This document shows, piece after piece, positions 1 to 64,000 of a stretch of DNA of 64,000 nt. The translations under genes were made by a program, and so were the position numbers. The stretch is from Actinomycetota bacterium (GTDB lineage: Bacteria > Actinomycetota > Thermoleophilia > BMS3ABIN01), in contig JACRMB010000005.1 of the NCBI GenBank assembly GCA_016235065.1, positions 73,524-137,523 of the forward strand, written 5' to 3'. Under the pieces are notes generated by a model. The model made no database searches. It saw nothing but the letters and a program-made list of their open reading frames with translations, and was not told the DNA's origin. Positions within the stretch are counted from its first letter, which is position 1. Every line of letters begins with the position of its first letter.

Positions 1-1
1 G

Positions 2-817
2 ATTTCCGGCGCTATTCCCCAAGTAGAATGGGCCGTTATCGGAGGCTCGGGCACCCACAGCTGTGACTTTCCAGGAGATCCGGCGTTAGGGGCCAAAGTG
101 CTGGATCAGGATCTGGTCTTTGAGACTCCTGATGGAACATCTCCCCCGTTCATCCTTTTTGAGACCGCCGGAGGCCGCCGCTGCCTGACGGTGAGATTAC
201 ACGGCTGGCGGGAAGGAGTAACCCGCGGCCAGGCATCCAGGCAGGTATTCTGGATCCTGCATCAGGCGGGTGTGAGAAAAATCATATCTGAGGCCGGCGT
301 CGGCAGCCTCAATCCCCTGCTCGATCCGCGCGATATAGTCGTCCCTGACGATTTCGTAGACCTGACTACGCATCGAGATCCGGCTCCGGTTGCCGGCGGC
401 AACCTGCTGATAATGCGTGACCCGGTCTGTCCGAGTCTCAGCAGAGCCTTGGTCGAATCCGCGGGCAGGCACGGAAGCGGCCGCGTTTTCGGGCGAGGCA
501 CCTGCGTGGTCACGGAAGGGCCCCGTTTCGAGAGCCGGGCGGAGATCCGGATGATGCAGGGTCATGGAGATATCATCGGCCAGAGCATGTGTCCTGAAGT
601 CTGGCTGGCGCGGGATATAGGAGCCTGTTATGCGGCCCTGTACATCGTCGTCAATTATGCCGAGGGCGTGGTGCGGGACTGGGAGCACGAGGTGCTTAAA
701 GATATCTTCAGTGATGATGCAGTGAATCAGGCGCGGATTATCCTGGAGGCGATCGATGCTGCCAGCGGCGAGGATGGATGCGGTTGTGCTGACCTGAGAA
801 AGCCGACCCTGCTCTAG
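2..817 (+). CDS. MTAP/PNP-family nucleoside phosphorylase-like protein, 5' end cut by window edge
   Basis: The reading frame is open to the left edge, and in-frame codons upstream of the GTG at 98 encode the family's N-terminal AVIGGSG loop (around 32-52), so the gene starts at or before base 1 and the GTG is not the start. Further family motifs are TEGPRFESRAE and the segment GQSMCPEVWLARDIG followed by CYAAL. About 271 residues are visible, close to the usual 260-290. Family members split 5'-methylthioadenosine or purine nucleosides with phosphate. This copy is divergent: the phosphate-binding RHG reads LHG, the following H-x-x-x-P segment is missing, and the catalytic TDYD region of human MTAP reads VNYA. 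The substrate is therefore uncertain. Confidence 0.8.
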   Translation: MSGAIPQVEWAVIGGSGTHSCDFPGDPALGAKVLDQDLVFETPDGTSPPFILFETAGGRRCLTVRLHGWREGVTRGQASRQVFWILHQAGVRKIISEAGVGSLNPLLDPRDIVVPDDFVDLTTHRDPAPVAGGNLLIMRDPVCPSLSRALVESAGRHGSGRVFGRGTCVVTEGPRFESRAEIRMMQGHGDIIGQSMCPEVWLARDIGACYAALYIVVNYAEGVVRDWEHEVLKDIFSDDAVNQARIILEAIDAASGEDGCGCADLRKPTLL

Positions 818-874
818 AGGGCAGAGAAAGCCGATCTTTCTCCATGCGGCTGAGTGCCTGTGGCGTCCAGTTGA

Positions 875-1309
875 CTAGATGGCTGGCAGCGCATGGTATT
901 CGCTCTTCCCCCATACCTTCTTGAGCGAACAGACCGTATCCGCGGAATCATTGGCTGGAGATTCGATGGTGTAGCCGCTGCAGCTTGCCTCGGCTACGTT
1001 GATGCTGTCCGGCAGGCCTGGATCGACAGTCTGCAGGCTCTCCAGGTCAGTAGCATAGCAGCCTGCTTCAGTGAGAAAGATCTCCTGCGCAAGCTCAGCT
1101 TGTTTCAGATGGCTTTTTGCCCTGGCCAGGAGGGCCCTGTCGATGGGGTTCAGCCTGGTGCCATAATCGCTGTCGACCCATCCCATTCCCGTGGTCAGGT
1201 CAAGCTCGGTCGGAACGACCGGGTAACTCCCCAGCATAGAGCCGGCTGAAACGGCGGTTATCGCACACCAGACGGCGAGTCCCACGAGGATTGCAAACGA
1301 ACTTCGCAT
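875..1309 (-). CDS. small secreted or membrane-anchored pilin-like protein
   Basis: The product has 144 residues and a hydrophobic N-terminal segment (about residues 5-24) that reads as a signal anchor. The middle (about residues 60-95) resembles the alpha-spine and following region of type IV pilins and pseudopilins: an amphipathic helix ending in QEIFLTEAGCYATDLESL, matching the common pattern of Ala/Glu helix, aromatic, G-x-Y-A-T. A classical prepilin cleavage motif (G-F-x-x-x-E) is absent, so membership of the pilin family is an inference. Two Cys pairs in the C-terminal half could form disulfides. It lies alone downstream of rtcB on the same strand. No function is assigned. Confidence 0.6.
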   Translation of the reverse strand: MRSSFAILVGLAVWCAITAVSAGSMLGSYPVVPTELDLTTGMGWVDSDYGTRLNPIDRALLARAKSHLKQAELAQEIFLTEAGCYATDLESLQTVDPGLPDSINVAEASCSGYTIESPANDSADTVCSLKKVWGKSEYHALPAI

Positions 1310-1360
1310 GTCGGCGATTATACCATGAAACAGACATCAGTTCATCCCGCCCTCGCCTCA

Positions 1361-2839
1361 TCAGCCCTTGACAACTCCAAGTGGGCGTAGCCGCGCGACC
1401 TTGTGAGACAGACCCGCGTTCTGGCAGACATCCACTACCTTGTCAACATCCTTGTACGCCTCCGGTGCTTCTTCCGCGAGGCCAGAGGTGCTGACAGCCC
1501 TGATAGTGATGCCCTGTGATTCCAGGCGTTTCCTGAGTTCGCTTCCCCGGATCAGTTTTCTGGCGGCGCGGCGGCCCATCACCCGGCCGGCTCCGTGACA
1601 GGTGGAACCGAAACTTCTTTCCATAGCGGTTTCGGTGCCCTTGAGCAGGTAAGATGCGGTACCCATGTCACCGGGCACGATAACCGGCTGTCCGACAGCC
1701 CTGTATTTGAGCGGGATGTCCGGGTGCCCGGCAGGGAAAGACCGGGTCGCGCCCTTGCGGTGCACGCAGAGCTGCTTCTTCTCCCCTCCCACTTCATGCT
1801 CCTCGAATTTGGCGACATTGTGAGAGACATCATAGACGAGGTCGAGACCCAGGCTTTCCGCGGAAGACTTGAATATATATTCGAATGACTGCCTGACCAG
1901 GTGGGTCATGACCTGGCGGTTGGTCCTCGCGAAATTGGCTGCGCAGGCCATGGCGGCGTAATAGTCCCTGCCTTCGCGGCTGCTGATGGGAGCGCAGGCC
2001 AGTTGGCGGTCTGGCAGGTTGATTCCGGCCCGGGCCGCGGCGCCTCCCATTATCTTCACGAACTCTGTGCAGACCTGATGGCCGAGACCTCTCGAACCGG
2101 AATGGACCATGATGCAGAGCTGGTCTTTGAAGATCCCGAAGGCATCGGCTGCAGCCTGGTCGAAGATCCGGTCCACCCGCTGCACCTCGACAAAATGGTT
2201 GCCGGCGCCGAGCGTTCCCGACTGGGCGAATCCGCGTTCACGGGCCCGTACGCTTACCACACCGGGATCAGCTCCATCGAGCACGCCTCCATCTTCGATG
2301 GCATCGATGTCAGCCTGCCAGCCATAACCCCGTGAGACCGCCCAGGGAACCCCCCGGACCATGAGCTGGTCCAGCTCGCGGTTGTTGAGCCGTACCTTGC
2401 CGTGCCGGCCGACTCCGGCAGGTATGCTTCGCGACAGCTCATGGACGAGGTCGGGCGCAGTTCCAAGTACCTCCGGCACCGAAAGCCCGGTTCGGATCAG
2501 GCGGACGCCGCAAGCTATGTCATAACCGACCCCACCTGGCGAGATTATCCCGTCATCGATACGGAAGGCGGCAACTCCGCCGATGGCGAATCCATAACCC
2601 CAATGAATATCTGGCATCGCCAGCGACGCCATCTCTATACCAGGCAGACAGGCGACGTTACGGACCTGGTCAAGGGCTTCTTCATTCTGGGCATGTTCGA
2701 TGAACTCGCGGTCGGCGAACACGCGGCCTGGAACGCGCATCTCGCCGCTTTTGGGTATTTCCCAGCACCAGGGATCGACCTCTACAAGTCTGCCCGGCTC
2801 ACTCTCGACTGGACCGCCTGCAGCTGATTCAGACATCAA
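1361..2839 (-). CDS. rtcB: RNA-splicing ligase RtcB
   Basis: RtcB joins 2',3'-cyclic phosphate or 3'-phosphate RNA ends to 5'-OH ends using GTP and Mn2+ in the cytoplasm. The 492-residue product has the metal and guanylate signatures in order: GYDIACGVRL, GTLGAGNHFVEVQ, MVHSGSRGLGHQ, YDVSHNVAKFEEH, HRKGATRSFPAGHPDIP, VPGDMGTASYLLKGT and STCHGAGRVMGRRAARK, the last holding the guanylylated His. The length matches the family. The start overlaps the end of the archease gene by 11 bases on the same strand, indicating translational coupling to its activator. In bacteria the pair is usually linked to RNA repair or stress. Confidence 0.96.
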   Translation of the reverse strand: MMSESAAGGPVESEPGRLVEVDPWCWEIPKSGEMRVPGRVFADREFIEHAQNEEALDQVRNVACLPGIEMASLAMPDIHWGYGFAIGGVAAFRIDDGIISPGGVGYDIACGVRLIRTGLSVPEVLGTAPDLVHELSRSIPAGVGRHGKVRLNNRELDQLMVRGVPWAVSRGYGWQADIDAIEDGGVLDGADPGVVSVRARERGFAQSGTLGAGNHFVEVQRVDRIFDQAAADAFGIFKDQLCIMVHSGSRGLGHQVCTEFVKIMGGAAARAGINLPDRQLACAPISSREGRDYYAAMACAANFARTNRQVMTHLVRQSFEYIFKSSAESLGLDLVYDVSHNVAKFEEHEVGGEKKQLCVHRKGATRSFPAGHPDIPLKYRAVGQPVIVPGDMGTASYLLKGTETAMERSFGSTCHGAGRVMGRRAARKLIRGSELRKRLESQGITIRAVSTSGLAEEAPEAYKDVDKVVDVCQNAGLSHKVARLRPLGVVKG

Positions 2840-3278
2840 AGATCACTTCCGCCTGTAAGCCGCCGTTTTTTTTCCTCAATTTCAGCATGTGATAGGTGGC
2901 CGCCTTGATGTCGGTTTTAAGCTTGTGGCGCTTCGCATCCATTGGTTCGCCGTAGGCGATGCCTCTGAGCGAGGTTTCTCCAAGCTCCAATAACTCGAAC
3001 CGCTTCAGGAGCAGGTCGTTGCTGTCGTACAGATAAAGCAGCTCGTTGAGCCATGCCACCAGCAGGGTTTCGAAATCCTCAGCTTCAACTTCGATAGACG
3101 ATTCACTGATTTCCTGAACATTCTCAAGTTCAGCAATCAGACTGAACATCCCAATGGCTGCATTCTGGAACACTTCGGCTTCAGTGTTCCCGAATGCCCG
3201 GATTCCGATGTCAGCGGTGTGGTCCATGATCTCGAAAGCCTTCAAACTGTCCTCCAGACGAAAAAATACATGGAACAT
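2829..3278 (-). CDS. archease, RtcB activator
   Basis: Archease speeds guanylylation and turnover of RtcB. The 149-residue product carries the family's DHTADIGI signature (about residues 18-25), where His and Asp bind metal, and ends in an acidic EVIFDV tail typical of the family. The first residues may be an extension, since many archeases begin just before the DHTAD motif; the ATG at 3276-3278 was kept as the most upstream ATG. It sits first in a two-gene operon with rtcB. Its start is back to back with a strong rightward promoter whose -35 box begins 2 bases away. Confidence 0.93.
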   Translation of the reverse strand: MFHVFFRLEDSLKAFEIMDHTADIGIRAFGNTEAEVFQNAAIGMFSLIAELENVQEISESSIEVEAEDFETLLVAWLNELLYLYDSNDLLLKRFELLELGETSLRGIAYGEPMDAKRHKLKTDIKAATYHMLKLRKKNGGLQAEVIFDV

Positions 3279-3279
3279 C

Positions 3280-3308
3280 TTGACAAAACCTATACAAACT
3301 ATTATGAT
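3280..3308 (+). promoter_or_regulatory. sigma-70 type promoter of the Rrf2-cysK-larE sulfur operon
   Basis: The -35 box TTGACA (3280-3285) and -10 box TATGAT (3303-3308) are separated by exactly 17 bases. Transcription would start near 3315, leaving a leader of about 50 bases before the Rrf2 gene at 3365. The leader is AT-rich and could hold an autoregulatory Rrf2 site, but no clear palindrome was found. The -35 box touches the archease start, so repressor or polymerase binding here could also affect the rtcB operon. Confidence 0.8.
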
Positions 3309-3364
3309 TCCTTAATCTTGTAATTCCTACTATACCTATCAATTTTCTGAAGATATGGAGAGCT

Positions 3365-3805
3365 ATGAACATTTCAGCTAAAAGCAGGTATGCGGTAAGG
3401 GCGCTTGTGGAGCTGGCTCAGCACACGGATGGCACCCCGGTTCCGATCGCAGATATCGCCTCCCGCCGGGAGATCCCCCTTCAGTTTCTGGAGCAGCTTT
3501 TCTCTAGTCTCCGTAAGGCGGGGATTCTAAACAGCCATCGCGGGGTCCGCGGCGGTTTCAGTTTTAAGAAACTGCCAGAGGACGTGAGCGTCCTTGATGT
3601 CGTGGAAGTCCTTGATGGCAATGTGGCTCCTTCCGCCTGTACCGCCGGGGCGCCCTGTAACAAGATCGACCGCTGTGTGGTCCAGGAAGTATGGATGGAT
3701 GTAAAAAGCAACATGGAAGGCGTTCTGAGCGCGGCCAATATCGGGGATCTCGCCTACAAGGAGAGCCTGATGAAGGAACAGGCCGAAGAGATGTACTATA
3801 TTTAA
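3365..3805 (+). CDS. Rrf2/IscR-family Fe-S-sensing transcriptional regulator
   Basis: The 146-residue protein has the Rrf2 winged helix (residues 1-75, beginning MNISAKSRYAVRALVELA, with RGVRGGFSF as the wing). Three cysteines near residue 95-107 are spaced C-x5-C-x5-C, exactly the spacing of the [2Fe-2S] ligands of E. coli IscR; the residue three after the last Cys is Gln where IscR has His. Known relatives are IscR (Fe-S status) and CymR (cysteine metabolism). It is first in an operon with cysK and sulfur-transfer genes, so control of sulfur assimilation in answer to Fe-S or cysteine status is likely. A strong promoter lies upstream. Confidence 0.92.
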   Translation: MNISAKSRYAVRALVELAQHTDGTPVPIADIASRREIPLQFLEQLFSSLRKAGILNSHRGVRGGFSFKKLPEDVSVLDVVEVLDGNVAPSACTAGAPCNKIDRCVVQEVWMDVKSNMEGVLSAANIGDLAYKESLMKEQAEEMYYI

Positions 3806-3835
3806 CACTACCGCGGGGGCGGGAGGTATGGGAGA

Positions 3836-4804
3836 ATGTCAACTGTCAGTGGAATCTCAACAACCAGAAAGAATATGAAGATAGCCAAAAATTTATCTGA
3901 GCTTATCGGGAATACACCCATGGTCAGGCTCGACAGGCTGGCGAAAGGCCTCGATGTCGACCTGGTCGCCAAGCTCGAGAGTTTTAATCCGGGCGGCAGT
4001 GTCAAGGACCGCATCGGCGTCGCCATGATCGAAGCGGCCGAGCAGGAAGGCAGGATAACCCCTGGCAAGACCGTCATAATCGAGCCGACCAGCGGCAATA
4101 CCGGCATCGCCCTGGCGTTCGTCTGCGCCGCAAAGGGTTACCGCCTGGTGCTGACCATGCCGGAGACAATGAGTCTTGAACGGCGTCAACTGCTCAAGGC
4201 ATACGGGGCCGAACTGGTGCTGACTCCCGGCCCGGAGGGCATGCGGGGAGCAGTGACAAAGGCGGAAGAGCTGGTCGAGGAATACGGTGACGCCTACGTG
4301 CCCCAGCAGTTCAAGAATCCTGCGAATCCGGAAGTGCACCGCAAGACCACGGCAGAGGAGATCTGGCGTGACACGGATGGAGAGATAGACTTTTTTATCG
4401 CCGGTGTAGGAACCGGTGGTACGATAACTGGCACTGGCGAGGTGCTCCGGGAGCGCAAGCCCTCAGTGCAGCTCGTGGCTGTCGAGCCCAAGGCGTCGCC
4501 GGTACTTTCCGGCGGCGACCCTGGGCCGCATCGCATCCAGGGCATTGGCGCGGGATTCGTGCCGGATGTCCTGAACACGGCCATCTATGACGAGATCGTC
4601 CAGGTGTCGAACGAAGACGCGGAAGAGACCGCGCGGCGGCTGGCGACCGAAGAGGGCATCCTTTGCGGTATCTCGTCCGGCGCGGCGGCATACGCGGGCC
4701 TGGCGATAGCGAAGCGCCCTGCCAGCAAGGGCAAGATGATCGTGGTTGTATTGCCGGATACCGGCGAGCGTTATCTGTCGACGCAGCTTTTCGGCGGAGC
4801 CTGA
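3836..4804 (+). CDS. cysK: cysteine synthase (O-acetylserine sulfhydrylase), CysK/CysM family
   Basis: This PLP enzyme makes cysteine from O-acetylserine and sulfide, or from a sulfur-carrier thiocarboxylate in CysM-type variants. Visible motifs are GGSVKDR with the PLP lysine (about residue 57), the phosphate loop PTSGNTG, the glycine-rich [12 protein letters not shown] and GISSGAA near the end. The ATG at 3836 follows GGAGG (3822-3826) by 9 bases and was preferred over the in-frame ATG at 3875, which is where typical family members begin and which lacks a good Shine-Dalgarno site. The neighbouring ThiS-like carrier, E1 and JAMM genes suggest it may use carrier-bound sulfur, as in the mycobacterial CysM-CysO-Mec+ set. 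Confidence 0.95.
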
Positions 4805-4844
4805 GTAGAGGCTTATTTATCAAACGAAGCATTCGGGAGTTCAA

Positions 4845-5084
4845 ATGGATGTCAAGGAAGACGTACTTCTCGATGCCCGGGGACTGAAGTGCCCGATGCC
4901 ATCGGTAAAGACCGCGCTGGCTCTTGAGCAGCTCGGCGGCGGTGGCATCGTCAAAGTCCTTACCGACGATCCGGTGAGCAAGAATGACCTTCCTCAGTGG
5001 GTCAGGGGTAACGGCCATCAGGTGCTGGGTATCGAGGACAGGGAAGGTTTTGCTGAGATCTATGTGAAAAAGGCCGGAGGTTGA
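4845..5084 (+). CDS. TusA/SirA-family sulfur-carrier protein
   Basis: The 79-residue product has the TusA fold signature LDARGLKCPMPSVKTALAL, in which the single Cys of the CPxP motif (near residue 17) carries persulfide sulfur. TusA proteins relay sulfur in tRNA thiolation, cofactor synthesis and dissimilatory sulfur metabolism. It lies 40 bases after cysK, and the TTGA at its stop runs into the next gene, whose Shine-Dalgarno GGAGG (5076-5080) is inside this reading frame. It probably moves sulfur within this operon. A second TusA-like gene lies at 17023-17271. Confidence 0.92.
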   Translation: MDVKEDVLLDARGLKCPMPSVKTALALEQLGGGGIVKVLTDDPVSKNDLPQWVRGNGHQVLGIEDREGFAEIYVKKAGG

Positions 5085-5089
5085 TTGCC

Positions 5090-5416
5090 ATGGGTTGCTG
5101 CAGCCAGAGTTCAGGAAAGGACGGCGAGATGCTATCATCTGATAAGGCGATGAAAGATGCCTGCTGCCTGAACCTCGTTGTGCAGGGAAAACCATTGCTT
5201 TACAATGGCGCGGCCGACGTCCGTTCTCTTCTGGAATCCCGGGGCGAAAACACGATGTACGTGAACGTCCGGATCAATGACGAGGTGCTCGGGCACAGGG
5301 ATTTTGAAAGCATCACCCTGCAGGACGGCGACAGCATAGATTTTCTTTATTACATGGGCGGTGGAACTTGTTTAATCTTACAGACGAAGAAATCCTCAGG
5401 TATTCGCGGCATATAA
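5090..5416 (+). CDS. ThiS/MoaD-like sulfur-carrier protein with C-terminal tail after Gly-Gly
   Basis: The 108-residue product has a ubiquitin-like ThiS/MoaD domain (about residues 27-92) ending LQDGDSIDFLYYMGGG. Mature carriers end at Gly-Gly, which is adenylated and thiocarboxylated. Here a 16-residue tail, TCLILQTKKSSGIRGI, follows and would block activation until removed; a JAMM protease gene lies two genes downstream. There is also a Cys-rich N-terminal extension (MGCC and ACC). The ATG at 5090 follows GGAGG by 9 bases; a TTG at 5081 is in frame but too close to that site. The tail-coding sequence overlaps the start of the E1 gene by 49 bases. Confidence 0.85.
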   Translation: MGCCSQSSGKDGEMLSSDKAMKDACCLNLVVQGKPLLYNGAADVRSLLESRGENTMYVNVRINDEVLGHRDFESITLQDGDSIDFLYYMGGGTCLILQTKKSSGIRGI

Positions 5417-6186
5417 TCCTGTCTGAAGTCGGTGGAGCGGGACAGCAGAAACTGAAAGAGGCGAGCGTGCTGGTTGTCGGCGCGGGCGGCCTCGGTTCTC
5501 CGGTGCTGCTTTATCTGGCCGCCGCTGGAGTCGGAAGGATAGGCGTCATCGAGGACGACGTCGTAGATGTCACCAATCTGCAGCGCCAGGTGATCCACGC
5601 CACCGGAGATGTGGACCGGCCAAAGGTCCATAGCGCCTGCGATACCATGAAGCAGATCAATCCCCACATCGAGGTCGATGTCTATCACGAGCGGCTGACC
5701 AAGGACAACATCTTCCCGCTGCTCGAAAAATACGACATCGTCGTCGATGGAGTAGATAATTTCCCGACCAGGTACCTGATCAATGACGCCTGTGTCATGA
5801 AGAAGAAGAAGCTTGTCGAAGGCGGCATTCTCAGGTTCATGGGATTGATCATGAGCATCGATGCCGGCGAATCGGCCTGTTACCGTTGCGTATTTGAAGA
5901 GCCGCCGCCGCCGGGAACGGTGCCGAGCTGTGCCGAGGCGGGCATCCTTGGAGCGGTTGCCGGCGTGGTCGGAACGCTGCAGGCGACCGAAGTCCTGAAG
6001 ATCATAACCGGTGTCGGTGAGCCGCTATATAACCGGCTTTTGCAGTTCGATGCCGAGGAGCTGCGCTTTCACGAAGTCAAAGCCAGGCGTAATCCCAAGT
6101 GCCCGGTATGCGGTGAGAATCCATCCATCACCGAGCTGATCGAGTATGCCTACACCTGTGAGGTGCAGGCGCCTGGCAATTCCTGA
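5368..6186 (+). CDS. ThiF/MoeB-family E1-like adenylyltransferase
   Basis: The 272-residue enzyme adenylates the C-terminal glycine of a ubiquitin-like sulfur carrier with ATP. It has the ATP loop GAGGLGS (residues 38-44), zinc ligands C171/C174 and C245/C248, and a candidate catalytic Cys at 188 in PSCAEAGILG. No rhodanese domain is fused, so sulfur must come from another protein such as the adjacent TusA. The TTG at 5368 was chosen because MFNLTDEEILRYSRHI is the normal family N-terminus; it lies inside the carrier's tail codons, so translation is probably coupled. The stop overlaps the JAMM start by one base. Confidence 0.94.
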   Translation: MFNLTDEEILRYSRHIILSEVGGAGQQKLKEASVLVVGAGGLGSPVLLYLAAAGVGRIGVIEDDVVDVTNLQRQVIHATGDVDRPKVHSACDTMKQINPHIEVDVYHERLTKDNIFPLLEKYDIVVDGVDNFPTRYLINDACVMKKKKLVEGGILRFMGLIMSIDAGESACYRCVFEEPPPPGTVPSCAEAGILGAVAGVVGTLQATEVLKIITGVGEPLYNRLLQFDAEELRFHEVKARRNPKCPVCGENPSITELIEYAYTCEVQAPGNS

Positions 6187-6599
6187 TGCCTCCGGCACTG
6201 CGGCTGTCTCAGGCGCAGCTCGATACTGTCATCGGCCATGCCCATGGCTGCAAGCCTGAGGAAGCCTGCGGGATCCTTGCTGGCGACTCCGAAGGCAATG
6301 TGCAGCGGGTCTTCTGCATGGAGAACGCGGCGCATAGCAGCACTTTCTATACGATGGACTCCAGCGAGCAGTTCCGCGTATTCGATGAGTTGAGAAATGA
6401 TGACCTGGAGCTGGTAGCCATCTTTCATTCTCACCCCCACTCCCCGGCATTTCCTTCCATGCAGGACCTGGAACTGGCTTTCTATCCTGAATCTGTATAT
6501 CTGATCGTCTCCCTGATGGATGATGTGCCGGAATGCCATGCCTTCACACTGGCAGACGGGCAGGCCACCGAAGTCGGGATCACCCTGGTGGAAGAATGA
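6186..6599 (+). CDS. JAMM/MPN-domain metalloprotease (Mec+/QbsD-like)
   Basis: The 137-residue single-domain protein carries a complete JAMM zinc site: Glu25 or Glu26 in KPEEACGILAG and HSHPHSPAFPSMQD with His81, His83 and Asp94. Small bacterial JAMM proteins process sulfur carriers: mycobacterial Mec releases cysteine from CysO-Cys, and QbsD-type enzymes trim residues after Gly-Gly. Here the carrier two genes upstream has a tail beyond Gly-Gly, so trimming it is the most direct role; release of cysteine from a carrier-Cys adduct is the alternative. The ATG overlaps the E1 stop and the stop overlaps the larE start. Confidence 0.93.
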   Translation: MPPALRLSQAQLDTVIGHAHGCKPEEACGILAGDSEGNVQRVFCMENAAHSSTFYTMDSSEQFRVFDELRNDDLELVAIFHSHPHSPAFPSMQDLELAFYPESVYLIVSLMDDVPECHAFTLADGQATEVGITLVEE

Positions 6600-7447
6600 T
6601 GCCGGGCGAGGATGGAAGCGGGATCTCCCCTAAGACCGTCAAGAACCTGCTGGAAAAGCTGGAGGCAGAGCTGCGGCCTCATGGCAGGCTGGTAGTGGCT
6701 TTTTCTGGCGGCGTGGATTCTTCAGTAGTGACTGCGGCGGCGGCAAGGGCTCTCGGAGCTGGTAATGTGATCGCTGTAACAGCCCTCTCGGAGACGCTTC
6801 CTGAAAGAGAGTTGCAGGAAGCGCGGAAGGTGGCGGCATCGCTGGGCATAGACCATCGTGTTATCAGGACCCGTGAGCTGGACACTGAGGAATTCAAGGC
6901 CAATCCCCCAGACCGTTGTTATCACTGCAAGACCGAGCTCTGGGCCAGGATCCGCAGGCTGGCTCAGGAAGCTGGCGTCGACAGTCTTGCTGATGGCGTG
7001 AATTTCAGCGATTCCCGTGATTTCAGGCCGGGGATAAAGGCAAGCGATGAGGCCGGGGTCATCCATCCTCTTGCCTCCGTGGGAGCGGGAAAGGCTCAAG
7101 TCCGCGCCCTGGCTAGATCGCTGGGATTGTCCAATTGGGACAAACCCGCCCAAGCCTGCCTGTCTTCGCGCTTCCCGTATGGCGACAGGCTGACTGAATC
7201 CGGTCTGAAGCGGGTCGAAGCCGCCGAGGATTTTTTGCACGGACTGGGTCTCAGACAGTATCGAGTCAGGGTTCATGGCGATGTCGCCCGCATCGAGATC
7301 ATCACTGACCAGATAAGCCTGATCGCCGATGACGATGTCCGGGAAAAAGTAGTGACCAGGCTCAAGGCTCTCGGTTACGGCTATGTCACACTCGACCTGG
7401 AGGGCTTCCGTTCGGGCAGTATGAACGAAAGCCTGTCTGATATCTGA
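6596..7447 (+). CDS. larE: LarE-type ATP-dependent sulfur transferase
   Basis: The 283-residue product has the PP-loop ATP pyrophosphatase motif SGGVDSS (residues 37-43), CYHCK (C108, C111) and QACLSSRFPYG (C188). C188 matches the sacrificial Cys of Lactobacillus LarE; together with CYHC it resembles the three-Cys LarE type reported to bind a [4Fe-4S] cluster. LarE normally sulfurates the pyridinium precursor of the nickel-pincer cofactor, but no larB or larC is in this window. Its place at the end of a sulfur-carrier operon suggests either a cofactor branch or another sulfurated product. The ATG at 6596 overlaps the JAMM stop and was preferred to upstream starts inside that gene. Confidence 0.9.
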   Translation: MMPGEDGSGISPKTVKNLLEKLEAELRPHGRLVVAFSGGVDSSVVTAAAARALGAGNVIAVTALSETLPERELQEARKVAASLGIDHRVIRTRELDTEEFKANPPDRCYHCKTELWARIRRLAQEAGVDSLADGVNFSDSRDFRPGIKASDEAGVIHPLASVGAGKAQVRALARSLGLSNWDKPAQACLSSRFPYGDRLTESGLKRVEAAEDFLHGLGLRQYRVRVHGDVARIEIITDQISLIADDDVREKVVTRLKALGYGYVTLDLEGFRSGSMNESLSDI

Positions 7448-7533
7448 TCAACCTCTCTCCCCTGTTCGTTTCTCCTTATAGCCTCCCAGCAGGTTTGCGA
7501 TTGTGAACAGTTGGAAATAATGGGTCAAATGCT

Positions 7534-7561
7534 GGTCTGGTCCCCAGGTCACATCCAGACC
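7534..7561 (+). other. inverted repeat in leader of the split-Soret-like gene
   Basis: GGTCTGG (7534-7540) and CCAGACC (7555-7561) form a perfect 7-bp stem around a 14-base loop, 26 bases before the ATG of the Tat-exported protein. It could be an operator or an RNA leader stem. No uridine run follows, so it is not a simple terminator for larE. Confidence 0.4.
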
Positions 7562-7587
7562 GAACCCTACACGAGAGGAGAAATGCC

Positions 7588-8430
7588 ATGTCAAGAGATG
7601 AGATCGAAGGCGGCGCTGCGTTATCAAGACGGGATCTTCTGAAGGGTGCCGGCAAGATTTCTGCTGTTGGCGGGCTGGCCCTGGTATCAGGCGCTGGTTT
7701 GGGCGTACTGGCCGGCTGTGAGGATTCGGGGACAAAGACGGTTACTACGAGTTCGGCTGAGAGCGCCAAGCTGCCGTGGCCGTATATGAAGCTCGATGCC
7801 GCGTCCATCAAGGCTTTGCAGGAGACCGCTCACGGAAACTGGTTCAAGGGCTTCTGCGCGTTTGCTACCCTTAGCGGGATCATGACCCAGTTGCGCGAGA
7901 AGGTCGGCTCGCCATGGACCGGTTATCCGATGGAAGCGATCATCTATGGACATGGCGGCACCGCCGGCTGGGGCGGCACCTGCGGTACTCTCATAGGCGC
8001 CGGCATGGCGGCATCCCTCGCGGCTGGCCCCAAGATCGGCGAAGAGATCATTAACGATGTGATGAAATGGTATACGGAAACCGAACTGCCGATCTACAAG
8101 CCTGACGCTCCCAAAGCGAGCATCACGGCCGTAAGCGTCAGCAATAGCCCCCTCTGCCATATCTCAGTCGGCAAGTGGATGAAGAAGGAAGGCGTCGGCT
8201 TTCTTAGCCCGCAGCAGATGGAAAGATGTGGAAGGCTTTCGGCAGACGTCGCTGCCAAGACCGCCGAATACCTGAACATGGAAGTCGACAAGCAGTTTGT
8301 CGCCGCCAACAAGTCACAGGTTACCCTGAACGGCATGCCGTCACAGAACAACTGTACCGAATGCCATGGAACCAGCATACCGGCGGTACCCAAGCCGGGC
8401 GGCGGTGAGAGCCTGATCGAGACCAGCTAA
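7588..8430 (+). CDS. Tat-exported split-Soret cytochrome c-like protein (C_GCAxxG_C_C family)
   Basis: The 280-residue product starts with a twin-arginine signal (LSRRDLLKGAG, residues 12-22) and a hydrophobic stretch ending in LAGC44, so it is exported folded and may also be lipid-anchored. The body matches split-Soret/C_GCAxxG_C_C proteins: Cys90, Cys132 in GWGGTCGTLIGAG, Cys190 and Cys214. One haem-c motif, CTECH (256-260), is near the C-terminus. Tat transport fits a protein that receives another metal centre before export. It follows the sulfur operon by 140 bases with its own GAGAGGAG ribosome site. An electron-transfer role outside the membrane is inferred; the partner is unknown. Confidence 0.82.
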   Translation: MSRDEIEGGAALSRRDLLKGAGKISAVGGLALVSGAGLGVLAGCEDSGTKTVTTSSAESAKLPWPYMKLDAASIKALQETAHGNWFKGFCAFATLSGIMTQLREKVGSPWTGYPMEAIIYGHGGTAGWGGTCGTLIGAGMAASLAAGPKIGEEIINDVMKWYTETELPIYKPDAPKASITAVSVSNSPLCHISVGKWMKKEGVGFLSPQQMERCGRLSADVAAKTAEYLNMEVDKQFVAANKSQVTLNGMPSQNNCTECHGTSIPAVPKPGGGESLIETS

Positions 8431-8450
8431 CAGCTGGCGGCAGGCTGCCG

Positions 8451-8687
8451 CTATTCCACAAACGAATCCAGGAATTCGATCTCGACGCCGAGGTCCTGGA
8501 GGTGCTGGAGGGCGTTTTGCAGTTCTTCGTCTTCGCCGCTCAGCTCCAGGACCATCCAGCCGCATTTTTCATCGACGTTGGCGCGGCGAATGTTGGGGAT
8601 GACGTTATATTCCTTAACCAGGTGATAGATGATCGGCTTCTTGATCATCTTTTCGGGAAATGTCAGCTCGAGTCTCTGGGTCTTCAT
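8451..8687 (-). CDS. stand-alone NIL-domain protein
   Basis: The 78-residue product is a NIL domain from end to end (MKTQRLELTFPEKMIKKPIIYHLVKEYNV... with NIRRANVDEKCGWMVLELSG). NIL domains occur at the C-terminus of the methionine importer ATPase MetN, where they bind methionine, and alone or with ferredoxin domains in anaerobes that handle homocysteine or sulfide. It is divergent from cysE, with 86 bases between starts, and tail to tail with the split-Soret-like gene. A role in sulfur amino acid metabolism is likely; the ligand is unknown. Confidence 0.85.
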   Translation of the reverse strand: MKTQRLELTFPEKMIKKPIIYHLVKEYNVIPNIRRANVDEKCGWMVLELSGEDEELQNALQHLQDLGVEIEFLDSFVE

Positions 8688-8773
8688 TGCTGCCGCCTCC
8701 TTTGGGGCAAATATATGCCAGTCCCACGGACGATTCTGTTAATATTAGCAACAGATCGTTTAAATATTATCTT

Positions 8774-9586
8774 ATGGGACTCGCGAAGAAAACCGCATTG
8801 TTTTTCGCAGCCGCCAGTGGCGGCTACTTGTGGCTGAACCGGGGAGGCGATCTCAACCGGACGCTGGGTTCTGTGCGCCGTGATGTGGCTGCGGTCCAGG
8901 AGCGTGACCCCGCAGCCGCGAATATCATCGAGACCTTGACCTGCTATTCAGGCCTGCACGCCATTTTGCTGCACAGGATGGCTCATTTCCTCTATGAGGA
9001 GAGGCTACCGTTCGTGCCGCGGTTTGTCTCCCAGGTAAACCGGTTCCTGACCGGTATCGAGATTCACCCAGGCGCTGATATCGGCGAGGGATTCTTCATA
9101 GACCACGGTTCGGGCGTCGTCATCGGCGAAACCACCGAAGTCGGCAATAATGTCACCCTCTACCAGGGTGTCACCCTCGGCGGTACCGGCAAGGAGACTG
9201 GCAAGCGCCACCCCACTCTCGAGGACAATGTCACTGTCGGAGCCGGGGCTAAAGTGCTGGGTTCGGTGACCATCGGCGAGAACGCCAAGATCGGCGCTGG
9301 CAGCATCGTCATCCATGATGTTCCGCCCAACAGCACGGTCGTTGGCAATCCCGGCCGCCCTGTGAGAGAGCGAGGCCGAAAGGTAGGCGCGGCCGATCTG
9401 GACTGGACCCACCTGCCCGACCCCGTTGCCGATGCAATGCAGTCGCTGGTGAGGCGCGTGATCGAACTGGAGAACGAGTTCAAGACTGCTTTCCCTGAGA
9501 AACGGGAAGAGATCGAGAAAGCCCAGGAAGCCGGCGAGCAGGAGCTGGACCGGGTTTTCGATTATTATCAGGGGACCGGTATCTAG
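8774..9586 (+). CDS. cysE: serine O-acetyltransferase CysE/EpsC type
   Basis: The enzyme makes O-acetylserine, the substrate of CysK. The core from about residue 33 reads like EpsC-type CysE: SVRRDVAAVQERDPAA, YSGLHAILLHRMAH, RFLTGIEIHPGADIGEGFFIDHG, and left-handed beta-helix hexapeptide repeats with VIGETTEVGNNVTLYQGVTLGGTG. The C-terminus ends in an acidic coil. The ATG at 8774 gives 270 residues with a short hydrophobic N-terminal segment that most relatives lack; GTG 8872 would give the usual N-terminus. Longer versions would run into the divergent NIL gene. It supplies the cysK at 3836 but is transcribed separately. Confidence 0.93.
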   Translation: MGLAKKTALFFAAASGGYLWLNRGGDLNRTLGSVRRDVAAVQERDPAAANIIETLTCYSGLHAILLHRMAHFLYEERLPFVPRFVSQVNRFLTGIEIHPGADIGEGFFIDHGSGVVIGETTEVGNNVTLYQGVTLGGTGKETGKRHPTLEDNVTVGAGAKVLGSVTIGENAKIGAGSIVIHDVPPNSTVVGNPGRPVRERGRKVGAADLDWTHLPDPVADAMQSLVRRVIELENEFKTAFPEKREEIEKAQEAGEQELDRVFDYYQGTGI

Positions 9587-9686
9587 GTTTTCCAGCGCAG
9601 TCCGTCGAGACGCTGGCACGCCGCCTCTGATATTATCTGAAAACAGGTAAGGCCAATAAAACGTATTCCATGGAAGGTGAACAGGA

Positions 9687-9995
9687 TTGAGTAAAGTACG
9701 AAGGCTGGTTCTGGACGTCTTGAAGCCACACCAACCCACTATTCTCGACCTGGCGGTCCGGTTGGGAGACCTCGAAGGGGTCGAGGGTACGGACGTCGTC
9801 CTCAACGAGATCGATAACAAGGTCGAGAACATCAAGATAACTCTAGAGGGTCCTCACATCAATTTCGACGAAGTAGCCGCGGTCATCCAGGAGAGCGGTG
9901 GCAGCATCCACAGCATCGACAAGGTCTCGACCGGTAAGGAACTGATCGAAGAGGCCAATACTCCCCAGGATATCAGCGCGCGCTGGATGAGGTGA
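9687..9995 (+). CDS. DUF211 protein
   Basis: The 102-residue product matches the DUF211 family along its length (VRRLVLDVLKPHQPTILDLAVRLGDLEGVEG, then a ferredoxin-like alpha-beta pattern ending ISARWMR). The family is mainly archaeal and its function is unsettled. The TTG start at 9687 follows AAGGTG by a normal spacing. The next gene, a VIT1/CCC1-like membrane protein, starts 22 bases later, which agrees with DUF211 acting as its cytosolic partner; this is inference. Confidence 0.88.
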   Translation: MSKVRRLVLDVLKPHQPTILDLAVRLGDLEGVEGTDVVLNEIDNKVENIKITLEGPHINFDEVAAVIQESGGSIHSIDKVSTGKELIEEANTPQDISARWMR

Positions 9996-10017
9996 CGAAG
10001 GGGGCCATCCCCGCTCC

Positions 10018-10605
10018 TTGAAGCTGCCAAGCATCCGCACTCTCCGCAAGTACCACCGCATCGCGCGTGTAGGTGAGATAGCGCGCCGTTATTTCGCCAT
10101 GAATGCATTCGACGGCGTCCTGACGATCCTGGGTGTGCTGGTCGGAAGCTTCTTCGGCCAGGTGAGGGACGCAGGCGCCGTGGTCACGCTCGGCATCGCT
10201 GCCTCATTCGCGATGGGCGTATCCGGTTTTTATGGCGCTTACATGACCGAGAAGGCAGAACGCAGCCGCTCCCTCGCAGAGCTGGAGGAATCCACCCTCA
10301 GCAATCTCAGGGATACGGATATCGGCCATGCCTCGACCTATGCTACCATCGTCGTTTCACTGGTTGATGGATTTTCGCCGTTCGCGGCGGCTGTGATCGC
10401 AGTGGCTCCATTCTTCTTTGGCGAGGCGATCCCGATCGAAACGGCTTTTTACGCTGCATTCGCCCTCGCGTTCACCGAACTGTTCGCTTTGGGGATGTAC
10501 CTGGGAGCGATTTCGAGAGACCGGATGGTGCTTTCCGGCATCAAGATGGTAACAGCCGGACTCGTATGCGTCGCTATGGGATACGCCCTTGGCGCCACTG
10601 CCTGA
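10018..10605 (+). CDS. VIT1/CCC1-family membrane transporter (TIGR00267-like)
   Basis: The 195-residue protein has about five hydrophobic segments and VIT1/CCC1 features: FDGVLTILGVLVGSFFG in the first helix, FAMGVSGFYGAYMTEKAER, a soluble acidic stretch, then VVSLVDGFSPFAAAVIAVAPF. VIT1/CCC1 proteins export Fe2+ or Mn2+ from the cytoplasm. The TTG start is preceded by a G-rich stretch and lies just after the DUF211 gene. Iron handling would suit a cell rich in Fe-S enzymes, but the metal cannot be read from sequence alone. Confidence 0.82.
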   Translation: MKLPSIRTLRKYHRIARVGEIARRYFAMNAFDGVLTILGVLVGSFFGQVRDAGAVVTLGIAASFAMGVSGFYGAYMTEKAERSRSLAELEESTLSNLRDTDIGHASTYATIVVSLVDGFSPFAAAVIAVAPFFFGEAIPIETAFYAAFALAFTELFALGMYLGAISRDRMVLSGIKMVTAGLVCVAMGYALGATA

Positions 10606-10677
10606 AGCTGATGGAAGATCCTTGCCGCCTCGGCAGATCTTCCCGCCGGACCACCTGATATGCTGGAGCAACGAATC

Positions 10678-12873
10678 ATGACCGATCCCTCACTGAAACA
10701 TCTGCTGGCCGATCTCAACGAGCCCCAAAGGCGCGCTGTCGAGTGCCCGGGAGGTCCCCTCCTCGTCCTCGCCGGCGCCGGCAGCGGCAAGACGCGTGTG
10801 CTCACCAACCGGATCGCCTTCCTGATAGCGGCTCAGGGCGTGAAGCCCCACGAGATCCTGGCCATCACTTTCACAAACAAGGCGGCTAATGAGATGAGGG
10901 AGCGGGTGGAGTCGCTACTGGGCCCCATCGCCCGGACCATGTGGGTGAGCACGTTTCATGCCGCCTGTGCCCGTATCCTGAGAAAAGAGGCCCAGCAACT
11001 CGGGTATCAGCGTAATTTCACGATTTACGACGCCGGTGACCAGGTCCGGGTCGTCAAACGTTGCCTCAAGGAGCTTGGACTCGATCCAAAGCGTTTCCCG
11101 CCCAAAGGGATCCATGCTGTCATTTCGTCGGCCAAGAACCGCCTGGTCGATGCCGAGGCTTTCTCTGACATGGTCGAGAACTTCTTCGATGACACTGTGG
11201 CCAAGGTCTACGTGCTTTATCAGAAGAAGCTGTTCGCCAACAATGCCATGGATTTTGACGACCTGCTCCTGCGGACAGTCGATCTCTTCCAGCGTTTCCC
11301 GGACCGGCTGGAGCATTACCAGAAAAGTTTCCGTCAGATACTGGTTGATGAGTACCAGGATACGAACCACGCCCAATACATGCTGGTGAACCTGCTGGCG
11401 AAGCAGCACCGGAACATCTGCGTGGTCGGTGATGACGACCAGAGCATCTATTCCTGGCGCGGCGCTGATGTCAGGAACATCCTCGATTTCGAGAAGGACT
11501 ACCCCGAGGCGACAGTCATCAAACTGGAACAGAACTATCGTTCGACCCAGGTGATCCTCAGCGCTGCCAATGAGGTCATCAGCAACAACAGTGATCGCAA
11601 GCCCAAGGAACTATGGACTGATCTTGGAGAGGGTGAGCCGGTACGGGTGGCCGAGATGGACGACGAGCATGCCGAGGCCAGGTTCGTAGCCGGCGAGATA
11701 TCGAAACTGGAACGGGACGCCGGTTTCAGACCGGCGGAAATCGCAGTTTTCTACCGGGTGAACGCTCAGTCGCGTGTACTCGAGGATACGCTGATAAGGT
11801 ACGGGATCCCATACCGGATTGTCGGTGGCACCAAGTTCTACGAGCGGGCTGAGATCAAGGATGCCCTCGCCTATCTTCTGGCGCTCGACAATCCCAGTGA
11901 TTCCGTGAGTTTCAACAGGATAATCAACTCACCCAAGCGCGGAATCGGCACAGCCTCAGTCTCTGTCCTGTCAAGGTTCGCCGATTCAGAGGGCATTTCC
12001 ATGCTCGAAGCTGCCGCCAGGGCAGCTGACATCGCCGATCTGCGCCCCGCCGCTGTCAATGCGATGCAGTCGTTCAGTTCCATGATGTCGCAGCTGGCCG
12101 ATTCGGCGAAACAGGCGCAGGTTGCAGAGATCCTCGAAGAGACCCTGGTGAACTCCGGGTATCTGGAGGCGCTCTCGGCTGAGAGGACTGTTGAGGCAGA
12201 GGGCCGTCTTGAGAACCTTCAGGAATTCGTGGGAGTCGCGGAGGAGTACGACAGCCTCCATCCTGATGGCTCGCTACGGGAGTTCCTGCAGGAGATCTCA
12301 CTATACACCGACATCGACAAGATGCCCGAAGTCGAAGAAGCGATCACCCTGATGACTCTTCATAATGCAAAGGGCCTCGAATTCCCGGTCGTCTTCATTA
12401 TCGGCGCCGAGGAAGGCATATTCCCCCACTCCCGTTCCATGGAAGAGCAGAACATCGAGGAAGAGCGGCGGCTTTGCTATGTGGGGATGACCCGGGCCAG
12501 GCAGAGGCTATATTTCAGCTATACGACCACGCGTAACCTCTACGGCGCCCGTAACTACAACATGGCGTCGCGTTTTCTCGGTGAACTGCCGGAAGATCTG
12601 GTTGAGTTTGAGAGGGCGCGCCCGTCGCATAGCCGCTTCTCTGGGGGTATGACTGGAAGAGTAAGGTTCGACGAAGACCTGGGTGACATCGAAGCGCCTG
12701 AGCCGGGAGATGAGGCATCATTCTTCAACATCGGCGACGATGTGGTCCACGCCACCTTCGGCGAGGGTGTCATCATCGGCGTCGAAAGGGGCGGCACTGT
12801 CGCAGTCAGATTCTCTGCTGATGGCAGTGAGCGCAAGCTGATGGTCGACTACGCGCCGCTGCGCAAGGCCTGA
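10678..12873 (+). CDS. pcrA: ATP-dependent DNA helicase PcrA/UvrD
   Basis: This SF1A helicase unwinds DNA 3' to 5' in repair and clears replication blocks. The 731-residue protein has the UvrD motifs in order: Walker A AGAGSGKT near the N-terminus, TFTNKAA, VDEYQDTN, GDDDQSIYSWRGAD, QNYRST, TLHNAKGLEFPVVF and VGMTRARQRLYF. The C-terminal HATFGEGVIIGVERGG region is the PcrA RNA-polymerase-interacting domain found in Gram-positive relatives. The ATG at 10678 follows GGAG by 9 bases and was preferred to the in-frame ATG at 10660. It converges on the HesB-like selenoprotein gene. Confidence 0.96.
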   Translation: MTDPSLKHLLADLNEPQRRAVECPGGPLLVLAGAGSGKTRVLTNRIAFLIAAQGVKPHEILAITFTNKAANEMRERVESLLGPIARTMWVSTFHAACARILRKEAQQLGYQRNFTIYDAGDQVRVVKRCLKELGLDPKRFPPKGIHAVISSAKNRLVDAEAFSDMVENFFDDTVAKVYVLYQKKLFANNAMDFDDLLLRTVDLFQRFPDRLEHYQKSFRQILVDEYQDTNHAQYMLVNLLAKQHRNICVVGDDDQSIYSWRGADVRNILDFEKDYPEATVIKLEQNYRSTQVILSAANEVISNNSDRKPKELWTDLGEGEPVRVAEMDDEHAEARFVAGEISKLERDAGFRPAEIAVFYRVNAQSRVLEDTLIRYGIPYRIVGGTKFYERAEIKDALAYLLALDNPSDSVSFNRIINSPKRGIGTASVSVLSRFADSEGISMLEAAARAADIADLRPAAVNAMQSFSSMMSQLADSAKQAQVAEILEETLVNSGYLEALSAERTVEAEGRLENLQEFVGVAEEYDSLHPDGSLREFLQEISLYTDIDKMPEVEEAITLMTLHNAKGLEFPVVFIIGAEEGIFPHSRSMEEQNIEEERRLCYVGMTRARQRLYFSYTTTRNLYGARNYNMASRFLGELPEDLVEFERARPSHSRFSGGMTGRVRFDEDLGDIEAPEPGDEASFFNIGDDVVHATFGEGVIIGVERGGTVAVRFSADGSERKLMVDYAPLRKA

Positions 12874-12934
12874 CGGCACAATCTGGCTGGCGGCCACTGG
12901 CTCCCCGAGATGGCAGCCAGTTACGAATAGCAGA

Positions 12935-13225
12935 CTAGCAGCTGCACGATCCCTGCTGCTGGCCCTGGATCACAAAACCTCGGGCGTCAGTGTAATCGAT
13001 GGTAGCGGATTTCAACTGCCGGTTTGCCTCCTTCTCAAGAAACACCTTGAGGCCGTCCAGTTCCAGGATCTCGTCGCCCCTGGCGGCGCTGTCGGCTATG
13101 TCCATAGCCAGTGACGGCCTTCAGCCGCCCGCTGACACAAAAAGCCTTACACCCGCATCAGGCTTTTCTTCCTTGGCCAGTATCTCCTTGAATTTTGTTA
13201 TGCAATTGATAGTAAGGTCCAGCAC
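12935..13225 (-). CDS. HesB/IscA-like selenoprotein with in-frame TGA (Sec35)
   Basis: Reading through one in-frame TGA (13121-13123) gives a 96-residue HesB-like protein: VLDLTINCITKF, then VRLFVSAGG-Sec-RPSLAMDIADSAARGDEI, ending in FVIQGQQQGSCSC. The Sec falls at residue 35, where E. coli IscA has Cys35, and C94-x-C96 matches the IscA C-terminal C-x-C pair. A family of HesB-like selenoproteins is known. A 6-bp hairpin begins 11 bases after the TGA, at bacterial SECIS distance. The GTG start has AAAGGAG 5 bases upstream. It is the third gene of the leftward arsR-acr3 operon. A Cys-to-stop pseudogene is the alternative. Confidence 0.87.
13094..13109 (-). promoter_or_regulatory. SECIS-like hairpin for the HesB-like selenoprotein
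   Basis: On the coding strand GGCTAT and ATAGCC form a perfect 6-bp stem closed by the loop GGAC. The loop begins 17 nt after the TGA codon, inside the 16-37 nt window known for bacterial SECIS elements, and starts with G as that consensus requires. The hairpin lies wholly within the coding sequence. Confidence 0.75.
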
Positions 13226-13286
13226 CGCGACTCCTTTACTCGTTGGTTATACAATCAATATCGGACGCAGGATGAAGCTAAGCGAA

Positions 13287-14336
13287 TCATCCTCCATCCA
13301 GCACATCCTGTTCACTGAACATGCGAGAAGCTGCTTTTCTGGCGAATAATACCAGCGCGAGCATGACAGGTACTTCGATCAGCGGTCCGATGACAGCCGC
13401 AAATGCCTGGCCTGAATCCAGTCCGAAGACCGCGATTGCGACCGCTATTGCCAGTTCGAAATTATTGGAAGCAGCCGTGAAACCGATGGTTGCGCTCCTG
13501 GGATAATCGGCGCCGATCCTCTTCCCCATCCAGAAACTCAACACAAACATTAGCACGAAATATATCAGCAGCGGAACCGCGATCCGCACGACATCCAGCG
13601 GCAGCTCGACGATATATTGCCCCTTGAGTGAGAACATGACAAAGATAGTGAACAGTAGGGCTATCAGTGTCAGGGGGCTTATCCTGGGGATAAACCGGCG
13701 CTCGTACCAGTCCCTCCCCTTGAGGCGCATCAGGGAAATACGGGTCAGAATGCCCGCAAGGAAGGGTATTCCCAGGTAGATGAAGACGCTTTTGGCTATC
13801 TGGCCGATGGTGACATCCACTACGACGCTTTCAAGCCCGAGCCAATCCGGGATCACCGTCAGGAACATGTACGCGTAGACTGAGTAAAAGAGGACCTGGA
13901 ATACCGAATTGAATGCCACCAGGCCGGCGGCATATTCGCTGTCCCCCCGTGCCAGCTCATTCCAGACGATGACCATGGCTATGCAGCGGGCGAGGCCGAT
14001 CAGGATGAGGCCCTGCATGTACTCAGGCTTGTCTGCGAGCAGCAAGACTGCGAGGACGAACATGAGAATCGGGCCGATAATCCAGTTCTGCGCGAGTGAC
14101 AGGCCAAGCACCCGGTAATCACGAAAGACTTGGCCCAGCTTCTCATACCGTACTTTCGCCAGTGGCGGATACATCATGACGATGAGGCCGATTGCGATCG
14201 GAATGGAAGTAGTGCCCCAGGAGAGCCTGGTGATCGCGTCTGAGATCTCAGGATAGTAGTAACCGGTGGCGACAGCCGCAGCCATGGCCAGGAATATCCA
14301 GAGGGTAAGGTAGCGGTCGAGAAAAGACAGTCTCAT
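13287..14336 (-). CDS. acr3: ACR3-family arsenite efflux permease
   Basis: The 349-residue protein has about ten membrane segments and the ACR3 signature [19 protein letters not shown], with the conserved Cys needed for arsenite export, plus [17 protein letters not shown] near the C-terminus. It pumps As(III) out of the cell by proton exchange. The ATG at 14336 follows GGGAG by a normal spacing and sits 26 bases after arsR, so the two form an operon behind the promoter at 14814-14842. The HesB-like selenoprotein gene follows 61 bases downstream. Confidence 0.95.
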
Positions 14337-14362
14337 GGAATATTTCGCTCCCGTCCGATGGG

Positions 14363-14797
14363 CTAGCCGCAGTTGCCGGTCGTTTTTGCCCTCAGGGCAA
14401 CCAGGCGCCGTCGGTCTGCCCGTATGGTCGCATCGTCGTCAAGCCAGCCTAGCATCAGCGCCAGCAACGGAAGCGCATAGGCGTTGGTTTTCCTGTCTGT
14501 CAACGAATAATATGCCCAGCGTCCGTCACGCCTGTCTTTGACCAGGCCGGCCTTTTTCAGCATTGAGAGGTGACCTGATACGGTTGACTGGCTGAATCCG
14601 AGTATTTCGAGCAGCTCGCATACGCACAGCTCCTGACCCTCCAGGAGCTTCAGTATCCGTGCCCGTACCGGATCGGCCGCAGCTTTTAGAACGGATTCGT
14701 AATCAGAAATGGTTATGGCTGAAAACCTTCTATTAAAGCGGTTTATAGGAACATATATCGGTGCACACCGATATAATATTCTACGAAAAACGCACAT
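14363..14797 (-). CDS. arsR: ArsR-family arsenic-responsive repressor
   Basis: The winged-helix core runs from [25 protein letters not shown], with the metalloid site ELCVCELLE (two Cys in the recognition-helix region, as in E. coli ArsR) and [16 protein letters not shown] as recognition helix. As(III) binding should release DNA and switch on acr3. The start is uncertain: the frame is open to a TTG at 14842, but that TTG is the promoter -35 box; the ATG at 14797 is the first in-frame start after the predicted transcription start, giving 144 residues with about 30 unusual N-terminal ones. No canonical start lies between the second operator and the core domain. Confidence 0.9.
14754..14775 (-). 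promoter_or_regulatory. ArsR operator 2 (downstream palindrome)
   Basis: A near-perfect palindrome centred on atatcggtgcacaccgatat with 10-bp arms and a 2-base centre. It lies about 40 bases after operator 1 (centre to centre), that is about four helical turns, so two ArsR dimers could bind the same DNA face. Confidence 0.68.
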
Positions 14798-14815
14798 ATC
14801 GTTAAGCGCCGATAT
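14796..14815 (-). promoter_or_regulatory. ArsR operator 1 (overlaps -10 box)
   Basis: A 20-bp imperfect palindrome with 6-bp arms ATATCG and CGATAT around an 8-base centre. It overlaps the -10 box and has the same arms and length as operator 2 next to it. Confidence 0.65.
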
Positions 14816-14842
14816 ATTACATCTGTCCTGGATGTGAGTCAA
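14814..14842 (-). promoter_or_regulatory. promoter of arsR-acr3 operon
   Basis: On the minus strand TTGACT (14842-14837) and TAATAT (14819-14814) are 17 bases apart, a near-consensus housekeeping promoter. The -10 box overlaps the first operator palindrome, so bound ArsR would block polymerase. Confidence 0.75.
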
Positions 14843-15025
14843 ATATAAGCGTGACTTATATTCAGAACCCCCACTCTATTCGTGACGATAATCAAACTAT
14901 TTATCTCCATACCGGGTAAATACTCTTTGTGCCCTGCTCCATGTTCTGCTGTTTACGAGAATACATGCCAGGATGGACGGGGACGCCAGCGCATTCAAAG
15001 TCATAATGAATGAAGGGTGGATACC

Positions 15026-15673
15026 ATGAGCGAAGAGGTTTTCACGGAATTCTTTTCCGAAGTAAGACCCATCAGGATGCGTGAGCCGCTGGCTGCATTG
15101 CTTGGGGCGTTTCAGGGTGATAGCGATACCCTGTCGTTCAACTTCTCTGATGTTGTGAAGTCAGCGGGTCACGCCTGCCCTACGGTCTCAGGAGCGTACC
15201 TGGGTTGTCAGCTGGCCCTGGAGTCTCTTTTTCCAGACGAGACGCCAGTTCGCGGCGGCCTGTCCATCACGGTTTTTGGCGAAACTGACGAAGGCGGCCT
15301 GGGCGTCATGGCCCAGGTATTCTCATATATTACCGGCGCAGCGCCAGAGACTGGCTTCAAGGGTCTCGGTGGCAGATTTGCCAGGAAGGGCCTGCTAAGA
15401 TTTGAAAAGGAAGAAACAGGCTGTGAGGAGCCATGCTTCCGGTTTGAACGTATTGATACAGGCGCAGCCGTGACTGTCAGGTTCTATCCATGGCTCATCC
15501 CCTTTCCTGAGGAGTCAGGCAAGCGTCTGGCAGCTCTGATGGGTCCTGTCATCGCGGGCGAGGCCGGCGACGATGACCGGGACGAGTTCATGAATCTATG
15601 GCGGGAAAAAATCAGGAGCATGGTCGTCGATCGGAAGGAAATCGGGAATTGGCTCAAGGTAGAGCCAGCCTGA
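15026..15673 (+). CDS. FmdE-domain protein
   Basis: The product of about 215 residues has the FmdE core signature DVVKSAGHACPTVSGAYLGCQLALE (about residues 40-65), whose His and Cys bind metal in this family, and ends without the zinc ribbon seen in methanogen FmdE. FmdE-like proteins in anaerobes often sit near molybdopterin or metal-transport genes, and the function of most is unknown. The ATG at 15026 follows AAGGGTGG by 5 bases and is preferred to GTG 15017. The end overlaps the YwiC-like gene, so the two are translationally coupled. Confidence 0.8.
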   Translation: MSEEVFTEFFSEVRPIRMREPLAALLGAFQGDSDTLSFNFSDVVKSAGHACPTVSGAYLGCQLALESLFPDETPVRGGLSITVFGETDEGGLGVMAQVFSYITGAAPETGFKGLGGRFARKGLLRFEKEETGCEEPCFRFERIDTGAAVTVRFYPWLIPFPEESGKRLAALMGPVIAGEAGDDDRDEFMNLWREKIRSMVVDRKEIGNWLKVEPA

Positions 15674-16476
15674 TAGTCATTCCGAGAGAGCATGGCGCCT
15701 GGGCCATGCTTTTTGTGCCCTACATCGTGGGCGCAAGCATTGCCGGCGGTTTTAATGTTTATATGCTGGCCGGGCTGGCTGGAGTCCTTCTGCTTTTCTT
15801 CAGCAGGGCTTCGCTGGCCCTCCTGTTGAAAAGTCGTGCGGTTGATGGCTCCTTTGGCCCTGACCGGCTGCGCCGCTGGCTGAATTTCGCCTTCTTTTTT
15901 GCCACGGGGGGCGCGATTTTTCTGTATCTTGTGTTCGCTGGTGATTTCTGGCAGCTTGGTGCAGCGGCCGTAGCTGGAGCGGGATTGTTCCTGGTGCATG
16001 AATTGCTTGTCTGGCGCCGGAGAGAGCGTTCAGCCGCGGCTGAGTTGACAGGCGTAGCCCTTTTGACGCTGACAGCTCCTGTGGCAGTCTGCCTTTCTCC
16101 CAGTGATTCCTACGGATTGCTCGCCGGGATGCTGTGGCTGCTGAACGCGATGTATTTCGGAGCCAGCGTCTTTTATGTGAAGATGAGACTGAGGACATCG
16201 GCGCGCCGGCGCAGGCCTGGAACTATCAGGGAAAGACTTGATGCAGCGAGTGCTTCGATCGCCTATCTTGTCGGGATTGTGATTGTTCTGTTGATACTGT
16301 CGGCCACAGAAGCGATCCCGGCAGGCGCGGCTGCAGCTTTCATACCAATGGTCAGCTATCAGGCGTGGGGCGTCATATCTGGAGCCGAATACAGGACCCT
16401 GAAAACGGAGGGTATCGCCCAGACGGTACTTTCGGTACTTTTTGCATTGATGCTGATCAGCGCGTACAGGATGTAG
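15598..16476 (+). CDS. YwiC-like integral membrane protein
   Basis: The protein has about eight hydrophobic segments and the family motif IPREHGAWAMLFVPYIVG close to the N-terminus. Relatives such as Bacillus YwiC lie near nitrate-respiration genes but have no proven function. The frame overlaps the FmdE gene: the ATG at 15598 gives 292 residues, whereas TTG 15649, which has GGAAGGAA 8 bases upstream, would give 275 and a more usual N-terminus. A strong terminator follows the stop. Confidence 0.82.
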   Translation: MAGKNQEHGRRSEGNRELAQGRASLIVIPREHGAWAMLFVPYIVGASIAGGFNVYMLAGLAGVLLLFFSRASLALLLKSRAVDGSFGPDRLRRWLNFAFFFATGGAIFLYLVFAGDFWQLGAAAVAGAGLFLVHELLVWRRRERSAAAELTGVALLTLTAPVAVCLSPSDSYGLLAGMLWLLNAMYFGASVFYVKMRLRTSARRRRPGTIRERLDAASASIAYLVGIVIVLLILSATEAIPAGAAAAFIPMVSYQAWGVISGAEYRTLKTEGIAQTVLSVLFALMLISAYRM

Positions 16477-16493
16477 GTTTTTTCGGAATAAAG

Positions 16494-16527
16494 GAAAAAA
16501 GAGGCGGGCCGAAGGCCCGCCTCTTTT
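16494..16527. terminator. bidirectional rho-independent terminator
   Basis: GAGGCGGGCC and GGCCCGCCTC form a perfect 10-bp stem with a GAA loop (16501-16523), flanked by an A-run on the left and TTTT on the right. It separates the converging YwiC-like and DsrE-like genes and can stop transcripts from both sides. Confidence 0.92.
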
Positions 16528-16548
16528 GAATTCTGCTTTATCAGCCTC

Positions 16549-17016
16549 TTAGATGAACAGGCTTACCTTGGCGCCCAAGGCGAATTCCAGGAATGTGGCA
16601 GCGCCACAACTCTTCTCCACCTCGTCGATCAGGTCGTCAGGATTGACACTCATCACCTGCAGCGTCAGTTCACACGGCCATAGCTTGACGCCGGTTTCGG
16701 CGCAGACTTTTATCAGCTCTGGAACTGACGGCTGGTTGGCCTTATGCATCATGCCCTTCATCATCTTCGTCGCCACGGCAGTCATGCCTGGCAGCATGCC
16801 GATGATGTTTGGAACTGGTACCGGCATTGCCGGATTGCCAACCGGCGCAACCTTAAGGTTGGCATACTTCTTTTTATTGACGATATCCAATCCGTAAAAC
16901 GTGAAGAAAATGCCTACCTCAAGATCCATTGCAGCAGCTGTGCTGGCAAGAATGAGAGGCGGGTACGCCATGTCCAGCGTTCCCTTGGAGGCGATAATGG
17001 CTACGCGATCAGCCAT
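16549..17016 (-). CDS. DsrE/DsrF/DrsH-like (DsrE2-type) sulfur-transfer protein
   Basis: The 155-residue product matches the DsrE2-like family: MADRVAIIASKGTLDMAYPPLILASTAAAMDLEVGIFFTFYGL, then a Met-rich central stretch and Cys residues in LIKVCAETGVKLWPCELTLQVM near residue 110-120, the site used by relatives to carry sulfur. Proteins of this type work with TusA and rhodaneses in cytoplasmic sulfur relay. It follows a tusA gene by 6 bases with GAAAGGAAAG as ribosome site, so the two form an operon. Confidence 0.9.
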   Translation of the reverse strand: MADRVAIIASKGTLDMAYPPLILASTAAAMDLEVGIFFTFYGLDIVNKKKYANLKVAPVGNPAMPVPVPNIIGMLPGMTAVATKMMKGMMHKANQPSVPELIKVCAETGVKLWPCELTLQVMSVNPDDLIDEVEKSCGAATFLEFALGAKVSLFI

Positions 17017-17022
17017 CAGATG

Positions 17023-17271
17023 TCACTTTCCTTTCCTGACCCAGAAGGTGAATACCTCTCCGTCTTCGGTTGCGCCAAGGAATTCATGGCCTGCCCTGTT
17101 GGCCCACGCGGGCATGTCGCCCTTCGAACCCGGATCGGTTCCGACGATCTCGAGTACCTGGCCGACTTCCAGCGCGTCCATGGCCTTCTTGGCCTTGACC
17201 ACCGGCATCGGGCAACACAAGCCCTTGACGTCGAGGACTGAATCAGCCTTTACATCGATTCCATCACCCAT
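17023..17271 (-). CDS. TusA-family sulfur-carrier protein, second copy
   Basis: The 82-residue product has VLDVKGLCCPMPVVKAKKAM, with the CPxP sulfur-carrying Cys preceded by a second Cys. The ATG at 17271 sits 6 bases after AAGGAGGA, an excellent ribosome site, so the 35-residue upstream extension of the frame is rejected. Pairing with a DsrE2-type gene is typical of TusA-DsrE sulfur relays in sulfate reducers and sulfur oxidisers. It differs clearly from the TusA at 4845 (CCPMP against KCPMP), suggesting a separate job. Confidence 0.93.
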   Translation of the reverse strand: MGDGIDVKADSVLDVKGLCCPMPVVKAKKAMDALEVGQVLEIVGTDPGSKGDMPAWANRAGHEFLGATEDGEVFTFWVRKGK

Positions 17272-17528
17272 TTGCTCCTCCTTGTAAATTAGATTGCTCT
17301 TTTTCGACGATGGAACCCGTATCCGGGATTCAGATTCAGTCCCATCGCCCTGTCTAAAAAACATAGTGTATCCCACTCGCGGAATAATTTCACAAACCTG
17401 ATCTCTCAGGGATTATTTCTCACAAAATAAAGAGGAATGGCATACAGGTAGTCAGCAGGCGTTTCGGTGAATTAATCCAGCTTATTCGTCAGACAGCCGA
17501 TGATGGCTATCTGAAATCTCTCACAGGC

Positions 17529-18155
17529 TCAAGTTGCAGGTGTCGTAGCCGTCGTTTCGGTCTGCTGGCTGCGTGGCGTGGAACCTCCACCCTCGACCTG
17601 CCAGTTCGCCTGAATACGAGGGTCGATATAGAAAGTCGTCACCAGGCTTGCCACATTGGTGTCATTTATGGCGAACCAGTCGATCTTCTGGGCGCTGTTT
17701 CGGTCGACCGTTACCTTGACCGCCACCTCATTGTTGCTGGACGGATCCTGGCTGGTTCCGTAGAGTATCACATCAACCCGGGCTACTTCCGGATACTTGA
17801 ACAGGGAACTCATCGTCTTCTGCGAGAATGTAGCAACCGTGCCCACGACTGCGCCATCATGGCAGACCGCCGGGCGGAGCACTTCGAAAGTCACAACCTT
17901 ATTATTGCCCTCACCTGAAACTGTAGCGGACCGAACAAGACTGACATCTCCGATCCTCCTGACGGCCATATCGTAGAGTAGCTCCGGGGTCAGAGGTTTC
18001 TGGGAGGTCGTTTCCGTGCTGATAGCTTCGGTACTGCTCCCGGCTGCATTCTCATCGTCAGTACATCCGGCAACAAGGAAAGTAAGCGAAATAAAAATCG
18101 ATGCAAGAGCAATTGAATATACGATCTTTAAGGTATTACTGGGTGAATTTCTCAA
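17529..18155 (-). CDS. hypothetical lipoprotein
   Basis: I do not recognise the family. The product has a hydrophobic signal ending in the lipobox LVAGC, followed by a Ser/Thr/Glu-rich linker and a folded region of about 150 residues with two Cys, ending in a Thr/Ala-rich tail (ETTATTPAT). It should be a lipid-anchored extracytoplasmic protein. The TTG at 18155 was chosen because it gives a 31-residue signal; the open frame upstream has no lipoprotein features and crosses the promoter of the divergent PrsA-like gene. Confidence 0.68.
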   Translation of the reverse strand: MRNSPSNTLKIVYSIALASIFISLTFLVAGCTDDENAAGSSTEAISTETTSQKPLTPELLYDMAVRRIGDVSLVRSATVSGEGNNKVVTFEVLRPAVCHDGAVVGTVATFSQKTMSSLFKYPEVARVDVILYGTSQDPSSNNEVAVKVTVDRNSAQKIDWFAINDTNVASLVTTFYIDPRIQANWQVEGGGSTPRSQQTETTATTPAT

Positions 18156-18261
18156 TTTTCTGAAAGCTTTCTGTCGGGGGCTATAATTCAAACAAGTATA
18201 ACATACTAGAAAAAGTTGCCGAAGAAAGTGAAATTGCTCACATGCAGGGCTGTCAAAGTAA

Positions 18262-18290
18262 TTGCGCAATGGTGACTTTGTGGCTATAAT
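18262..18290 (+). promoter_or_regulatory. promoter of the PrsA-like gene
   Basis: TTGCGC (18262-18267) and a perfect TATAAT (18285-18290) are 17 bases apart; the start codon is 40 bases downstream and has AAAAAGGAGAG as ribosome site. Confidence 0.7.
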
Positions 18291-18330
18291 TACTCGACTT
18301 GCCCGAGATAAGCGTAAAAAGGAGAGTTGC

Positions 18331-19338
18331 ATGCGTGCCAAAGTTGTTGCAGTGCTGCTTGCTACGATCGGGTTAATGGGGATTACAGGTTTGTTGGCTG
18401 GATGCGGTGGTATTTCGGATGACACCGCCGCAACCGTCAACGGTAAGGTCATAGCGAAGGAAGATGTCACCGCACGGATCAACCAGTTGCGTAAGGTCTA
18501 CGGGCCTATGGTCCCGGAGGAGAGCGAGGGTGACGCCTACGACAATTTCCGTAAGGAAACCACAGATCAGCTGGTCCGTGAAGCGCTGGAGCAGCAGGAG
18601 ACGGAAAAAAAGAATCTGACAGTGACCCAGGCTGAGATCGACCAGCGGATGCAGGATGTCGCCGACGAGAGTTTCCTGGGTGATGTCGAGCGAATGAAGC
18701 AGGATTACGCCGCTAAGGGCTTGACTGTTGAGGATATGCAAGGTGATGTTCGGCGGGCTATCCTGCACGAAAAGCTGATGGATAGCGTCAAGGTGGGCAT
18801 CGAGGTAACCGATCAGGACGCCCAGGCTTATTACGATCGGAACCGGTTGCAGTACGATCAGCCAGAGCGCCGCCAGGCGCGCCAGATAGTGACCGATAAG
18901 GAATCTGCTGCGCTCGAAGCGACTCGCCGTGCTCGCGCTGGTGAGAGTTTCGTGACACTTGTCGACGAGCTTTCAATCGATCCCGAAGCTGAGAAGAAAA
19001 AGGGCGCACTTGGTCTTGTGACAAAGGGTCAGCTGGCTCCAGAACTGGATGCGGCTCTGTGGGGCATGACTATAGGTCAGGTGACCGATCCCATAAAAAT
19101 CGGCGAACAGTGGTACGTCCTTTCCCTTGAAAACATATTGCCTGGCAGCTTGCGTACTTTCGAGGAGGCGCGTGAAGAAATAAAGGTTCTCTACGCGAAC
19201 CAGATCTTCGCAGAGAGATGGCGCAAATTCGTTCAGGACGTCTATGACAGTGCTGATATTGAGTTCAGCCCTGACTATGATCCGGCTACCAAAGTGGAAC
19301 TTGGCGGCGATAGCACGAACACTACGCCCACGACCTGA
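18331..19338 (+). CDS. PrsA/SurA-like lipoprotein peptidyl-prolyl isomerase
   Basis: The 335-residue protein begins with a lipoprotein signal ending LLAGC near residue 24, followed by a SurA N-terminal chaperone domain (TVNGKVIAKEDVTARINQLR onward) and a parvulin domain (about residues 180-285: RQARQIVTDKESAALEATRRARAGESF, then LGLVTKGQLAPELDAALWGMTIGQVTDPIKIGEQWYVL). Such proteins help fold secreted proteins at the outer face of the membrane. The ATG at 18331 follows AGGAGA by 6 bases. The tail is Thr-rich (TNTTPTT), like the other lipoproteins of this window. Confidence 0.9.
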   Translation: MRAKVVAVLLATIGLMGITGLLAGCGGISDDTAATVNGKVIAKEDVTARINQLRKVYGPMVPEESEGDAYDNFRKETTDQLVREALEQQETEKKNLTVTQAEIDQRMQDVADESFLGDVERMKQDYAAKGLTVEDMQGDVRRAILHEKLMDSVKVGIEVTDQDAQAYYDRNRLQYDQPERRQARQIVTDKESAALEATRRARAGESFVTLVDELSIDPEAEKKKGALGLVTKGQLAPELDAALWGMTIGQVTDPIKIGEQWYVLSLENILPGSLRTFEEAREEIKVLYANQIFAERWRKFVQDVYDSADIEFSPDYDPATKVELGGDSTNTTPTT

Positions 19339-19358
19339 ACATCAGGACCGATACAGTC

Positions 19359-19388
19359 TTGATAGTTTTCATTCCAGGGTGATAGAAT
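19359..19388 (+). promoter_or_regulatory. possible promoter of the ABC exporter operon
   Basis: TTGATA (19359-19364) and TAGAAT (19383-19388) are 18 bases apart, about 150 bases before the ABC ATPase gene. The match is moderate and the leader is rather long. Confidence 0.4.
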
Positions 19389-19538
19389 CCGTCAAGTCTA
19401 TCCCCTGGTTTTCTCAGGATTATCCAGCAAATGCAGCTGCCTTCAAAATGTGGCAGCCGTAGTTGTCGAGTTAATCGGCGGCAAAGTCTTATTTGTGTAA
19501 GGTGAGGGTCCCTGAACAGTCGACCAAGGGTGAGGGGT

Positions 19539-20459
19539 ATGCCGGCTGCTATCGAGATTGATGGGCTCACCAAGGTCTACGGGTATGGCGCAGATGAGGT
19601 TAAGGCGGTTGAAGCGCTCGAGCTGACCGTGGGTCAGGGTGAGGTGTTTGGTTTTCTGGGGCCGAACGGGGCTGGCAAGACTACCACCGTTCAGATGCTC
19701 ATGCAGATCATCTTTCCAACCTCGGGAAGCGGTATGTTGCTGGGCAGACCTCTGGGCGACATCTCCGCCCGTGAAAAGATAGGTTACCTTCCCGAGCTGT
19801 TCCAATTCCACGAGTTTTTGCGTGCTGATGAATTCCTCGATTTCCATGCACGTCTTTACGGCATCCCTTCTGATCGTCGTGCCAGCAGGGTCGCAGCAGT
19901 ACTCGAACAAGTCGGCCTTGCGGAGAGCGCAAAGTCAAAAATCCGCACTTTTTCGAAGGGCATGCTGCAGCGCATCGGCATAGGCCAGGCAATAATAAAC
20001 GAACCCGAATTGCTGTTTCTTGACGAGCCGACTTCGGCGCTCGATCCTATGGGCCGCCGTGATGTGCGGGATCTCATCCTCGATCTGCGGGACGCTGGAA
20101 CCACGGTCTTTCTCAACTCACATCTTCTGTCTGAGGTGGAGATGACCTGTACCCAGATCGGTATCCTCAACAAGGGCAAGCTCATACGCGTCGGTGATAT
20201 GGAGTCCATGGTTAAACCTACGCTCTGCGTCGATATCAGGGTCGACGGGCTCCCTGATGAGACACTGGAGAAGATCCGGGACCTGGTTGCCAGCGTCGAG
20301 ATCGATGGAGATGAGATGAAAGTCATGGTTCGAGACGAAGACCAGGTCAAGATGCTGGCCCGCATGATCATGGACAGCGGCGCCGAGCTCCGTCAATTCA
20401 CGCCACGCCGTCAACAGCTGGAAGAGGTCTTCCTTCAGTCTATCGAGGAGAGCGCCTGA
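19539..20459 (+). CDS. ABC-2 type transporter ATP-binding protein
   Basis: The ATPase of about 306 residues has Walker A GPNGAGKTT, the signature FSKGMLQRIGIG, Walker B LLFLDEPTSALDP and the switch His in LNSHLLSEVE. The C-terminal 80 residues form the extra domain common in CcmA/NatA-like exporters. The ATG at 19539 was preferred to the GTG at 19530. The gene ends in an ATGA overlap with the permease gene, so the pair makes one exporter. The substrate is unknown. Confidence 0.93.
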   Translation: MPAAIEIDGLTKVYGYGADEVKAVEALELTVGQGEVFGFLGPNGAGKTTTVQMLMQIIFPTSGSGMLLGRPLGDISAREKIGYLPELFQFHEFLRADEFLDFHARLYGIPSDRRASRVAAVLEQVGLAESAKSKIRTFSKGMLQRIGIGQAIINEPELLFLDEPTSALDPMGRRDVRDLILDLRDAGTTVFLNSHLLSEVEMTCTQIGILNKGKLIRVGDMESMVKPTLCVDIRVDGLPDETLEKIRDLVASVEIDGDEMKVMVRDEDQVKMLARMIMDSGAELRQFTPRRQQLEEVFLQSIEESA

Positions 20460-21286
20460 TGAAGATCTGGGCGTTGGCGGTATTCACGCTGAGGGAGACC
20501 ATTCGCACAAAGACGATGATAGTCGGTCTGGCGATCAGTTTTCTCTACCTGGCGTTCGTGCCGATACTCAGCTCTTCGAGAAGCGGACCGGCTGTCGTCG
20601 GCGACATGGAGATGACGACAGCCGCGGGTCGAGATTTCCTCGGTTTTGCCCTCGGGGGAATCAATTTTATGGGAATGATGCTGGCGATCTTCACGACACT
20701 GGGTGCGATTTATACAGAAGTAGACAAAGGTACGATCCTCGCGGTAGTAACCAAGCCGGTCCACAGATGGCAGGTAGTCTTCGGCAAATGGCTCGGGCAT
20801 GCCCTGCTGATGGGCAGTTACGTGATGATCATGGGCCTGGTACTCTGGATAACGGTATCGATGGGGACCGGAACGGTACTCTGGCGCTTTTTGCCGGCGA
20901 TCTCCCTGGTGTGCCTCAACGTGCTCGCCATGGTCAGCATCACCCTGTTCTTCTCGACCTTCCTGCCTGTCATCGCCAATGCCATATTCGTTTTTATGTT
21001 ATTCATTTTTTCATCCAACCTGCGCATCATCAATGCGATCGGCCAGACTTCAGACAGCATCTTCATCGTGGCGATCGCTAATGTGCTACGGATGCTGCTG
21101 CCGGTCAGCGAGGTCACCGACCTGGCCAACCTGACCTTGATGGGCAGGACCCGTGCGGCGGAGATGGCAGGCGCCGAACTGGACACTTTCGCTCCCCGGA
21201 TATGGACCTTCGGTTATGAGATCGCGTATGTAATCGGGGCCGTGTTCCTGGCAACCCTGGTGTTCAGAAAGAAGGACCTGAGATAG
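20459..21286 (+). CDS. ABC-2 type transporter permease
   Basis: The 275-residue protein has six hydrophobic segments. It begins MKIWALAVFTLRETIRTKTMIVGLAI, the usual ABC-2 N-terminus, and has a short extracytoplasmic loop after the first helix, GAIYTEVDKGTILAVVTKPVHRWQVVFGKWLG as the coupling region, and a final charged RKKDLR end. Translation is coupled to the ATPase gene by ATGA overlap. It belongs to the NosY/ABC-2 group; the cargo cannot be read from sequence. Confidence 0.9.
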   Translation: MKIWALAVFTLRETIRTKTMIVGLAISFLYLAFVPILSSSRSGPAVVGDMEMTTAAGRDFLGFALGGINFMGMMLAIFTTLGAIYTEVDKGTILAVVTKPVHRWQVVFGKWLGHALLMGSYVMIMGLVLWITVSMGTGTVLWRFLPAISLVCLNVLAMVSITLFFSTFLPVIANAIFVFMLFIFSSNLRIINAIGQTSDSIFIVAIANVLRMLLPVSEVTDLANLTLMGRTRAAEMAGAELDTFAPRIWTFGYEIAYVIGAVFLATLVFRKKDLR

Positions 21287-21340
21287 TGTTGCGGCCTTCC
21301 CTTTCCTTTTTTATGCAGCTTAAGCTAGAATACCAGCAGT

Positions 21341-21781
21341 ATGTTGAATAGACGGTACATAGCGATATTTTTAGGCCTGTTCGCGGTCCTTATGGCGGCT
21401 ATATTGATGGCCGGTTGCGGAGAAGACAGCAAGACTTCAACGGCTGCTTCAGCGCCTCAGTGCAGTCCGGACCAGAAGAGCATCATTCCCGCGCCGAGTG
21501 GAAAACCGCAACACATCTATTTTTTCCGCGATACCTGACCTGCCTGCCAGCAGCAGAAGCCCATCGTCGATGAGCTACAGGAAGAATATAAAGACAAGAT
21601 AGAATTCATCCGGTATGACCTGTCTACCACAGAAGGTTACTGCGAATATCAGTTACTGAAAGTGACGCACATTCCGGCCATGCTGTTTGTTGGCAAGAAC
21701 GGCGACAAGGTAGAGGTCACGGATACCATGCTCCAGAAGCCAGAACTGAAACAGAAACTGGATAATCTGCTGGCGTGGTAA
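21341..21781 (+). CDS. thioredoxin-like lipoprotein selenoprotein with in-frame TGA (Sec66)
   Basis: Reading through the TGA at 21536-21538 yields 146 residues: a signal with lipobox LMAGC26, a Ser/Ala/Pro linker, then a thioredoxin fold with active site FFRDT-Sec-PAC (Sec66, Cys69), EFIRYDLSTTEGY, and cis-Pro motif THIPAMLFVGKNG, ending in LDNLLAW. Reading stops naturally at TAA. The Sec sits exactly at the first Cys of the C-x-x-C motif, and a SECIS-like hairpin lies 19-37 nt downstream. It should face outside the membrane and reduce or exchange thiols. A VKOR oxidase (25119) could be a partner. A nonsense mutation is the alternative, but the conserved downstream frame argues against it. 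Confidence 0.9.
21558..21576 (+). promoter_or_regulatory. SECIS-like hairpin for the thioredoxin-like selenoprotein
   Basis: AGC/GCT and CATC/GATG stack around one C-A mismatch to form a stem closed by the 3-base loop GTC (21566-21568). The loop G is the 28th base after the TGA, inside the 16-37 nt range of bacterial SECIS elements, and is the first loop base as the consensus requires. Confidence 0.65.
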
Positions 21782-21783
21782 TC

Positions 21784-21885
21784 ATGGAGACCGGGGCTGA
21801 AGTCGTGCGGATGGGAGTGATCGGGGTTCTACTTATAGCTGGCGGTGTCGCCCTGGCACTGTACAGCCGCAAGCGTAAAAGCTGA
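21784..21885 (+). CDS. 33-residue single-span membrane peptide
   Basis: An ATG two bases after the selenoprotein stop opens a frame of METGAEVVRMGVIGVLLIAGG, a further hydrophobic run and the basic end YSRKRKS. It predicts one transmembrane helix with a positive cytoplasmic tail. The tight spacing suggests translational coupling to the thioredoxin-like selenoprotein, possibly as a membrane partner. It is too short for family assignment and has no separate ribosome site, so coding is likely but not certain. Confidence 0.55.
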   Translation: METGAEVVRMGVIGVLLIAGGVALALYSRKRKS

Positions 21886-21929
21886 TCAGGCTGAAGGTCT
21901 TCTCAAGCAGAATAATCCACGGTTTTCTT

Positions 21930-22346
21930 TCAATCACTGATACTGCTTGAAAGGTCCCTGAAATTAACCTGATCCATCTTGGTCCGGATCTCGTCAACCA
22001 TCTTTTTCCAGAATTCGTGGAGCGAGCATACGCCGCTATCTCCTACTGAGCACTCCCCCGGTCTGATCTGACAGCGATTTAGCAGGATCGGCCCATCAAT
22101 AGCCTCTACCACGTCGCGCAGAGTTATCTCTTCGGGAGGGCGTGCGAGTGAGATGCCGCCGTGGCTTCCTCTGAGCGTCCTGATCAATCCAGACCTGGCG
22201 AGCGTACGCACGATGGTAGGCAGATACTTCTCTGGTATTTCCTGACGATGAGCGATCTCGCGCGTCTGGGTCAATTCACCTTCAGGAATCCGCGCCAGAT
22301 CCAGAATCGCTCTGATGGCATAATCTGCCTGCCTGCTGATCTCCAT
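21930..22346 (-). CDS. Rrf2-family Fe-S regulator, second copy
   Basis: The 138-residue product begins MEISRQADYAIRAILDLA, has the wing LRGSHGGISLARPPEEITL and a Cys cluster RCQIRPGECSVGDSGVCSLHEFW. The spacing is C-x6-C-x7-C with His three residues after the last Cys, as in IscR-type cluster sites. It is a different subgroup from the regulator at 3365. Its targets are not clear; it points tail to tail at the selenothioredoxin gene and lies downstream of the HIT gene. The AT-rich upstream DNA (22383-22430) has an imperfect TTAAGT/ACTTTAA repeat that may be its own operator. Confidence 0.9.
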   Translation of the reverse strand: MEISRQADYAIRAILDLARIPEGELTQTREIAHRQEIPEKYLPTIVRTLARSGLIRTLRGSHGGISLARPPEEITLRDVVEAIDGPILLNRCQIRPGECSVGDSGVCSLHEFWKKMVDEIRTKMDQVNFRDLSSSISD

Positions 22347-22464
22347 TGACCCTCCAGACCCGGCCGACGCGAAACCGCATCCGGCATTTCATTAGAATTT
22401 AAGTTGATTAAGTAACTACACTTTAATGATGGGCCGGATTCATGTCAATGATGAGCTGAGGTCC

Positions 22465-22950
22465 CTATGAATCTGTGAGGTGCGGAGCTAGTAGAGCGTA
22501 GGTATCTTCGAGAGCCTGGGGCATCACTCTCATGTCGGCCAGTACCGGCATGAAGTTATTGTCACCCTGCCAGCGGGGCACGACGTGCATGTGAAGATGT
22601 TCCTTGATGCTGGAGCCGGCTATCTCCCCCTGGTTGATTCCGGAATTGAGCGCGTCGGGAAACATGGTCTTCTTGAGGGCGGAGACACATCTTTGAGTAA
22701 GCTCTATGAGCTCATGGGCTTCGTCTGGCTCAAGCAGTTCCAGTTCGGAAACGTGGCGGTTTGGAGCCACCATCAGATGTCCGGGATTATAGGGGTACAG
22801 GTTCATGATGATAAAGGCGAGCCTGCCCCTATGGAGCACCAGGTTTTCCACGTCACTGTCCTCTTCGAGGACGCGGCAAAAAAGGCAGCTGTCTTCCTTC
22901 TCCCCCAGGATGTAATCTATTCTCCACGGCGCCCATATGGGTCTGGTCAT
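22465..22950 (-). CDS. HIT-family hydrolase/AP4A phosphorylase-like protein
   Basis: The 161-residue protein has the histidine triad [11 protein letters not shown] near residue 118-128 and the family stretch [24 protein letters not shown]-terminal CLFC (residues 22-25) may bind zinc as in related HIT proteins. It probably cleaves dinucleoside polyphosphates or nucleoside phosphoramidates; the actinobacterial members of this length act as AP4A phosphorylases. It lies just upstream of a tRNA cluster on the same strand. Confidence 0.9.
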
Positions 22951-22974
22951 TGCTTCTCCATCAGATCAGGAAAT

Positions 22975-23051
<77 letters not shown>

Positions 23052-23052
23052 A

Positions 23053-23146
23053 TGGCGGAGAGGGAGGGATTCGAACCCTCGAGACGAGTTAACCCCGCCT
23101 ACACGATTTCCAGTCGTGCTCCTTCGGCCAGCTCGGACACCTCTCC
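23053..23146 (-). tRNA. tRNA-Ser (anticodon GGA)
   Basis: Class II tRNA of 94 bases with long variable arm, acceptor GGAGAGG/CCTCTCC, anticodon loop CTGGAAA, T-loop GGTTCGAATCC, discriminator G and encoded CCA. It reads UCC/UCU codons. Confidence 0.97.
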
Positions 23147-23231
23147 AGAATTTCGAACAAGAAATTATCCAACATCCGGAGCGATTTAGCCAATCGCGCC
23201 CTGTTGAATGGTGTGCTCCATGGTGGGGTGG

Positions 23232-23325
<94 letters not shown>

Positions 23326-23385
23326 GCGCCAGCTGTTAGTTTACCCAATGGCGGGCATAAGGTGAAACCGGAAGTGATTCACGAG

Positions 23386-23850
23386 TCAGCGGCGCCCGGA
23401 GAAGAATTCGCGCATGACCGCGGCGCACTCATCGGCAAGTATGCCGCCGGTTACCTCTGTCTGATGGTTGAGCCTGGGATCACGGGTTATGTCCATCAGG
23501 GTACCGGTCGCTCCAGCTTTCTCATCTGGCGCTCCGTATACCAGCCGCTCGATGCGGGCCTGGTAGATGGCGCCGGCGCACATGGGACAGGGTTCGATGG
23601 TCACGTAGATGGTGCAGCCGGAAAGCCTCCAGCCGCCAAGGTTTTTTGCCGCATCGCGTATCGCTATCATCTCGGCGTGTGCGGTCGGATCTCTCTTCTC
23701 CTCCCGCTCGTTGCCGGCGACTGCGATCACCTCTCCCCCGCGCTCTATAACCGCGCCTACGGGCACCTCGCCGCTCTCTGCGGCCATCCTGGCCTCATTG
23801 AGAGCGATGCGCATGAAGTGTTCGTGAGTGCTTTGCTCGGCGTGTTCCAT
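23386..23850 (-). CDS. tadA: tRNA-specific adenosine deaminase TadA
   Basis: TadA converts A34 to inosine in tRNA-Arg(ACG), which is encoded nearby at 24804-24880. The product of about 154 residues has the zinc site HAEMIAIRDA and IEPCPMCAGAIYQARIERLVYGA, with catalytic Glu in HAE. The ATG at 23850 was preferred to the TTG at 23877 because MEHAEQSTHEHFMRIAL matches the family start. Length and motifs are normal. Confidence 0.95.
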   Translation of the reverse strand: MEHAEQSTHEHFMRIALNEARMAAESGEVPVGAVIERGGEVIAVAGNEREEKRDPTAHAEMIAIRDAAKNLGGWRLSGCTIYVTIEPCPMCAGAIYQARIERLVYGAPDEKAGATGTLMDITRDPRLNHQTEVTGGILADECAAVMREFFSGRR

Positions 23851-23913
23851 CGGAGCCACGCTATCACAAAGTAGCAAGGGGATGCGACAGTCTATCCGGG
23901 AATATGATTTTGT

Positions 23914-24645
23914 CTACGGATACGTGTGCGAGTTCCCGCAGTCGTCCTCAGCGGATACGTTGATGCCGGCGCTGAATACCGCGACCCCAGTGGGCACTAT
24001 ATAGCTCGCGCCGAAACCTAAAGACGCTCCTGGTGCGATCGAGCTGCCGGGATAACTCGCTGGTATGCCACCCGCCAGCTGCACGCCGCTTGAGGCTGTG
24101 CCGCCGGTGACAATCATATTATGAGCGTTGCCGGAGCCGGTGTTGGCGACCGAGAATGAAACGGATAGAAGCCGGGCAGAATAATCTGCGTAGGAACCCC
24201 AGTAAGCAGAATGGCTCAGGCTCAGGACTGGTTTCGCACAGGCAACAGCGACCGTGAAGCTGGTACCGACATTCCTCTGGTTGCCCGCGTTGTCCTGGAC
24301 GTGAACGGTGATCTGGTGCAGACCTTCAGAGAGGCCGCTGACAGCGCACGAAACACTGTCAGGGTTTACGGAACAGCCATTGAGGACGGTACCATCAAGA
24401 TCTACTGACACGGAACTCTGATTGATGCCTGAATCTACGTCGTCATATATAGCCGTAATGGTGATATCCGCTGATGTTGTGCCCGTCGGCGAGGTTATCG
24501 TCACGTTAGGGAGTATGGTGTCCCCGTATTGAGCCGCGAGGATCGTGCCACGGATATCCGGTGCACCAACAGCCATTACGATCCCGACATTCATCACGGC
24601 AACAAAAAACAGTCCGGCAAGCAGTCTCAGCAAATTCCTGTTCAT
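23914..24645 (-). CDS. secreted protein with Ig-like/CARDB-like domains
   Basis: The product of about 243 residues has a signal peptide (MNRNLLRLLAGLFFVAVMNVG..., predicted to end near VMAVGA) and two beta-rich repeats. The first (about residues 45-130: NVTITSPTGTTSADITITAIYDDVDSGINQSSVSVDLDG) resembles Ig-like bacterial surface domains; the second (about 140-245, SFSVANTGSGNAHNMIVTGG) resembles CARDB-type domains. Four Cys could pair. The ATG at 24645 has GGAGG 6 bases upstream and was preferred to 24651. It is probably a surface or extracellular protein; no ligand can be named. Confidence 0.78.
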   Translation of the reverse strand: MNRNLLRLLAGLFFVAVMNVGIVMAVGAPDIRGTILAAQYGDTILPNVTITSPTGTTSADITITAIYDDVDSGINQSSVSVDLDGTVLNGCSVNPDSVSCAVSGLSEGLHQITVHVQDNAGNQRNVGTSFTVAVACAKPVLSLSHSAYWGSYADYSARLLSVSFSVANTGSGNAHNMIVTGGTASSGVQLAGGIPASYPGSSIAPGASLGFGASYIVPTGVAVFSAGINVSAEDDCGNSHTYP

Positions 24646-24803
24646 CCCCATCCTCCCATAATCCCTTTTACCCGATTCCTGCCTGGCGACAGGGTGTTTA
24701 ACATACGACAGACTCTACGAAATGTCAATATAGTGCATCACAATCATCAGGTATGGGCAAACAGGAGCGACGGTGAGGATTGGCCATCGCTGAAGAATAG
24801 AGA

Positions 24804-24880
24804 TGGTGCGCCCGACAGGATTCGAACCTGTGGCCTTTGGATTCGTAGTCCAACGCTCTATCCAGCTGAGCTACGGGCGC
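24804..24880 (-). tRNA. tRNA-Arg (anticodon ACG)
   Basis: Full cloverleaf on the minus strand with the same acceptor and D-arm as tRNA-Arg(CCG), anticodon loop CTACGAA, T-arm GGTTCGAATCC and encoded CCA. A34 is the substrate of the nearby TadA; after deamination it reads CGU, CGC and CGA. Confidence 0.97.
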
Positions 24881-24886
24881 ACAATA

Positions 24887-24982
24887 TGGCGGAGAGGGAG
24901 GGATTCGAACCCTCGAAGGAGGCTCAAAACCCCCTTAATCGCTTAGCAGGCGATCGCCTTCAGCCGACTCGGCCACCTCTCC
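24887..24982 (-). tRNA. tRNA-Ser (anticodon GCT)
   Basis: Class II tRNA of 96 bases with acceptor GGAGAGG/CCTCTCC, anticodon loop CTGCTAA, a long variable arm and encoded CCA. It reads AGC/AGU codons and follows an Arg tRNA, repeating the Arg-Ser order seen at 22975-23146. Confidence 0.97.
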
Positions 24983-25118
24983 GAAAAAATATGGTGCCAG
25001 ATTCTATCGCGCGGTGTACGGCACACCAGCTTTCGGCACCCAAAAGATTTTAGTTAGTTTGCCCCCGGAAATCCAGCTAAGATATGCATAAGACAGGTGC
25101 AAGCCAGACAGAGGAACA

Positions 25119-25559
25119 ATGAGATATATCCTGATAGCGATAGTATTGCTGGCGATAGCCGGCGCGGTCGATTCCGGGTATGCCCTTAAACAGCACTACG
25201 CCCCGCCTGACGTCTCAGCCTGCGACTACAACGAGACCGTGAGCTGCACAGCTGTGAATCAGAGCGAATATTCAGAAGTGTCCGGGATTCCGGTGGCCGC
25301 CATCGGTATTGCCGGATATTTGATTATTGGCATTCTTGCGGTAATCGCTCTGGCAAAGCCGCAATCCAGCCGGCCGGTTTTCATCCTGCTGGCTCTGGCG
25401 TCGCTCGGGGGGTTCCTGGTGGCACTCACCCTGACTTACATCGAGCTGTTCGTCCTTGAGGCCGTATGCCCGCTCTGCGTCGTCTCTCAGGCTCTTATAT
25501 TCACGATCCTGTTGCTGGCATCGGCTGGCGCCATCAGAAACGGGCTAAAACGAAGATAA
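25119..25559 (+). CDS. VKOR-family thiol oxidase
   Basis: The 146-residue membrane protein has four hydrophobic segments and the VKOR cysteines: loop pair C35/C43 in ACDYNETVSC and the active C-x-x-C C117-PL-C120, plus the conserved Ser/Gly stretch SGIPVAAIG. VKOR reoxidises a DsbA-like partner outside the membrane and passes electrons to quinone. No thioredoxin domain is fused, so a separate partner is needed; the thioredoxin-like selenoprotein at 21341 is a candidate. It ends 12 bases before the convergent YkgJ-type gene. Confidence 0.92.
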   Translation: MRYILIAIVLLAIAGAVDSGYALKQHYAPPDVSACDYNETVSCTAVNQSEYSEVSGIPVAAIGIAGYLIIGILAVIALAKPQSSRPVFILLALASLGGFLVALTLTYIELFVLEAVCPLCVVSQALIFTILLLASAGAIRNGLKRR

Positions 25560-25571
25560 TCCCGCATGCTT

Positions 25572-26360
25572 CTACTTCCCGGCGTCCGCCCGGACCTCGA
25601 ACGCATTCTCGATACCGAGCAGGTATTTGAGATATGTGAACGCGAAATGCATCAGCTCGATCTCGTCTTCCCTGATCTTCGCCAGAGTCTCTTCGTCTAC
25701 CTTCACGATCTCCAGAAAATTACTCTCAAAGACAAAGCGCCGGAAGTTATCGATGTCATAGCTGGCCATGTAGAACATCTGCTGAAGCTTTTCGTTGATC
25801 TGGTCCTTGGGAATGTCCTGCTTCATCATGATGTTCTTCCACTCACGGTTCATATCGTCGCACAGGGACGCCTTCTGGTCTTCGCGCCACTCACCGATAG
25901 TCCAGACCTTATCTTCTTCAAAACCGAGGCAGTGGTCTTCCTTGACGATCACGTACCACTCGTCATGAATGGGTGTCTTGTCGTCGTCATCAAGGCGCCG
26001 GTGTGTGACCTGGCCAACAGGATAATAGCGGCACGCAGACGGACGGTCCTCGTAAATACCGCAACCCTCCACATCCTTGACGAACGGGCAGCTCCGCCCC
26101 TCTTCCTCTTTCATGCGCATGAAGACCAGCGGGTGTGTTGTCTTGTCATCCACCTCATAGCGGGTGTATTCGGCCAGGAATTCGGTGCTGGTAAGGCCGA
26201 GCCGGTTCTTCATCATGATGACATCGTATGGCGTCAACAGGATATCGATGTTCCTGCAGCACCTGGTGAAGCACTTGACTCCCGGATGGCAACGGAACTT
26301 GAGTTTGGAATCCAGCTCATATTTTTGCGGGATTACAGCTTTGTTATTGAGCGTGGCCAT
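25572..26360 (-). CDS. YkgJ-family cysteine-cluster protein
   Basis: The 262-residue product has the YkgJ metal-binding pattern: FRCHPGVKCFTRCCRN near residue 22-37, then CPFV and CGIYEDRPSACRYYPVG (about residues 91-115). Family members bind zinc or an Fe-S cluster and have no settled role. The C-terminal half is charged and helical and not obviously related to known domains. The ribosome site AAAGGAAG precedes the ATG at 26360. It lies downstream of the qmo genes on the same strand but is separated from them by a terminator hairpin. Confidence 0.82.
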   Translation of the reverse strand: MATLNNKAVIPQKYELDSKLKFRCHPGVKCFTRCCRNIDILLTPYDVIMMKNRLGLTSTEFLAEYTRYEVDDKTTHPLVFMRMKEEEGRSCPFVKDVEGCGIYEDRPSACRYYPVGQVTHRRLDDDDKTPIHDEWYVIVKEDHCLGFEEDKVWTIGEWREDQKASLCDDMNREWKNIMMKQDIPKDQINEKLQQMFYMASYDIDNFRRFVFESNFLEIVKVDEETLAKIREDEIELMHFAFTYLKYLLGIENAFEVRADAGK

Positions 26361-26463
26361 GAAATCGCTTCCTTTAGACTATTCCTTTGGACTGGTCCTC
26401 TGAGGATGAATAAAATGCGGTTGCTTCCTGAATATTGTAGTCGATACCGGCTGCAGGCACAAA

Positions 26464-26496
26464 AACGCGGGCGTCCCGGTCTGGAACGCCCGCGTT
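26464..26496 (-). terminator. rho-independent terminator of the sulfate-reduction operon
   Basis: AACGCGGGCGT (26464-26474) and ACGCCCGCGTT (26486-26496) form an 11-bp stem; on the minus strand it is followed by a T5 run. It lies 18 bases after the qmoC stop and separates qmoC from the YkgJ-type gene. Confidence 0.85.
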
Positions 26497-26513
26497 CTGA
26501 AACGCATTTGTCG

Positions 26514-27893
26514 TTACTCTACTCCAGTGTCTCTTCCTGAGACGCGGGCAAAAGTAAGCGCTGTAGTCCTGTAGACCATGTGCGCCATCTTGGAGAACGG
26601 GGCGTACATGAAAAGGAACAGCACCGTTGCCAGATGGACGAAATAGGTCGGATAGGCCAGCATGCCTATATCAGCCAGCCTGAAAGCGACTGTACCTATC
26701 CCGGTTACCATGAGCAGGATGATGATCGTGATCAGCAGCCAGTCGAAAAAGCTGCCGATTCCTATCTTCTCCTGATGTTTGAACCGGTTGATCGTGATCA
26801 GGCCGATGCCGATGAGGCCTGCTGCAGCCCCGGGATATGCGAACAGCTTGACGAAGCTGATCGTCGGATAAGGCGACAGTATGCCCTCTCCACCCCAGAG
26901 CAGGGGCCCGTCGGTCAAGACCGTAGAGACGATAGTAGCCGTAAAGAGCAGGGCAAAGGCATAAAAGATGAACAGGTGCGAAATCTTCCTGTCCTCGGTC
27001 TCGTCACATTTGCCGAAGCGCTTATGAGTCATGACTTCACTCAGAACAGGGCCAAGCCTGCTGAATCCGGAACCCTGGATAGGAGTACCTTCATCGGCCG
27101 CATGTGCTTTCAGCGCACCCCAGTAACTTCTGACTCCCATTGAGAAGATCAGGATCGACAGGACGAAGAAGGTGGTGAATACGCCTACGATCGGCCAGTG
27201 TCCCAGGAAGGAGCCATAGACGATCTGGCCAGCATGCTCAAGCTTGCCGTTCACCATCTCGCCACGCTCCGGACTGAAATCACCGAACGCCCCGATGACC
27301 GCCAGCATGATGATCACCGGGATCGCAGCCATCAGGACCAGCGCGCCCGGGCTGCCGACAGCCTTTGTCAGGAAGCTGGGCTTGGAGAAACTGCTGATAG
27401 TCATCTTGGCGATAGCCTGTAGCACCCGGCCTGGCTTGGCGCCGCGGGGACACTGTGCCACGCAGTCGCTGCACTGATGGCAGAGCCAGACGTCAGGATC
27501 GCCCATGAGCTTGTCCTTGAGGCCCCACTGGGCCCACTGCATCTCCTTGCGCGGGAATGGGCTCTCGTCCGGCGTCAGGTTACAGACTACCGAACAGGTC
27601 GCGCACTGATAGCATTTCTTCACATCTGAGCCGCCGCCCTTGATGATATCCCTGACGAAACCGACGTCAGGTGTGATCATCATGGCTTCGCGGGCAACCG
27701 GTGCAGCTTCCGCAGGCTCGGCCGCGGGTTCGATTGCTTCCTCAGCTGAGGCCTCTCCCCCGGCCTCTGCCGGCGTATCTGCCGCCGCCGGGGCTTCCTC
27801 AGTGCTTACTGCTGTATCTTCGCCGGCTGCTTCGACAGCTTCTTCGCCTGCGCCAGCGGTTTCTTCAGTTTTGTCTACGGTTTCGTCCGCCAT
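26514..27893 (-). CDS. qmoC: quinone-interacting membrane-bound oxidoreductase subunit QmoC
   Basis: QmoC links the menaquinone pool to QmoAB. The 459-residue protein has an unusual N-terminal stretch of about 65 residues rich in Ala, Glu and Pro, then an HdrC-like domain with two [4Fe-4S] sites (CYQCATCSVVC and CHQCSDCVAQCP, about residues 95-150), and a HdrE/NarI-like cytochrome b domain with about six membrane helices. The conserved His haem ligands are expected in these helices. It follows qmoB by 8 bases and ends the operon. Relatives normally lack the acidic N-terminal stretch. Confidence 0.95.
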   Translation of the reverse strand: MADETVDKTEETAGAGEEAVEAAGEDTAVSTEEAPAAADTPAEAGGEASAEEAIEPAAEPAEAAPVAREAMMITPDVGFVRDIIKGGGSDVKKCYQCATCSVVCNLTPDESPFPRKEMQWAQWGLKDKLMGDPDVWLCHQCSDCVAQCPRGAKPGRVLQAIAKMTISSFSKPSFLTKAVGSPGALVLMAAIPVIIMLAVIGAFGDFSPERGEMVNGKLEHAGQIVYGSFLGHWPIVGVFTTFFVLSILIFSMGVRSYWGALKAHAADEGTPIQGSGFSRLGPVLSEVMTHKRFGKCDETEDRKISHLFIFYAFALLFTATIVSTVLTDGPLLWGGEGILSPYPTISFVKLFAYPGAAAGLIGIGLITINRFKHQEKIGIGSFFDWLLITIIILLMVTGIGTVAFRLADIGMLAYPTYFVHLATVLFLFMYAPFSKMAHMVYRTTALTFARVSGRDTGVE

Positions 27894-27901
27894 GTATCCT
27901 C

Positions 27902-30322
27902 CTAGAATCCCTTGAACGGATTTGGTCCGAACTCTTTAAGCTGCTCCGCGAAGTCATCCATGATCTTGGGCAGCTGGTCCCATTCATTCATGGCGAGCTG
28001 AACCTGCGTCACACGCTCCGACTCGAGCATCAGCCTGCTGAGCGTCTCCTGTACCTTGCCCAGGCGCTCGCTGGCCGCCTTGCTTCCCTTGACGAAGTGG
28101 CACTGGTAGTCATCGTCGTAACGGCAACCGATGAGCAGGAAGCCCTCGATACCGGCCGATAGCGCATCGGCTATCCAGACCAGGTTTGTGCCGCCGAGGC
28201 ATCTCATGGTGATGAAGCGGTAGAAGGGACTCATCTTGAGCTTGTTGATGCCGGCGATATCAAGAGCGGGATAGGCATCGTTCTCGCAGATCAGCGCGAT
28301 AATCCTCGGCTTGCTGTCTTCTTCAGGAACATTTATCGCCTTCATCTGATCGGCGATCATGTTGACGCTGTAGTTCTTGAAGGAGATGATCCTCTGCGGG
28401 CAAGCGCCCATGCAGGTACCGCAACGGCGGCAGCGGTTTGTGTTCGTCTTCGGAGTGCCATTTTCCTCTTCATCAAGGACGCCAAACGGACACTCTACAG
28501 TACACCGGCGGCACTGGGTGCAGTTGGTGAAGTTTATCTCGGGGAAACTCTCGTCCCCGGACCGCGGATGTACCGCCTGGCCGCGTGATGTCAACTCGAC
28601 GCACTGGATGGCCTTGAGCGCCGCGCCTGCGCCGTCGTTTGCCGACTGCATGGCGGTCATTGGCGCTCTTACCGAGCCGGCGGTGTAGATGCCGGTCCGA
28701 CGGGTCTCATAGGGGAAACAGACGAAGTGCGAATCCGGGAAACCATACTTCAAGTAGGGAAGTTCCGGACCCTGCCTGTAGGCCAGGTTCAGAACAACCG
28801 GATCGGCGATGACTTCCTTGATGATACCGTCCTGGGTCTCGGTCTCCTTCCACTGGCCCACGTATTCCGGGGTCAGGTCGGTGACCTTCTCTACGCCTTC
28901 GGGAAGCATGTTGGTGACCATGCCGGTAGCAAGCACCAGCATGTCGGCTTCGATGCGCACCTTTTCACCGAGGATCGTGTTGTCGATCTCCAGGATGATA
29001 TTGCCGGAGGTGTCCTCGGTTATGCTGACGATCTCGCCCTTGGTAAGCATGACGCCCGGATTATTCTGGGCGGCCTTGTAGAAGTTCTCATACAGGCCAG
29101 GCGTCCTCATGTCCTTGTAGACGATGAAAGCACTGGCGTCGGGATCGCTCTCGGTGACATAAAGCGCCTGCTTAAGCGATGTCATACAACATACTGACGA
29201 GCAGTACGGCAGGTGTTCTGGGTCACGCTGGCCGGCACATTGCAGGAACGCGACCCGCTTGGCCTTCTGGCCGTCAGATGGCTTGTTGATGACTCCGTTG
29301 TTGGCGGCTGCCATCTCCTCGACCTCGACGTTGGTTACAACGTTTTTGAACCTTCCGTAGCCCAGATGATCGAGCTTGTTAGCGTCATACGGTTTCCAGC
29401 CGATAGCCATGACCACTGAACCGATCCTGTGAGTATCGGTGCTGCCGTTCTGGCTGATAGTAGCGTCATACTGGCCCGGCATGCCGGCGATGCTGTCGAT
29501 GTGAGCACCGGTCATAACGGTGATGTTCTCATGATTCTGTACCGCGGTGATCTTGTCACCGATGTCAGAAGCCTTGACGTCTTCGAAGGGAGGCTGGTCC
29601 GGCAGGATGCGATACATCTTCTTTGCCCATCCGCCCAGCTCGGCTTCCTTTTCCGCCAGGATGACCTTATAGCCGGCCTTGGCGGATTCGAGGGCACTGG
29701 TGAGTCCTGCGGCGCCGCCTCCAATGACAAGTACTGTACGCTCTACAGCATCGATGAAGGGTTCCGTCGGTTCGGATTTCTGCGCGCGGACTATGCCCAT
29801 GCGTAGATGATCCTCGGCCATCTCCTGCGTGTTCTCGTTGATTGCCGGGGCGGCTTCTGCTTCTGCAGCAGTTTCTTCCGCAGCGGCTGATTCAGGCGCA
29901 GCCTCGGCTTCAGTGGATTCGGCGGTAGCTTCCGCGGAAGCAGATTCTTCGGCTGCTGCGGTTTCACCCGCGACCTCAGCGCTCTCTTCGGGTGTCTCTT
30001 CGCCGGTCTCCGGACCCATCTGGCTCCAGACTACGTGCTCGCGCAGGTTGACCCGCTCGGTGATGTACTTCGAGGGATCGAAATCGAAGGTATCGTAATT
30101 TACGCGTTGTGAGCAGGCGGCGATCACGATCTTGTTGACACCATCATTGTTGATGTCATCCTTGATCACCTGCGCGCCTTCCTGGCTGCAGAGGAAAGGC
30201 ACAGTCTTCACTACTTCGATTCGGTACTGGTTCTTGGCGATATTCCCGAGCTTCTCAGTGTCGAGCGCTTCACCAATTCCGCAATCAGAGCATATGTATA
30301 CTCCGAGTTTAGGATCTGCCAT
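27902..30322 (-). CDS. qmoB: quinone-interacting membrane-bound oxidoreductase subunit QmoB
   Basis: QmoB is an HdrA-like flavoprotein with a C-terminal MvhD-like domain. The 806-residue protein starts GVYICSDCGIGEALD, has an Ala/Glu-rich insertion at about residues 103-165, then the FAD loop VIGGGAAGLTSALESAKAG, two ferredoxin motifs (CTQCRRCTVECPFG and CRRCGTCMGACPQ, about 590-640) and the MvhD part with CLGGTN and GCRYDDDYQCHF. It is coupled to qmoA (2 bases between them) and qmoC. In sulfate reducers Qmo delivers electrons from menaquinol to AprBA. The insertion makes it longer than the usual 750 or so residues. Confidence 0.96.
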   Translation of the reverse strand: MADPKLGVYICSDCGIGEALDTEKLGNIAKNQYRIEVVKTVPFLCSQEGAQVIKDDINNDGVNKIVIAACSQRVNYDTFDFDPSKYITERVNLREHVVWSQMGPETGEETPEESAEVAGETAAAEESASAEATAESTEAEAAPESAAAEETAAEAEAAPAINENTQEMAEDHLRMGIVRAQKSEPTEPFIDAVERTVLVIGGGAAGLTSALESAKAGYKVILAEKEAELGGWAKKMYRILPDQPPFEDVKASDIGDKITAVQNHENITVMTGAHIDSIAGMPGQYDATISQNGSTDTHRIGSVVMAIGWKPYDANKLDHLGYGRFKNVVTNVEVEEMAAANNGVINKPSDGQKAKRVAFLQCAGQRDPEHLPYCSSVCCMTSLKQALYVTESDPDASAFIVYKDMRTPGLYENFYKAAQNNPGVMLTKGEIVSITEDTSGNIILEIDNTILGEKVRIEADMLVLATGMVTNMLPEGVEKVTDLTPEYVGQWKETETQDGIIKEVIADPVVLNLAYRQGPELPYLKYGFPDSHFVCFPYETRRTGIYTAGSVRAPMTAMQSANDGAGAALKAIQCVELTSRGQAVHPRSGDESFPEINFTNCTQCRRCTVECPFGVLDEEENGTPKTNTNRCRRCGTCMGACPQRIISFKNYSVNMIADQMKAINVPEEDSKPRIIALICENDAYPALDIAGINKLKMSPFYRFITMRCLGGTNLVWIADALSAGIEGFLLIGCRYDDDYQCHFVKGSKAASERLGKVQETLSRLMLESERVTQVQLAMNEWDQLPKIMDDFAEQLKEFGPNPFKGF

Positions 30323-30324
30323 GT

Positions 30325-31611
30325 CTAGTTACCTCCTGACATCTCGACGGCTCCGGCAGCAGTTGGCACGCCGCCGTTGCTCTGAATGCTCTTGAGAGCT
30401 GCTCCGGTGGAGTCCTGGACTGACGAAGCGACATCGTCAGGCCTCCGTGCAACGCCACAGCCGTACAATCCGCTTTCCATCTTTTCGTTATCGATAAAAC
30501 CGTTGGCCTCGAAAGCGAGGCTCGCGGGTATATTCTGACTTTTTGCAGCGGGTTCCATGCCAGCCGCAAGGACGACCATATCGAAGGTAGCCTCTATCTT
30601 GCCGCCTCCCAGGATATCCTCGACAGTGACAGTCACGTCGCCGGCGCTGTTTTCCTCGATCTTGGCCACCTTGCCCTTGGTCATGGTGATTTTCTCGTCT
30701 TCCTTGACCATCATCAGGAAGTCCTCATACTTGCCTGAGGCACGCAGGTCGATATAGAAGATCGTCGCGGTGCTGTCTTCGGGATAAGAATCCCGAACAT
30801 ATGTAGCCTGTTTGAGAGAAGCCATGCAGCAAATCGACGAACAGTAATCGAGGTTATTCTCGTCGCGGCTTCCGGCGCATTGCACGAAAGCCACGTTTTT
30901 GGCTTCCTTGCCGTCTGATGGGCGCAGGAGCTTGCCCTTGGTCGGACCGGCAGGCGCAGCAAGGCGTTCCATCATCACGTTGGTGATGACGTTTTTAGCT
31001 GTACCGAAATTGAGGTTGTCGATCTTCGAAGCGTCATACGGGTTCCAGCCGGTGGCGAACACTATGCTGCTGACGTTCACGTCAACTGACTTCGGCTGCA
31101 TTTCCAGGTCGATGGCTCCATACTTGCAGGCATCGGCGCAGGCATTACAACCGCTACCACAGGCGTTCTTGTCAAGCACGTACCTCATCGGGAATGCCAG
31201 CTCGTGGGGCAGGTAGATCGCCGTTGTGTTGTCCATGCCGTAATTGAAATCGTTCGGGCGTTCCCCCGGACAGGCTGCGACACAATCTCCACAACCGGTA
31301 CATTTCTCGTTCACATACCGTGGGTTTACCTGGATGTTCACATCATAGTTTCCCTCACTGCCGGAGATGTTCTTGACTTCAGCGAGTGTGTGAAAACCGA
31401 TCTTCGGATTCTGCTTGATCCTTTTGAAATTTATCTCAAGACCACAAAGTGGCGGGCAGAGCTTGGGGAAATACTTGTGAAGCTGTGCCACGCGACCGCC
31501 GAGATAGGCGTTCTTCTCGACGATGATGGCTTCAAGGCCCGCTTCTGCAGCCTCCGCGGCGGCGGTTATGCCGCTGATGCCTCCCCCTACTATTAAAACT
31601 TTATCAGCCAT
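30325..31611 (-). CDS. qmoA: quinone-interacting membrane-bound oxidoreductase subunit QmoA
   Basis: QmoA is the smaller HdrA-like flavoprotein of the Qmo complex. The 428-residue protein has the FAD loop VGGGISGITAAAEAAEAG, the Qmo-type stretch YFPKLCPPLCGLEINFKRI (about residues 49-67), two [4Fe-4S] motifs (CTGCGDCVAACPGE and CGSGCNACADACKYGAID) and a second nucleotide region. The length agrees with known QmoA. It is the first qmo gene and lies 247 bases downstream of aprA, an interval with two strong hairpins. Confidence 0.96.
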   Translation of the reverse strand: MADKVLIVGGGISGITAAAEAAEAGLEAIIVEKNAYLGGRVAQLHKYFPKLCPPLCGLEINFKRIKQNPKIGFHTLAEVKNISGSEGNYDVNIQVNPRYVNEKCTGCGDCVAACPGERPNDFNYGMDNTTAIYLPHELAFPMRYVLDKNACGSGCNACADACKYGAIDLEMQPKSVDVNVSSIVFATGWNPYDASKIDNLNFGTAKNVITNVMMERLAAPAGPTKGKLLRPSDGKEAKNVAFVQCAGSRDENNLDYCSSICCMASLKQATYVRDSYPEDSTATIFYIDLRASGKYEDFLMMVKEDEKITMTKGKVAKIEENSAGDVTVTVEDILGGGKIEATFDMVVLAAGMEPAAKSQNIPASLAFEANGFIDNEKMESGLYGCGVARRPDDVASSVQDSTGAALKSIQSNGGVPTAAGAVEMSGGN

Positions 31612-31683
31612 TACGTCCCTCCTCGTGAGACTCTAGCGCGAAAGCGTTTCCGTGATCCGTGATGGGCAGAGCCCTAATATATC

Positions 31684-31711
31684 CCGGGGACATAATCATT
31701 TGTGTCCCCGG
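31684..31711 (-). other. hairpin in the aprA-qmoA interval (inner)
   Basis: CCGGGGACA and TGTCCCCGG form a perfect 9-bp stem with a 10-base loop. No T-run follows on either side. It lies 72 bases upstream of the qmoA start and may stabilise a processed mRNA end or attenuate reading into qmoABC. Confidence 0.6.
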
Positions 31712-31794
31712 ACCAATAAGGTTTGGGACAGCATCCTCGTACTCCCGGGCTTCTCATGCGTTTGACCTGCTCATAACGCATCACGGCATTGTGA

Positions 31795-31826
31795 GGGCGG
31801 GACAGGCCTGTAGGCCTGTCCCGCCC
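31795..31826 (-). terminator. hairpin after aprA, possible partial terminator
   Basis: GGGCGGGACAGGCCT and its exact complement flank a 2-base centre, giving at least a 14-bp stem. It is 32 bases after the aprA stop. The lack of a T-run argues for partial termination or protection of the aprBA transcript end rather than full stop. Confidence 0.6.
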
Positions 31827-31858
31827 ATTAACTCAGGTCCTTACCTGACCAATTTGTA

Positions 31859-33859
31859 CTAGGCCGGGGTCGGGGCTGCTACCAGCTCGACATACGGGAC
31901 CTTCTTGTGCTCCCAGGTGTTGCTCTCCAGGTTGTACTTGGAGTTAGTGAAGCACTTCCAGTTCTCGTCGTCCACGACCGGGAAGTCACCACGGTAGTAG
32001 TAACCGGGGTAGCGGGTCTCTTCACGGAAGTTGATGTGACGGGCGTGAGCCTCAGCTGCCCAGATGCGGTGGTAGTTCTCCCAGCAGCGCAGCAGCTCGT
32101 GCAGATCAGAAGCTGCGAGCCTGGCTGCATCCTCTTTCAGGATGTCGAGCTTGCGGAGGCCTTCGGCCAGCAGCGTGCCGCTGGTCGTGTACCAGGTAGA
32201 ACAACCGCCTACATACTCGTCCATGATCTTCATCAGGCGGAACTGCAGCATCCGCGGAGAGATGTAGTTCGGGTTCACGTCGATGTTCTTCGGCGCGGTG
32301 GTGTAGGAGTTGTACTTCGCATAGAGCTCCAGCGGCGCGTACATCTCAGCCACCAGGTCATCTACGCTCTCCTTGACGGCCGGTGTGTAACCTTCGTGAT
32401 CGAGGCACCATGAGACCATCATCTTGCCGGCGATCCTGCCCTCGGCATGGGAGCCGGAGGAGAACTTGTGGCCGGAAGCGCCTACTACGTCACCGGACAT
32501 GAACAGACCGTTGACGGTAGACATGCGGTTATAGCCCCAAGACCATTCTTCGGGGGCTCCCGGGATGTCGCCGGGGCCGCTTACCCAGAAGCCGGCGCAG
32601 CCAGCGTGGGAACCGAGCAGATACGGCTCGGACGGCATAAGCTCGGACGGAACCTTGTCCGGCTCTACATCGTTGGCGGCCCAGAGGCCGGCCTGCGCGA
32701 TGGTCATGTCGAGGAAGTCTTCCCAAGCCTCGGCTTCGAGGTGCTTGAGGGCCTTCTCGTCCATGGTCTCAGCCAGCTTGGCCATGGCCTTGTCGGTGTG
32801 CATCATGATTGGGCCGTTACCAGCCTTCATCTCGATCATGGCCGCGTGGTTACGCAGGTTGGTGCCCATCGGGTTGTCGTACGGTGCGAACTGCTCGTGG
32901 ATGATATCCGCGTGCTTGACGCAGTAGTCCTCACCCAGGGCGTTGGTGGCCTGTGCCTTGAAGAACAGGAACCAGGCGCCGACCGGGCCGTAACCATCCT
33001 TGAAGCGCATGGGTACGAAGCGGTTCTCCATCAGGGTCAGCTCAGCGCCGGCCTGGATGCCCATGGCATAACCGGAGCCGGAGTTCCATACGGGGAACCA
33101 GGCGCGGCCCATGCCCTCGCCGACCGACCGCGGCCGGAAGACGTTGACGGCTCCACCGGAGCCATTGAGGACGGTGTTGGCCTTGAAGACATACACCTTG
33201 TTCTCGCGTGTGCTGAAACCGATGGCGCCAGCGACACGGTTGGGCTCGTTGGAGTCCATGAGCAGCCTGGTGCAGAATACGCGCTCGTAGAGGTTCTCAG
33301 CCATGCCTGTAGCGGCTTTGTTGAGTTCCAGAGCTTTCTTGGCTACCTCGCCGACGATGGCCTTGTAGGACTCGCCGTTGATCATGATCTGCCACTTGCC
33401 TGAGCGTACCGGCATGGCACCATCTTTCAGGGAACCCATACCGGCGTTACGGGCGGCGATGCCGTCCATGGAGTGGCCCTCGGCGTCTTTCTTCCAGATC
33501 GGGAGGCCCCACTCTTCAAACAGGTCCACGGAGTCATCGACGACACGGGCGAGGTCCCAGGTAAGGTCTTCGCGGGTGATGCCCATGAGGTCGGAGCGGA
33601 CCATGCGTACATAGTCCATCGGGTCGTTGTCACCGATGTAGGTGTTGATGGCTGAGAGGCCCTGGGCGACGGCGCCTGAGCGCTCGACCGCGGCCTTGTC
33701 GACCAATACTACCTTGAGGTTCTTCGGGTTGGCCCAACGGACCGCTTCAAAGGCAGCACCGGCGCCGGACATACCGCCACCGAGGATGAGGATATCGCAA
33801 GACACCTCTTCCACTGCCGGCTTCTCAACAAACTGGAAGCTGTTTGTTTCTTTCTCCAT
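31859..33859 (-). CDS. aprA: adenylylsulfate reductase alpha subunit AprA
   Basis: AprA binds FAD and APS and carries out APS reduction to sulfite and AMP in the cytoplasm. The 666-residue product has the FAD loop ILGGGMSGAGAAFEAVRW, the flavin domain of the succinate-dehydrogenase-like family with MSTVNGLFMSGDVVGASGHKF, and the AprA-type stretch SAGCAGFWVSGPGD or close variant (HAGCAGFWVSGPGDIPGAPE). Length matches known AprA (about 650-670). It follows aprB by 30 bases. No feature seen tells whether it works in the reductive or oxidative direction; linkage to qmoABC and sat favours sulfate reduction. Confidence 0.97.
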   Translation of the reverse strand: MEKETNSFQFVEKPAVEEVSCDILILGGGMSGAGAAFEAVRWANPKNLKVVLVDKAAVERSGAVAQGLSAINTYIGDNDPMDYVRMVRSDLMGITREDLTWDLARVVDDSVDLFEEWGLPIWKKDAEGHSMDGIAARNAGMGSLKDGAMPVRSGKWQIMINGESYKAIVGEVAKKALELNKAATGMAENLYERVFCTRLLMDSNEPNRVAGAIGFSTRENKVYVFKANTVLNGSGGAVNVFRPRSVGEGMGRAWFPVWNSGSGYAMGIQAGAELTLMENRFVPMRFKDGYGPVGAWFLFFKAQATNALGEDYCVKHADIIHEQFAPYDNPMGTNLRNHAAMIEMKAGNGPIMMHTDKAMAKLAETMDEKALKHLEAEAWEDFLDMTIAQAGLWAANDVEPDKVPSELMPSEPYLLGSHAGCAGFWVSGPGDIPGAPEEWSWGYNRMSTVNGLFMSGDVVGASGHKFSSGSHAEGRIAGKMMVSWCLDHEGYTPAVKESVDDLVAEMYAPLELYAKYNSYTTAPKNIDVNPNYISPRMLQFRLMKIMDEYVGGCSTWYTTSGTLLAEGLRKLDILKEDAARLAASDLHELLRCWENYHRIWAAEAHARHINFREETRYPGYYYRGDFPVVDDENWKCFTNSKYNLESNTWEHKKVPYVELVAAPTPA

Positions 33860-33889
33860 GCTCTATCTCCTTATCTTCCTGTTAATTGA

Positions 33890-34303
33890 TCAGTCGATCG
33901 CGAAATTGAAGAAGCCGGGCTTCTTAATATCGTCGAAGTTCGCCTCGGGCATGCCGGCGTACGGGTCGGTGATGCCATCGGGGCGCATGTTGATCGGGAA
34001 CTTGAAGCGCTTGAGGGTGCCATTGCGGAACTTTACGGTCCACATGATGGAATCGGTACCCCGCATCGGGATAACGGAAGCACCCAGAGGAGCGAAGTCA
34101 GCATAAGCGCGGACCTCGATCGCCTGCTGCGGGCAGATCTTGACGCAGTTGTAGCACTCCCAGCACTGCTCCGGCTCCTGGTTATGAGCCTTCATGCGCT
34201 CTGTATCAAGAGTCATCAGGTCGTGCGGGCAGATGTACATGCAAGCGGTCTTTTCCTGACCCTTGCAGCCATCGCATTTTTCTGTAATCACGAAACTAGG
34301 CAT
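33890..34303 (-). CDS. aprB: adenylylsulfate reductase beta subunit AprB
   Basis: AprB holds two [4Fe-4S] clusters and passes electrons to the AprA flavin. Motifs are CDGCKGQEKTACMYICPHDLM (first cluster, with the AprB-type insertion) and CWECYNCVKICPQQAI (second), followed by a C-terminal arm that wraps AprA. The ATG at 34303 gives 137 residues and begins MPSFVITEKCDGC, the usual start; AAGGAGG lies 12 bases upstream. The frame extends to TTG 34315, but that abuts the ribosome site. Confidence 0.97.
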   Translation of the reverse strand: MPSFVITEKCDGCKGQEKTACMYICPHDLMTLDTERMKAHNQEPEQCWECYNCVKICPQQAIEVRAYADFAPLGASVIPMRGTDSIMWTVKFRNGTLKRFKFPINMRPDGITDPYAGMPEANFDDIKKPGFFNFAID

Positions 34304-34437
34304 ATCGTTTTCCAACCTCCTTGATGTTGATATTTCTGCCTTGATTCACCTGCTGTTACTTAACTGTCCTGCACCCCCTCTCCTGGGATAAGTATTTCGA
34401 GAAATATAATGGCTTCAGCAACTGGCTGATTGCCGGA

Positions 34438-35652
34438 TTAAACGCCTTCCGAGTACTTGTGGGTCTTGATCTCGACCTTCTCGGTCAGACCCTCGTAGTA
34501 CTCACGCAGGATGGTGAGGACTTCGGGACGGCTGAAGTGATCGGGCACATCCTCGCCCTCGGAGAGCATCTTGCGCAGCTTGGTGCCGCTGAGCAGCATG
34601 CGGTCTTCCTTGCCGTGGGGGCAGGTGCGCATCGAGGCCATGCCGTCGCACTTGGTGCAGTAGAAAGTCCAGTCGATCTTGAGCGGCTGGGTCTCGAGGG
34701 CGCCGGCCGGGATCTCGTCGAAGATGTGGTGGGCGTCGAAGGGACCGTAGTAGTCACCGACACCAGCGTGGTCGCGGCCGACGATCAGGTGGCTGCAGCC
34801 ATAGTTCTGGCGGAACAGCGCGTGCAGCAGGGCTTCACGCGGACCGGCATAACGCATGTCCAGCGGATAGCCGCCGACGGCGCAGGTGTCCTTGACGAAG
34901 TAATCCTCGATGAGGATGTCGATGGCGTTCTGGCGCACGTCTGAAGGTATGTCGCCAGGCTTGAGCTTGCCGAGCAGCATGTGGATGAAGACGCCGTCGC
35001 AGGTCTCGATGGCGATCTTGGCCAGATACTCGTGGGAGCGGTGCATCGGGTTACGGGTCTGGAAAGCGGCAACCGTGTTCCAGCCCTTCTCCTCGAAGAT
35101 GGCCCGCGACTGCGCCGGGGTCAGATAGATCTCAGGATATTCTGAGGGGAAGTTGGCCTGGGAAAGGACCTTGACCGGGCCGGCCAGGTTGACTTCCTCC
35201 TGGTTCATGACCATGGCGACACCAGGATGCTCCATGTCATTGGTCGTATATACCGTCTGGCACTCGTGTTCCTTGTCGATGGTGTACTTCTCGGTGACGG
35301 TCATGGTCGCCATCGTCTCGCCGGTTTCTTCGGAAACCAGTGCGATCTCCTCGCCGTCCTTGATGCTGTCAGCCTGACCCTGAGTGGTCGAGAGGGTGAT
35401 CGGGATCGGCCAGAAGGTCCCGTCGGCCATGGTGAATTTGTCGCAGACACCCTGCCAGTCAGCCTTGGTCATGAAACCGGTGAGCGGTGTGAATCCGCCG
35501 ATGCCCATCATGATCAGGTCGCCCACTTCGCGAGATGAGATGCGCACCTGGGTCAGGCTCTTGGCCTTCTCCTGCTCCGCTGCGAGTTCCGTTCCCGACA
35601 GCAAAAGCGGCATTAATTTCTTGTCCTTACCGTGTGGATTTACCAAAGCCAT
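34438..35652 (-). CDS. sat: sulfate adenylyltransferase Sat
   Basis: Sat activates sulfate with ATP to APS and pyrophosphate. The 404-residue product has the ATP-sulfurylase motifs [13 protein letters not shown] (Q-x-R-N-P-x-H), [20 protein letters not shown] and the C-terminal zinc site [18 protein letters not shown], as in dissimilatory homooligomeric Sat of prokaryotes, with no APS-kinase domain. The start codon at 35652 gives [20 protein letters not shown]. It lies between adk and aprB on the same strand, with 52 and 134 bases of spacing. Confidence 0.97.
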
Positions 35653-35704
35653 TAGCGTGACCCTCCTGTTAGATAGTTACCTGGTATTGATATTGACGCG
35701 CGCT

Positions 35705-36352
35705 TCAGCTTATTCCGAGCGTCGCCGTGACATTCGCGAATATATCATCGATGCTGCCGGTGCCGCTTAAAGACTTGAGAATCCCCTTGCCGGAGTAGTA
35801 GTCGATCAGAGGGGCAGTCTGCTGGGTGTAGACTTCCAGGCGTTTCTGGATGGTCTCTTCCTGGTCGTCGTCACGCTGATACAGTTCGCCGCCGCACTTG
35901 TCGCACTTGCCTTCAGTGGCGGGAGGGCTGAAATAGATGTTGTACATCTGGCCGCAGTCCTTGCAGGTGCGTCGGCCGGTAAGGCGTTTCATGAGGTCTT
36001 CGAGGGGGACATCTACGCTGAGTGCGGAATCGAGAGGCATGCCCAGCTCTTCAAGCATGGCGTCGAGGGCTTCTGCCTGCGCGGTGTTCCTGGGGAAGCC
36101 GTCGAGGATGAATCCCTTTTTGCAGTCGTCATCCTGGAGACGCTCCTTCATCATGCCCAGCACTACGCTGTCGGGGACAAGCTCACCTTTGTCCATGAAG
36201 GACTTGGCTTCAATGCCCAGCTCGGTTCCTTCCGATACCGCCGCCCTTAGAAGGTCGCCCGTTGAGATCTGAGGGATGCCCACCATCTCGATCAGCTTTT
36301 TCGCCTGCGTTCCTTTTCCAGCCCCTGGTGCTCCAAGTAATACTAGTCTCAC
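35705..36352 (-). CDS. adk: adenylate kinase with zinc-binding lid
   Basis: Adenylate kinase converts AMP, which APS reductase releases, and ATP to two ADP. The product has the P-loop LLGAPGAGKGTQ, FPRNTAQAEAL and a zinc lid (CKDCGQMYNI...CDKCGGELY, about residues 130-160) typical of Gram-positive and anaerobic bacteria. The frame is open to an ATG at 36364, but GGAGG (36362-36358) is then inside it; GTG at 36352, 5 bases after GGAGG, gives the standard MRLVLLGAPG start. Placement ahead of sat rather than in a ribosomal-protein operon fits recycling of AMP from sulfate reduction. Confidence 0.95.
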   Translation of the reverse strand: MRLVLLGAPGAGKGTQAKKLIEMVGIPQISTGDLLRAAVSEGTELGIEAKSFMDKGELVPDSVVLGMMKERLQDDDCKKGFILDGFPRNTAQAEALDAMLEELGMPLDSALSVDVPLEDLMKRLTGRRTCKDCGQMYNIYFSPPATEGKCDKCGGELYQRDDDQEETIQKRLEVYTQQTAPLIDYYSGKGILKSLSGTGSIDDIFANVTATLGIS

Positions 36353-36364
36353 GCTTGCCTCCAT

Positions 36365-36666
36365 TTAGATGGCACGGTTATTGTGCTGGCCGGCATTTGA
36401 ATTGTTTGCCGGTCAACCTTATCTATATAAAGAACAACTAGATATCTGGCAGGACCTGAAGCGACGAAGTCACCAGTCGCTCGATACGGCTTAGTTACGC
36501 GAGTGTTGCCTGTGAATGATACGCGGACCGCTGATTACGACTCTGTGGAAACCGCGCGAGCGCTATTGTATACCGACGGGAGTATATGTTTCAAGAAGCA
36601 AACGAGGTCTATTTATTAGTCTTTCTTATCAGGCTTATCAGCCGCGTTTGCGCGGTATCAGCGGAT
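36365..36666. other. intergenic region upstream of adk-sat-apr-qmo operon
   Basis: No gene is visible in this 302-base stretch. Seen are AT-rich DNA next to adk (36365-36450, likely promoter region of the sulfate-reduction operon), a short dyad AGCGAC/GTCGCT near 36458-36482, and CCGCG/CGCGG near 36640-36655 just past the end of the YgjP-type gene. No confident -35/-10 pair could be chosen. Confidence 0.5.
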
Positions 36667-37452
36667 TCAGCGGTCAAGCCATGAAGGAACCAGCTGCCAT
36701 GACTCACCCAGTTCCCGCCGGTGCTCGCGCCAGGATGGCTCGTGGCGTGCGACCAGCGACCAGAAACGCCGCGAATGGTTCAGCTGCCGGATATGGCATA
36801 GCTCATGTACCAGCACATAGCGGACCAGATGCGGCGGCAGGAAAAGGAGTTTCTGGTTGAGGCTGATAGTCCTTTTTGGCGAGCAGCTGGCCCAGCGGGT
36901 CTGCTGGTTGCCGATGATGGCTTTTTCGAACTCCAGACCAGTCTCGCTGCTGAGTTCATGGAGCCAGGGAACAAGATGGGCGCGGGCCTTGCGGCCGGTC
37001 CAGCGGCTGAGGGCGAGCAGGCATTGCGGGGTATCGCCCGTCCTCCCGGTAAGCCTGAGATGATTCTCCGAATGCTCCCGGACGACCGTGCGGCTGGAAT
37101 CGGTGTGGTTAACGGCAACGGACCAGGTCTCGCCGATGGCATGAAAGTCGATCTCGGCTGGAATCGAGGGTGGACGCCTGTCCGCCAGCTCCTGGCGGCG
37201 CTCGTCGGCCCAGCGCCTGGCATTCTCGATCCAGGTTTTTTTGCTCCTGACGATCCCTGGCACGCGCTTGAGGCTGTATCCTGCCGGGACGACCACCACC
37301 AGGCCTTTCTCGGGTGTCATGTTCAGGCGGACCGTCCTGGCGCGCGGACTGACTCTTATCGAGTAATCGAAGATCTCGTCCGGGGGAAACAGGGTCAGGG
37401 GGGTTGCTTCTCCCCCCGGCGTCGGTTCATGTATCTGGGAGGATTCGTCCAT
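36667..37452 (-). CDS. YgjP/WLM-like metal-dependent hydrolase
   Basis: The product of about 261 residues has the zincin motif HELCHIRQLNHSRRFWSLV near its C-terminus, with the family's RWASCSPKRTISLNQKLLFLP just before it, and DYSIRVSPRARTVRLNMTPEKGL at the N-terminus. YgjP-like proteins resemble peptidases, but their substrate is unsettled; in some bacteria they are linked to restriction-modification, which is not present here. The ATG at 37452 was chosen over the TTG two codons upstream. Confidence 0.85.
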   Translation of the reverse strand: MDESSQIHEPTPGGEATPLTLFPPDEIFDYSIRVSPRARTVRLNMTPEKGLVVVVPAGYSLKRVPGIVRSKKTWIENARRWADERRQELADRRPPSIPAEIDFHAIGETWSVAVNHTDSSRTVVREHSENHLRLTGRTGDTPQCLLALSRWTGRKARAHLVPWLHELSSETGLEFEKAIIGNQQTRWASCSPKRTISLNQKLLFLPPHLVRYVLVHELCHIRQLNHSRRFWSLVARHEPSWREHRRELGESWQLVPSWLDR

Positions 37453-37542
37453 GGGCAATATAATGCCCGTGGATCAGAGGATATTCAATGGATGGAAGAA
37501 AAAAAGTCTACGCCGAGTGGGACAGCTTATCAGCCTTCATCA

Positions 37543-38532
37543 TCATTCTGCCTCTGGAACCGGCAGTTCAGCCTCGACCAGCGCTGGCTCTCCCCCGCCC
37601 CGTCGCTCAGAAACTTTTTTCTCCAGCCATTTGCGGGGCCAGTCGACAAGTTTCTGCAGGCCGATACAGATCGCCAGCAGAAGCGGGATCGAGGCCACGG
37701 CGACAAACGGGCTTGAAGCCCTTCCGACCGCGATGAGCCCGAGTCCGCCCAGCAATGCCATGAACTGATAATGGAAAAGGTAGATCGTATATGAGTTCTC
37801 ACCAAGTCTGGCGACGAAAGCACCGCCTGGGATGGTGAAGCTGTTTTCGATGGCAGCCAGACAAAACAGCGTCACCGCCATGTAGAACAGCGGGATCAGC
37901 CATAATTCTGAATGAGAGAAGATCTTGTCGGGCACCCGGATCGACCAGGTCAGGAAGAGCAGCGCGGCTGTTGTCGCGCCCATGACCGGCCAGCCCTTAA
38001 GCTGTCTGACTCCTTTTTCCGCAAGCGGAGCTATCAACATGCCCATCGCAAAGAGCACCAGATTGCCCAAGAGAAAACCGCGGTAATAATAAGTTAGCGG
38101 AATCACCAGATCCGGCAGGCCCGCCCGGACTTCCACATTCAGATACAGAAGCGAAGTCAAAAAGAACAGGAAACCTGTGAGGCCAGCGACGGCCAGGGCG
38201 AAACGTGCTATACCCAGTCTGCGCATCACCATATAGAACAGGGGCGCGACCCAGTAGCACTGCAGGATCGCCGTGATGAACCATAGTTCGTTGTTTCTGA
38301 CGAAGGGCACTCCCATCCAGATCAGGACGGAATACAGCCCTGAGTGGTAGAGCTCGTTATATATCTCAACAGCCGGCATGTAAAAGAGTGGGATCGTCAG
38401 AAGCGAGAGCCAGTAGAGCGGGTAGATCCTGACAGCCCGGGTGTATGCGAACTTGATCAGGACCTTGCCGGTGGGATCTCCGCGGGAAAATCTTTTCCGC
38501 AGTGAATAATAGAGGCCGAAACCGCTCAGCAC
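37543..38532 (-). CDS. acyltransferase-3 family membrane protein, N-terminus displaced by a frameshift
   Basis: The product has about nine membrane segments and matches acyltransferase-3 (OafA/NodX-like) proteins, which O-acylate surface sugars. From GTG 38532 it begins MLSGFGLYYSLRKRF, which is normally an internal motif around residue 50-60. In-frame codons upstream continue the family sequence (SILKGLAILVVLVAHYSS, then YASEAVSIFF) but meet a stop with no ATG, GTG or TTG first. Adding one A to the A5 run at 38676-38680 would join it to the ATG at 38693. It may be a frameshifted gene, a sequence error, or use a rare start. Confidence 0.75.
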   Translation of the reverse strand: MLSGFGLYYSLRKRFSRGDPTGKVLIKFAYTRAVRIYPLYWLSLLTIPLFYMPAVEIYNELYHSGLYSVLIWMGVPFVRNNELWFITAILQCYWVAPLFYMVMRRLGIARFALAVAGLTGFLFFLTSLLYLNVEVRAGLPDLVIPLTYYYRGFLLGNLVLFAMGMLIAPLAEKGVRQLKGWPVMGATTAALLFLTWSIRVPDKIFSHSELWLIPLFYMAVTLFCLAAIENSFTIPGGAFVARLGENSYTIYLFHYQFMALLGGLGLIAVGRASSPFVAVASIPLLLAICIGLQKLVDWPRKWLEKKVSERRGGGEPALVEAELPVPEAE

Positions 38533-38693
38533 GAAGAATATCGAAACCGCCTCCGAGGCGTATTCGGTAAAACGGCGTGTGTAGAAGGCGTACGCGTAGT
38601 GACTCGAATAATGCGCTACCAGTACTACGAGGATCGCCAGGCCTTTAAGGATGGATGTGGTTCTGCGAGAGCCCGTTTTTCAACCTTGTACAT
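38533..38693 (-). pseudogene. displaced N-terminal coding segment of the acyltransferase
   Basis: This stretch codes for the missing N-terminus in two frames. Codons from ATG 38693 give MYKVEK, and after the A5 run (38676-38680) the family sequence resumes in the other frame as TGSRRTTSILKGLAILVVLV. A single-base gain in the A-run restores one continuous frame with the downstream gene. Confidence 0.6.
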
Positions 38694-38776
38694 TATTGCA
38701 CGAGCCTGGGGATTCTCGCCTGAACTCAAATGATAATGCATCGGTGCTGTTTATTAAAGAGTTCTCACAGGTTATA

Positions 38777-38868
38777 TGGCGGAGGGGAAGGGATTCGAAC
38801 CCTTGAGGGACTCGCGCCCCTGCCGGTTTTCAAGACCGGTGCGTTCAGCCGGACTCCGCCACCCCTCC
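38777..38868 (-). tRNA. tRNA-Ser (anticodon TGA)
   Basis: Class II tRNA of 92 bases on the minus strand, acceptor GGAGGGG/CCCCTCC, anticodon loop CTTGAAA, long variable arm, T-loop GGTTCGAATCC and encoded CCA. It reads UCA/UCG and lies 10 bases after serS. The anticodon is TGA, not the TCA of a selenocysteine tRNA. Confidence 0.97.
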
Positions 38869-38878
38869 GCGGAATTGA

Positions 38879-40156
38879 TCAGTACCGCGTGATCGTGTCT
38901 GTGCCCATGAAATCCCTGAGGACCTCGGGAACCGTTATGGTGCCATCCTCATTCTGATAGTTTTCGATGATGGCCGCAAATGTCCGCCCTACGGCAAGGC
39001 CGCTGCCGTTATTCGTGTGGACGAAGCGGGGCTTGCCGCCTTCAGCAGGCCGGTAGCGGATATTCAGCCGTCGCGACTGGAAGTCCAGATAATTGGAGCA
39101 GGAAGAGATCTCCTTGTAGTCATTATAAGAGGGCAGCCAGACTTCGATATCGTAAGTCTTCGCGGAGGCAAAACCCATATCTCCAGTGCAGAGCGCGATG
39201 GTCCTGTAAGGCAGTTTGAGCCGCTTGAGGATCTCTTCGGCGTTGGCGGTCAGAGCCTCCAGCTCTTCGCCTGACGTCTCGGGTGTCATGAACTTGACCA
39301 GCTCCACCTTGTTGAATTGATGCTGGCGGATGAGCCCGCGGGTATCGCGTCCAGCAGCGCCGGCTTCCCGCCGGAAACTGGGAAGATAAGCGGTGACATG
39401 GATGGGAAGATCTTCCTCTTTCAGCATCTCGTCCCGGTAGATGTTAGTGACCGGCACTTCGGCGGTGGGATTCAGGTAGAGGTCGTCGTCACGCAGTTTG
39501 TACATCTCGGCCTGGGCGAACTTCGAAAGTTGCCCGGTTCCACGCATGCTTTCGCTGTTGACCAGGATCGGCGGAAAGAGTTCTGTGTAGCCATGCTCTC
39601 CCGTATGCAGATCCAGGAAGAAGTTGATCAGAGCCCGTTCCAGGCGCGCGCCCATTCCCCGCAACAGGGTGAACCGTGATTCGGCGACCTTGGCGCCGCG
39701 CTCCTGGTCGATGATCCCCAGTTCGGCGCCCAGGTCCCAGTGAGGTCGGGCCTCAAAATCGAAGCTTCTTGGCTCTCCCCAGGTGCGAATCGTGACATTG
39801 GCGTTCTCGTCGACACCATCCGGCACATCGCGCAGCGGCGTATTGGGAAGCTCAAGGACGATGTCCTCAAGCTGGCTCTCGATATCTTTCAGTACCAGGT
39901 CGAGGGCCTTTATCTCCTCGCCGACTTTCTTCATGGCGCTGATCTTCGCCGATGCGTCCTCGCCGGTTTTTTTTGCAGTAGCTACTTCGTCAGATACCTG
40001 ATTGCGCAAAGCTTTCTTTTCTTCTGCCTCGACGATTATCTCCCGGCGCTTCTTGTCGAGCTCGGCGAACTCGTCAAGCGGGGCGTCAATGCCCCGGCGT
40101 TCCAGAGCCTTTTTTATTTCATCCGGCTCGCTACGCAGCCGCTTGATATCCAGCAT
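38879..40156 (-). CDS. serS: seryl-tRNA synthetase
   Basis: The 425-residue enzyme has the N-terminal coiled-coil tRNA-binding arm (about residues 25-110, Glu/Lys-rich heptads) and class II motifs: motif 2 FRREAGAAGRDTRGLIRQHQF and motif 3 GSGLAVGRTFAAIIENYQ, with SCSNYLDFQSRRLNIRYR between them. It charges all Ser tRNAs and also tRNA-Sec. Its gene is followed 10 bases later by tRNA-Ser(TGA). Length and start are normal. Confidence 0.97.
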   Translation of the reverse strand: MLDIKRLRSEPDEIKKALERRGIDAPLDEFAELDKKRREIIVEAEEKKALRNQVSDEVATAKKTGEDASAKISAMKKVGEEIKALDLVLKDIESQLEDIVLELPNTPLRDVPDGVDENANVTIRTWGEPRSFDFEARPHWDLGAELGIIDQERGAKVAESRFTLLRGMGARLERALINFFLDLHTGEHGYTELFPPILVNSESMRGTGQLSKFAQAEMYKLRDDDLYLNPTAEVPVTNIYRDEMLKEEDLPIHVTAYLPSFRREAGAAGRDTRGLIRQHQFNKVELVKFMTPETSGEELEALTANAEEILKRLKLPYRTIALCTGDMGFASAKTYDIEVWLPSYNDYKEISSCSNYLDFQSRRLNIRYRPAEGGKPRFVHTNNGSGLAVGRTFAAIIENYQNEDGTITVPEVLRDFMGTDTITRY

Positions 40157-40246
40157 TGGTTCTCCTGTTAGTGATCTGACGACCTAGTCTACCCGAAACG
40201 GGGCCGGGTTCGCTAGAATGGAATTAGCCATCGAGAGAGGAAGTCC

Positions 40247-40573
40247 TTGGGAACCGAATCTGCATACGATCTGCTCAGGCGTGGCGAGTCTTTTTTAAAA
40301 AGCCGTCATCCCCAACAGGCGGCGGTGGTTCTGGAGCGGGCGCGCAAACAGGAACCTGGCCGCTCGTCGATACGCGAGGCGCTGGGCAGGGCCTATTATA
40401 ATTCCGGGCGATACGATGCAGCCGCGTCAGAGTTCAGATATGTAGTCGAATGTTATCCCACCAACGCTTATGCGCATTATTGCCTGGGCCGGTGCGGTGT
40501 GAAGCTGGGAGACGAGCTTATGGCCCGCCGCCATTTCCGGCTTGCCAGGGCATTCGGATACGAATGGGACTAG
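40247..40573 (+). CDS. small TPR-repeat protein
   Basis: The 108-residue product contains three tetratricopeptide repeats from about residue 5 to 104 (LLRRGESFLKSRHPQQAAVVLERARKQEP, then ALGRAYYNSGRYDAAASEFRYVVECYP, then AHYCLGRCGVKLGDELMARRHFRLA). The TTG start follows AGAGGAAG at normal spacing. No signal peptide is present, so it should be cytoplasmic and bind a protein partner that cannot be named. It overlaps the stop of the convergent phosphoesterase gene by 4 bases. Confidence 0.82.
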   Translation: MGTESAYDLLRRGESFLKSRHPQQAAVVLERARKQEPGRSSIREALGRAYYNSGRYDAAASEFRYVVECYPTNAYAHYCLGRCGVKLGDELMARRHFRLARAFGYEWD

Positions 40574-41454
40574 ACCCTTACCACTTCCACTTTGACTGAA
40601 TCAGGATAAACGCTGACCAGGAGGTAATGATCGTAACCTCCAGCGCTCTCGGGGAAATAAAGGGGCGCGCCGGCGCCACCGGTCACGTAGGCATCGATAC
40701 CGCCGAGTTCGTAGGCAAGATATGCGTGTATGTGACCGAAGAAGAACGCTTCCATGTTCGGGTAGGCTGAAGCTGTCTCGACCAGTTCCTGACCCGAACG
40801 CAATCCCTCTCCCCCCTTCTCTCCAGAAACGTGGTCTGAAGGCAATGCCGGATCTGCAATCGGGATATGTGTGAATATAAACTGGTTGCGCTTGCCGCTG
40901 TTGGCAGCCAGGTCAGAACTCAACCATCGCATCTGATCGCCATCGATGCCTGTCATGTCGTCGGCATTGTCAAGGATTATGAAATGGTCGCTGGCGTGAT
41001 CAAAGCTGAAATAGTAAGAGCCGATGATATCTTCATAATCCTGGCTGACGCCACCGCTGCCGACATCGTGGTTGCCAGGTACGGTATGAAACTCAAGCCC
41101 TGACTCTTCGACAAAATCCCTGTAGACCATCAACTCATCGCTGCTGCCGCTTCCGGTGACATCACCAGTATTGACCATGAATATGGCTCCATGTGACTTG
41201 GCCGATTCGACGATGCGCGTGAGCACACCGCTTTCGATGCCCATCGTCCGGTTGTCGCCACAGACAGCAAATATGTACAGCGGCTGAGCCACTGCTGTCG
41301 ATGAAGTCGCTGCCGTAGTCGGAGCAGTTGTTGTATTCGTGCCGGATACGCCGTTATCGCAGCCAGCTGACATCGACAGGACGGCCAGCAGGACGGCCAG
41401 AAAAATGATGCCTGGCCACAGGTCATATCCAAGTTTTCGTTTGATAACCATCAT
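40570..41454 (-). CDS. lipoprotein metallophosphoesterase
   Basis: The 294-residue protein has a signal ending in a lipobox (SMSAGC, about residue 32), a Thr/Ala-rich linker, and a calcineurin-like metal site: VCGDNR, VNTGDVTG, VPGNHDVG, FTHIPI and FGHIHAY. It is expected to sit on the outer face of the membrane and hydrolyse a phosphoester; the substrate is unknown. The start overlaps the stop of the upstream O-antigen ligase-like gene by 4 bases, so they may be co-transcribed. Confidence 0.9.
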   Translation of the reverse strand: MMVIKRKLGYDLWPGIIFLAVLLAVLSMSAGCDNGVSGTNTTTAPTTAATSSTAVAQPLYIFAVCGDNRTMGIESGVLTRIVESAKSHGAIFMVNTGDVTGSGSSDELMVYRDFVEESGLEFHTVPGNHDVGSGGVSQDYEDIIGSYYFSFDHASDHFIILDNADDMTGIDGDQMRWLSSDLAANSGKRNQFIFTHIPIADPALPSDHVSGEKGGEGLRSGQELVETASAYPNMEAFFFGHIHAYLAYELGGIDAYVTGGAGAPLYFPESAGGYDHYLLVSVYPDSVKVEVVRV

Positions 41455-43505
41455 TCGGAAGTCTCAGGTGGCCCTTCCGGCAACTCACCAGTCGCCGCGA
41501 AGGTCTCGGCATCGGCATGGAGCCGATGTAAAAGCAGGTGTAACTCCCTCTGCTGGGGATCGAGGTCGATCGCCCTGGTCAGCGAAGCGATTCCGGCCGC
41601 GGTATCATGCAGGTCATAGAATTCGATCAGCGCGAGGCTTTCTAGGTGTGATGACTGCTCAGGCTCCAGCTCGACGGCATCCAGCAGCAGTGATCTGGCT
41701 TCTGGATAATCACCGCGGGCCGTGGCGACTTCGGACTCGATGATCAGTGACTGTGTGTCAAATGGATTCAGCTGGCCGGCGCGACTGGCGTTGCGTGCGG
41801 CCGCGTCAAGGTCGCCAGCGGCGAGCCGGCCGCGGGCCCGTTCAGAAAAAGTCTCTGAGCCGATGAGCGCGAGGCACATGGCCGAAAGCAGTACCGCAAG
41901 TGCCATAGCCGTCATCCTCAGCCAGACCGGCACCATGAGCATAGATCCTGGCTGCCTGGAAGGACCGGCCGGTGATTCGGCTGCTTCCAGGCGGAAGGCG
42001 AGCCCGGCAATGAGAAAAAACGGGATAGCCACAGCCGGCAGCTCCCAGTTCCACTCCAGGCTCGAATCGGCGAGCCAGGCTCCAAGTGCCACAAGCATTG
42101 AAAGATAGAGTCCGTCCCTTCTGACAGCCGCATCCGTGAATAGCGGCCGAATTAGTCCAAAAGCTATAGTTACGGTCAAACCAGCCAATAGCAGGAAACC
42201 AAGAGCACCCTGATCTGAAAGAAAACGTATCCAGATGGAATGCGGATCACGCGCAAGTCCTACACCGCTCTGCTTCTGGAGGTTGGCGAAACGGTAGGTG
42301 CCGGCGCCGGTTCCCACCAGTGGATGTTCCTTGAAGTTCTCTACACCGATCCGCCAGTGCTCGATTCGTTCGCCGTCCAGGGTAGTCAGGCGCGATATGC
42401 CATTCGTTCCTGAAGACCCGTCATCTGCCGTTCCTGGTCTCGATTCGTCGCGTAGCTTCCATTCATCAAGTTTGTCTGTGATGCGTGTCCTCTGGCTCAG
42501 TCCGATAGCGGCGACCACGACAAAAAGAGACAGCCAGAACACAAGCGCATATGTGAGCCACCTGCGCGTGTCCGGCAGGCTGGAAGGCAGGAACAGGCTG
42601 ACTGATTTCAAGACGCCGGTCACGACCACTCCAGCGATGAGCGCGATAGCGAACTGTCTGCCCTCAGCGGGATCTATCCGGGCTGCTGCATCTGATGAAT
42701 GCAGACTCGGAAGTGACAAATATGTGAACGAGATCAATGCACCGGCAGGGAGCACTGCCGCAAGCAGCGAGAGCAGCGAAGCCAGTCTCTCCCTGCTTAC
42801 GGCAAGCCAGAGCAGAACCGAGATTGCTCCAATTGCCAACCCTCCGCGGGAGAGAGTGAAGAAGAGCGTGACCCCGAGCACGAAAAGCGCGGAGGCAGCT
42901 GCAACCCTGCCTGAACGAGGGATCTCAGGCGATGAGGAAATCCAGAGACAGGGAAGGATCGATATGACCATGAAAATGGCTAGGGCGTTCCAGTAGCCGA
43001 GGCTTCCCATGATCCGGCCACCGGCGATTGCGAACTCCTGCGAATACCCAGGGCTGATCTTGGCAAGCAGGGCAAAGCCTCCAAGGGCCGTGCCGAGCAA
43101 AGTGAACGCTGCCGTGGAAAGGATGATATCCCTGCGGTTAGCAGAGCCTGTCAGCACCAGGAAGAAACAGGCAACATATATCGCAACGCGCGAGAACTCG
43201 TTGAGGGAAGAGTCGGGGCTGATTGACCAGAATGTCGAAGCACCGGTCCAGAAAAGGATTGCCGTAGAGAAGAGCAACGGTAATAAAGATGTGCGAGGTA
43301 TCTCCAGCCGGTCCCAGTCAAGAAGGATCACCAGACCAGCAAGCGTCCACCCACAAACCGCCGCGGTAAGAAATTCCCGCGAGAAATAGCCTCCGTCATT
43401 GGCGGCAAGCCATGCGGTCAGGATCAGAACGCCACCTGTCCCGAGCCAGGCGCTCAACCTGGCAACGGCAACATTCCCCTCTATGGCATTTGATGGATTT
43501 GACAT
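41451..43505 (-). CDS. O-antigen ligase/Wzy-like membrane protein with C-terminal TPR
   Basis: The protein of about 684 residues has 12 or more membrane segments and the Wzy_C (O-antigen ligase) signature: EHPLVGTGAGTYRFANLQKQSGVGLARDPHSIWIRFLSDQGALGFLLL, split here over about residues 390-440, with conserved His and Arg. The last 150 residues are TPR-like (AGQLNPFDTQSLIIESEVATARGDYPEARSLLLDAVELEP). Such proteins ligate or polymerise surface sugars. The ATG at 43505 follows GAGGTG by 9 bases; longer starts at 43526 and 43553 exist. Confidence 0.85.
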   Translation of the reverse strand: MSNPSNAIEGNVAVARLSAWLGTGGVLILTAWLAANDGGYFSREFLTAAVCGWTLAGLVILLDWDRLEIPRTSLLPLLFSTAILFWTGASTFWSISPDSSLNEFSRVAIYVACFFLVLTGSANRRDIILSTAAFTLLGTALGGFALLAKISPGYSQEFAIAGGRIMGSLGYWNALAIFMVISILPCLWISSSPEIPRSGRVAAASALFVLGVTLFFTLSRGGLAIGAISVLLWLAVSRERLASLLSLLAAVLPAGALISFTYLSLPSLHSSDAAARIDPAEGRQFAIALIAGVVVTGVLKSVSLFLPSSLPDTRRWLTYALVFWLSLFVVVAAIGLSQRTRITDKLDEWKLRDESRPGTADDGSSGTNGISRLTTLDGERIEHWRIGVENFKEHPLVGTGAGTYRFANLQKQSGVGLARDPHSIWIRFLSDQGALGFLLLAGLTVTIAFGLIRPLFTDAAVRRDGLYLSMLVALGAWLADSSLEWNWELPAVAIPFFLIAGLAFRLEAAESPAGPSRQPGSMLMVPVWLRMTAMALAVLLSAMCLALIGSETFSERARGRLAAGDLDAAARNASRAGQLNPFDTQSLIIESEVATARGDYPEARSLLLDAVELEPEQSSHLESLALIEFYDLHDTAAGIASLTRAIDLDPQQRELHLLLHRLHADAETFAATGELPEGPPETSE

Positions 43506-43686
43506 TTTTTGGGGCACCTCAGTCATTCTACTGACTGTCACTGCAAGGTCCAAACAGCTGTACGGATTATGTAAATATATTGCTGCTGACGAGACATGGT
43601 GTCCGATTGTCTAGGGGTTTTCCCTGATTTACCCCCGGGAAGTATAGATTTCCACTGTTTATGCGGGTTTGTGTAGCTTGTTTCTA

Positions 43687-43716
43687 TTGACCGGATGCTC
43701 ATGTTTCTGCTATCCT
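43687..43716 (+). promoter_or_regulatory. possible promoter of the small secreted peptide gene
   Basis: TTGACC (43687-43692) and TATCCT (43711-43716) are 18 bases apart and about 70 bases before the peptide ATG. The -35 box is good and the -10 box moderate. Confidence 0.5.
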
Positions 43717-43785
43717 TAACATCCAATACGGGTGGCGGCGAAAGCCGCTATAGTAGTTTATGTAAAACGAAAGGAGGTGGATTAC

Positions 43786-43950
43786 ATGAGGAAATGGGCA
43801 ATACTCGCCAGCGTATGGCTGGTCTGCACCGCTTCGCTCGCCTTCGGCGCCGTCGCTTTTGGTGACGACGATGATGAACATGATGGTGATCATCATTCCC
43901 GCGACTGTGAATACAGGAGGGGCCGGCTGGTGTGTGAAGAACATCACTAG
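43786..43950 (+). CDS. 54-residue secreted Asp/His-rich peptide
   Basis: A strong ribosome site (AAAGGAGGTGG, 43770-43780) precedes the ATG. The product has a clear signal peptide, MRKWAILASVWLVCTASLAF, with probable cleavage after GAVAFG, leaving a mature peptide of about 28 residues: DDDDEHDGDHHSRDCEYRR, then GRLVCEEHH. It has five His, many Asp/Glu and two Cys, so it could bind metal ions and form one disulfide. I do not recognise a family. The gene is followed by a 416-base interval without genes. Confidence 0.7.
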   Translation: MRKWAILASVWLVCTASLAFGAVAFGDDDDEHDGDHHSRDCEYRRGRLVCEEHH

Positions 43951-44366
43951 TTATTACATAAAGTAACGGAGCTAATCCCAAGCGCTCATTGTTCAGGTTT
44001 TTTTGTTCGCGTTGAGAGTTCGAGTTGTCGTAGAGTTCAGAGTTCGGTAGCCGGGTTGAAGAGTAGAAATCAATAGATGGTCCGCGGTTTGCGGTGGGCT
44101 TTAGCCTGCTGTGAAGCGGTGGATTTGTCGAACTCTTCTTCGTCGCTCTCCATTTCTGGATAGTGGAAAACTCCTCTTTATTATTTATGTCTCCGCGTGC
44201 TTTCCGGTTGGTTGAATTCCGGTTATGCAGGGCAAAAAGGTCCTGTTCGCCCGATGCCAGATTACGGGTGAACCAACTTCCCCCCAGAAGTCTTACAGGA
44301 AATTGAAGAAGGCGCCTCGAGAGGGGCGCCTTTTTTTATCTCATATCTATCTTCCGATCGATCTTG
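43951..44366 (+). other. gene-free interval, possible structured RNA
   Basis: No convincing coding frame lies in these 416 bases. AGAGTTCGA near 44019 is complementary to TCGAACTCT near 44129, enclosing about 110 bases with further small stems (CCGC/GCGG near 44080 and GGGCT/AGCC near 44100). AGTTC-type motifs recur near 44020-44050. A terminator with T7 ends the interval on the plus strand. This arrangement would suit a non-coding RNA or a long 3' leader read rightward, but I match it to no known RNA family. Confidence 0.4.
44310..44337 (+). terminator. rho-independent terminator
   Basis: AGGCGCC and GGCGCCT form a 7-bp stem around an 8-base loop, followed directly by seven T on the plus strand. 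It ends rightward transcription 360 bases after the small secreted peptide gene, implying that the interval is transcribed. On the other strand it follows galE with a weak T-rich tail, so it may serve both. Confidence 0.82.
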
Positions 44367-45344
44367 CTAAGGGCAATAGCCATCCGGGTGGCCCTGATGC
44401 CATCGCCAGGCACTCTCAACGATCGACCTCAGGGACGGATGCTTCGGTTGCCAGCCAAGCTCCTGCATGATCTTCTCAGAGCTTGCCACCAGCACAGCCG
44501 GATCGCCCGCCCGCCGTTCGGTCTCCTCGACCTCGAATTCGATTCCGGTGACAGAGCGGGCGGAATCAATGACTTCACGCACTGAATAGCCCTTGCCGTT
44601 GCCGAGGTTGTAGTGCAGGCTTTCCCCATCGAGCCGGCGCAATGCCAGCAGGTGGGCCTCGGCGAGGTCTCGTACATGGATGTAGTCCCGGATGCAGGTA
44701 CCATCCTTAGTCGGATAATCGGTACCATAGATCTGCACGGCTGACCTTTTGCCCGCGGCCGCCTGTAATACAAGCGGTATAAGGTGGCTCTCGGGATGAT
44801 GGTCCTCTCCCCTCTCCTCCGACGCGCCGGCCGCGTTGAAATATCTCAAGGCACCATGCCTGATGCCATGGATACGGTCGTACCAGTCGAGTATCTGCTC
44901 GTAAGCGAGCTTCGATTCACCATAAGCGTTTGCCGGCTGCTGCCGGTGATCCTCCGCGATCATGTCGGTTTGAGGCTCTCCATAGACTGCCGCGGTCGAC
45001 GAGAAGAGGATCCTGGAAACTCCAGATGTCTTCATCGCCTCCAGCAGGCTCACGGGCCGGCAGGTATTGTTGCGGAAATACTTGCCTGGATCCGACATGG
45101 ACTCCCCGGCTTCGATGAAACCCGCCATATGGACGACCGCTTCGATGCCGTTTTCGCGGAGCGTAGCCTCTACAAGTCCCTCATCGCCCACGTCGCCCAG
45201 AACGAATTCAGCCGAAGGATGCACAGACTCACGGTGTCCGGTGGAGAGATTGTCGTAGACGACGACGTCTTCCCCGGCTTCCAGCAGGACCTCCGTGACT
45301 ATGCTGCCGATATATCCGGCGCCACCTGTTATCAGCACCTTCAT
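44367..45344 (-). CDS. galE: UDP-glucose 4-epimerase GalE
   Basis: GalE interconverts UDP-glucose and UDP-galactose for surface polysaccharides. The 325-residue protein has the NAD loop TGGAGYIGS at the N-terminus, STAAVYG, the catalytic Y-x-x-x-K in AYGESKLAYEQIL, NAAGAS and RRAGDPA. The ATG at 45344 starts at MKVLITGGAGYIG as in the family; longer forms of the frame run into the intergenic region. It is divergent from ymdB by 84 bases. Confidence 0.95.
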   Translation of the reverse strand: MKVLITGGAGYIGSIVTEVLLEAGEDVVVYDNLSTGHRESVHPSAEFVLGDVGDEGLVEATLRENGIEAVVHMAGFIEAGESMSDPGKYFRNNTCRPVSLLEAMKTSGVSRILFSSTAAVYGEPQTDMIAEDHRQQPANAYGESKLAYEQILDWYDRIHGIRHGALRYFNAAGASEERGEDHHPESHLIPLVLQAAAGKRSAVQIYGTDYPTKDGTCIRDYIHVRDLAEAHLLALRRLDGESLHYNLGNGKGYSVREVIDSARSVTGIEFEVEETERRAGDPAVLVASSEKIMQELGWQPKHPSLRSIVESAWRWHQGHPDGYCP

Positions 45345-45428
45345 GTATTGATGTGTTGTGGGAATCGCATCACAATGCCTGATGATATAGGAGGCGATTC
45401 CGTATGCCAAACTGGTATACTCGGCATC

Positions 45429-46205
45429 ATGAACATCCTATTCATCAGCGACATATTCGGGAAGCCCGGCCGGGAAGCGATGCTGGCAAAGCTGCCATGG
45501 ATGATAGAGGAGTATTCGGCGGATTTTGTCATAGCCAACGGTGAGAACACCGCCAGCGGCGCCGGCATCACCACAAAGATAGCCGAAAAGCTGCTCGCAG
45601 GCGGTGTCGATGTCATCACTACCGGCAACCATGTATGGCGGCAGAAGGAAGTATTACCATTTCTCGCTCGCTCCGAACGGATCATCCGGCCTGCAAACTA
45701 CCTGGCGGAAAATCCTGGCCGCGGCTGGACGGTCGTGGAACGTGACGGTGTCCGCCTGGCTGTGATCAACCTGTCTGGAAACCTGTACATCGGAGCGCCG
45801 CTGGGAGCGTTTCAGGTGATAGATGAGGTTCTGGCCGGGATTCCCGAAGACATCAAACATATCTTCCTCGACTTTCACGCCGAAGCCACCAGCGAAAAGG
45901 TGGCGATGGGTCACTATCTCGACGGCCGGGTCACCGCGGTAATCGGTACTCACACTCATGTCCAGACCGCCGATGCCAAGGTTCTTCCCAAAGGGACCGC
46001 TTATATGACCGATGCTGGTATGACCGGTCCGCGCAATTCCGTGATCGGAGTCAACAAGCAGATCATCATCCAGCGGTTCCTGACCCAGATGCCGGTGAGA
46101 TTCGAGGTTGCCGAAGACGATGTCTGGATCGAAGGCGTGCTGGTCAGCACAGATGATAAAGGCCGGGCGACAGGTATCCAGAGCCTGCAGATAGAAGCAG
46201 ACTAG
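45429..46205 (+). CDS. YmdB-family metallophosphoesterase (TIGR00282)
   Basis: The 258-residue product has the YmdB motifs FISDIFGKPGREA, NGENTASGAG, TGNHVWRQKEV, FHAEATSEKVAMGHYLDGRVTAVIGTHTHVQTAD split across the second half, and MTDAGMTGP. The Bacillus relative hydrolyses 2',3'-cyclic nucleotides and affects RNA turnover and biofilm choice. The ATG at 45429 begins MNILFISDIFG; the longer open frame back to 44784 is the shadow of galE. The stop overlaps the stop of the convergent GT87-like gene. Confidence 0.93.
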   Translation: MNILFISDIFGKPGREAMLAKLPWMIEEYSADFVIANGENTASGAGITTKIAEKLLAGGVDVITTGNHVWRQKEVLPFLARSERIIRPANYLAENPGRGWTVVERDGVRLAVINLSGNLYIGAPLGAFQVIDEVLAGIPEDIKHIFLDFHAEATSEKVAMGHYLDGRVTAVIGTHTHVQTADAKVLPKGTAYMTDAGMTGPRNSVIGVNKQIIIQRFLTQMPVRFEVAEDDVWIEGVLVSTDDKGRATGIQSLQIEAD

Positions 46206-47512
46206 CCCTTCCGCGGTGGCGCCTCGGGGCCGGATATATCCGAGGAGTCTTTTTCCCGTCCGGGAGAAACGATCATCAGCAGCAATACCAGCCCCAGCAA
46301 GAGGTTCCTCGCTGCGACTTCCACAACCATGTCCTTCTGCAAAAGATAGAGCTCCCAGTACCTGCCAGGGAATTCCCATTGGGTCAAAAGTAGAACGGCG
46401 GCAAACAGGCCTGTGATCAGGCCGCGGTCACGTCCCTTGATCAATGGGATCAACGGCAGTAGCCAGATAAGGAACTGAGGCGAGAAGACCTTGCCGCCGA
46501 AGATGAAGGTCGCGATGGCGACCGCTGTGAAGCGGACCAGCAGCGCCGGGTCCCAGCTGCCTGGGTCACCGCTCGAGCTGCGCCGCAAATATAACCAGTA
46601 GCCCGCGAGAAGTGCCAGCACCGTAATGGGCCCTGACAGCATCGCCAGCGCGTCTGACGCCGAGGCGAAGACGTTGTGGGAGCCGTAGGAGTTCATGATC
46701 CGCACGTCATAGCCGCTGAACTTGGCCATCAGCAGCAACGGTGAGGCCCAGCTGCTCTCCAGCTGAAGCGGCCTTTCCGCATGATAGAGAAAAGCATTGG
46801 CGAAGCCGGATGGCGCAGCGACCAGGAACGGCAGGGCGATAAAGAAAGCTGAGAGCGTCATCACGGCCGGGCCGGTGATCATCTCGCGGAATAAACGGCG
46901 CCGCCAGAGACTGATAAAGAACAACGGCGCTATCAGGATGGGTACTATCTTGGTCATGATGCCGACGCCCAGCAGCAGCCAGGCTGCCAGCCTGCGGTCG
47001 GTGACGAAACAGGCGAGGCTCGCCAGCATCAGGAATGCCGCAGCCAGATCGAACCTGAGCTCAACTATGGAGCCGAGGCAGAGAAGGAAAATCGTATAAG
47101 TGGCGAGCGTGCCGGCAAGTTTGCTGACGCTCTGCCACTGGCGCCAGGCGACGATCGAGAGCAGCCAGACGATGCCGCAGCTGAAAGCGAGCATCTCCGC
47201 CTCGAAGGCAATGACGAACCAGCTGTATCCAGAGCCGGATACCAGCCTCGGCAGCGAGAACAGCAGCATGGCCACCGGTGGATATTCCGAAGCGAAATCA
47301 GCATAAGGCATCATCCCTTCGGCGATCCTGCTGGCATAATCGTAATAAACCGGGGTATCGGTGATCGACCTGTCTCCATACCAGAGGACCTCGAAGGCGA
47401 TCACCCAGATCAGGATCTGCGCAAGGATGAAGAGCAGCGTGATAAGCCGGCGCTGTCTTTTTTCAGTCAGGCCCAGGAAGCTATCTTTCAGGTCTTCATA
47501 CCAATGCAGCAA
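46202..47512 (-). CDS. GT87-like (DUF2029) membrane glycosyltransferase
   Basis: The 436-residue protein has about 10-12 membrane helices. Its family signature lies after the first helix: DTPVYYDYASRIAEGMMPYADFASEYPPVAMLLFSLP, with an acidic catalytic-type residue, and GVGIMTKIVPILIAPLF follows further on. GT87 enzymes use polyprenyl-phosphate mannose or related donors to build cell-envelope glycans. The start overlaps the end of the next upstream gene by 17 bases, so it is probably translated from one mRNA with the related 646-residue protein. Confidence 0.85.
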   Translation of the reverse strand: MLHWYEDLKDSFLGLTEKRQRRLITLLFILAQILIWVIAFEVLWYGDRSITDTPVYYDYASRIAEGMMPYADFASEYPPVAMLLFSLPRLVSGSGYSWFVIAFEAEMLAFSCGIVWLLSIVAWRQWQSVSKLAGTLATYTIFLLCLGSIVELRFDLAAAFLMLASLACFVTDRRLAAWLLLGVGIMTKIVPILIAPLFFISLWRRRLFREMITGPAVMTLSAFFIALPFLVAAPSGFANAFLYHAERPLQLESSWASPLLLMAKFSGYDVRIMNSYGSHNVFASASDALAMLSGPITVLALLAGYWLYLRRSSSGDPGSWDPALLVRFTAVAIATFIFGGKVFSPQFLIWLLPLIPLIKGRDRGLITGLFAAVLLLTQWEFPGRYWELYLLQKDMVVEVAARNLLLGLVLLLMIVSPGREKDSSDISGPEAPPRKG

Positions 47513-49436
47513 CAGGAAGCCTTTCTTTTTTCCTCGTCGAACGCTCTAGTAGCGCGATCAGAGCCAGCGGAAAGAACCATGGTATATAAAGATAGAACCA
47601 ATGGGTCTGCAGCAACTCAAAGCCTACCAGAAGCGCAGCAGAGGCCGCGGCAAGCTGACCTAGTGATTTTCGCGGCGGCCAGAAAAAGGATACTCCCGCC
47701 AGAAGCACCAGCACATACTGCCCCACCCGCTGGATTCCCGCAAGGGCTTCTGGATGTTGCCCCCAGATGCTGAAAGGCGAATCGCGCTCGATCTGCCACT
47801 TGAGCGATCGTTCCCAGAAAACAGTGAAACTGCCGTCGCCAAGGAAGATGACAGGAAGCGTAACCGAGACAGCAACGGCGAAGGCGACGACGAATAGCGT
47901 CCTCCGGCCCCAGCCGTGCCAGGTTTGCGGGAAGGAAGCCCATAGCGGTCCCAGCAGCGCAGGAAAGAACTTTACCTGGGTGGCAAAGCCGAGCAGCAGC
48001 CCGGCAACCGGCGCCCGGTTGAGGAAGACGAACCCCCAGATCAGAAAAGCAGCGACGATGGAATCATTGACGTTGCAGCTTTGCACGAAAGTCGTATATG
48101 GGTAAGCGGCCCAGCCCCAGGCAAGGGCCAGCCCGAAACGCCGGCCTTCATCACTTACGGCCCGGGAGGCATGACCAGCTACCAGTTTCTTTCCAGCGAC
48201 ATACATACCCGCAAGCGCCAGCAGATCGAAGAATATGGCTGCGCCATGAGCCGCCGGCAGATCGTCCCAGCTTCCCGACCATTCCATAACGCGTTCGAAG
48301 GGTACGTAAACCAGATAATTCAGCGGGCCATAGGTGTCGCCGTTGCTGTTATCGGAAGGCATGTTGCCATAAGGCGCCTCCCCCTCCTGGATGTGGTGTG
48401 CGCCTATGACGCCAGAGTAACCGACATCCACGACGTTGGAGTCGGCGATATTGATCGCGATGCGGAACACGATCAGCGCCAGCAGGGCAATGAACATTAC
48501 TTTGGGAGGGAAGTTGAGGTGCAGCCTCGATCTCAGCGGCCGGGGTGCGATCGTGGTCGGCGCCGAAGGTGAGCCGGGAATGGCGATGCGCTGGTTCTCG
48601 CGCTGGCGCCGGTGCCATACAGCCATGAAAAGGAGCCTCAGAAATAGATAGACCAGTGGAGGATAAGCCAGCGGCACGGAAGTGAAGATCTCTCCCTGGT
48701 TGAAAAAATAGTGTGACACGGTGAACGACAGCAGCACCAGCAGATCCAGATGAAGAAGGCGGAACGGATGCCGATAATCGACGAACGGTACCAGGAACAG
48801 CAGGCACAGCGGCAGCCAGATGTAAGGCTCGTTGACGATGCGGCCAAAGGCGCCCTCGTAGCCGCGGGCCATCTGCCAGGCAACCTGAGGTCCTACCCTG
48901 ACTTCAGACACGGTCCCTGTCTCGTCGTCGATCTGAACCTCGGCGACAGAATCATCCCCGGCGTAATAACTCACAGTCCAGATGCGATCGTCACCAAGGT
49001 CGGCACTGGGTTCGACATCCGGGATGCCCTCGATCTCCTCGCGCACCTTTTCCTTGCTACCGGCGATGCCTATGGCTTCGTCCTCGGTGAGCACCGGCAG
49101 GTAATCGCCATAAGCCTCGGGCCTGATATTCATGGAGATCACCGAGCCGGTGTCATCATCAACTTCGACGGTGATGATCTTGCGATAATTTGCGGGATTG
49201 GTCCAGGAGACCTCCCAGACATGGGTCGTGCCATCCCAGTTGGCCCTGCGCTCCAGCTCGGGATGCTCGGAGGCTACCTTGCGAATATTGCCATATGAGG
49301 ATGCGAGATCCTTGGCCTCAGCCTCGGTCAGACGGGGATCATCCGCGGCAGCAGCTAAAGGCACAAAAACCACACACAAAAAAACAATCAGAATTCCGGT
49401 GAAAACCGGGAGGTGGCCTTTACTTACCGGAGGCAC
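47496..49436 (-). CDS. fusion of PepSY-like repeats with a GT87-like membrane domain
   Basis: The 646-residue product has a signal-like N-terminus (ILIVFLCVVFVPLAAAADD), then two PepSY-like repeats (about residues 30-100 and 105-170: LTEAEAKDLASSYGNIRKVA and LTEDEAIGIAGSKEKVREEI, each ending with VDDDTGSV or IDDETGTV). About ten membrane segments resembling the neighbouring GT87-like protein follow, with HHIQEGEAPYGNMPSDNSNGDTYGP as the likely donor loop. PepSY units usually bind or inhibit peptidases or sense the envelope; their role here is unknown. The GTG at 49436 is followed 20 bases upstream by the gtrA gene end. Confidence 0.8.
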   Translation of the reverse strand: MPPVSKGHLPVFTGILIVFLCVVFVPLAAAADDPRLTEAEAKDLASSYGNIRKVASEHPELERRANWDGTTHVWEVSWTNPANYRKIITVEVDDDTGSVISMNIRPEAYGDYLPVLTEDEAIGIAGSKEKVREEIEGIPDVEPSADLGDDRIWTVSYYAGDDSVAEVQIDDETGTVSEVRVGPQVAWQMARGYEGAFGRIVNEPYIWLPLCLLFLVPFVDYRHPFRLLHLDLLVLLSFTVSHYFFNQGEIFTSVPLAYPPLVYLFLRLLFMAVWHRRQRENQRIAIPGSPSAPTTIAPRPLRSRLHLNFPPKVMFIALLALIVFRIAINIADSNVVDVGYSGVIGAHHIQEGEAPYGNMPSDNSNGDTYGPLNYLVYVPFERVMEWSGSWDDLPAAHGAAIFFDLLALAGMYVAGKKLVAGHASRAVSDEGRRFGLALAWGWAAYPYTTFVQSCNVNDSIVAAFLIWGFVFLNRAPVAGLLLGFATQVKFFPALLGPLWASFPQTWHGWGRRTLFVVAFAVAVSVTLPVIFLGDGSFTVFWERSLKWQIERDSPFSIWGQHPEALAGIQRVGQYVLVLLAGVSFFWPPRKSLGQLAAASAALLVGFELLQTHWFYLYIPWFFPLALIALLERSTRKKERLPVAALV

Positions 49437-49455
49437 CGGTGGAGAGAACCGCTCG

Positions 49456-49914
49456 TTAACGGGCGGTAGGCTGCCTGAAACTCCACAGCTTGTTGCCGGT
49501 GAAGTTGAGCACGGTCACCATACCGATTGCGATAGCCTGGGCGACGTACTGATCCAAGTTTCCATCTTCGACGAACAGTCGTAGCAGCATCATGTTCAGC
49601 GCCAGGCTGGTAGCGCTGATGATAAGAAAGCGGGTCGCCTGGGAGCGGATATCCCGTTCTGAGCTGCCAAAAGTCCAGTACCGGTTGAGCAGGAAGTTGT
49701 TGGTCACTGCTACAGCGAAGGACACAGTCCCTGCAAGCAGGTAATGGACTTCGAAACGGCTAACCAGAATCGAAAAAACCAGGAAGTTGACGATAAAACC
49801 GGAGGCGCCTACGAGGCAGTATTTCCAAAACTGCCCTACAGCCCTTCGAAGGCGAGCTTGCAGGTTGTTAGTTCGCGTGTGATCCAAATCTGACTCCGGC
49901 CCCCGGAGTTTCAC
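49456..49914 (-). CDS. GtrA-family membrane protein
   Basis: The 152-residue protein has four membrane helices and the GtrA pattern FWKYCLVGASGFIVNFLVFSILV, YLLAGTVSFAVAVTNNFLLNRYWTF and a C-terminal helix NFTGNKLWSFR. GtrA-like proteins are thought to flip or hold polyprenyl-linked sugars. It lies upstream of the two GT87-like genes on the same strand and could serve that glycan pathway. Confidence 0.9.
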   Translation of the reverse strand: MKLRGPESDLDHTRTNNLQARLRRAVGQFWKYCLVGASGFIVNFLVFSILVSRFEVHYLLAGTVSFAVAVTNNFLLNRYWTFGSSERDIRSQATRFLIISATSLALNMMLLRLFVEDGNLDQYVAQAIAIGMVTVLNFTGNKLWSFRQPTAR

Positions 49915-49966
49915 TTCACGCTTTTTACGCCACTGCGAAGTAACTCTACCCGGACCGCCGGTAAGC

Positions 49967-51007
49967 TTAACATATTTCTGAGCTTAAAACATCCGACACT
50001 TCGGCGGCCAGCGACAGGCACCGTTCCGCGGTTTCCACGTCCCGCGAACCCAGCCCGCAGGATTCAGAGATGAAGGAATGCTCCAGCACTGCTTCCTCCG
50101 TCATGGATCCTCCAAAGCCGGCAACTTTCCGGGCTCCTGAGAGGACAATTTCGGCAAGCTCACGGGAGTTCCTCTCAAATGCCTTCCGTCCCGTCGGCAC
50201 TATGCCCCAGGCGAGCATCCCGCCGCGCTCCATGAAGCCGGCGATCTCTTTTTCGTATATGAGCAGCTCCTGCAGGTGCCGGAAGGCGTCAAAATGAAGG
50301 ATGTCCACCTCGGTCGAAGCCAGCAGCCCCCAGTCGGTGCCGCCGCAAACGTGGGTTCCGGTGTAGCCGTCGACTGCTGCATAGCATTCGTTGAGACAGG
50401 ATACGACCTGCTCGGCTGGCAGGCTGATCATCGCCGAACCCACCTGGGTGAGGTATGGTTCATCGAAAAAGATGACCGGCTGCAATTCCGGGGCGGCTTG
50501 CCGGAAACGCTCGGCCTGCCAGCGGCCTTTATAGGCGAGCGTCCTGACGATGGCTTCGAACAGGTCTTCCTGATATAGGATCGGTTTCTGGGCGGCGTCG
50601 GTCACCGTAAGCCCGAAACTCAAAGGTCCGGTAACCTGGCCTTTGGCGTAGCGGGCTCCAGGCGATGGCAGGCGGGCGGCCATCGGCTCGAACCCCCGGG
50701 CATAATCTGGCGATATCGCGAGGAAATCCAGATCTTCCTCCAGATAATGTTCGTAGAAGAAAGCCATCTCTTCAGGTGCTTTCTCCAGGTCGAACCAGAT
50801 CCGCCGGCCGGCCTCCTCAACAACTGCCGCCGGCATTCCCTCTGCGTACTGGATGTACATGCCCTCTCTAAAGTCTATCTTTGGCAGCTGCGGCCACCCG
50901 GGGCAGACGGGGTTATACCTGAACATCAGGTCGACGGCGGCTTCCGCGTCCGTATGCGGCAGGCTGCCGATCGCCAGGGTCGCGCATCGTGGCAGGTTCT
51001 TTTCCAT
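49967..51007 (-). CDS. MetE/UROD-superfamily protein (methionine-synthase-like)
   Basis: The 346-residue product is a single TIM-barrel of the cobalamin-independent methionine synthase superfamily: ATLAIGSLPHTDAEAAVDLMF at the N-terminus, VTGPLSFGLTVTD, FFDEPYLTQVGSAMI, GTHVCGGTDWGLL (His and Cys of the zinc site) and SESCGLGSR (last Cys ligand). It lacks the N-terminal domain of full MetE. Short anaerobe relatives may methylate homocysteine with a corrinoid protein or methyl-THF, but none is proven for this subgroup. It starts one base after the cysteine desulfurase gene. Confidence 0.82.
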   Translation of the reverse strand: MEKNLPRCATLAIGSLPHTDAEAAVDLMFRYNPVCPGWPQLPKIDFREGMYIQYAEGMPAAVVEEAGRRIWFDLEKAPEEMAFFYEHYLEEDLDFLAISPDYARGFEPMAARLPSPGARYAKGQVTGPLSFGLTVTDAAQKPILYQEDLFEAIVRTLAYKGRWQAERFRQAAPELQPVIFFDEPYLTQVGSAMISLPAEQVVSCLNECYAAVDGYTGTHVCGGTDWGLLASTEVDILHFDAFRHLQELLIYEKEIAGFMERGGMLAWGIVPTGRKAFERNSRELAEIVLSGARKVAGFGGSMTEEAVLEHSFISESCGLGSRDVETAERCLSLAAEVSDVLSSEIC

Positions 51008-51008
51008 C

Positions 51009-52175
51009 TCAGGAAACCCCTGCTGCTATCTTTTCAACCGCGGCGATCGCAGCCTGGATGTCATCGGCTGTATTGAAAGGGCCGATGCTGAGGCGCACGG
51101 CGCCGCGGCCCAGGGTTCCCATGACCTGGTGGGAGCCGGGAGCGCAATGGATACCGGCACGCGAGGCGATATTGTATTCCCGATCAAGGATGCCGGAGAC
51201 CTCAGAAGCTGCCATCTCCCCCACGTTGAATGAGACCAGTGGCCCCCGTGGCGCCCCGAGCGGCGGACCATAGGTCCTCACGCCTGATATGGATGCCAGG
51301 CCCTCATGCAGGATTGCAGTAAGTTCTGTCTTGTGACGCGCCAGGTTCTCGATGCCCTCAGACTCGATAAAGTCGATGCCAGCGCCGAGTCCAGCGATGC
51401 CAGGCGTATTCATGGTGCCCGATTCATAGCGGTCAGGCCGGGCCAGCATATCCTGCTCCTCTTCGGAGTGGCTGCCAGTGCCTCCCTGGCGCACAGAACG
51501 AAGTTCCACCTCAGGAGATATGTACAGCATCCCTATGCCCTGGGGTCCCATCAGACTTTTGTGCCCTGTGCAGGCAAGCATCGAGATAGGCGTCTTCTCC
51601 ATATCGAGTGGCATGCTGCCGGCGCTCTGGGCGGCATCCACCAGCAGCGGCACTCCGACTTCCTTCAGGGCCACGCTGATCTCCGGGATAGCCTGGATGG
51701 CTCCGGTGATATTGGAGGCATGAGTCATCACTACGAGCCTGGTCGATGCCCTCACCGCAGCCGTAACGTCAGCCGGATCGACCATACCGGTAGAATCTGC
51801 GGGCACCAGAGTCACCTCGACGCCCTCGTGGGTGAATACCTTTAGCGGCCGTGAGACCGCGTTATGCTCGACCATGGTGCTGACCACGTGGTCCCCCGGA
51901 GAAAGCAGGCCTCGCATGCCCATGTTGAGTGCGTCAGTAGCGTTCTGAGTGAAGATGATGTTGGCGCTGTCGGTGACATTGAAAAGCTTTGCCGCTTTCT
52001 GCCTTGTGCCGTGGATCACGCGGGCTGCCTCCACCGCGATCCTGTGGGCGCCACGGCCGGGGTTGGCGCACCAGTCGCGCAGGCACTGATCGACCGCGTC
52101 TATTACTCCTGGCGGCTTCGGGCACGAACTCGCGGCGTTGTCCAGGTATATGGGTCTGTCATCTGCGTTAATCAA
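51009..52175 (-). CDS. class V aminotransferase/cysteine desulfurase family
   Basis: The 388-residue PLP enzyme should release sulfur from cysteine or a related compound. Motifs are YLDNAASSCPKP, TQNATDALNMG, VEHNAVSRPL, the PLP Lys in ACTGHKSLMGPQG and the catalytic loop SRAGIHCAPGSHQVMGT. It belongs to the group of stand-alone cysteine desulfurases, not to IscS or NifS operons. The TTG start (52175) overlaps the end of the preceding gene by 8 bases and follows GGAGAAGAGA. Nearby MetE-like and sulfur genes suggest sulfur amino acid recycling. Confidence 0.92.
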   Translation of the reverse strand: MINADDRPIYLDNAASSCPKPPGVIDAVDQCLRDWCANPGRGAHRIAVEAARVIHGTRQKAAKLFNVTDSANIIFTQNATDALNMGMRGLLSPGDHVVSTMVEHNAVSRPLKVFTHEGVEVTLVPADSTGMVDPADVTAAVRASTRLVVMTHASNITGAIQAIPEISVALKEVGVPLLVDAAQSAGSMPLDMEKTPISMLACTGHKSLMGPQGIGMLYISPEVELRSVRQGGTGSHSEEEQDMLARPDRYESGTMNTPGIAGLGAGIDFIESEGIENLARHKTELTAILHEGLASISGVRTYGPPLGAPRGPLVSFNVGEMAASEVSGILDREYNIASRAGIHCAPGSHQVMGTLGRGAVRLSIGPFNTADDIQAAIAAVEKIAAGVS

Positions 52176-52647
52176 ATCTCTTCTCCACGTCTGTGATCAT
52201 TGGCGACAGGTCTGCTGCCGGCTGGTAGAGCACATCATCAAGTATAAACCGGTTGCGGCTCGGGGAGTAGGAAAGTTCGAGTGAGTCATTGGTCCCGAAA
52301 GATACTACCAGCAGATCGGTAAAAGTCTCATCGCTGGCGCCAGGTTCGGGCTGGGCGCCAGAGATTGCGCCGGCGAAGGCGTCGTATTCGGGAGTCCCGC
52401 CGCCCACCATGTAGGAAGCAAGATTGCCGGCGTCATCCGAGACGAAGATGCTCAGGAAGCGCGCTCTGGGCACATCAGCAAGAGTCCGGGGTTCCACCAT
52501 AGCTGTGTCTGACTGTCCGCCAGCGCCACCGGTCAGATCCATGCCGTCGTCTTCCATCCGGGAGGCCATGAAGATCAGCCCTGCCATGAGCAACGCCAGC
52601 AATCCCAGGAAAACCGGCAGTCGGTTTCTATTTTTTACTTTGGGCAT
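52168..52647 (-). CDS. hypothetical single-pass membrane protein
   Basis: I do not recognise the family. The product of about 159 residues has one N-terminal membrane helix (LPVFLGLLALLMAGLIFMA) followed by a Gly/Ser/Asp-rich linker and a soluble extracytoplasmic domain of about 100 residues (ARFLSIFVSDDAGNLASYMVGG onward), ending KRFD. The ATG at 52647 has GGAG upstream at fitting distance and was preferred to 52704. It overlaps the cysteine desulfurase start and is divergent from ileS. Confidence 0.68.
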   Translation of the reverse strand: MPKVKNRNRLPVFLGLLALLMAGLIFMASRMEDDGMDLTGGAGGQSDTAMVEPRTLADVPRARFLSIFVSDDAGNLASYMVGGGTPEYDAFAGAISGAQPEPGASDETFTDLLVVSFGTNDSLELSYSPSRNRFILDDVLYQPAADLSPMITDVEKRFD

Positions 52648-52782
52648 CTGGTCTCCATCCGCGGCTATGATATCCCTAATCCGGGTATGTTGCCAAAGTT
52701 GCAAAAGTACTGCGAGTCTACGTATATTGTATTGTCTTCAGCAGGAACACGGGCGTAAACGACTACTTTCAGGCACGATCAC

Positions 52783-55700
52783 ATGACCGAAAGCGACAAC
52801 GGGAGCAACACAATCTATCGCAAGGTATCACCGCGCGTCGATTTCCCGGCCCTCGAAGAAAGCATCCTGTCTTTCTGGAAGGAAAACAGCATTTTCCAGA
52901 AAAGTCTCGACGCCAGGGAAGGCAGCCCCGAGTTCGTCTTTTTCGAAGGCCCGCCGACCGCCAACGGCAAACCCGGTTCGCACCATGTGCTTTCGCGGAT
53001 CTTCAAGGATATCTTCCCCCGCTACAGGACCATGTGCGGTTATCACGTACCGCGCAAGGCCGGCTGGGATACTCACGGCCTGCCGGTAGAGCTGGAAGTG
53101 GAGAAGCAGCTTGGGATCAGCGGCAAGCAGGACATAGAAAAGGTCGGCATCGCCAGGTTCAACGAGCTGTGCCGGGAGAGTATCTACAGATATCTCGAAG
53201 AGTGGGAAAGACTTACCGAGCGCATCGCCTTCTGGATCGATACCGGCGACGCCTACTACACGCTGACAAATACCTATATTGAGAGCGTCTGGTGGATCCT
53301 CAAGGAGATCTGGAAGAAAGACCTCCTCTATCACGATTACAAGGTCGTGCCATATTGTGCCCGTTGCGGCACCGCCCTTTCCAGCCATGAGGTCGACCAG
53401 GGCTACAAGACCGTTGAGGATCCTTCGATCTTCGTGAGATTCCCGCTGGCGGACGATCCCGATCTTTCCCTGCTCGTCTGGACCACGACACCCTGGACGC
53501 TGATCAGCAACGTGGCGGCCGCCATCAGTCCCGACATCTCCTACGTCGAAGTGAAGGCCGACGGCAGGCGCATGATCATGGCTCGCTCCCTGGTGGAAAA
53601 AGTCCTGGGTGAAGATACGGAGGTCATCCGTGAGATTCCAGCAGGCGAACTGGCGGGCAGGCGATACACTGCGCCATATGATTTCATCAAACCCGATGGA
53701 GAAGCTCATTTTGTGGTCAGCGCCGGTTTCGTCTCTTCGGATGAAGGCACCGGCATCGTCCACATCGCTCCCGCCTTTGGCGCCGACGACCTGACGGTCA
53801 GCCGTGAGAACGGCCTGCCGGTCATGAACGCCGTCACAGAGGAAGGACTGTTCGACGAACGGGTCACTCCGTGGGCAGGCAAATTCGTCAAGGATGCCGA
53901 CGCCGGCATAGTAGAGGAACTGCGGGAACGGGGGCTGCTGCACACATTGGTGCCCTATGAGCATTCCTATCCCCACTGCTGGCGCTGTGATACGCCGCTA
54001 ATCTATTACGCGAAGGCAAGCTGGTATATCAGGACCACCGCCATCAAGGACGAACTGCTGGCTGCGAACGAGACAGTCAACTGGTATCCGGAGCATATAA
54101 AGCACGGACGTTTTGGCAACTGGCTCGAGAACAACATCGACTGGGCTCTTTCCCGGGAACGCTACTGGGGGACGCCGCTGCCGGTCTGGCGCTGCGAGAA
54201 CAGCCATGAGGTCTGCATTGGCAGCCTCGAGGAACTTCGCACGCTGGCAAAGCAGGACCCGGGTGACAGTCTCGACCTGCACCGGCCGTTCATCGACGAT
54301 GTCATCCTGAAGTGTCCCGACTGCGGCGAGGACATGACCCGCGTGACCGAGGTGATCGACGCCTGGTTCGATTCGGGCAGCATGCCTGTAGCCCAGTGGC
54401 ACTATCCCTTTGAGAACGAGGACCGTTTCCGGACGCGTTTCCCGGCGGATTTCATCTGCGAGGCCATCGACCAGACGCGCGGCTGGTTCTACAGCCTGAT
54501 GGCCGTGAGTACGCTGCTGTTCGGTGAGTCGAGCTACAGGAACGTGGTCTGCCTGGGACACATCCTCGATCGCGACGGCCAGAAGATGAGCAAGTCTAAA
54601 GGTAATGTGGTCGAGCCCTGGCAGGTGCTCGACAAACAGGGCGCTGACGCTTTTCGCTGGTACCTTTTCACGGTCAGCTCCCCCTGGTATCCGCGGCGAT
54701 TCTTTCCAGAGGCGATCGACGAGGTCGTCCGCAAATTCCTGCTGACCCTCTGGAATACTTACTCATTCTTTACGGTGTACGCTAATATCGACGCCTTCAA
54801 TCCGTATGAGCATGAAGTCGCAGTTCCTGAGCGGCCGCTGCTCGACCGCTGGATAATAGCCTCCCTGCACAGGCTGACCGGCAAGGTGCGGGAAGGCCTG
54901 GATGATTATGAGGTGACAGCCAGCGGCCGCAGCATCCAGGAATTCGTCGACGACCTCTCCAACTGGTATGTGCGCCGCAGCCGCCGCCGCTTCTGGAAGA
55001 GTGAGAGCGATTCCGACAAGATCAGCGCCTACCTCACGCTCCACGAGTGCCTGGTGACTGTCGCCAAACTGCTGGCGCCTTATACACCTTTCATCTCTGA
55101 AGAGATATACAGGAACCTGGTCTGCTCCGTCGATCAGGGCGCGCCAGAGAGTGTGCATCTGTGCGACTATCCCGAGGTCAATCCTGCTGCCATCGATGAG
55201 GAGCTTCTATTTGAGATGGATATGGTGCGCCGGGTCATCAACCTCGGCCGGGCAGCGCGCAACAAGGCCGCCATCAAGACCCGTCAGCCACTGGCGGAAG
55301 CGGTCGCGGTAGCAACTCCAAAGGAGCAGAAGGCCATCGAGGCACTCGAAAACCTGGTTCTTGATGAGCTGAATGTGAAGCAGCTGCGGTTCGTCAGTGA
55401 TGTCAGTGAGCTGGCCGGCGTCAGGCTGAAGCCGAACCTGCAGAAGCTGGGACCGCGCTTCGGATCGAAGCGGCCGATGGTAGACGCCGCTATTGCGGCG
55501 ATGGACCCGGAACATACCCTGGCATTACTCGAGGCCGATGGCCAGATAGGCATCTCCGTGGATGGCCGTGAGGAGGCTATCGAGCGCGACGAGATCCTGG
55601 TTGAAGAGACTGAGAAAGAAGGTCTCTCGGTGGAGACCCAGGGAGACCGCGCTGTGGGCATCAGCACGGTAATCAGCGATGAACTGATCAGAGAAGGTAA

Positions 55701-55962
55701 AGCTCGGGAACTTGTCCATAAGGTCCAGGGCCTGCGTAAGGACGCCGGCCTGCAGATCGAGGACACGATCGCCGTCAACCTTGCCGGCGGCGGACCGCTT
55801 GAAGAGATCGCGAGAAAGTACGCGGATTTCTTCCAGGCAGAGACACTCTGCCGAGAACTCACCTTCGAGCCCGCCGCACTGCCGGACAGTTTCATGGCTG
55901 GCATCGAGATAGACGGCCAGTCCCTGGAAGTCAGCATCCTGCGGACAGGCAGCATCAAGTAA
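52783..55962 (+). CDS. ileS: isoleucyl-tRNA synthetase
   Basis: The 1059-residue class Ia enzyme has the catalytic HIGH-like sequence PTANGKPGSHHVLSR near residue 52-66, the editing domain with TTTPWTLISN, and KMSKSKGNVVEPW (about 600-612). Length and lack of a C-terminal zinc finger fit the IleRS2 group, which includes many anaerobes, actinobacteria and eukaryotes and is naturally less sensitive to mupirocin. The start is 78 bases from the divergent membrane protein gene. No T-box leader was seen. Confidence 0.97.
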   Translation: MTESDNGSNTIYRKVSPRVDFPALEESILSFWKENSIFQKSLDAREGSPEFVFFEGPPTANGKPGSHHVLSRIFKDIFPRYRTMCGYHVPRKAGWDTHGLPVELEVEKQLGISGKQDIEKVGIARFNELCRESIYRYLEEWERLTERIAFWIDTGDAYYTLTNTYIESVWWILKEIWKKDLLYHDYKVVPYCARCGTALSSHEVDQGYKTVEDPSIFVRFPLADDPDLSLLVWTTTPWTLISNVAAAISPDISYVEVKADGRRMIMARSLVEKVLGEDTEVIREIPAGELAGRRYTAPYDFIKPDGEAHFVVSAGFVSSDEGTGIVHIAPAFGADDLTVSRENGLPVMNAVTEEGLFDERVTPWAGKFVKDADAGIVEELRERGLLHTLVPYEHSYPHCWRCDTPLIYYAKASWYIRTTAIKDELLAANETVNWYPEHIKHGRFGNWLENNIDWALSRERYWGTPLPVWRCENSHEVCIGSLEELRTLAKQDPGDSLDLHRPFIDDVILKCPDCGEDMTRVTEVIDAWFDSGSMPVAQWHYPFENEDRFRTRFPADFICEAIDQTRGWFYSLMAVSTLLFGESSYRNVVCLGHILDRDGQKMSKSKGNVVEPWQVLDKQGADAFRWYLFTVSSPWYPRRFFPEAIDEVVRKFLLTLWNTYSFFTVYANIDAFNPYEHEVAVPERPLLDRWIIASLHRLTGKVREGLDDYEVTASGRSIQEFVDDLSNWYVRRSRRRFWKSESDSDKISAYLTLHECLVTVAKLLAPYTPFISEEIYRNLVCSVDQGAPESVHLCDYPEVNPAAIDEELLFEMDMVRRVINLGRAARNKAAIKTRQPLAEAVAVATPKEQKAIEALENLVLDELNVKQLRFVSDVSELAGVRLKPNLQKLGPRFGSKRPMVDAAIAAMDPEHTLALLEADGQIGISVDGREEAIERDEILVEETEKEGLSVETQGDRAVGISTVISDELIREGKARELVHKVQGLRKDAGLQIEDTIAVNLAGGGPLEEIARKYADFFQAETLCRELTFEPAALPDSFMAGIEIDGQSLEVSILRTGSIK

Positions 55963-56039
55963 TCCAGTCTGGAGGCCGACCTCCATTTCTATATCAACCA
56001 GAGTTCGATTCCCGGAACATCCGGGTATAAGGAGGCATA

Positions 56040-56459
56040 ATGTACGAGAAGATACTAGTAGCGACAGATGGTTCAGACACAGCCGCGGCAGCGGTGGAGC
56101 ATGCAGCCGACCTGGCCAGGATAGCAGGCTCAAAGGAAGTCGTCGTAATCCACGTCTGCCCCGCGTGTACCCCCGAACTCGACCCCGATTCGAAAAACCG
56201 TGAGACTGCCTCGAAGATCGTCAATGAAGCAGCCGAGGCTGTAGCATCTGAAGGAGTCCAGGTACGGACGATCCTGGAGATGGATTATCCTCATGAAGAG
56301 GTCGGAGAAGCATTGCTGGAGATCATCAAGAATGAAAGCGCTGACCTGCTAATCCTGGGGAGCCGGGGTCTGAGTGAGTTCAAAGGGATCCTGCTTGGAA
56401 GCGTCAGCCACAAGGTGCTTCAGCGGGCCGAGTGCCCAGTGCTGGTGATCAAGGGCTGA
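56040..56459 (+). CDS. universal stress protein UspA family
   Basis: The 139-residue protein has the ATP-binding type Usp pattern: MYEKILVATDGSDTAAAAVEHA at the N-terminus and G-x2-G-x9-G-S in GSRGLSEFKGILLGSVSHKVL near residue 108-128. An extra CPACTPE occurs near residue 42. The ATG follows AAGGAGG with short spacing. It is single-domain, likely dimeric and cytoplasmic; role in stress survival is from family knowledge. Confidence 0.94.
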   Translation: MYEKILVATDGSDTAAAAVEHAADLARIAGSKEVVVIHVCPACTPELDPDSKNRETASKIVNEAAEAVASEGVQVRTILEMDYPHEEVGEALLEIIKNESADLLILGSRGLSEFKGILLGSVSHKVLQRAECPVLVIKG

Positions 56460-56835
56460 GTAACGCGACCTGCGGCCTGTATGTAGCGCAGGGATCACCT
56501 TTGGGGAGAGTGCAAAGGTTGCTGATTCCGAAAAAACAGGCGTCGCATGTAGCCTGGGCCGAGGTCTCTTTTTCTGAGCTTATTGCCGGAAGTACGGCTG
56601 GGGCGGCGCCGGAAACGGGCAAGACCTTGACTCCTTCTTCATCAGTTTGAATGGGAAAAGAATCTTATCCCTGACCCTCTGCTGGTGCAAGGCTTCCTTG
56701 TACAGGTTGTCCGCAAATTGGGAGATTTTTTTTCTGAGCGGGGCCAGCAGGGACCGCCGCGTCGCGCTCACGTGTCTGGTATGATATTCCCGCCTGTATT
56801 TCATTTGCTAAAGTCAGAACGAGGGGCATGACATC
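56460..56835. other. intergenic region after uspA
   Basis: No supported gene lies in these 376 bases. A 74-codon minus-strand frame (56580-56804) is basic, lacks a ribosome site and shows no known motif, so it is left uncalled. The right end holds the leader of the downstream lipoprotein gene, with GAGGGG before its TTG start. Confidence 0.45.
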
Positions 56836-57558
56836 TTGAGGAATTCATCTTTAAAAGCTATCGCGGTTGCTGCAGTATTGCTGCTTGTCTCTTCTTTGAT
56901 GAGTAGCTGCGGCGACGAGAAGAAGGCTGACACCAGTACCGGCGCCGTAAGGACCCAGGCCGGCACCACTACAGCTGCCACATCCACCAAGCCAGCCGAA
57001 CCTTCCGGGATACAGCTCGACGCGAACCTGAAAAGCGCTACGGGGGTCCCGACCGACGACGAGATGCCTGAACTCATCAAACTTCAGCAGAAAGTACCGT
57101 ATCCGGTGGTCGTCCCGACTGACCTGCCGTCGAATCACGTACTCGAGAAAGAACTCATCGGTTTTGGCGCCAAAAACGCCAAAGACCCTGTCGGTTATTA
57201 CAGTTTCAGATATTCAGATCCGTCCAACGCCAACCGTTCGCTCACTTTCAATCAGAGCCGTTCGAACAGCAAGCCTCTATCAGGATATTATCTGACTGAA
57301 GTGGAGCTGAATGGGATCACCTACCAGGTCTACTGGCACAAGACCCTTGAGTATCTTCCCCAGGGCGATCCTGTTAGAAGTGATTCGGTTGGCGAAGCAG
57401 AGACCTTCGTAGTCGTCTGGAAAGATGTCTATAACGATCCCGTGACTGGTCCCCAGGAGCTGTGGTACAGCGTCCAGTCCGGGACCTGGACGACCAGCTG
57501 GGGTGAGATCCAGTCGGTGCTTTCCAGCCTTAAGCCTCTGTCAGGGGTCGCAGGCTAG
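56836..57558 (+). CDS. lipoprotein, possibly DUF4367-like
   Basis: The 240-residue product has a lipoprotein signal ending LMSSC (about residue 25) and a Thr/Ala-rich linker (about residues 26-58). A beta-rich C-terminal domain follows with LPSNHVLEKELIGFG, SLTFNQSRSNS, ELNGITYQVYW and YSVQSGTW; this domain resembles DUF4367, found beside anti-sigma regions in Gram-positive cells. It should be anchored outside the membrane. The start is TTG 56836, the only start giving the signal peptide. No function is known. Confidence 0.72.
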   Translation: MRNSSLKAIAVAAVLLLVSSLMSSCGDEKKADTSTGAVRTQAGTTTAATSTKPAEPSGIQLDANLKSATGVPTDDEMPELIKLQQKVPYPVVVPTDLPSNHVLEKELIGFGAKNAKDPVGYYSFRYSDPSNANRSLTFNQSRSNSKPLSGYYLTEVELNGITYQVYWHKTLEYLPQGDPVRSDSVGEAETFVVVWKDVYNDPVTGPQELWYSVQSGTWTTSWGEIQSVLSSLKPLSGVAG

Positions 57559-57616
57559 GCATTGGCCCGCAGCCCATCCGGGCGCTGAAGAGCGCCTGCT
57601 CTCCAAGAATCTGTGA

Positions 57617-58621
57617 TTAACCCGTGATAACCTCGATGATGGCGTCGGCCATCTCGGAAGTACCAGCGTCTCCACCCAGATCGTATGTCACTCTTTTGCC
57701 TTCCCCGATGACCCGCCTCACAGCCGAGGTCACTGAATCGGCGGCGTCATTCTCGCCCAGATGCCTCAACATCATCGCTCCGGAAAGTATGGTCGCCGTG
57801 GCGTTGGCCTTGTTCTTGCCCGCATACTTGGGAGCGCTGCCGTGAACCGGCTCGAAGATCGCCATGGTGTCGCCGATATTGGCTCCCGGCGCCACGCCCA
57901 GGCCGCCGACCAGCCCGGCGCACAGGTCAGAAAGGATGTCGCCATACAGGTTCGGCATGACCATCACATCGTAAAGCTCCGGCTTCTGGACCAGCTGCAT
58001 ACACATGTTGTCAACTAGACGATCCTCGAACTCGATGTCGCTGTAGCTCTCAGCTACATGGCGCGCCGATTCCAGGAAGAGTCCGTCGCTGCACTTCATG
58101 ATATTGGCCTTGGTGACGGCCGTGACCTTGTGCCTGCCCTGGGCGCGGGCGTATTCGAATGCATAGCGGGTGACCCGTTCCGAAGCCTTGCGGGTGATGA
58201 TCTTGATACTCTCGGCGGCGTCTTCGCCGACCATGTGTTCGATGCCAGCGTAAAGGTCCTCTGTGTTCTCGCGGACGATCACAAGGTCGATGTCCTCGTA
58301 GCGCGACTTCACTCCCGGGATGGAAAGCGCCGGCCGCAGGTTCACATACAGGTCGAGTGCCTGCCTCAGGGCGACGTTGACACTGCGGAATCCGCTGCCC
58401 ACCGGCGTAGTTACGGGACCTTTCAGTGCTATGCCTGTCTGACGGACTGATGCGAGCACGTTATCCGGCAGCGGCGTTCCGTACTCGGCCATGATGTCCT
58501 GGCCTGCCTCGACCTGCTGCCAGTCGATCTCCACTCCGGTAGCCTCGATGACCCTGCAGGCTGCCTGGGTGATTTCCGGTCCGATGCCGTCACCTGGTAT
58601 CAAAGTAATCTTATAAGCCAT
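57617..58621 (-). CDS. NAD-type isocitrate dehydrogenase (IDH/IPMDH family)
   Basis: The 334-residue beta-decarboxylating dehydrogenase has [13 protein letters not shown], the substrate loop [68 protein letters not shown] and [14 protein letters not shown]. The Ser and Asn in the substrate loop fit isocitrate rather than isopropylmalate. It should convert isocitrate to 2-oxoglutarate, making glutamate precursor. It is last in a leftward operon with the aconitase-family subunits and the broken citrate-synthase-like gene. Homoisocitrate is the alternative substrate. Confidence 0.93.
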
Positions 58622-58737
58622 CAGATCTCCATTTCTCGGAAGGATATAGCGAATGAAATACTGTCATCTGCCAGCCGCCGCACAGCGATTGGCGGCCGGA
58701 TATCACAACCAGCCAGCGGATCGCCCGCGATGACTGC

Positions 58738-59241
58738 CTACTGGTCCAGGTTGAAATCTCCATGCTTCCTGAAGTGCTCCACGAGGCCGCCGTCGTTGAG
58801 GATCTTCACCATGACCGGCGGCAGAGGCGCAAAAGTCAGAGTTTCGTCTTTGGTCACATTCCTGACCATGCCGGCACCGAGATCGACTTCCAGCTCGTCG
58901 CCCTGCTCAATCCCGCTGGTATCTATCTCCAGTACAGGCAGGCCCACATTTATCGAATTACGGAAAAAGATCCGGGCGAACGACTGTGCCAGCACCGCGT
59001 TGACTCCAGCGAGTTTGATGATCCGAGGCGCATGCTCGCGGCTTGAACCCAGCCCGAAGTTGCGGCCGGCGACGACAAAGTCACCGGGCGCCATCTGTGA
59101 AGCGAAATCAGGATTGGCGTCCTCAAGCACGTGCTTCGCCAGCTCGGGCAGGTTTGTCCTCAGATGAAAATACCTTCCCGGGGCTATGTGGTCGGTTGAG
59201 ATGCTATCCCCGAATATCCAGGCTTTTCCCTTAAGTATCAT
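58738..59241 (-). CDS. aconitase-family small subunit (LeuD-like)
   Basis: The 167-residue protein is the swivel domain of a two-subunit aconitase or homoaconitase: MILKGKAWIFGDSISTDHIAPGRYF, GRNFGLGSSREHAPRIIKLAGV and FFRNSINVGLPVLE. The ATG at 59241 overlaps the stop of the large subunit (ATGA), which fixes the start; the longer frame upstream is a shadow. With isocitrate dehydrogenase beside it, dehydration of citrate and hydration to isocitrate is the likely reaction. Confidence 0.93.
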   Translation of the reverse strand: MILKGKAWIFGDSISTDHIAPGRYFHLRTNLPELAKHVLEDANPDFASQMAPGDFVVAGRNFGLGSSREHAPRIIKLAGVNAVLAQSFARIFFRNSINVGLPVLEIDTSGIEQGDELEVDLGAGMVRNVTKDETLTFAPLPPVMVKILNDGGLVEHFRKHGDFNLDQ

Positions 59242-60494
59242 CCCAGGTACTCCCTCGGGTCGACTATCTCGCCTGCGAGGGCCGTGGCTGCCGCTGTCGC
59301 CGGCGAACCCAGCCAGATGAAAGCCTCCGCGTTGCCAAGCCTTCCCTGAAAATTGCGGTTCTGGGTCGCCATGCATACCTCGCCATCCCCAAGGATGCCC
59401 CCGTGTACTCCCACGCAGGCTCCGCAACCAGGCCCGGTGACCAGGGCGCCTGCTTCAGCAAAATCTTTAAGTAAACCCTCTGATGCCGCCTGCATGTAGA
59501 CAGTCCGTGAAGCCGGGGTGACGATCAGCCGCGTGCCGGGATTCCTCTGCTTTCCCCGCAGGATATCAGCGGCGATTCGAAGGTCTTCGATGCGCCCGTT
59601 GGTGCAGGTGCCGATGAACACCTGATGCACCCGGGTTCCAGCCGCGGCCGCCGCGGTCATGGTGTTGTCCACCGTGTGAGGGGCCGATACGGTCGGCTCG
59701 AGGGCGCTTGCGTCGATCTCGACGACACGCGTGTATTCAGCGTCGGCATCGGCTTTGAGCTCGCGATAGTCATCACCGCGGCCATGCTCTTCAAGCCAGG
59801 CCCTGGTGGCGTCGTCCGAAGCGAACAGCCCTGTCTTGGCGCCTGCCTCTACCGCCATGTTGGAAAGGGTGAAACGTTCCGACATGGTCATGGCTTCAGC
59901 ACCGGGGCCGGTGAACTCAAGGGCCATGTACGTCGCTCCATCCGCCCCTATCTCACCGATCAGATGCAGGATCAGATCCTTGGCATATACACCTCTGGCG
60001 AAGCTGCCGGTTATCTCGACCTTCAGTGTCTCCGGTACCTTTAGCCAGGTCTTGCCGGTAGCTATGCCGATGCCCACATCCGTCGAACCCATACCCGTCG
60101 AGAAAGCGGCGAGGGAGCCGGATGTACAGGTGTGCGAATCGGCGCCGATGAGGATGTCCCCGGGCGATGCAAAACTCTCTACCAGCCGCTGGTGGCAGAC
60201 GCCTTCATTGATCTCGGAAAGCACGGCGCCGGTCTTTGCGGCGAACTCCCGCAGCGACATATGGGCGTTGGAAAGCTCCTTGCGCGGGCTGGGCGCGGCA
60301 TGATCTATGAACAGCACGGTCTTCTTCGGATTATGGGCCTGGACCAGGCCAAGATCCTCAAGCTGCTGTATGGCCAGCGGCCCCGTCCCGTCCTGAAGGG
60401 CGGTGACATCGACGCTGGTAACCACGATCTCGCCAGGCTTCACCTCCCGGCCGACATGCTCCGATATTATCTTTTCCGCCAGATTGCTACCCAT
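59238..60494 (-). CDS. aconitase-family large subunit (LeuC-like, [4Fe-4S])
   Basis: The 418-residue catalytic subunit has DSHTCTSGSLAAFSTGMGSTDVG, GTCTNGRIEDLR and GPGCGACVGVHGG, whose three Cys bind the [4Fe-4S] cluster. Length equals LeuC/homoaconitase large subunits. The ATG at 60494 overlaps the end of the upstream citrate-synthase-like gene and starts MGSNLAEKIISEHVG as in the family; the 15 preceding residues of the frame are shadow. The pair of half-subunits rather than a fused aconitase is typical of anaerobes and archaea. Confidence 0.94.
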   Translation of the reverse strand: MGSNLAEKIISEHVGREVKPGEIVVTSVDVTALQDGTGPLAIQQLEDLGLVQAHNPKKTVLFIDHAAPSPRKELSNAHMSLREFAAKTGAVLSEINEGVCHQRLVESFASPGDILIGADSHTCTSGSLAAFSTGMGSTDVGIGIATGKTWLKVPETLKVEITGSFARGVYAKDLILHLIGEIGADGATYMALEFTGPGAEAMTMSERFTLSNMAVEAGAKTGLFASDDATRAWLEEHGRGDDYRELKADADAEYTRVVEIDASALEPTVSAPHTVDNTMTAAAAAGTRVHQVFIGTCTNGRIEDLRIAADILRGKQRNPGTRLIVTPASRTVYMQAASEGLLKDFAEAGALVTGPGCGACVGVHGGILGDGEVCMATQNRNFQGRLGNAEAFIWLGSPATAAATALAGEIVDPREYLG

Positions 60495-61628
60495 CGCCTT
60501 CGCTTTCAGAGCTATTGCCACTGTCTTCGCTGGTTTCACAATGCGCCTTGTAATCCTTGTAAACGTACATCAGTTCTTTCTCGAAAAGGCCGCGCTTCAG
60601 TTCAACTGCCAGTTTGCGTGAAAGCCTGAGTATCTCCTGCGACTCGTCGTCGCTCAGCTCGATTGCGAACTCCTGGAACTTCCTCTGGATCGAGCGTGAG
60701 CCCGAATGCTTGCCGATCACCAGCTGGCGTTCGAGCCCAACCTCCTCGGGCGTGAATACCTCATAATTCAGCGGGTTCTTGATGACCCCGTCGGCGTGGA
60801 TGCCGGATTCGTGGGCAAAGACGTTGGCGCCGACAATCGGCTTCCATACAGGGATCGAACGTGCCGAGGCGTTGGCGACATACTCCGAAAGTTCGCGGAA
60901 CCGCTTCGTCTTCAACCCCAGGTCTACCTTGGAGATGTATTTGAGCGCCATCACCACTTCTTCCAGAGCGGCGTTACCGGCCCTCTCCCCCAGGCCGTTT
61001 ATGGTCGTGTTCACGTATGTCGCACCCGCCTTGATGCCGGCGATCGCGTTGGCGGTAGCCATCCCGAAATCGTTATGGGTATGCATCTCGATCTCGATGT
61101 CCACGTTCTTGCGCAGGAATGAGATGACATTATAAGTATCGAAAGGATCGAGGATGCCGACAGTGTCGCAGAAACGGATCCTGTCGGCGCCGCATTCCCG
61201 GGCGGATTTGGCAAACCTTATGAGGAAATCAAGATCGGCGCGGGATGCATCCTCGGCGTTCACCGAGACGTAGACGTCACTCTTCTTGGCGAAATCGACA
61301 GCGGTCCGCAGTCGAGTGAGTGCTGGATATCGCTGATGACCGCGCGGTTCCAGGCGAGGATACTGGCTCCCAGCCCCAGCGCGGCGATGGTCTTGATGGT
61401 CTCCTTCTCGTCGCCGCCCATGGCGGGGATGCCCACTTCGATCTGGTGGACCCCCACTTCGTCCAGCAGCCTGGCAATCCTGACCTTTTCCTGGTTGGCG
61501 AAGACGACACCCGCGGTCTGTTCGCCATCGCGAAGGGTGGTGTCGTCGATCTTGATCTTCTTCTCCAGGTTCGGTTCCACGCCCTGGAGGACGAAACTAT
61601 GCAGATGATTTTCGGTTGGTGCATCCAT
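60487..61628 (-). pseudogene. Re-citrate/homocitrate synthase-like gene broken by internal out-of-frame deletion
   Basis: The N-terminal part (from ATG 61628) has TTLRDGEQTAGVVF and GVHQIEVGIPAMGGDEKETI as in the isopropylmalate/homocitrate/Re-citrate synthase family, to DIQHSLDCG. The remainder lies in another frame: TAVDFAKKSDVYVSVNAEDASRAD, EMHTHNDFGMATANAIAG, NGLGERAGNAALEE and GKHSGSR. About 29 family residues (the usual D-A-V-x-I-S-x-x-x-S-D-x-H segment up to the next helix) are missing at about 61306-61311. Microhomology CTGCGG at the joint fits a deletion. The cluster and Re-citrate synthases of anaerobes suggest citrate synthase; homocitrate synthase is possible. An assembly error cannot be excluded. 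Confidence 0.85.
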
Positions 61629-61743
61629 GTTGTTGCCCTTTTGTGGGAGATGCCGCGGAAAAAACGGCCTAGATAATATAGCTTAAGATGGGTTAAGCAG
61701 ACAACCGCACCGGATAATTCTCATCCAGCCATTCCATCATTCC

Positions 61744-63351
61744 CTAGCCCAGGCTGCCTCGCAGCCTGCCAAGGCGGCAGATCCACTCGGTCACCAGGTC
61801 GTGATCGGCTGCCTCGCCACCCCAGTCCTCATCGCTGGAGACCATCTGCCGCAGCATCGGCTGGACCGTCTCCAGCAGCACATGGTAGCGGCGCTCATCT
61901 GCCGCTTCTGAATCAAGATCGATATCCAGATGTTCAGAGACGGCCTCGAAATCTTCCCTGACCTGGACTGCAAGCGATTCCGTCAGATGGCTGGCTGCAG
62001 TCTCGAGGTTCGCGAACCTGGCAGCCTTCGTGAGGTCGGCTCGTATGCCGGGATAAAACTCGAACAGACGGTCGAGCCCATCCTTCCCGTATCGTTCCAG
62101 CACTTCTGCCAGCCCGCGGCCGGTACCGATGAATTCAGGCGGCAGCCCGATCGAATAAAGGGCTCCGGTGAAACTGATCGCCCGTGGCAGGTTGCTTGCC
62201 CTGGCAGGCTCGATTGCGGCTATCAGTGCCGAGATCTCCGGGTCGGCTATCTCACCTGCCAGCTTGTCCGGCTGGGCCGCCGCCCTGGCGTAACCCACCG
62301 CGCTCTTCCGGGCAAGGCGGTCACGCTGGCGCGGCATCAGCTCGGAAAGCGCGATCACAGTAGGCAGCAGCTGATTGAAGCTGTCCAGGTAATGGCGGGT
62401 GAATACACCGACGAGCGTCGTCAGTTCGTCGCGTTCGGCGGCGCTGAAAGACAGCGGCGGCGTCCCATGGAGAAGCTCACCAGCCTTTATGGCGACTTGC
62501 CGGGCGGCCTCACTGCCGCAGTCATAACGAAGACCTGACTGCACGGTAACAGTCCTTACGCCGGGGAAATCAGCAGCCAGGCGTTCGAAATTGTCCAGGC
62601 TTACATGCCCCCGGAACGGCAGCGCGCCGCCGCCAAAGATCGGCAGCACCTCGATGCCGCGTTCGCTTCCCATCCTGCAGCAGTCGGATATGGCGATCTT
62701 CACAGCCAGGACCGAGGGAACCATGCCATAGACCATGGCTGAATCGCTGCGGCCGAACATCAGGCGCAGATAAGGTATCGCATAATCCGAACCAGTTGCC
62801 TGATCGAGATATTCCCCGAGGAAACGGCCGGCCGTCAGCAGTTCCGGCACCTCCTCGATCAGGGGGATCACCTGCACTGCGTCGGGATCGAGCGAGCCTC
62901 CGAACTCCTTGTGCCCGAGTTCGATCACATCCTGGATACGCCGGCGCACGTCCACCAGCTCAGACGCCGTCTCCACCATCGGCACGATCACCTCGCGGAT
63001 AGCCCCCTGGCTGCCGGTTGAGGAAAGCTGATAATTCGATTCGATGACGCTCATCAGCGCCATCAACTGATGGAAGACCGTCTCCTTGGTGGCGCTGGAG
63101 ATGCGTGGCGTCACCATGACATCCCGCCCGGGGACCAGCCCCCTCTCCACCAGGCCGAGGGCAATCTCAGCGGTCTGATGGTAGGGAGTGAGTTTGCCCT
63201 CATAGTCAACCATCACTTCCTCGATGCCGAGGCCGATAGGCTGGGGCGTCAAAGCGTCGATCGCTTCTCGCGGCTCATCTCTTACCGACACATAGCGCGA
63301 GGCGCTGTCGGGATGCTGGGTCATCATGGTGGAGGGAATAAAGGTTTCCAA
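61744..63351 (-). CDS. ppcA: archaeal-type phosphoenolpyruvate carboxylase
   Basis: The enzyme adds bicarbonate to PEP to make oxaloacetate, the substrate for citrate or aspartate. The 535-residue product has the archaeal PEPC start STMMTQHPDSAS and the stretches GLGIEEVMVDYEGKLTPYHQ, MVTPRISSATKE, VIPLIEEVPELLTAG and FGRSDSAMVYGMV, and is about half the length of bacterial PEPC. The TTG start at 63351 follows AGAGG. It lies just upstream of the citrate-synthase-like gene and just downstream of gatB on the same strand, joining C4 supply to the oxidative branch. Confidence 0.93.
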   Translation of the reverse strand: METFIPSTMMTQHPDSASRYVSVRDEPREAIDALTPQPIGLGIEEVMVDYEGKLTPYHQTAEIALGLVERGLVPGRDVMVTPRISSATKETVFHQLMALMSVIESNYQLSSTGSQGAIREVIVPMVETASELVDVRRRIQDVIELGHKEFGGSLDPDAVQVIPLIEEVPELLTAGRFLGEYLDQATGSDYAIPYLRLMFGRSDSAMVYGMVPSVLAVKIAISDCCRMGSERGIEVLPIFGGGALPFRGHVSLDNFERLAADFPGVRTVTVQSGLRYDCGSEAARQVAIKAGELLHGTPPLSFSAAERDELTTLVGVFTRHYLDSFNQLLPTVIALSELMPRQRDRLARKSAVGYARAAAQPDKLAGEIADPEISALIAAIEPARASNLPRAISFTGALYSIGLPPEFIGTGRGLAEVLERYGKDGLDRLFEFYPGIRADLTKAARFANLETAASHLTESLAVQVREDFEAVSEHLDIDLDSEAADERRYHVLLETVQPMLRQMVSSDEDWGGEAADHDLVTEWICRLGRLRGSLG

Positions 63352-63378
63352 GAATACCTCTGGGGATCAAGCCGGCGG

Positions 63379-64000
63379 TCAGCCGGACAGTTTTTTCCTG
63401 AGCAGCTCGTTGACCACCTTGGGATTCGCCTGCCCGCTGGTAGCCTTCATGACCTGGCCAACGAAGAAGCCGATCACCTGCTCCCTGCCGGCCCGGTACT
63501 GCTCGACCTGTTTGGGATTGTCCGCGATAGCCTGGTCGATATGCGACTCAAGCTCGGACTGATCGGATATCTGGGTAAGGCCTTTCGCCTTGACGATCTC
63601 AGCCGGGCCAGAGCCGCTCTCACACATCTCGGCGAACACTTCCTTGCCGACATTGGCGCTCACCTTGCCGTCAGCGACCATCTTCAACAGCTCCGCCAGG
63701 CTCTGCGGTTTAACCCGGCAACCGGAAATATCCTGCCCGGAAGCGTTCAGATATCCCAGCAGTTCGCCCATGACCCAGTTGCTCACTGTCTTGGCATCAT
63801 CGTGGTGCTCGAGCACGGCTTCGAAATAATCGGCCAGCTCCCGGCTCGCGGTCAGCACCTCGGCATTGTACTCGGGCAGGTCCAGGTCTTTCATATAGCG
63901 GCGCGACCGAGCTTCGGGAAGTTCCGGCATCTCCGCCCGGACTTCGTCGATGAAGTCCGCGGTCGCGATCAGCGGCACCAGATCAGGCTCAGGGAAATAG
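63379..64000 (-). CDS. gatB: aspartyl/glutamyl-tRNA amidotransferase subunit B, cut by window edge
   Basis: Only the C-terminal part is present; the frame is open to the right edge, so the gene starts beyond base 64000. The visible part begins YFPEPDLVPLIATADFIDEVRAEMPELPEARSRRY and continues through the helical YqeY-like tail domain (QVIGFFVGQVMKATSGQANPKVVNELLRKKL) that binds tRNA. GatCAB makes Gln-tRNA and Asn-tRNA by amidation. The start at the internal GTG 63978 is not real. Confidence 0.95.
   Translation of the reverse strand, partial: YFPEPDLVPLIATADFIDEVRAEMPELPEARSRRYMKDLDLPEYNAEVLTASRELADYFEAVLEHHDDAKTVSNWVMGELLGYLNASGQDISGCRVKPQSLAELLKMVADGKVSANVGKEVFAEMCESGSGPAEIVKAKGLTQISDQSELESHIDQAIADNPKQVEQYRAGREQVIGFFVGQVMKATSGQANPKVVNELLRKKLSG

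Follow-up and report, generated by a model that had tools for sequence, protein, structure and literature searches.

The window, by which we mean the whole 64,000-nucleotide stretch of Actinomycetota DNA analysed here, carries a small HesB/IscA-type gene (hesB) directly behind the arsenic-resistance genes arsR and acr3. On comparative sequence grounds, the UGA at residue 35 of this gene is almost certainly read as selenocysteine (Sec) by way of an adjacent hairpin and the genome's own SelA, SelB, tRNA-Sec, and SelD, and hesB very probably belongs to a separate HesB-like subfamily that is kept in arsenic-resistance clusters. We assign a probability of roughly 45% to the complete reading, in which hesB encodes a true selenoprotein that has the A-type carrier fold, belongs to a subfamily kept with ars genes, and would serve as a carrier of As(III); the As(III) step is one that we infer. 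A more far-reaching version seems to us slightly less probable: a selenium-based arsenic carrier in an IscA-fold subfamily spread over Nitrospirota and Actinobacteria, in which Sec, or Cys-Cys after Sec loss, would bind As(III) and pass it to an arsenite pump, with selenium supply directly setting arsenic tolerance.

HesB-like selenoproteins have been listed for about twenty years without a known task, as far as the accessible portions of two reports go (PMC1794560, PMC11097638), the latter describing the function of the Methanococcus HesB-like selenoprotein as not clear. The ars-operon subfamily provides a first lead on that task and makes the question testable. If the reading as an As(III) carrier is true, selenium and arsenic chemistry are joined inside one resistance operon.

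The hesB frame and probable selenocysteine insertion

The features of the gene are as follows.

12935..13225, minus strand: HesB/IscA-type selenoprotein gene (hesB), very probably; GTG start, 96 residues with Sec at 35, TAG stop; relatives have the same TGA
13121..13123, minus strand: in-frame TGA, almost certainly read as selenocysteine, residue 35; hairpin equidistant from the TGA in 30/30 Sec-form sequences
13094..13109, minus strand: SECIS-type hairpin, 6-bp stem GGCUAU/AUAGCC, loop GGAC; full stem in 30/30, paired changes in three
13231..13237, minus strand: ribosome-binding site AAAGGAG, read from the sequence
12938..12946, minus strand: C-terminal Cys-Ser-Cys, residues 94-96, probable further metal(loid) ligands; at least two Cys in the last 12 residues in 34/35 rows

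The gene runs on the minus strand from GTG at 13225 to TAG at 12937-12935, and the TGA at 13123-13121 is the sole interruption of its 96-residue frame. Around Sec the protein reads VSAGG-U-RPSLAMDI, and it ends in GSCSC. An earlier note on this DNA had described the frame, the GTG start, the AAAGGAG, the single TGA, and the C-x-C end without stating the strand, and all of these were borne out on the minus strand. The opposite reading, on the plus strand from 13020 to 13226, is an open frame that lacks the signs of a gene and was rejected.

A protein search of 60 relatives gave matches at E ≤ 1e-3 in 25. The four best of these (the window's own genome, G005 from the same genus, and G010 and G012 from the same family) have one TGA each in the same place, and the remaining rows have none. 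Identity to the window protein among the four family genes is 53-90%, and the TGA is retained across 52-90% protein identity. A search of named genomes produced 11 relatives, including Nitrospirota and Nitrospinota assemblies. Of 395 Nitrospirota genomes, 28 contained a match at E ≤ 1e-18, and the TGA form is present in 26 of the 28. Within the class, 211 of 399 genomes contained a match at E ≤ 1e-5; among the matches listed, the TGA occurs only in the four family members, and the rows without it are weaker Cys-type IscA relatives. The earlier note had raised the prospect of relatives that end at the TGA with no homology beyond it. These genes instead read through it, and HesB homology extends over both sides.

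From these searches we assembled a comparison set of 35 rows at 33 loci, made up of 30 Nitrospirota rows, the Nitrospinota locus L053, and the four Actinobacteria. Thirty rows are Sec forms (26 Nitrospirota genomes and the four Actinobacteria, including the window) and 5 are Cys-Cys forms, and all 35 were retained for counts. Every row (35/35) has Sec or Cys-Cys. After the TGA, dN/dS is 0.045-0.19 in 8/8 Sec-form gene pairs and, as judged from these substitution rates, the frame behind the TGA is under purifying selection. The four Actinobacteria form a clade in the tree (support 89/90), which was used only for this clade and for near-copies, as 19 of its 42 inner branches are open and long branches are flagged. 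Another HesB relative with an in-frame TGA, at L180 (G495:C31:36569-36892, minus strand), has a different motif, GGG-U-GCGPS, and no ars gene within 1.5 kb.

Bacterial SECIS loops lie 16-37 nt past the UGA, the range quoted in the earlier note, and have a G at the loop start. In the window the hairpin described by the earlier note was recovered at 13109-13094, its loop starting with GG 17 nt after the TGA. Folded as a single sequence it is unremarkable (z = -1.17), so that only comparison across 30 sequences raises it above chance, and an Rfam scan of 12900-13300 found no SECIS family, its lone row being a chance snoRNA match below threshold. In that comparison, the 6-bp stem with its loop at the same 17-nt distance is present in 30/30 Sec-form rows. 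Synonymous recoding that kept the residues and drew on the pooled codon usage of these genes restored the full stem in 9-15% of draws per gene (about 11% overall), giving a mean of 3.3/30 and a maximum of 11 in 2000 rounds versus the 30/30 observed, and hairpin energy was on average 1.46 standard deviations lower than under recoding. L152, L153, and L154 have GACTAT/ATAGTC instead of GGCTAT/ATAGCC, with both sides of one pair changed together and both residues altered (Ala to Thr, Ala to Val); because L152 and L153 are near-copies, these paired changes represent one or two events.

The hairpin extends partly to the Cys-Cys forms. Among the ars-linked Cys-Cys rows, 6 (L157), 5 (L134), and 5 (L053) of the six stem pairs are kept, and the other two rows keep 1 and 4; among generic Cys-Cys genes that could be placed, 0/13 have all six. 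The Cys-Cys forms with a leftover hairpin look like former Sec forms that turned Cys-Cys. A remnant SECIS in the Cys form of a HesB-like gene has been reported before, according to the accessible part of that paper (PMC1794560).

The window's genome contains all four of the genes that the earlier note had named for checking, selA, selB, selC, and selD. The tRNA-Sec (anticodon TCA) scores 67.8 bits, over the gathering score, and is adjoined by SelA (578 bits) and SelB (359 bits). SelD lies at G000:C3:16902-17834 and itself has one in-frame TGA, which points to at least one further selenoprotein made by this genome. Across Nitrospirota, selB was found over the cut-off in 22/26 Sec-form genomes versus 7/20 without a hesB gene (Fisher p = 8e-4, only a guide since the genomes are related), and in 3/3 genomes with the Cys-Cys form only. 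In the four Sec-form genomes that fall short, the selB hit is partial in G475, and no hit reaches E ≤ 1e-60 in G402, which has a short fragment, or in G791 and G443. The Sec-form genomes without an adequate selB, three or four in number, are probably incomplete assemblies.

Family assignment and fold

The window protein matches TIGR00049 over residues 3-96, on both sides of the TGA (E = 1.4e-12, under the curated cut-off), and NF038090 (IscA_HesB_Se) over residues 1-95 (E = 6.5e-11, 42.4 bits versus a cut-off of 85). TIGR01911 gave no match to it in the own-genome search or the profile scan, and a Pfam search at E ≤ 0.001 found no family, PF06953 (ArsD) included. Profiles were tested on 11 proteins, namely the window protein, eight Sec forms, L053, and a Niallia protein, and all 11 score under the curated cut-offs of TIGR00049, TIGR01911, and NF038090. 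The 10 others reach 30.1-49.8 bits with NF038090, all below 85, and with TIGR01911 (cut-off 66.35 bits) at best 43.8 bits, for the Niallia Cys form. Annotation would probably miss this gene class twice, through the internal stop and through the profile cut-offs.

An AlphaFold2 model built on 13 aligned sequences has an A-type carrier fold with a pLDDT of 87.5. The Sec loop block is at about 74 and the last four residues are below 50, so the distance from Sec to the C-terminal Cys is unreadable from the model. Foldseek returned E. coli IscA (1r94) and SufA (2d2a) as the best solved structures (E about 1e-5, TM 0.74-0.76), and a profile match to HI1723 has E = 2.7e-15. We are confident, from modelling, in the prediction that the window protein has the fold of the A-type carriers IscA, SufA, and ErpA.

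A-type carriers have three Cys ligands, one in a loop and the others in a C-x-C at the end. The earlier note's placement of Sec at the IscA Cys35 position is right give or take one residue: Sec aligns with the loop Cys in HMMER and one residue after it in MAFFT, a discrepancy that arises from the Cys-Cys form having one residue more. The Sec motif is GGU[GSR]PS, with U-[GSR]-P-S in 30/30 Sec-form rows and U-R-P-S in the window protein; CxxU and UxxC are absent from the Sec subfamily. At least two Cys lie within the last 12 residues in 34/35 rows, the exception being L042 with a single Cys, and the endings vary from C-S-C in the window protein to CC or CCG in many members.

HesB-like selenoproteins are a listed family, TIGR01911, with the Sec motif UxGP in the accessible part of the source (PMC13188914). 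Like that family, the window protein is small, is related to IscA/HesB, has Sec close to the first conserved Cys, and comes from a group with both Sec and Cys forms; it differs in giving no match to the TIGR01911 profile, in having GGU[GSR]P rather than UxGP, and in its link to ars genes. Its similarity to NF038090 is full-length, yet the score is half the cut-off.

Arsenic genes around hesB

Two arsenic-resistance genes precede hesB in the window.

13287..14336, minus strand: acr3, ACR3 family arsenite efflux transporter (TIGR00832, 469 bits versus a cut-off of 282.8)
14363..14842, minus strand: arsR, ArsR/SmtB regulator with an ELCVC motif, true start possibly internal (NF033788, 97.4 bits versus a cut-off of 55)

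The end of acr3 is 61 nt from the start of hesB. We take the ELCVC motif to be the As(III) site of ArsR; it is found in 8/10 neighbouring ArsR proteins across the loci. Promoter and terminator scans of the window stayed near shuffle level, and we infer a single arsR-acr3-hesB transcript only from strand and spacing.

The link to arsenic genes suspected by the earlier note is conserved. A core ars gene lies within 2 kb on the same strand at 25/33 loci (22/30 Sec-bearing loci), counts that are not independent because several loci are closely related, L144/L145, L147/L150, and L152/L153 among them. Within 1.5 kb, the figure is 23/33 loci versus 0/71 control HesB/IscA places, most of which were searched over 1.5 kb on each side. 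Core ars here means ArsC, Acr3, ArsD, and ArsA by tblastn at E ≤ 1e-4, with reference sequences for ArsC, ArsD, and ArsA taken from the test loci themselves. The controls were 59 other HesB/IscA loci and 23 Nitrospirota paralogues, 82 names that reduce to 71 distinct places after removal of 11 repeats.

The order arsR-acr3-hesB occurs in the window and at L040, and acr3-hesB at L134. At L158, L055, and L053, arsD and arsA directly flank hesB, one on each side, and arsD also adjoins it in L133, L156, and L157. The commonest core ars neighbour is ArsC of the low-molecular-weight phosphatase type, beside hesB at L139, L144-L148, L150, L151, and others, and not found near hesB at the window, L040, L158, and L055. 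Two Acr3 types are present among the loci, 38% and 71% identical to that of the window. No core ars gene was seen within 2 kb at L137, L140, L141, L143, L149, and L154, or at L041 and L042, which have an ArsR-type gene without the CVC motif. At L041 (G012; 5308-5748 and 6681-7943), this ArsR-type gene, a GcvH-like lipoyl protein, and an FAD disulfide reductase flank the Sec form of hesB instead of acr3. Ten of the 33 loci have a sufC or sufB gene no more than 3 kb downstream on the same strand, and eight of these ten have ars genes too; one such pair was checked against Pfam.

Two further genes of the window lie nearby. A weakly FmdE-like protein (15017-15673, plus strand; E = 4.7e-4, under the Pfam cut-off) is divergent from arsR, and an FmdE-like gene also adjoins arsR in G005. 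The gene at 17023-17376 (minus strand) is presumably a TusA-type sulfur carrier, judged by eye from its CCPMP motif.

In an unrelated lineage, a Niallia plasmid has a Cys-form IscA-like gene directly after arsA; the plasmid search gave nine records, all below 60% identity. The ars1 operon of Bacillus sp. CDB3 contains a HesB-like gene, orf7 (PMC4562236, PMC5481582), which resembles hesB in lying inside an ars operon and differs in phylum. It was compared by description only, and the accessible parts of those papers do not mention Sec. Together, the Niallia plasmid and orf7 show that recruitment of IscA relatives into ars operons has also taken place in Bacillota. Both HesB-like selenoproteins and the presence of a HesB-like gene within an ars operon of Bacillus are already known. 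For an ars-linked HesB selenoprotein, here the Sec subfamily with GGU[GSR]PS, no description was found in the one open-access library searched; most subscription journals lay outside it, and this is not proof of novelty.

A putative As(III) carrier and its alternatives

Of the tasks the earlier note had offered (arsenic, Fe-S, or thiol), arsenic is the one that the surrounding genes fit best, followed by Fe-S. We propose that the selenolate (in sister genes, a Cys-Cys pair in place of Sec) would bind As(III) together with the C-terminal cysteines, and that the bound As(III) would be held or passed to the efflux system, Acr3 in the window and ArsA in arsD-hesB-arsA clusters. The hesB product would then be a functional counterpart of ArsD without being related to it. 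ArsD uses Cys pairs to bind As(III), and the proposed likeness lies in small size, richness in cysteine, a gene beside arsA, and the handling of As(III); the two belong to separate fold families (PF06953 and IscA-like), and homology is not claimed. The strongest hint for an As(III) carrier is the placement between arsD and arsA, combined with the Sec/Cys-Cys swap and the end cysteines kept in nearly all rows. What speaks most strongly against it is that the neighbouring suf genes and the fold would suit a role in repairing Fe-S clusters during arsenic stress.

The A-type carrier fold is known for Fe-S and iron binding. An arsenic-stress Fe-S carrier would rebuild or deliver Fe-S clusters once the usual carriers have had their thiols poisoned by As(III), with Sec or Cys-Cys keeping it active in the presence of As(III). 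We consider this unlikely but the most serious of the alternatives: the fold and the nearest solved structures are those of IscA, SufA, and HI1723, and suf genes follow hesB at nearly a third of the loci, yet no suf gene is near hesB at the arsD-hesB-arsA loci, and many members end in CC or CCG rather than preserving the C-terminal C-x-C. HesB and SUF transcripts of a marine bacterium, in the accessible part of one report, are up under the organoarsenical dimethylarsenate (PMC6426599), which fits the same alternative. It is improbable that hesB encodes a redox partner, whose selenol would not bind arsenic but reduce a disulfide, such as one on ArsC or on thiols associated with Acr3; Sec is usually a redox residue in known families, by the accessible portion of a review of them (PMC13188914), and ArsC is the commonest core ars neighbour, but Sec sits in GGU[GSR]PS rather than in CxxU or UxxC, and at the window, L040, L158, and L055 no arsC was found near the gene.

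Slightly less probable again is that hesB is a generic A-type carrier near ars genes by chance, the linkage having arisen because a few loci descend from a common ancestor or because islands moved horizontally. Several loci are indeed close relatives (such as the three pairs above), and 8/33 are without core ars genes. Against this, the ars partners vary by locus (arsR-acr3, arsD/arsA, arsC), the Acr3 proteins are of two types, and none of the control places has a core ars gene. That the TGA is an ordinary stop codon, leaving a 34-residue peptide or a decaying pseudogene, is highly improbable; read-through is predicted here from sequence, but the TGA persists in more than one phylum, the frame that follows it is open and under selection, the hairpin is kept, and the Sec machinery is complete.

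The Cys-Cys sisters with a leftover hairpin amount to a natural experiment on the replacement of one Sec. At two loci, L157 (G402; 5223-5504 and 7197-7487, reverse-complement coordinates) and L133 (G442), Sec and Cys-Cys forms share one ars cluster, and these co-resident forms are possibly a selenium-dependent pair.

Follow-up and report, generated by a model that had tools for sequence, protein, structure and literature searches.

A putative selenocysteine-containing thioredoxin-like lipoprotein with a conserved in-frame TGA and a predicted SECIS element

The ORF at 21341–21781 on the plus strand of the window, i.e., the whole 64,000-nucleotide stretch of DNA that was analysed, very probably encodes a bona fide selenoprotein with a thioredoxin-type role, an estimate that does not extend to its redox partner. 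The best reading of its product (hereafter Sec-Trx), based on sequence and a structure model, is a predicted outward-facing, membrane-anchored selenol/thiol-disulfide oxidoreductase. New here are a clade that contains only selenocysteine (Sec) at the active site, a conserved Cys41/Cys101 pair and a predicted promoter conserved near the start codon. The clade keeps Sec, with no reversion to Cys found, in a protein that is likely exposed outside the membrane, and it therefore offers a tractable case for why selenium is kept outside the membrane.

Organization of the ORF and Its Product

The ORF starts with ATG and encodes 146 amino acids when UGA is read as Sec, followed by a natural TAA stop (21779–21781). 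It contains a single in-frame TGA, at codon 66 (21536–21538) in the context T-U-P-A-C, which corresponds to the first position of the active site U-P-A-C. The codon of the resolving Cys69 was located at 21545–21547 and the Ile-Pro containing the cis-Pro at residues 111–112. A sequence-only reading of this DNA had described the TGA at residue 66 with the second Cys, a TxIP cis-proline motif and TAA after it, and had also proposed a lipobox. The latter was found as M-A-G-C26 (21407–21418) after an N-terminal hydrophobic helix (residues 5–21), and the product thus shows both the hydrophobic segment and the lipobox Cys of bacterial lipoproteins, from which lipidation is predicted. C26 and G27 were invariant in 16/16 family orthologues. 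Position -3 of the lipobox is Leu in several homologues but Met in the window copy, which counts against the reading as a lipoprotein. The region encoding the thioredoxin fold (residues 57–145; 21509–21775) follows, with the order beta-alpha-beta-alpha-beta-beta-alpha. Sec-Trx would accordingly be lipid-anchored, outward-facing and redox-active. This agrees with the membrane-anchored, outward-facing selenothiol oxidoreductase proposed in the sequence-only reading, with anchoring, orientation and redox activity being predictions from sequence and fold.

Two further Cys residues, Cys41 (21461–21463) and Cys101 (21641–21643), were invariant across the 16 family orthologues, and neither occurs in the nearest outgroup clade. 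This suggests a family-specific structural disulfide, in which Cys101 is the likely partner of Cys41.

Conservation of the Sec Codon and Selection Downstream of It

Sec-Trx orthologues (32–74% identical) were detected by the family search in 16 of the 19 same-family genomes, and two same-genus copies sit on deposited Thermoleophilia bacterium MAG contigs. Each of the 16 contains exactly one in-frame TGA, at the same position, together with TGC for Cys69, and none of them has Cys at the Sec position. UGA at this conserved redox position was also found in most relatives in the phylum. Three family genomes (G005, G014, and G016; 78–92% complete) showed no orthologue, which speaks against the selenoprotein reading.

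Standard annotation would terminate the ORF at the TGA, and upstream of it only a lipoprotein signal is encoded; both would fit a real stop, in which case the locus would be a pseudogene or encode a lipoprotein stub of 65 residues followed by a decayed tail. However, the downstream half was conserved at least as well as the upstream half in the 16 genomes. Downstream of the TGA dN was well below dS, coding constraint was present on both sides, and all pairs tested showed less nonsynonymous change 3′ than 5′ of the TGA. This is the opposite of frame decay, which the sequence-only reading had named as a refutation and of which there was no sign in the related genomes. The active-site Cys, the cis-Pro and the C-terminal helix are intact as well, and the stem codons of the hairpin described below are frozen. 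A pseudogene or stop was rejected on the purifying selection downstream of the TGA, and we regard this explanation as extremely improbable.

SECIS Hairpin

A bacterial SECIS hairpin, AGCCCAUC-GUC-GAUGAGCU, was identified at 21558–21576 on the plus strand, with a 4-bp upper stem, one C/A mismatch and three lower pairs. Its apical GUC (21566–21568) lies 27 nt past the UGA and the pairs span nt 20–38 past the TGA, essentially equal to the 19–37 nt given previously for this hairpin, which is shown to be real. The published bSECIS model describes an apical loop of 3–9 nt with a G among the first two nucleotides of the loop, an upper stem of 4 bp or more, an N-GU-N-N apex with a closing pair, a distance of 16–37 nt from the UGA and an MFE of at most -7.5 kcal/mol (PMC13188914). 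With a C-GUC-G apex, a 3-nt loop, a 4-bp upper stem and a 27-nt spacing the candidate falls within these constraints, and the 48- and 42-nt stretches containing it folded at -10.3 and -10.9 kcal/mol, other pairs included. The comparison with a SECIS model, suggested by the sequence-only reading as a check, was thus positive, and it was complemented by constraint at the codon level and by covariation.

Among the family orthologues, mean normalised codon entropy was 0.156 for codons 73–79 and 0.638 elsewhere (P = 0.0009). The stem codons AAG-CCC-ATC and GAT-GAG showed zero synonymous variation, with change only at the outermost stem codon, and the loop codon Val76 (GTC/GTT/GTG) was the most variable of codons 73–79. 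Across 38 distinct Sec sequences of the phylum the helix covaried, with 16 cells changed on both sides; the covariation score was 0.206 compared to 0.081 ± 0.015 in shuffles and was reached in 0 of 500 shuffles, although kinship among the 38 rows inflates these shuffle statistics. In the same sequences, 79.6% of the helix cells were paired compared to 21–35% in slid controls, the loop began with GU in 36, and in 28 the fourth pair was not formed, through a C/A mismatch or otherwise. No such hairpin was present in the Cys-containing relative L121. The TGA conserved in 16/16 orthologues, the synonymously frozen stem codons and the covariation in distant relatives together place the hairpin beyond chance.

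Sec Machinery and Genetic Code

Sec machinery, whose confirmation had been proposed together with the hairpin, is present in the window genome as selA, selB, selD, and tRNA-Sec (anticodon UCA). On contig 3, selA adjoins selB, with the tRNA-Sec beside both, and the selD frame itself contains a TGA; Sec in SelD is well known. selA was found in 19/19 genomes of the family. Among the sampled window ORFs, TGA served as the stop more often than any other codon (14/33), which shows that the code is not reassigned. Decoding of the TGA by another route than Sec, be it a reassigned code, near-cognate read-through or Trp suppression, has nothing specific in its favour, and besides the ordinary use of TGA as a stop, the position of the TGA exactly at the catalytic Cys, the covarying SECIS and the full Sec machinery in the genome all argue against it. 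Code reassignment was ruled out on the stop usage, and the chance of any such route is very slight.

Fold and Family Assignment

Sec-Trx matched Pfam Thioredoxin (PF00085) with 37.8 bits, above the gathering cut-off of 23.5, and is a thioredoxin by this measure. The AlphaFold2 model was confident (block means of at least 92 from residue 41 on) and placed Sec66 just before the active-site helix (67–82) and Pro112 before the strand 113–117. Foldseek matches were thioredoxins, and the top solved structure was Bacteroides fragilis TrxP (PDB 3hxs/3hyp; TM 0.70 by target), an exported single-domain thioredoxin that differs from Sec-Trx in having Cys instead of Sec, in showing only about 25% identity and in belonging to another phylum. 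Scores lay below those of the TrxA equivalogs (TIGR01068, 35.2 vs. 96.8 bits; NF047697, 34 vs. 140 bits), and no NCBIfam thioredoxin or (seleno)protein model was matched above cut-off. SaoT (NF040730), TUGYCR redoxin (NF053656), TsoX (NF045809), and PDO_seleno_TRX (TIGR02187) are similar in being Sec-capable thioredoxin-fold families, but the matches to them were far below the curated cut-offs and the window protein is thus not a member.

Sec-containing thioredoxins (PF00085, UxxC) are listed among the known prokaryotic selenoproteins in reviews (PMC13188914, PMC9312934), in line with the statement in the sequence-only reading that Sec-x-x-Cys thioredoxins occur. The window subfamily shares with these the thioredoxin fold, Sec as the first residue of UxxC and a bacterial SECIS directly downstream. 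It differs from them in being apparently extracytoplasmic and, by prediction, lipid-anchored, in having U-P-[AVFYL]-C in most copies and an extra conserved Cys pair, and in that every copy of the clade has Sec and scores below all NCBIfam thioredoxin equivalog cut-offs. As judged from its sequence, the window gene encodes a selenoprotein on all the sequence criteria applied, and it is in effect a new subfamily of the already known Sec-containing thioredoxins. Our search of the literature on selenocysteine in Thermoleophilia gave nothing relevant. Since standard annotation would cut the gene to a 65-residue stub and no NCBIfam model rescues it, an outward-facing selenoprotein family is probably hidden in this bacterial group.

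Distribution in the Phylum

Matches to the Sec-Trx family at E ≤ 1e-14 were found in 41 of 396 phylum genomes, most of them with one TGA. One clade gave matches with one TGA and one TAA, and in those loci that were read the TAA is the natural stop at the gene end rather than an internal one. selA was present in 226 of the 396 genomes, but in 40 of the 41 with a family match, and in 29/29 distant genomes tested directly. The remaining genome, G110, has a TGA-containing match without selA at the threshold used and thereby counts against the selenoprotein reading; the missing selA is possibly due to an assembly gap. The match in G110 lies at G110:C27:80783-81187, the genome is 97% complete with selA not found at E ≤ 1e-80, and it shares its genus with the selA-positive G065 and G153.

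A tree of 66 thioredoxin domains, which has few columns, is weakly resolved and contains rows picked by search matches, showed a well supported window clade of 16 domains, all with Sec, grouping with a second all-Sec clade. Homologues with Cys at residue 66, which the sequence-only reading had suggested for comparison, were found only among distant relatives, where L121 (C-G-A-C) and L133 (C-P-P-C) align at the Sec site, and not in the family clade.

Other arrangements were observed in individual relatives. In L120 (G147) and L084 (G180) the Sec-Trx domain follows an apparent rhodanese-like domain within one open frame. In L110–L114 (distant family f12) the Sec-Trx gene adjoins a multihaem cytochrome-like ORF with an in-frame TGA in G-C-T-U-H in 5/5 loci, which matched the known (seleno)protein ExtKL (NF040886) only weakly (49 bits compared to a cut-off of 250); most of these loci contain a second Sec-Trx after the cytochrome-like ORF.

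Promoter and Flanking ORFs

A -10-like TAGAAT is located at 21326–21331 (+), 9 nt before the start codon, and is kept in 16/16 orthologues at 7–11 nt. This sequence conservation suggests that the gene is transcribed from a promoter of its own into an mRNA with a very short leader or none. An operon with the upstream ABC transporter was rejected as a general arrangement, since a minus-strand gene lies between the two in several family loci and Sec-Trx has its own TAGAAT. A 33-codon ORF, METGAEVVRMGVIGVLLIAGGVALALYSRKRKS, is present at 21784–21885 (+), 2 nt past the Sec-Trx stop. By its sequence it resembles a bare LPxTG-type tail or a single-pass mini-protein, and six family loci from three genera have a similar mini-ORF after Sec-Trx.

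Proposed Mechanism and Redox Direction

According to the proposed mechanism, SelB and tRNA-Sec would decode UGA66 as selenocysteine via the stem-loop starting 20 nt downstream, and the product would be exported, anchored by lipid at Cys26 and facing outward. Fold and motif suggest that Sec66, as the selenolate, attacks either a disulfide or some oxidised substrate, with Cys69 as the thiol that resolves the selenenylsulfide; Sec is generally more reactive than the Cys form. Sec-Trx may thereby pass electrons to or from the disulfides of small molecules or extracytoplasmic proteins, most likely through a membrane thiol carrier, either VKOR or a DsbD/CcdA-type protein. The VKOR family protein, to which no thioredoxin is fused, is encoded at 25119–25559 (+), 3.3 kb downstream of Sec-Trx, and four family loci, including the window, keep VKOR about 2.8–6.5 kb downstream; the link is one of proximity only, and the wider neighbourhood is conserved in general. 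The DsbD_TM (DsbD/CcdA-type) protein is encoded elsewhere in the window genome, on another contig.

If Sec-Trx is a selenoprotein, it is possible, although somewhat doubtful, that it acts as an oxidant, i.e., as a DsbA-like partner that is recharged by the nearby VKOR and forms disulfides in exported proteins. The retained VKOR, the active site U-Pro-x-Cys instead of U-Gly-Pro-Cys, and the extra Cys pair, which would suit an oxidising compartment, are consistent with this role. However, VKOR is a neighbour and not part of an operon, the residue before the cis-Pro is Ile, as in thioredoxin, and the genome also contains the DsbD/CcdA-type gene.

We see about an even chance, again given a selenoprotein, that Sec-Trx is a reductant receiving electrons via the DsbD/CcdA-type membrane protein and reducing extracytoplasmic disulfides, peroxides or metal-thiol adducts. 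The DsbD_TM gene is present, although with no direct linkage to Sec-Trx in the window genome, and redox or metal-stress genes (names read from the sequences) accompany distant relatives. In L126, Sec-Trx adjoins a thioredoxin reductase-like gene, and in L115, L116, L122, and L125 (family f24) it lies directly upstream of a CsoR-like repressor and together with cytosolic thioredoxin, cytochrome c-like and copper ATPase-like genes. These neighbours weakly point to the reductive route as the slightly favoured one. TrxP, the best fold match, reportedly serves as an oxidase as well as a reductase (PMC6158253), which is compatible with reduction too. It appears rather unlikely that the family has a dedicated, Sec-only thioredoxin system outside the cytoplasm, in which Sec would be obligatory at this site and Sec-Trx would be the main selenol relay between VKOR or DsbD/CcdA and exported proteins.

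Most of the four f24 loci also contain FmdB-like, thioredoxin, flavin reductase-like and cytochrome c-like genes upstream, and, going by sequence, the neighbourhood may be a gene cluster for metal or sulfur stress.

Other TGA-Containing Loci in the Window

The TGA at 17025 was considered as an internal codon of a TusA-TGA-DsrE2 gene and rejected, as it is the ordinary tusA stop and dsrE2 starts 6 nt later. The tusA and dsrE2-like sulfur-carrier genes are arranged in tandem at 16549–17376 (-). The other TGA-split gene with a hairpin mentioned in the sequence-only reading was recovered as a HesB/IscA-like ORF at 12935–13246 on the minus strand. Its best NCBIfam matches were TIGR00049 and IscA_HesB_Se, both below cut-off, and its TGA, at 13123 in the context S-A-G-G-U, is followed by the hairpin GGCUAU-GGAC-AUAGCC with a GGAC loop.
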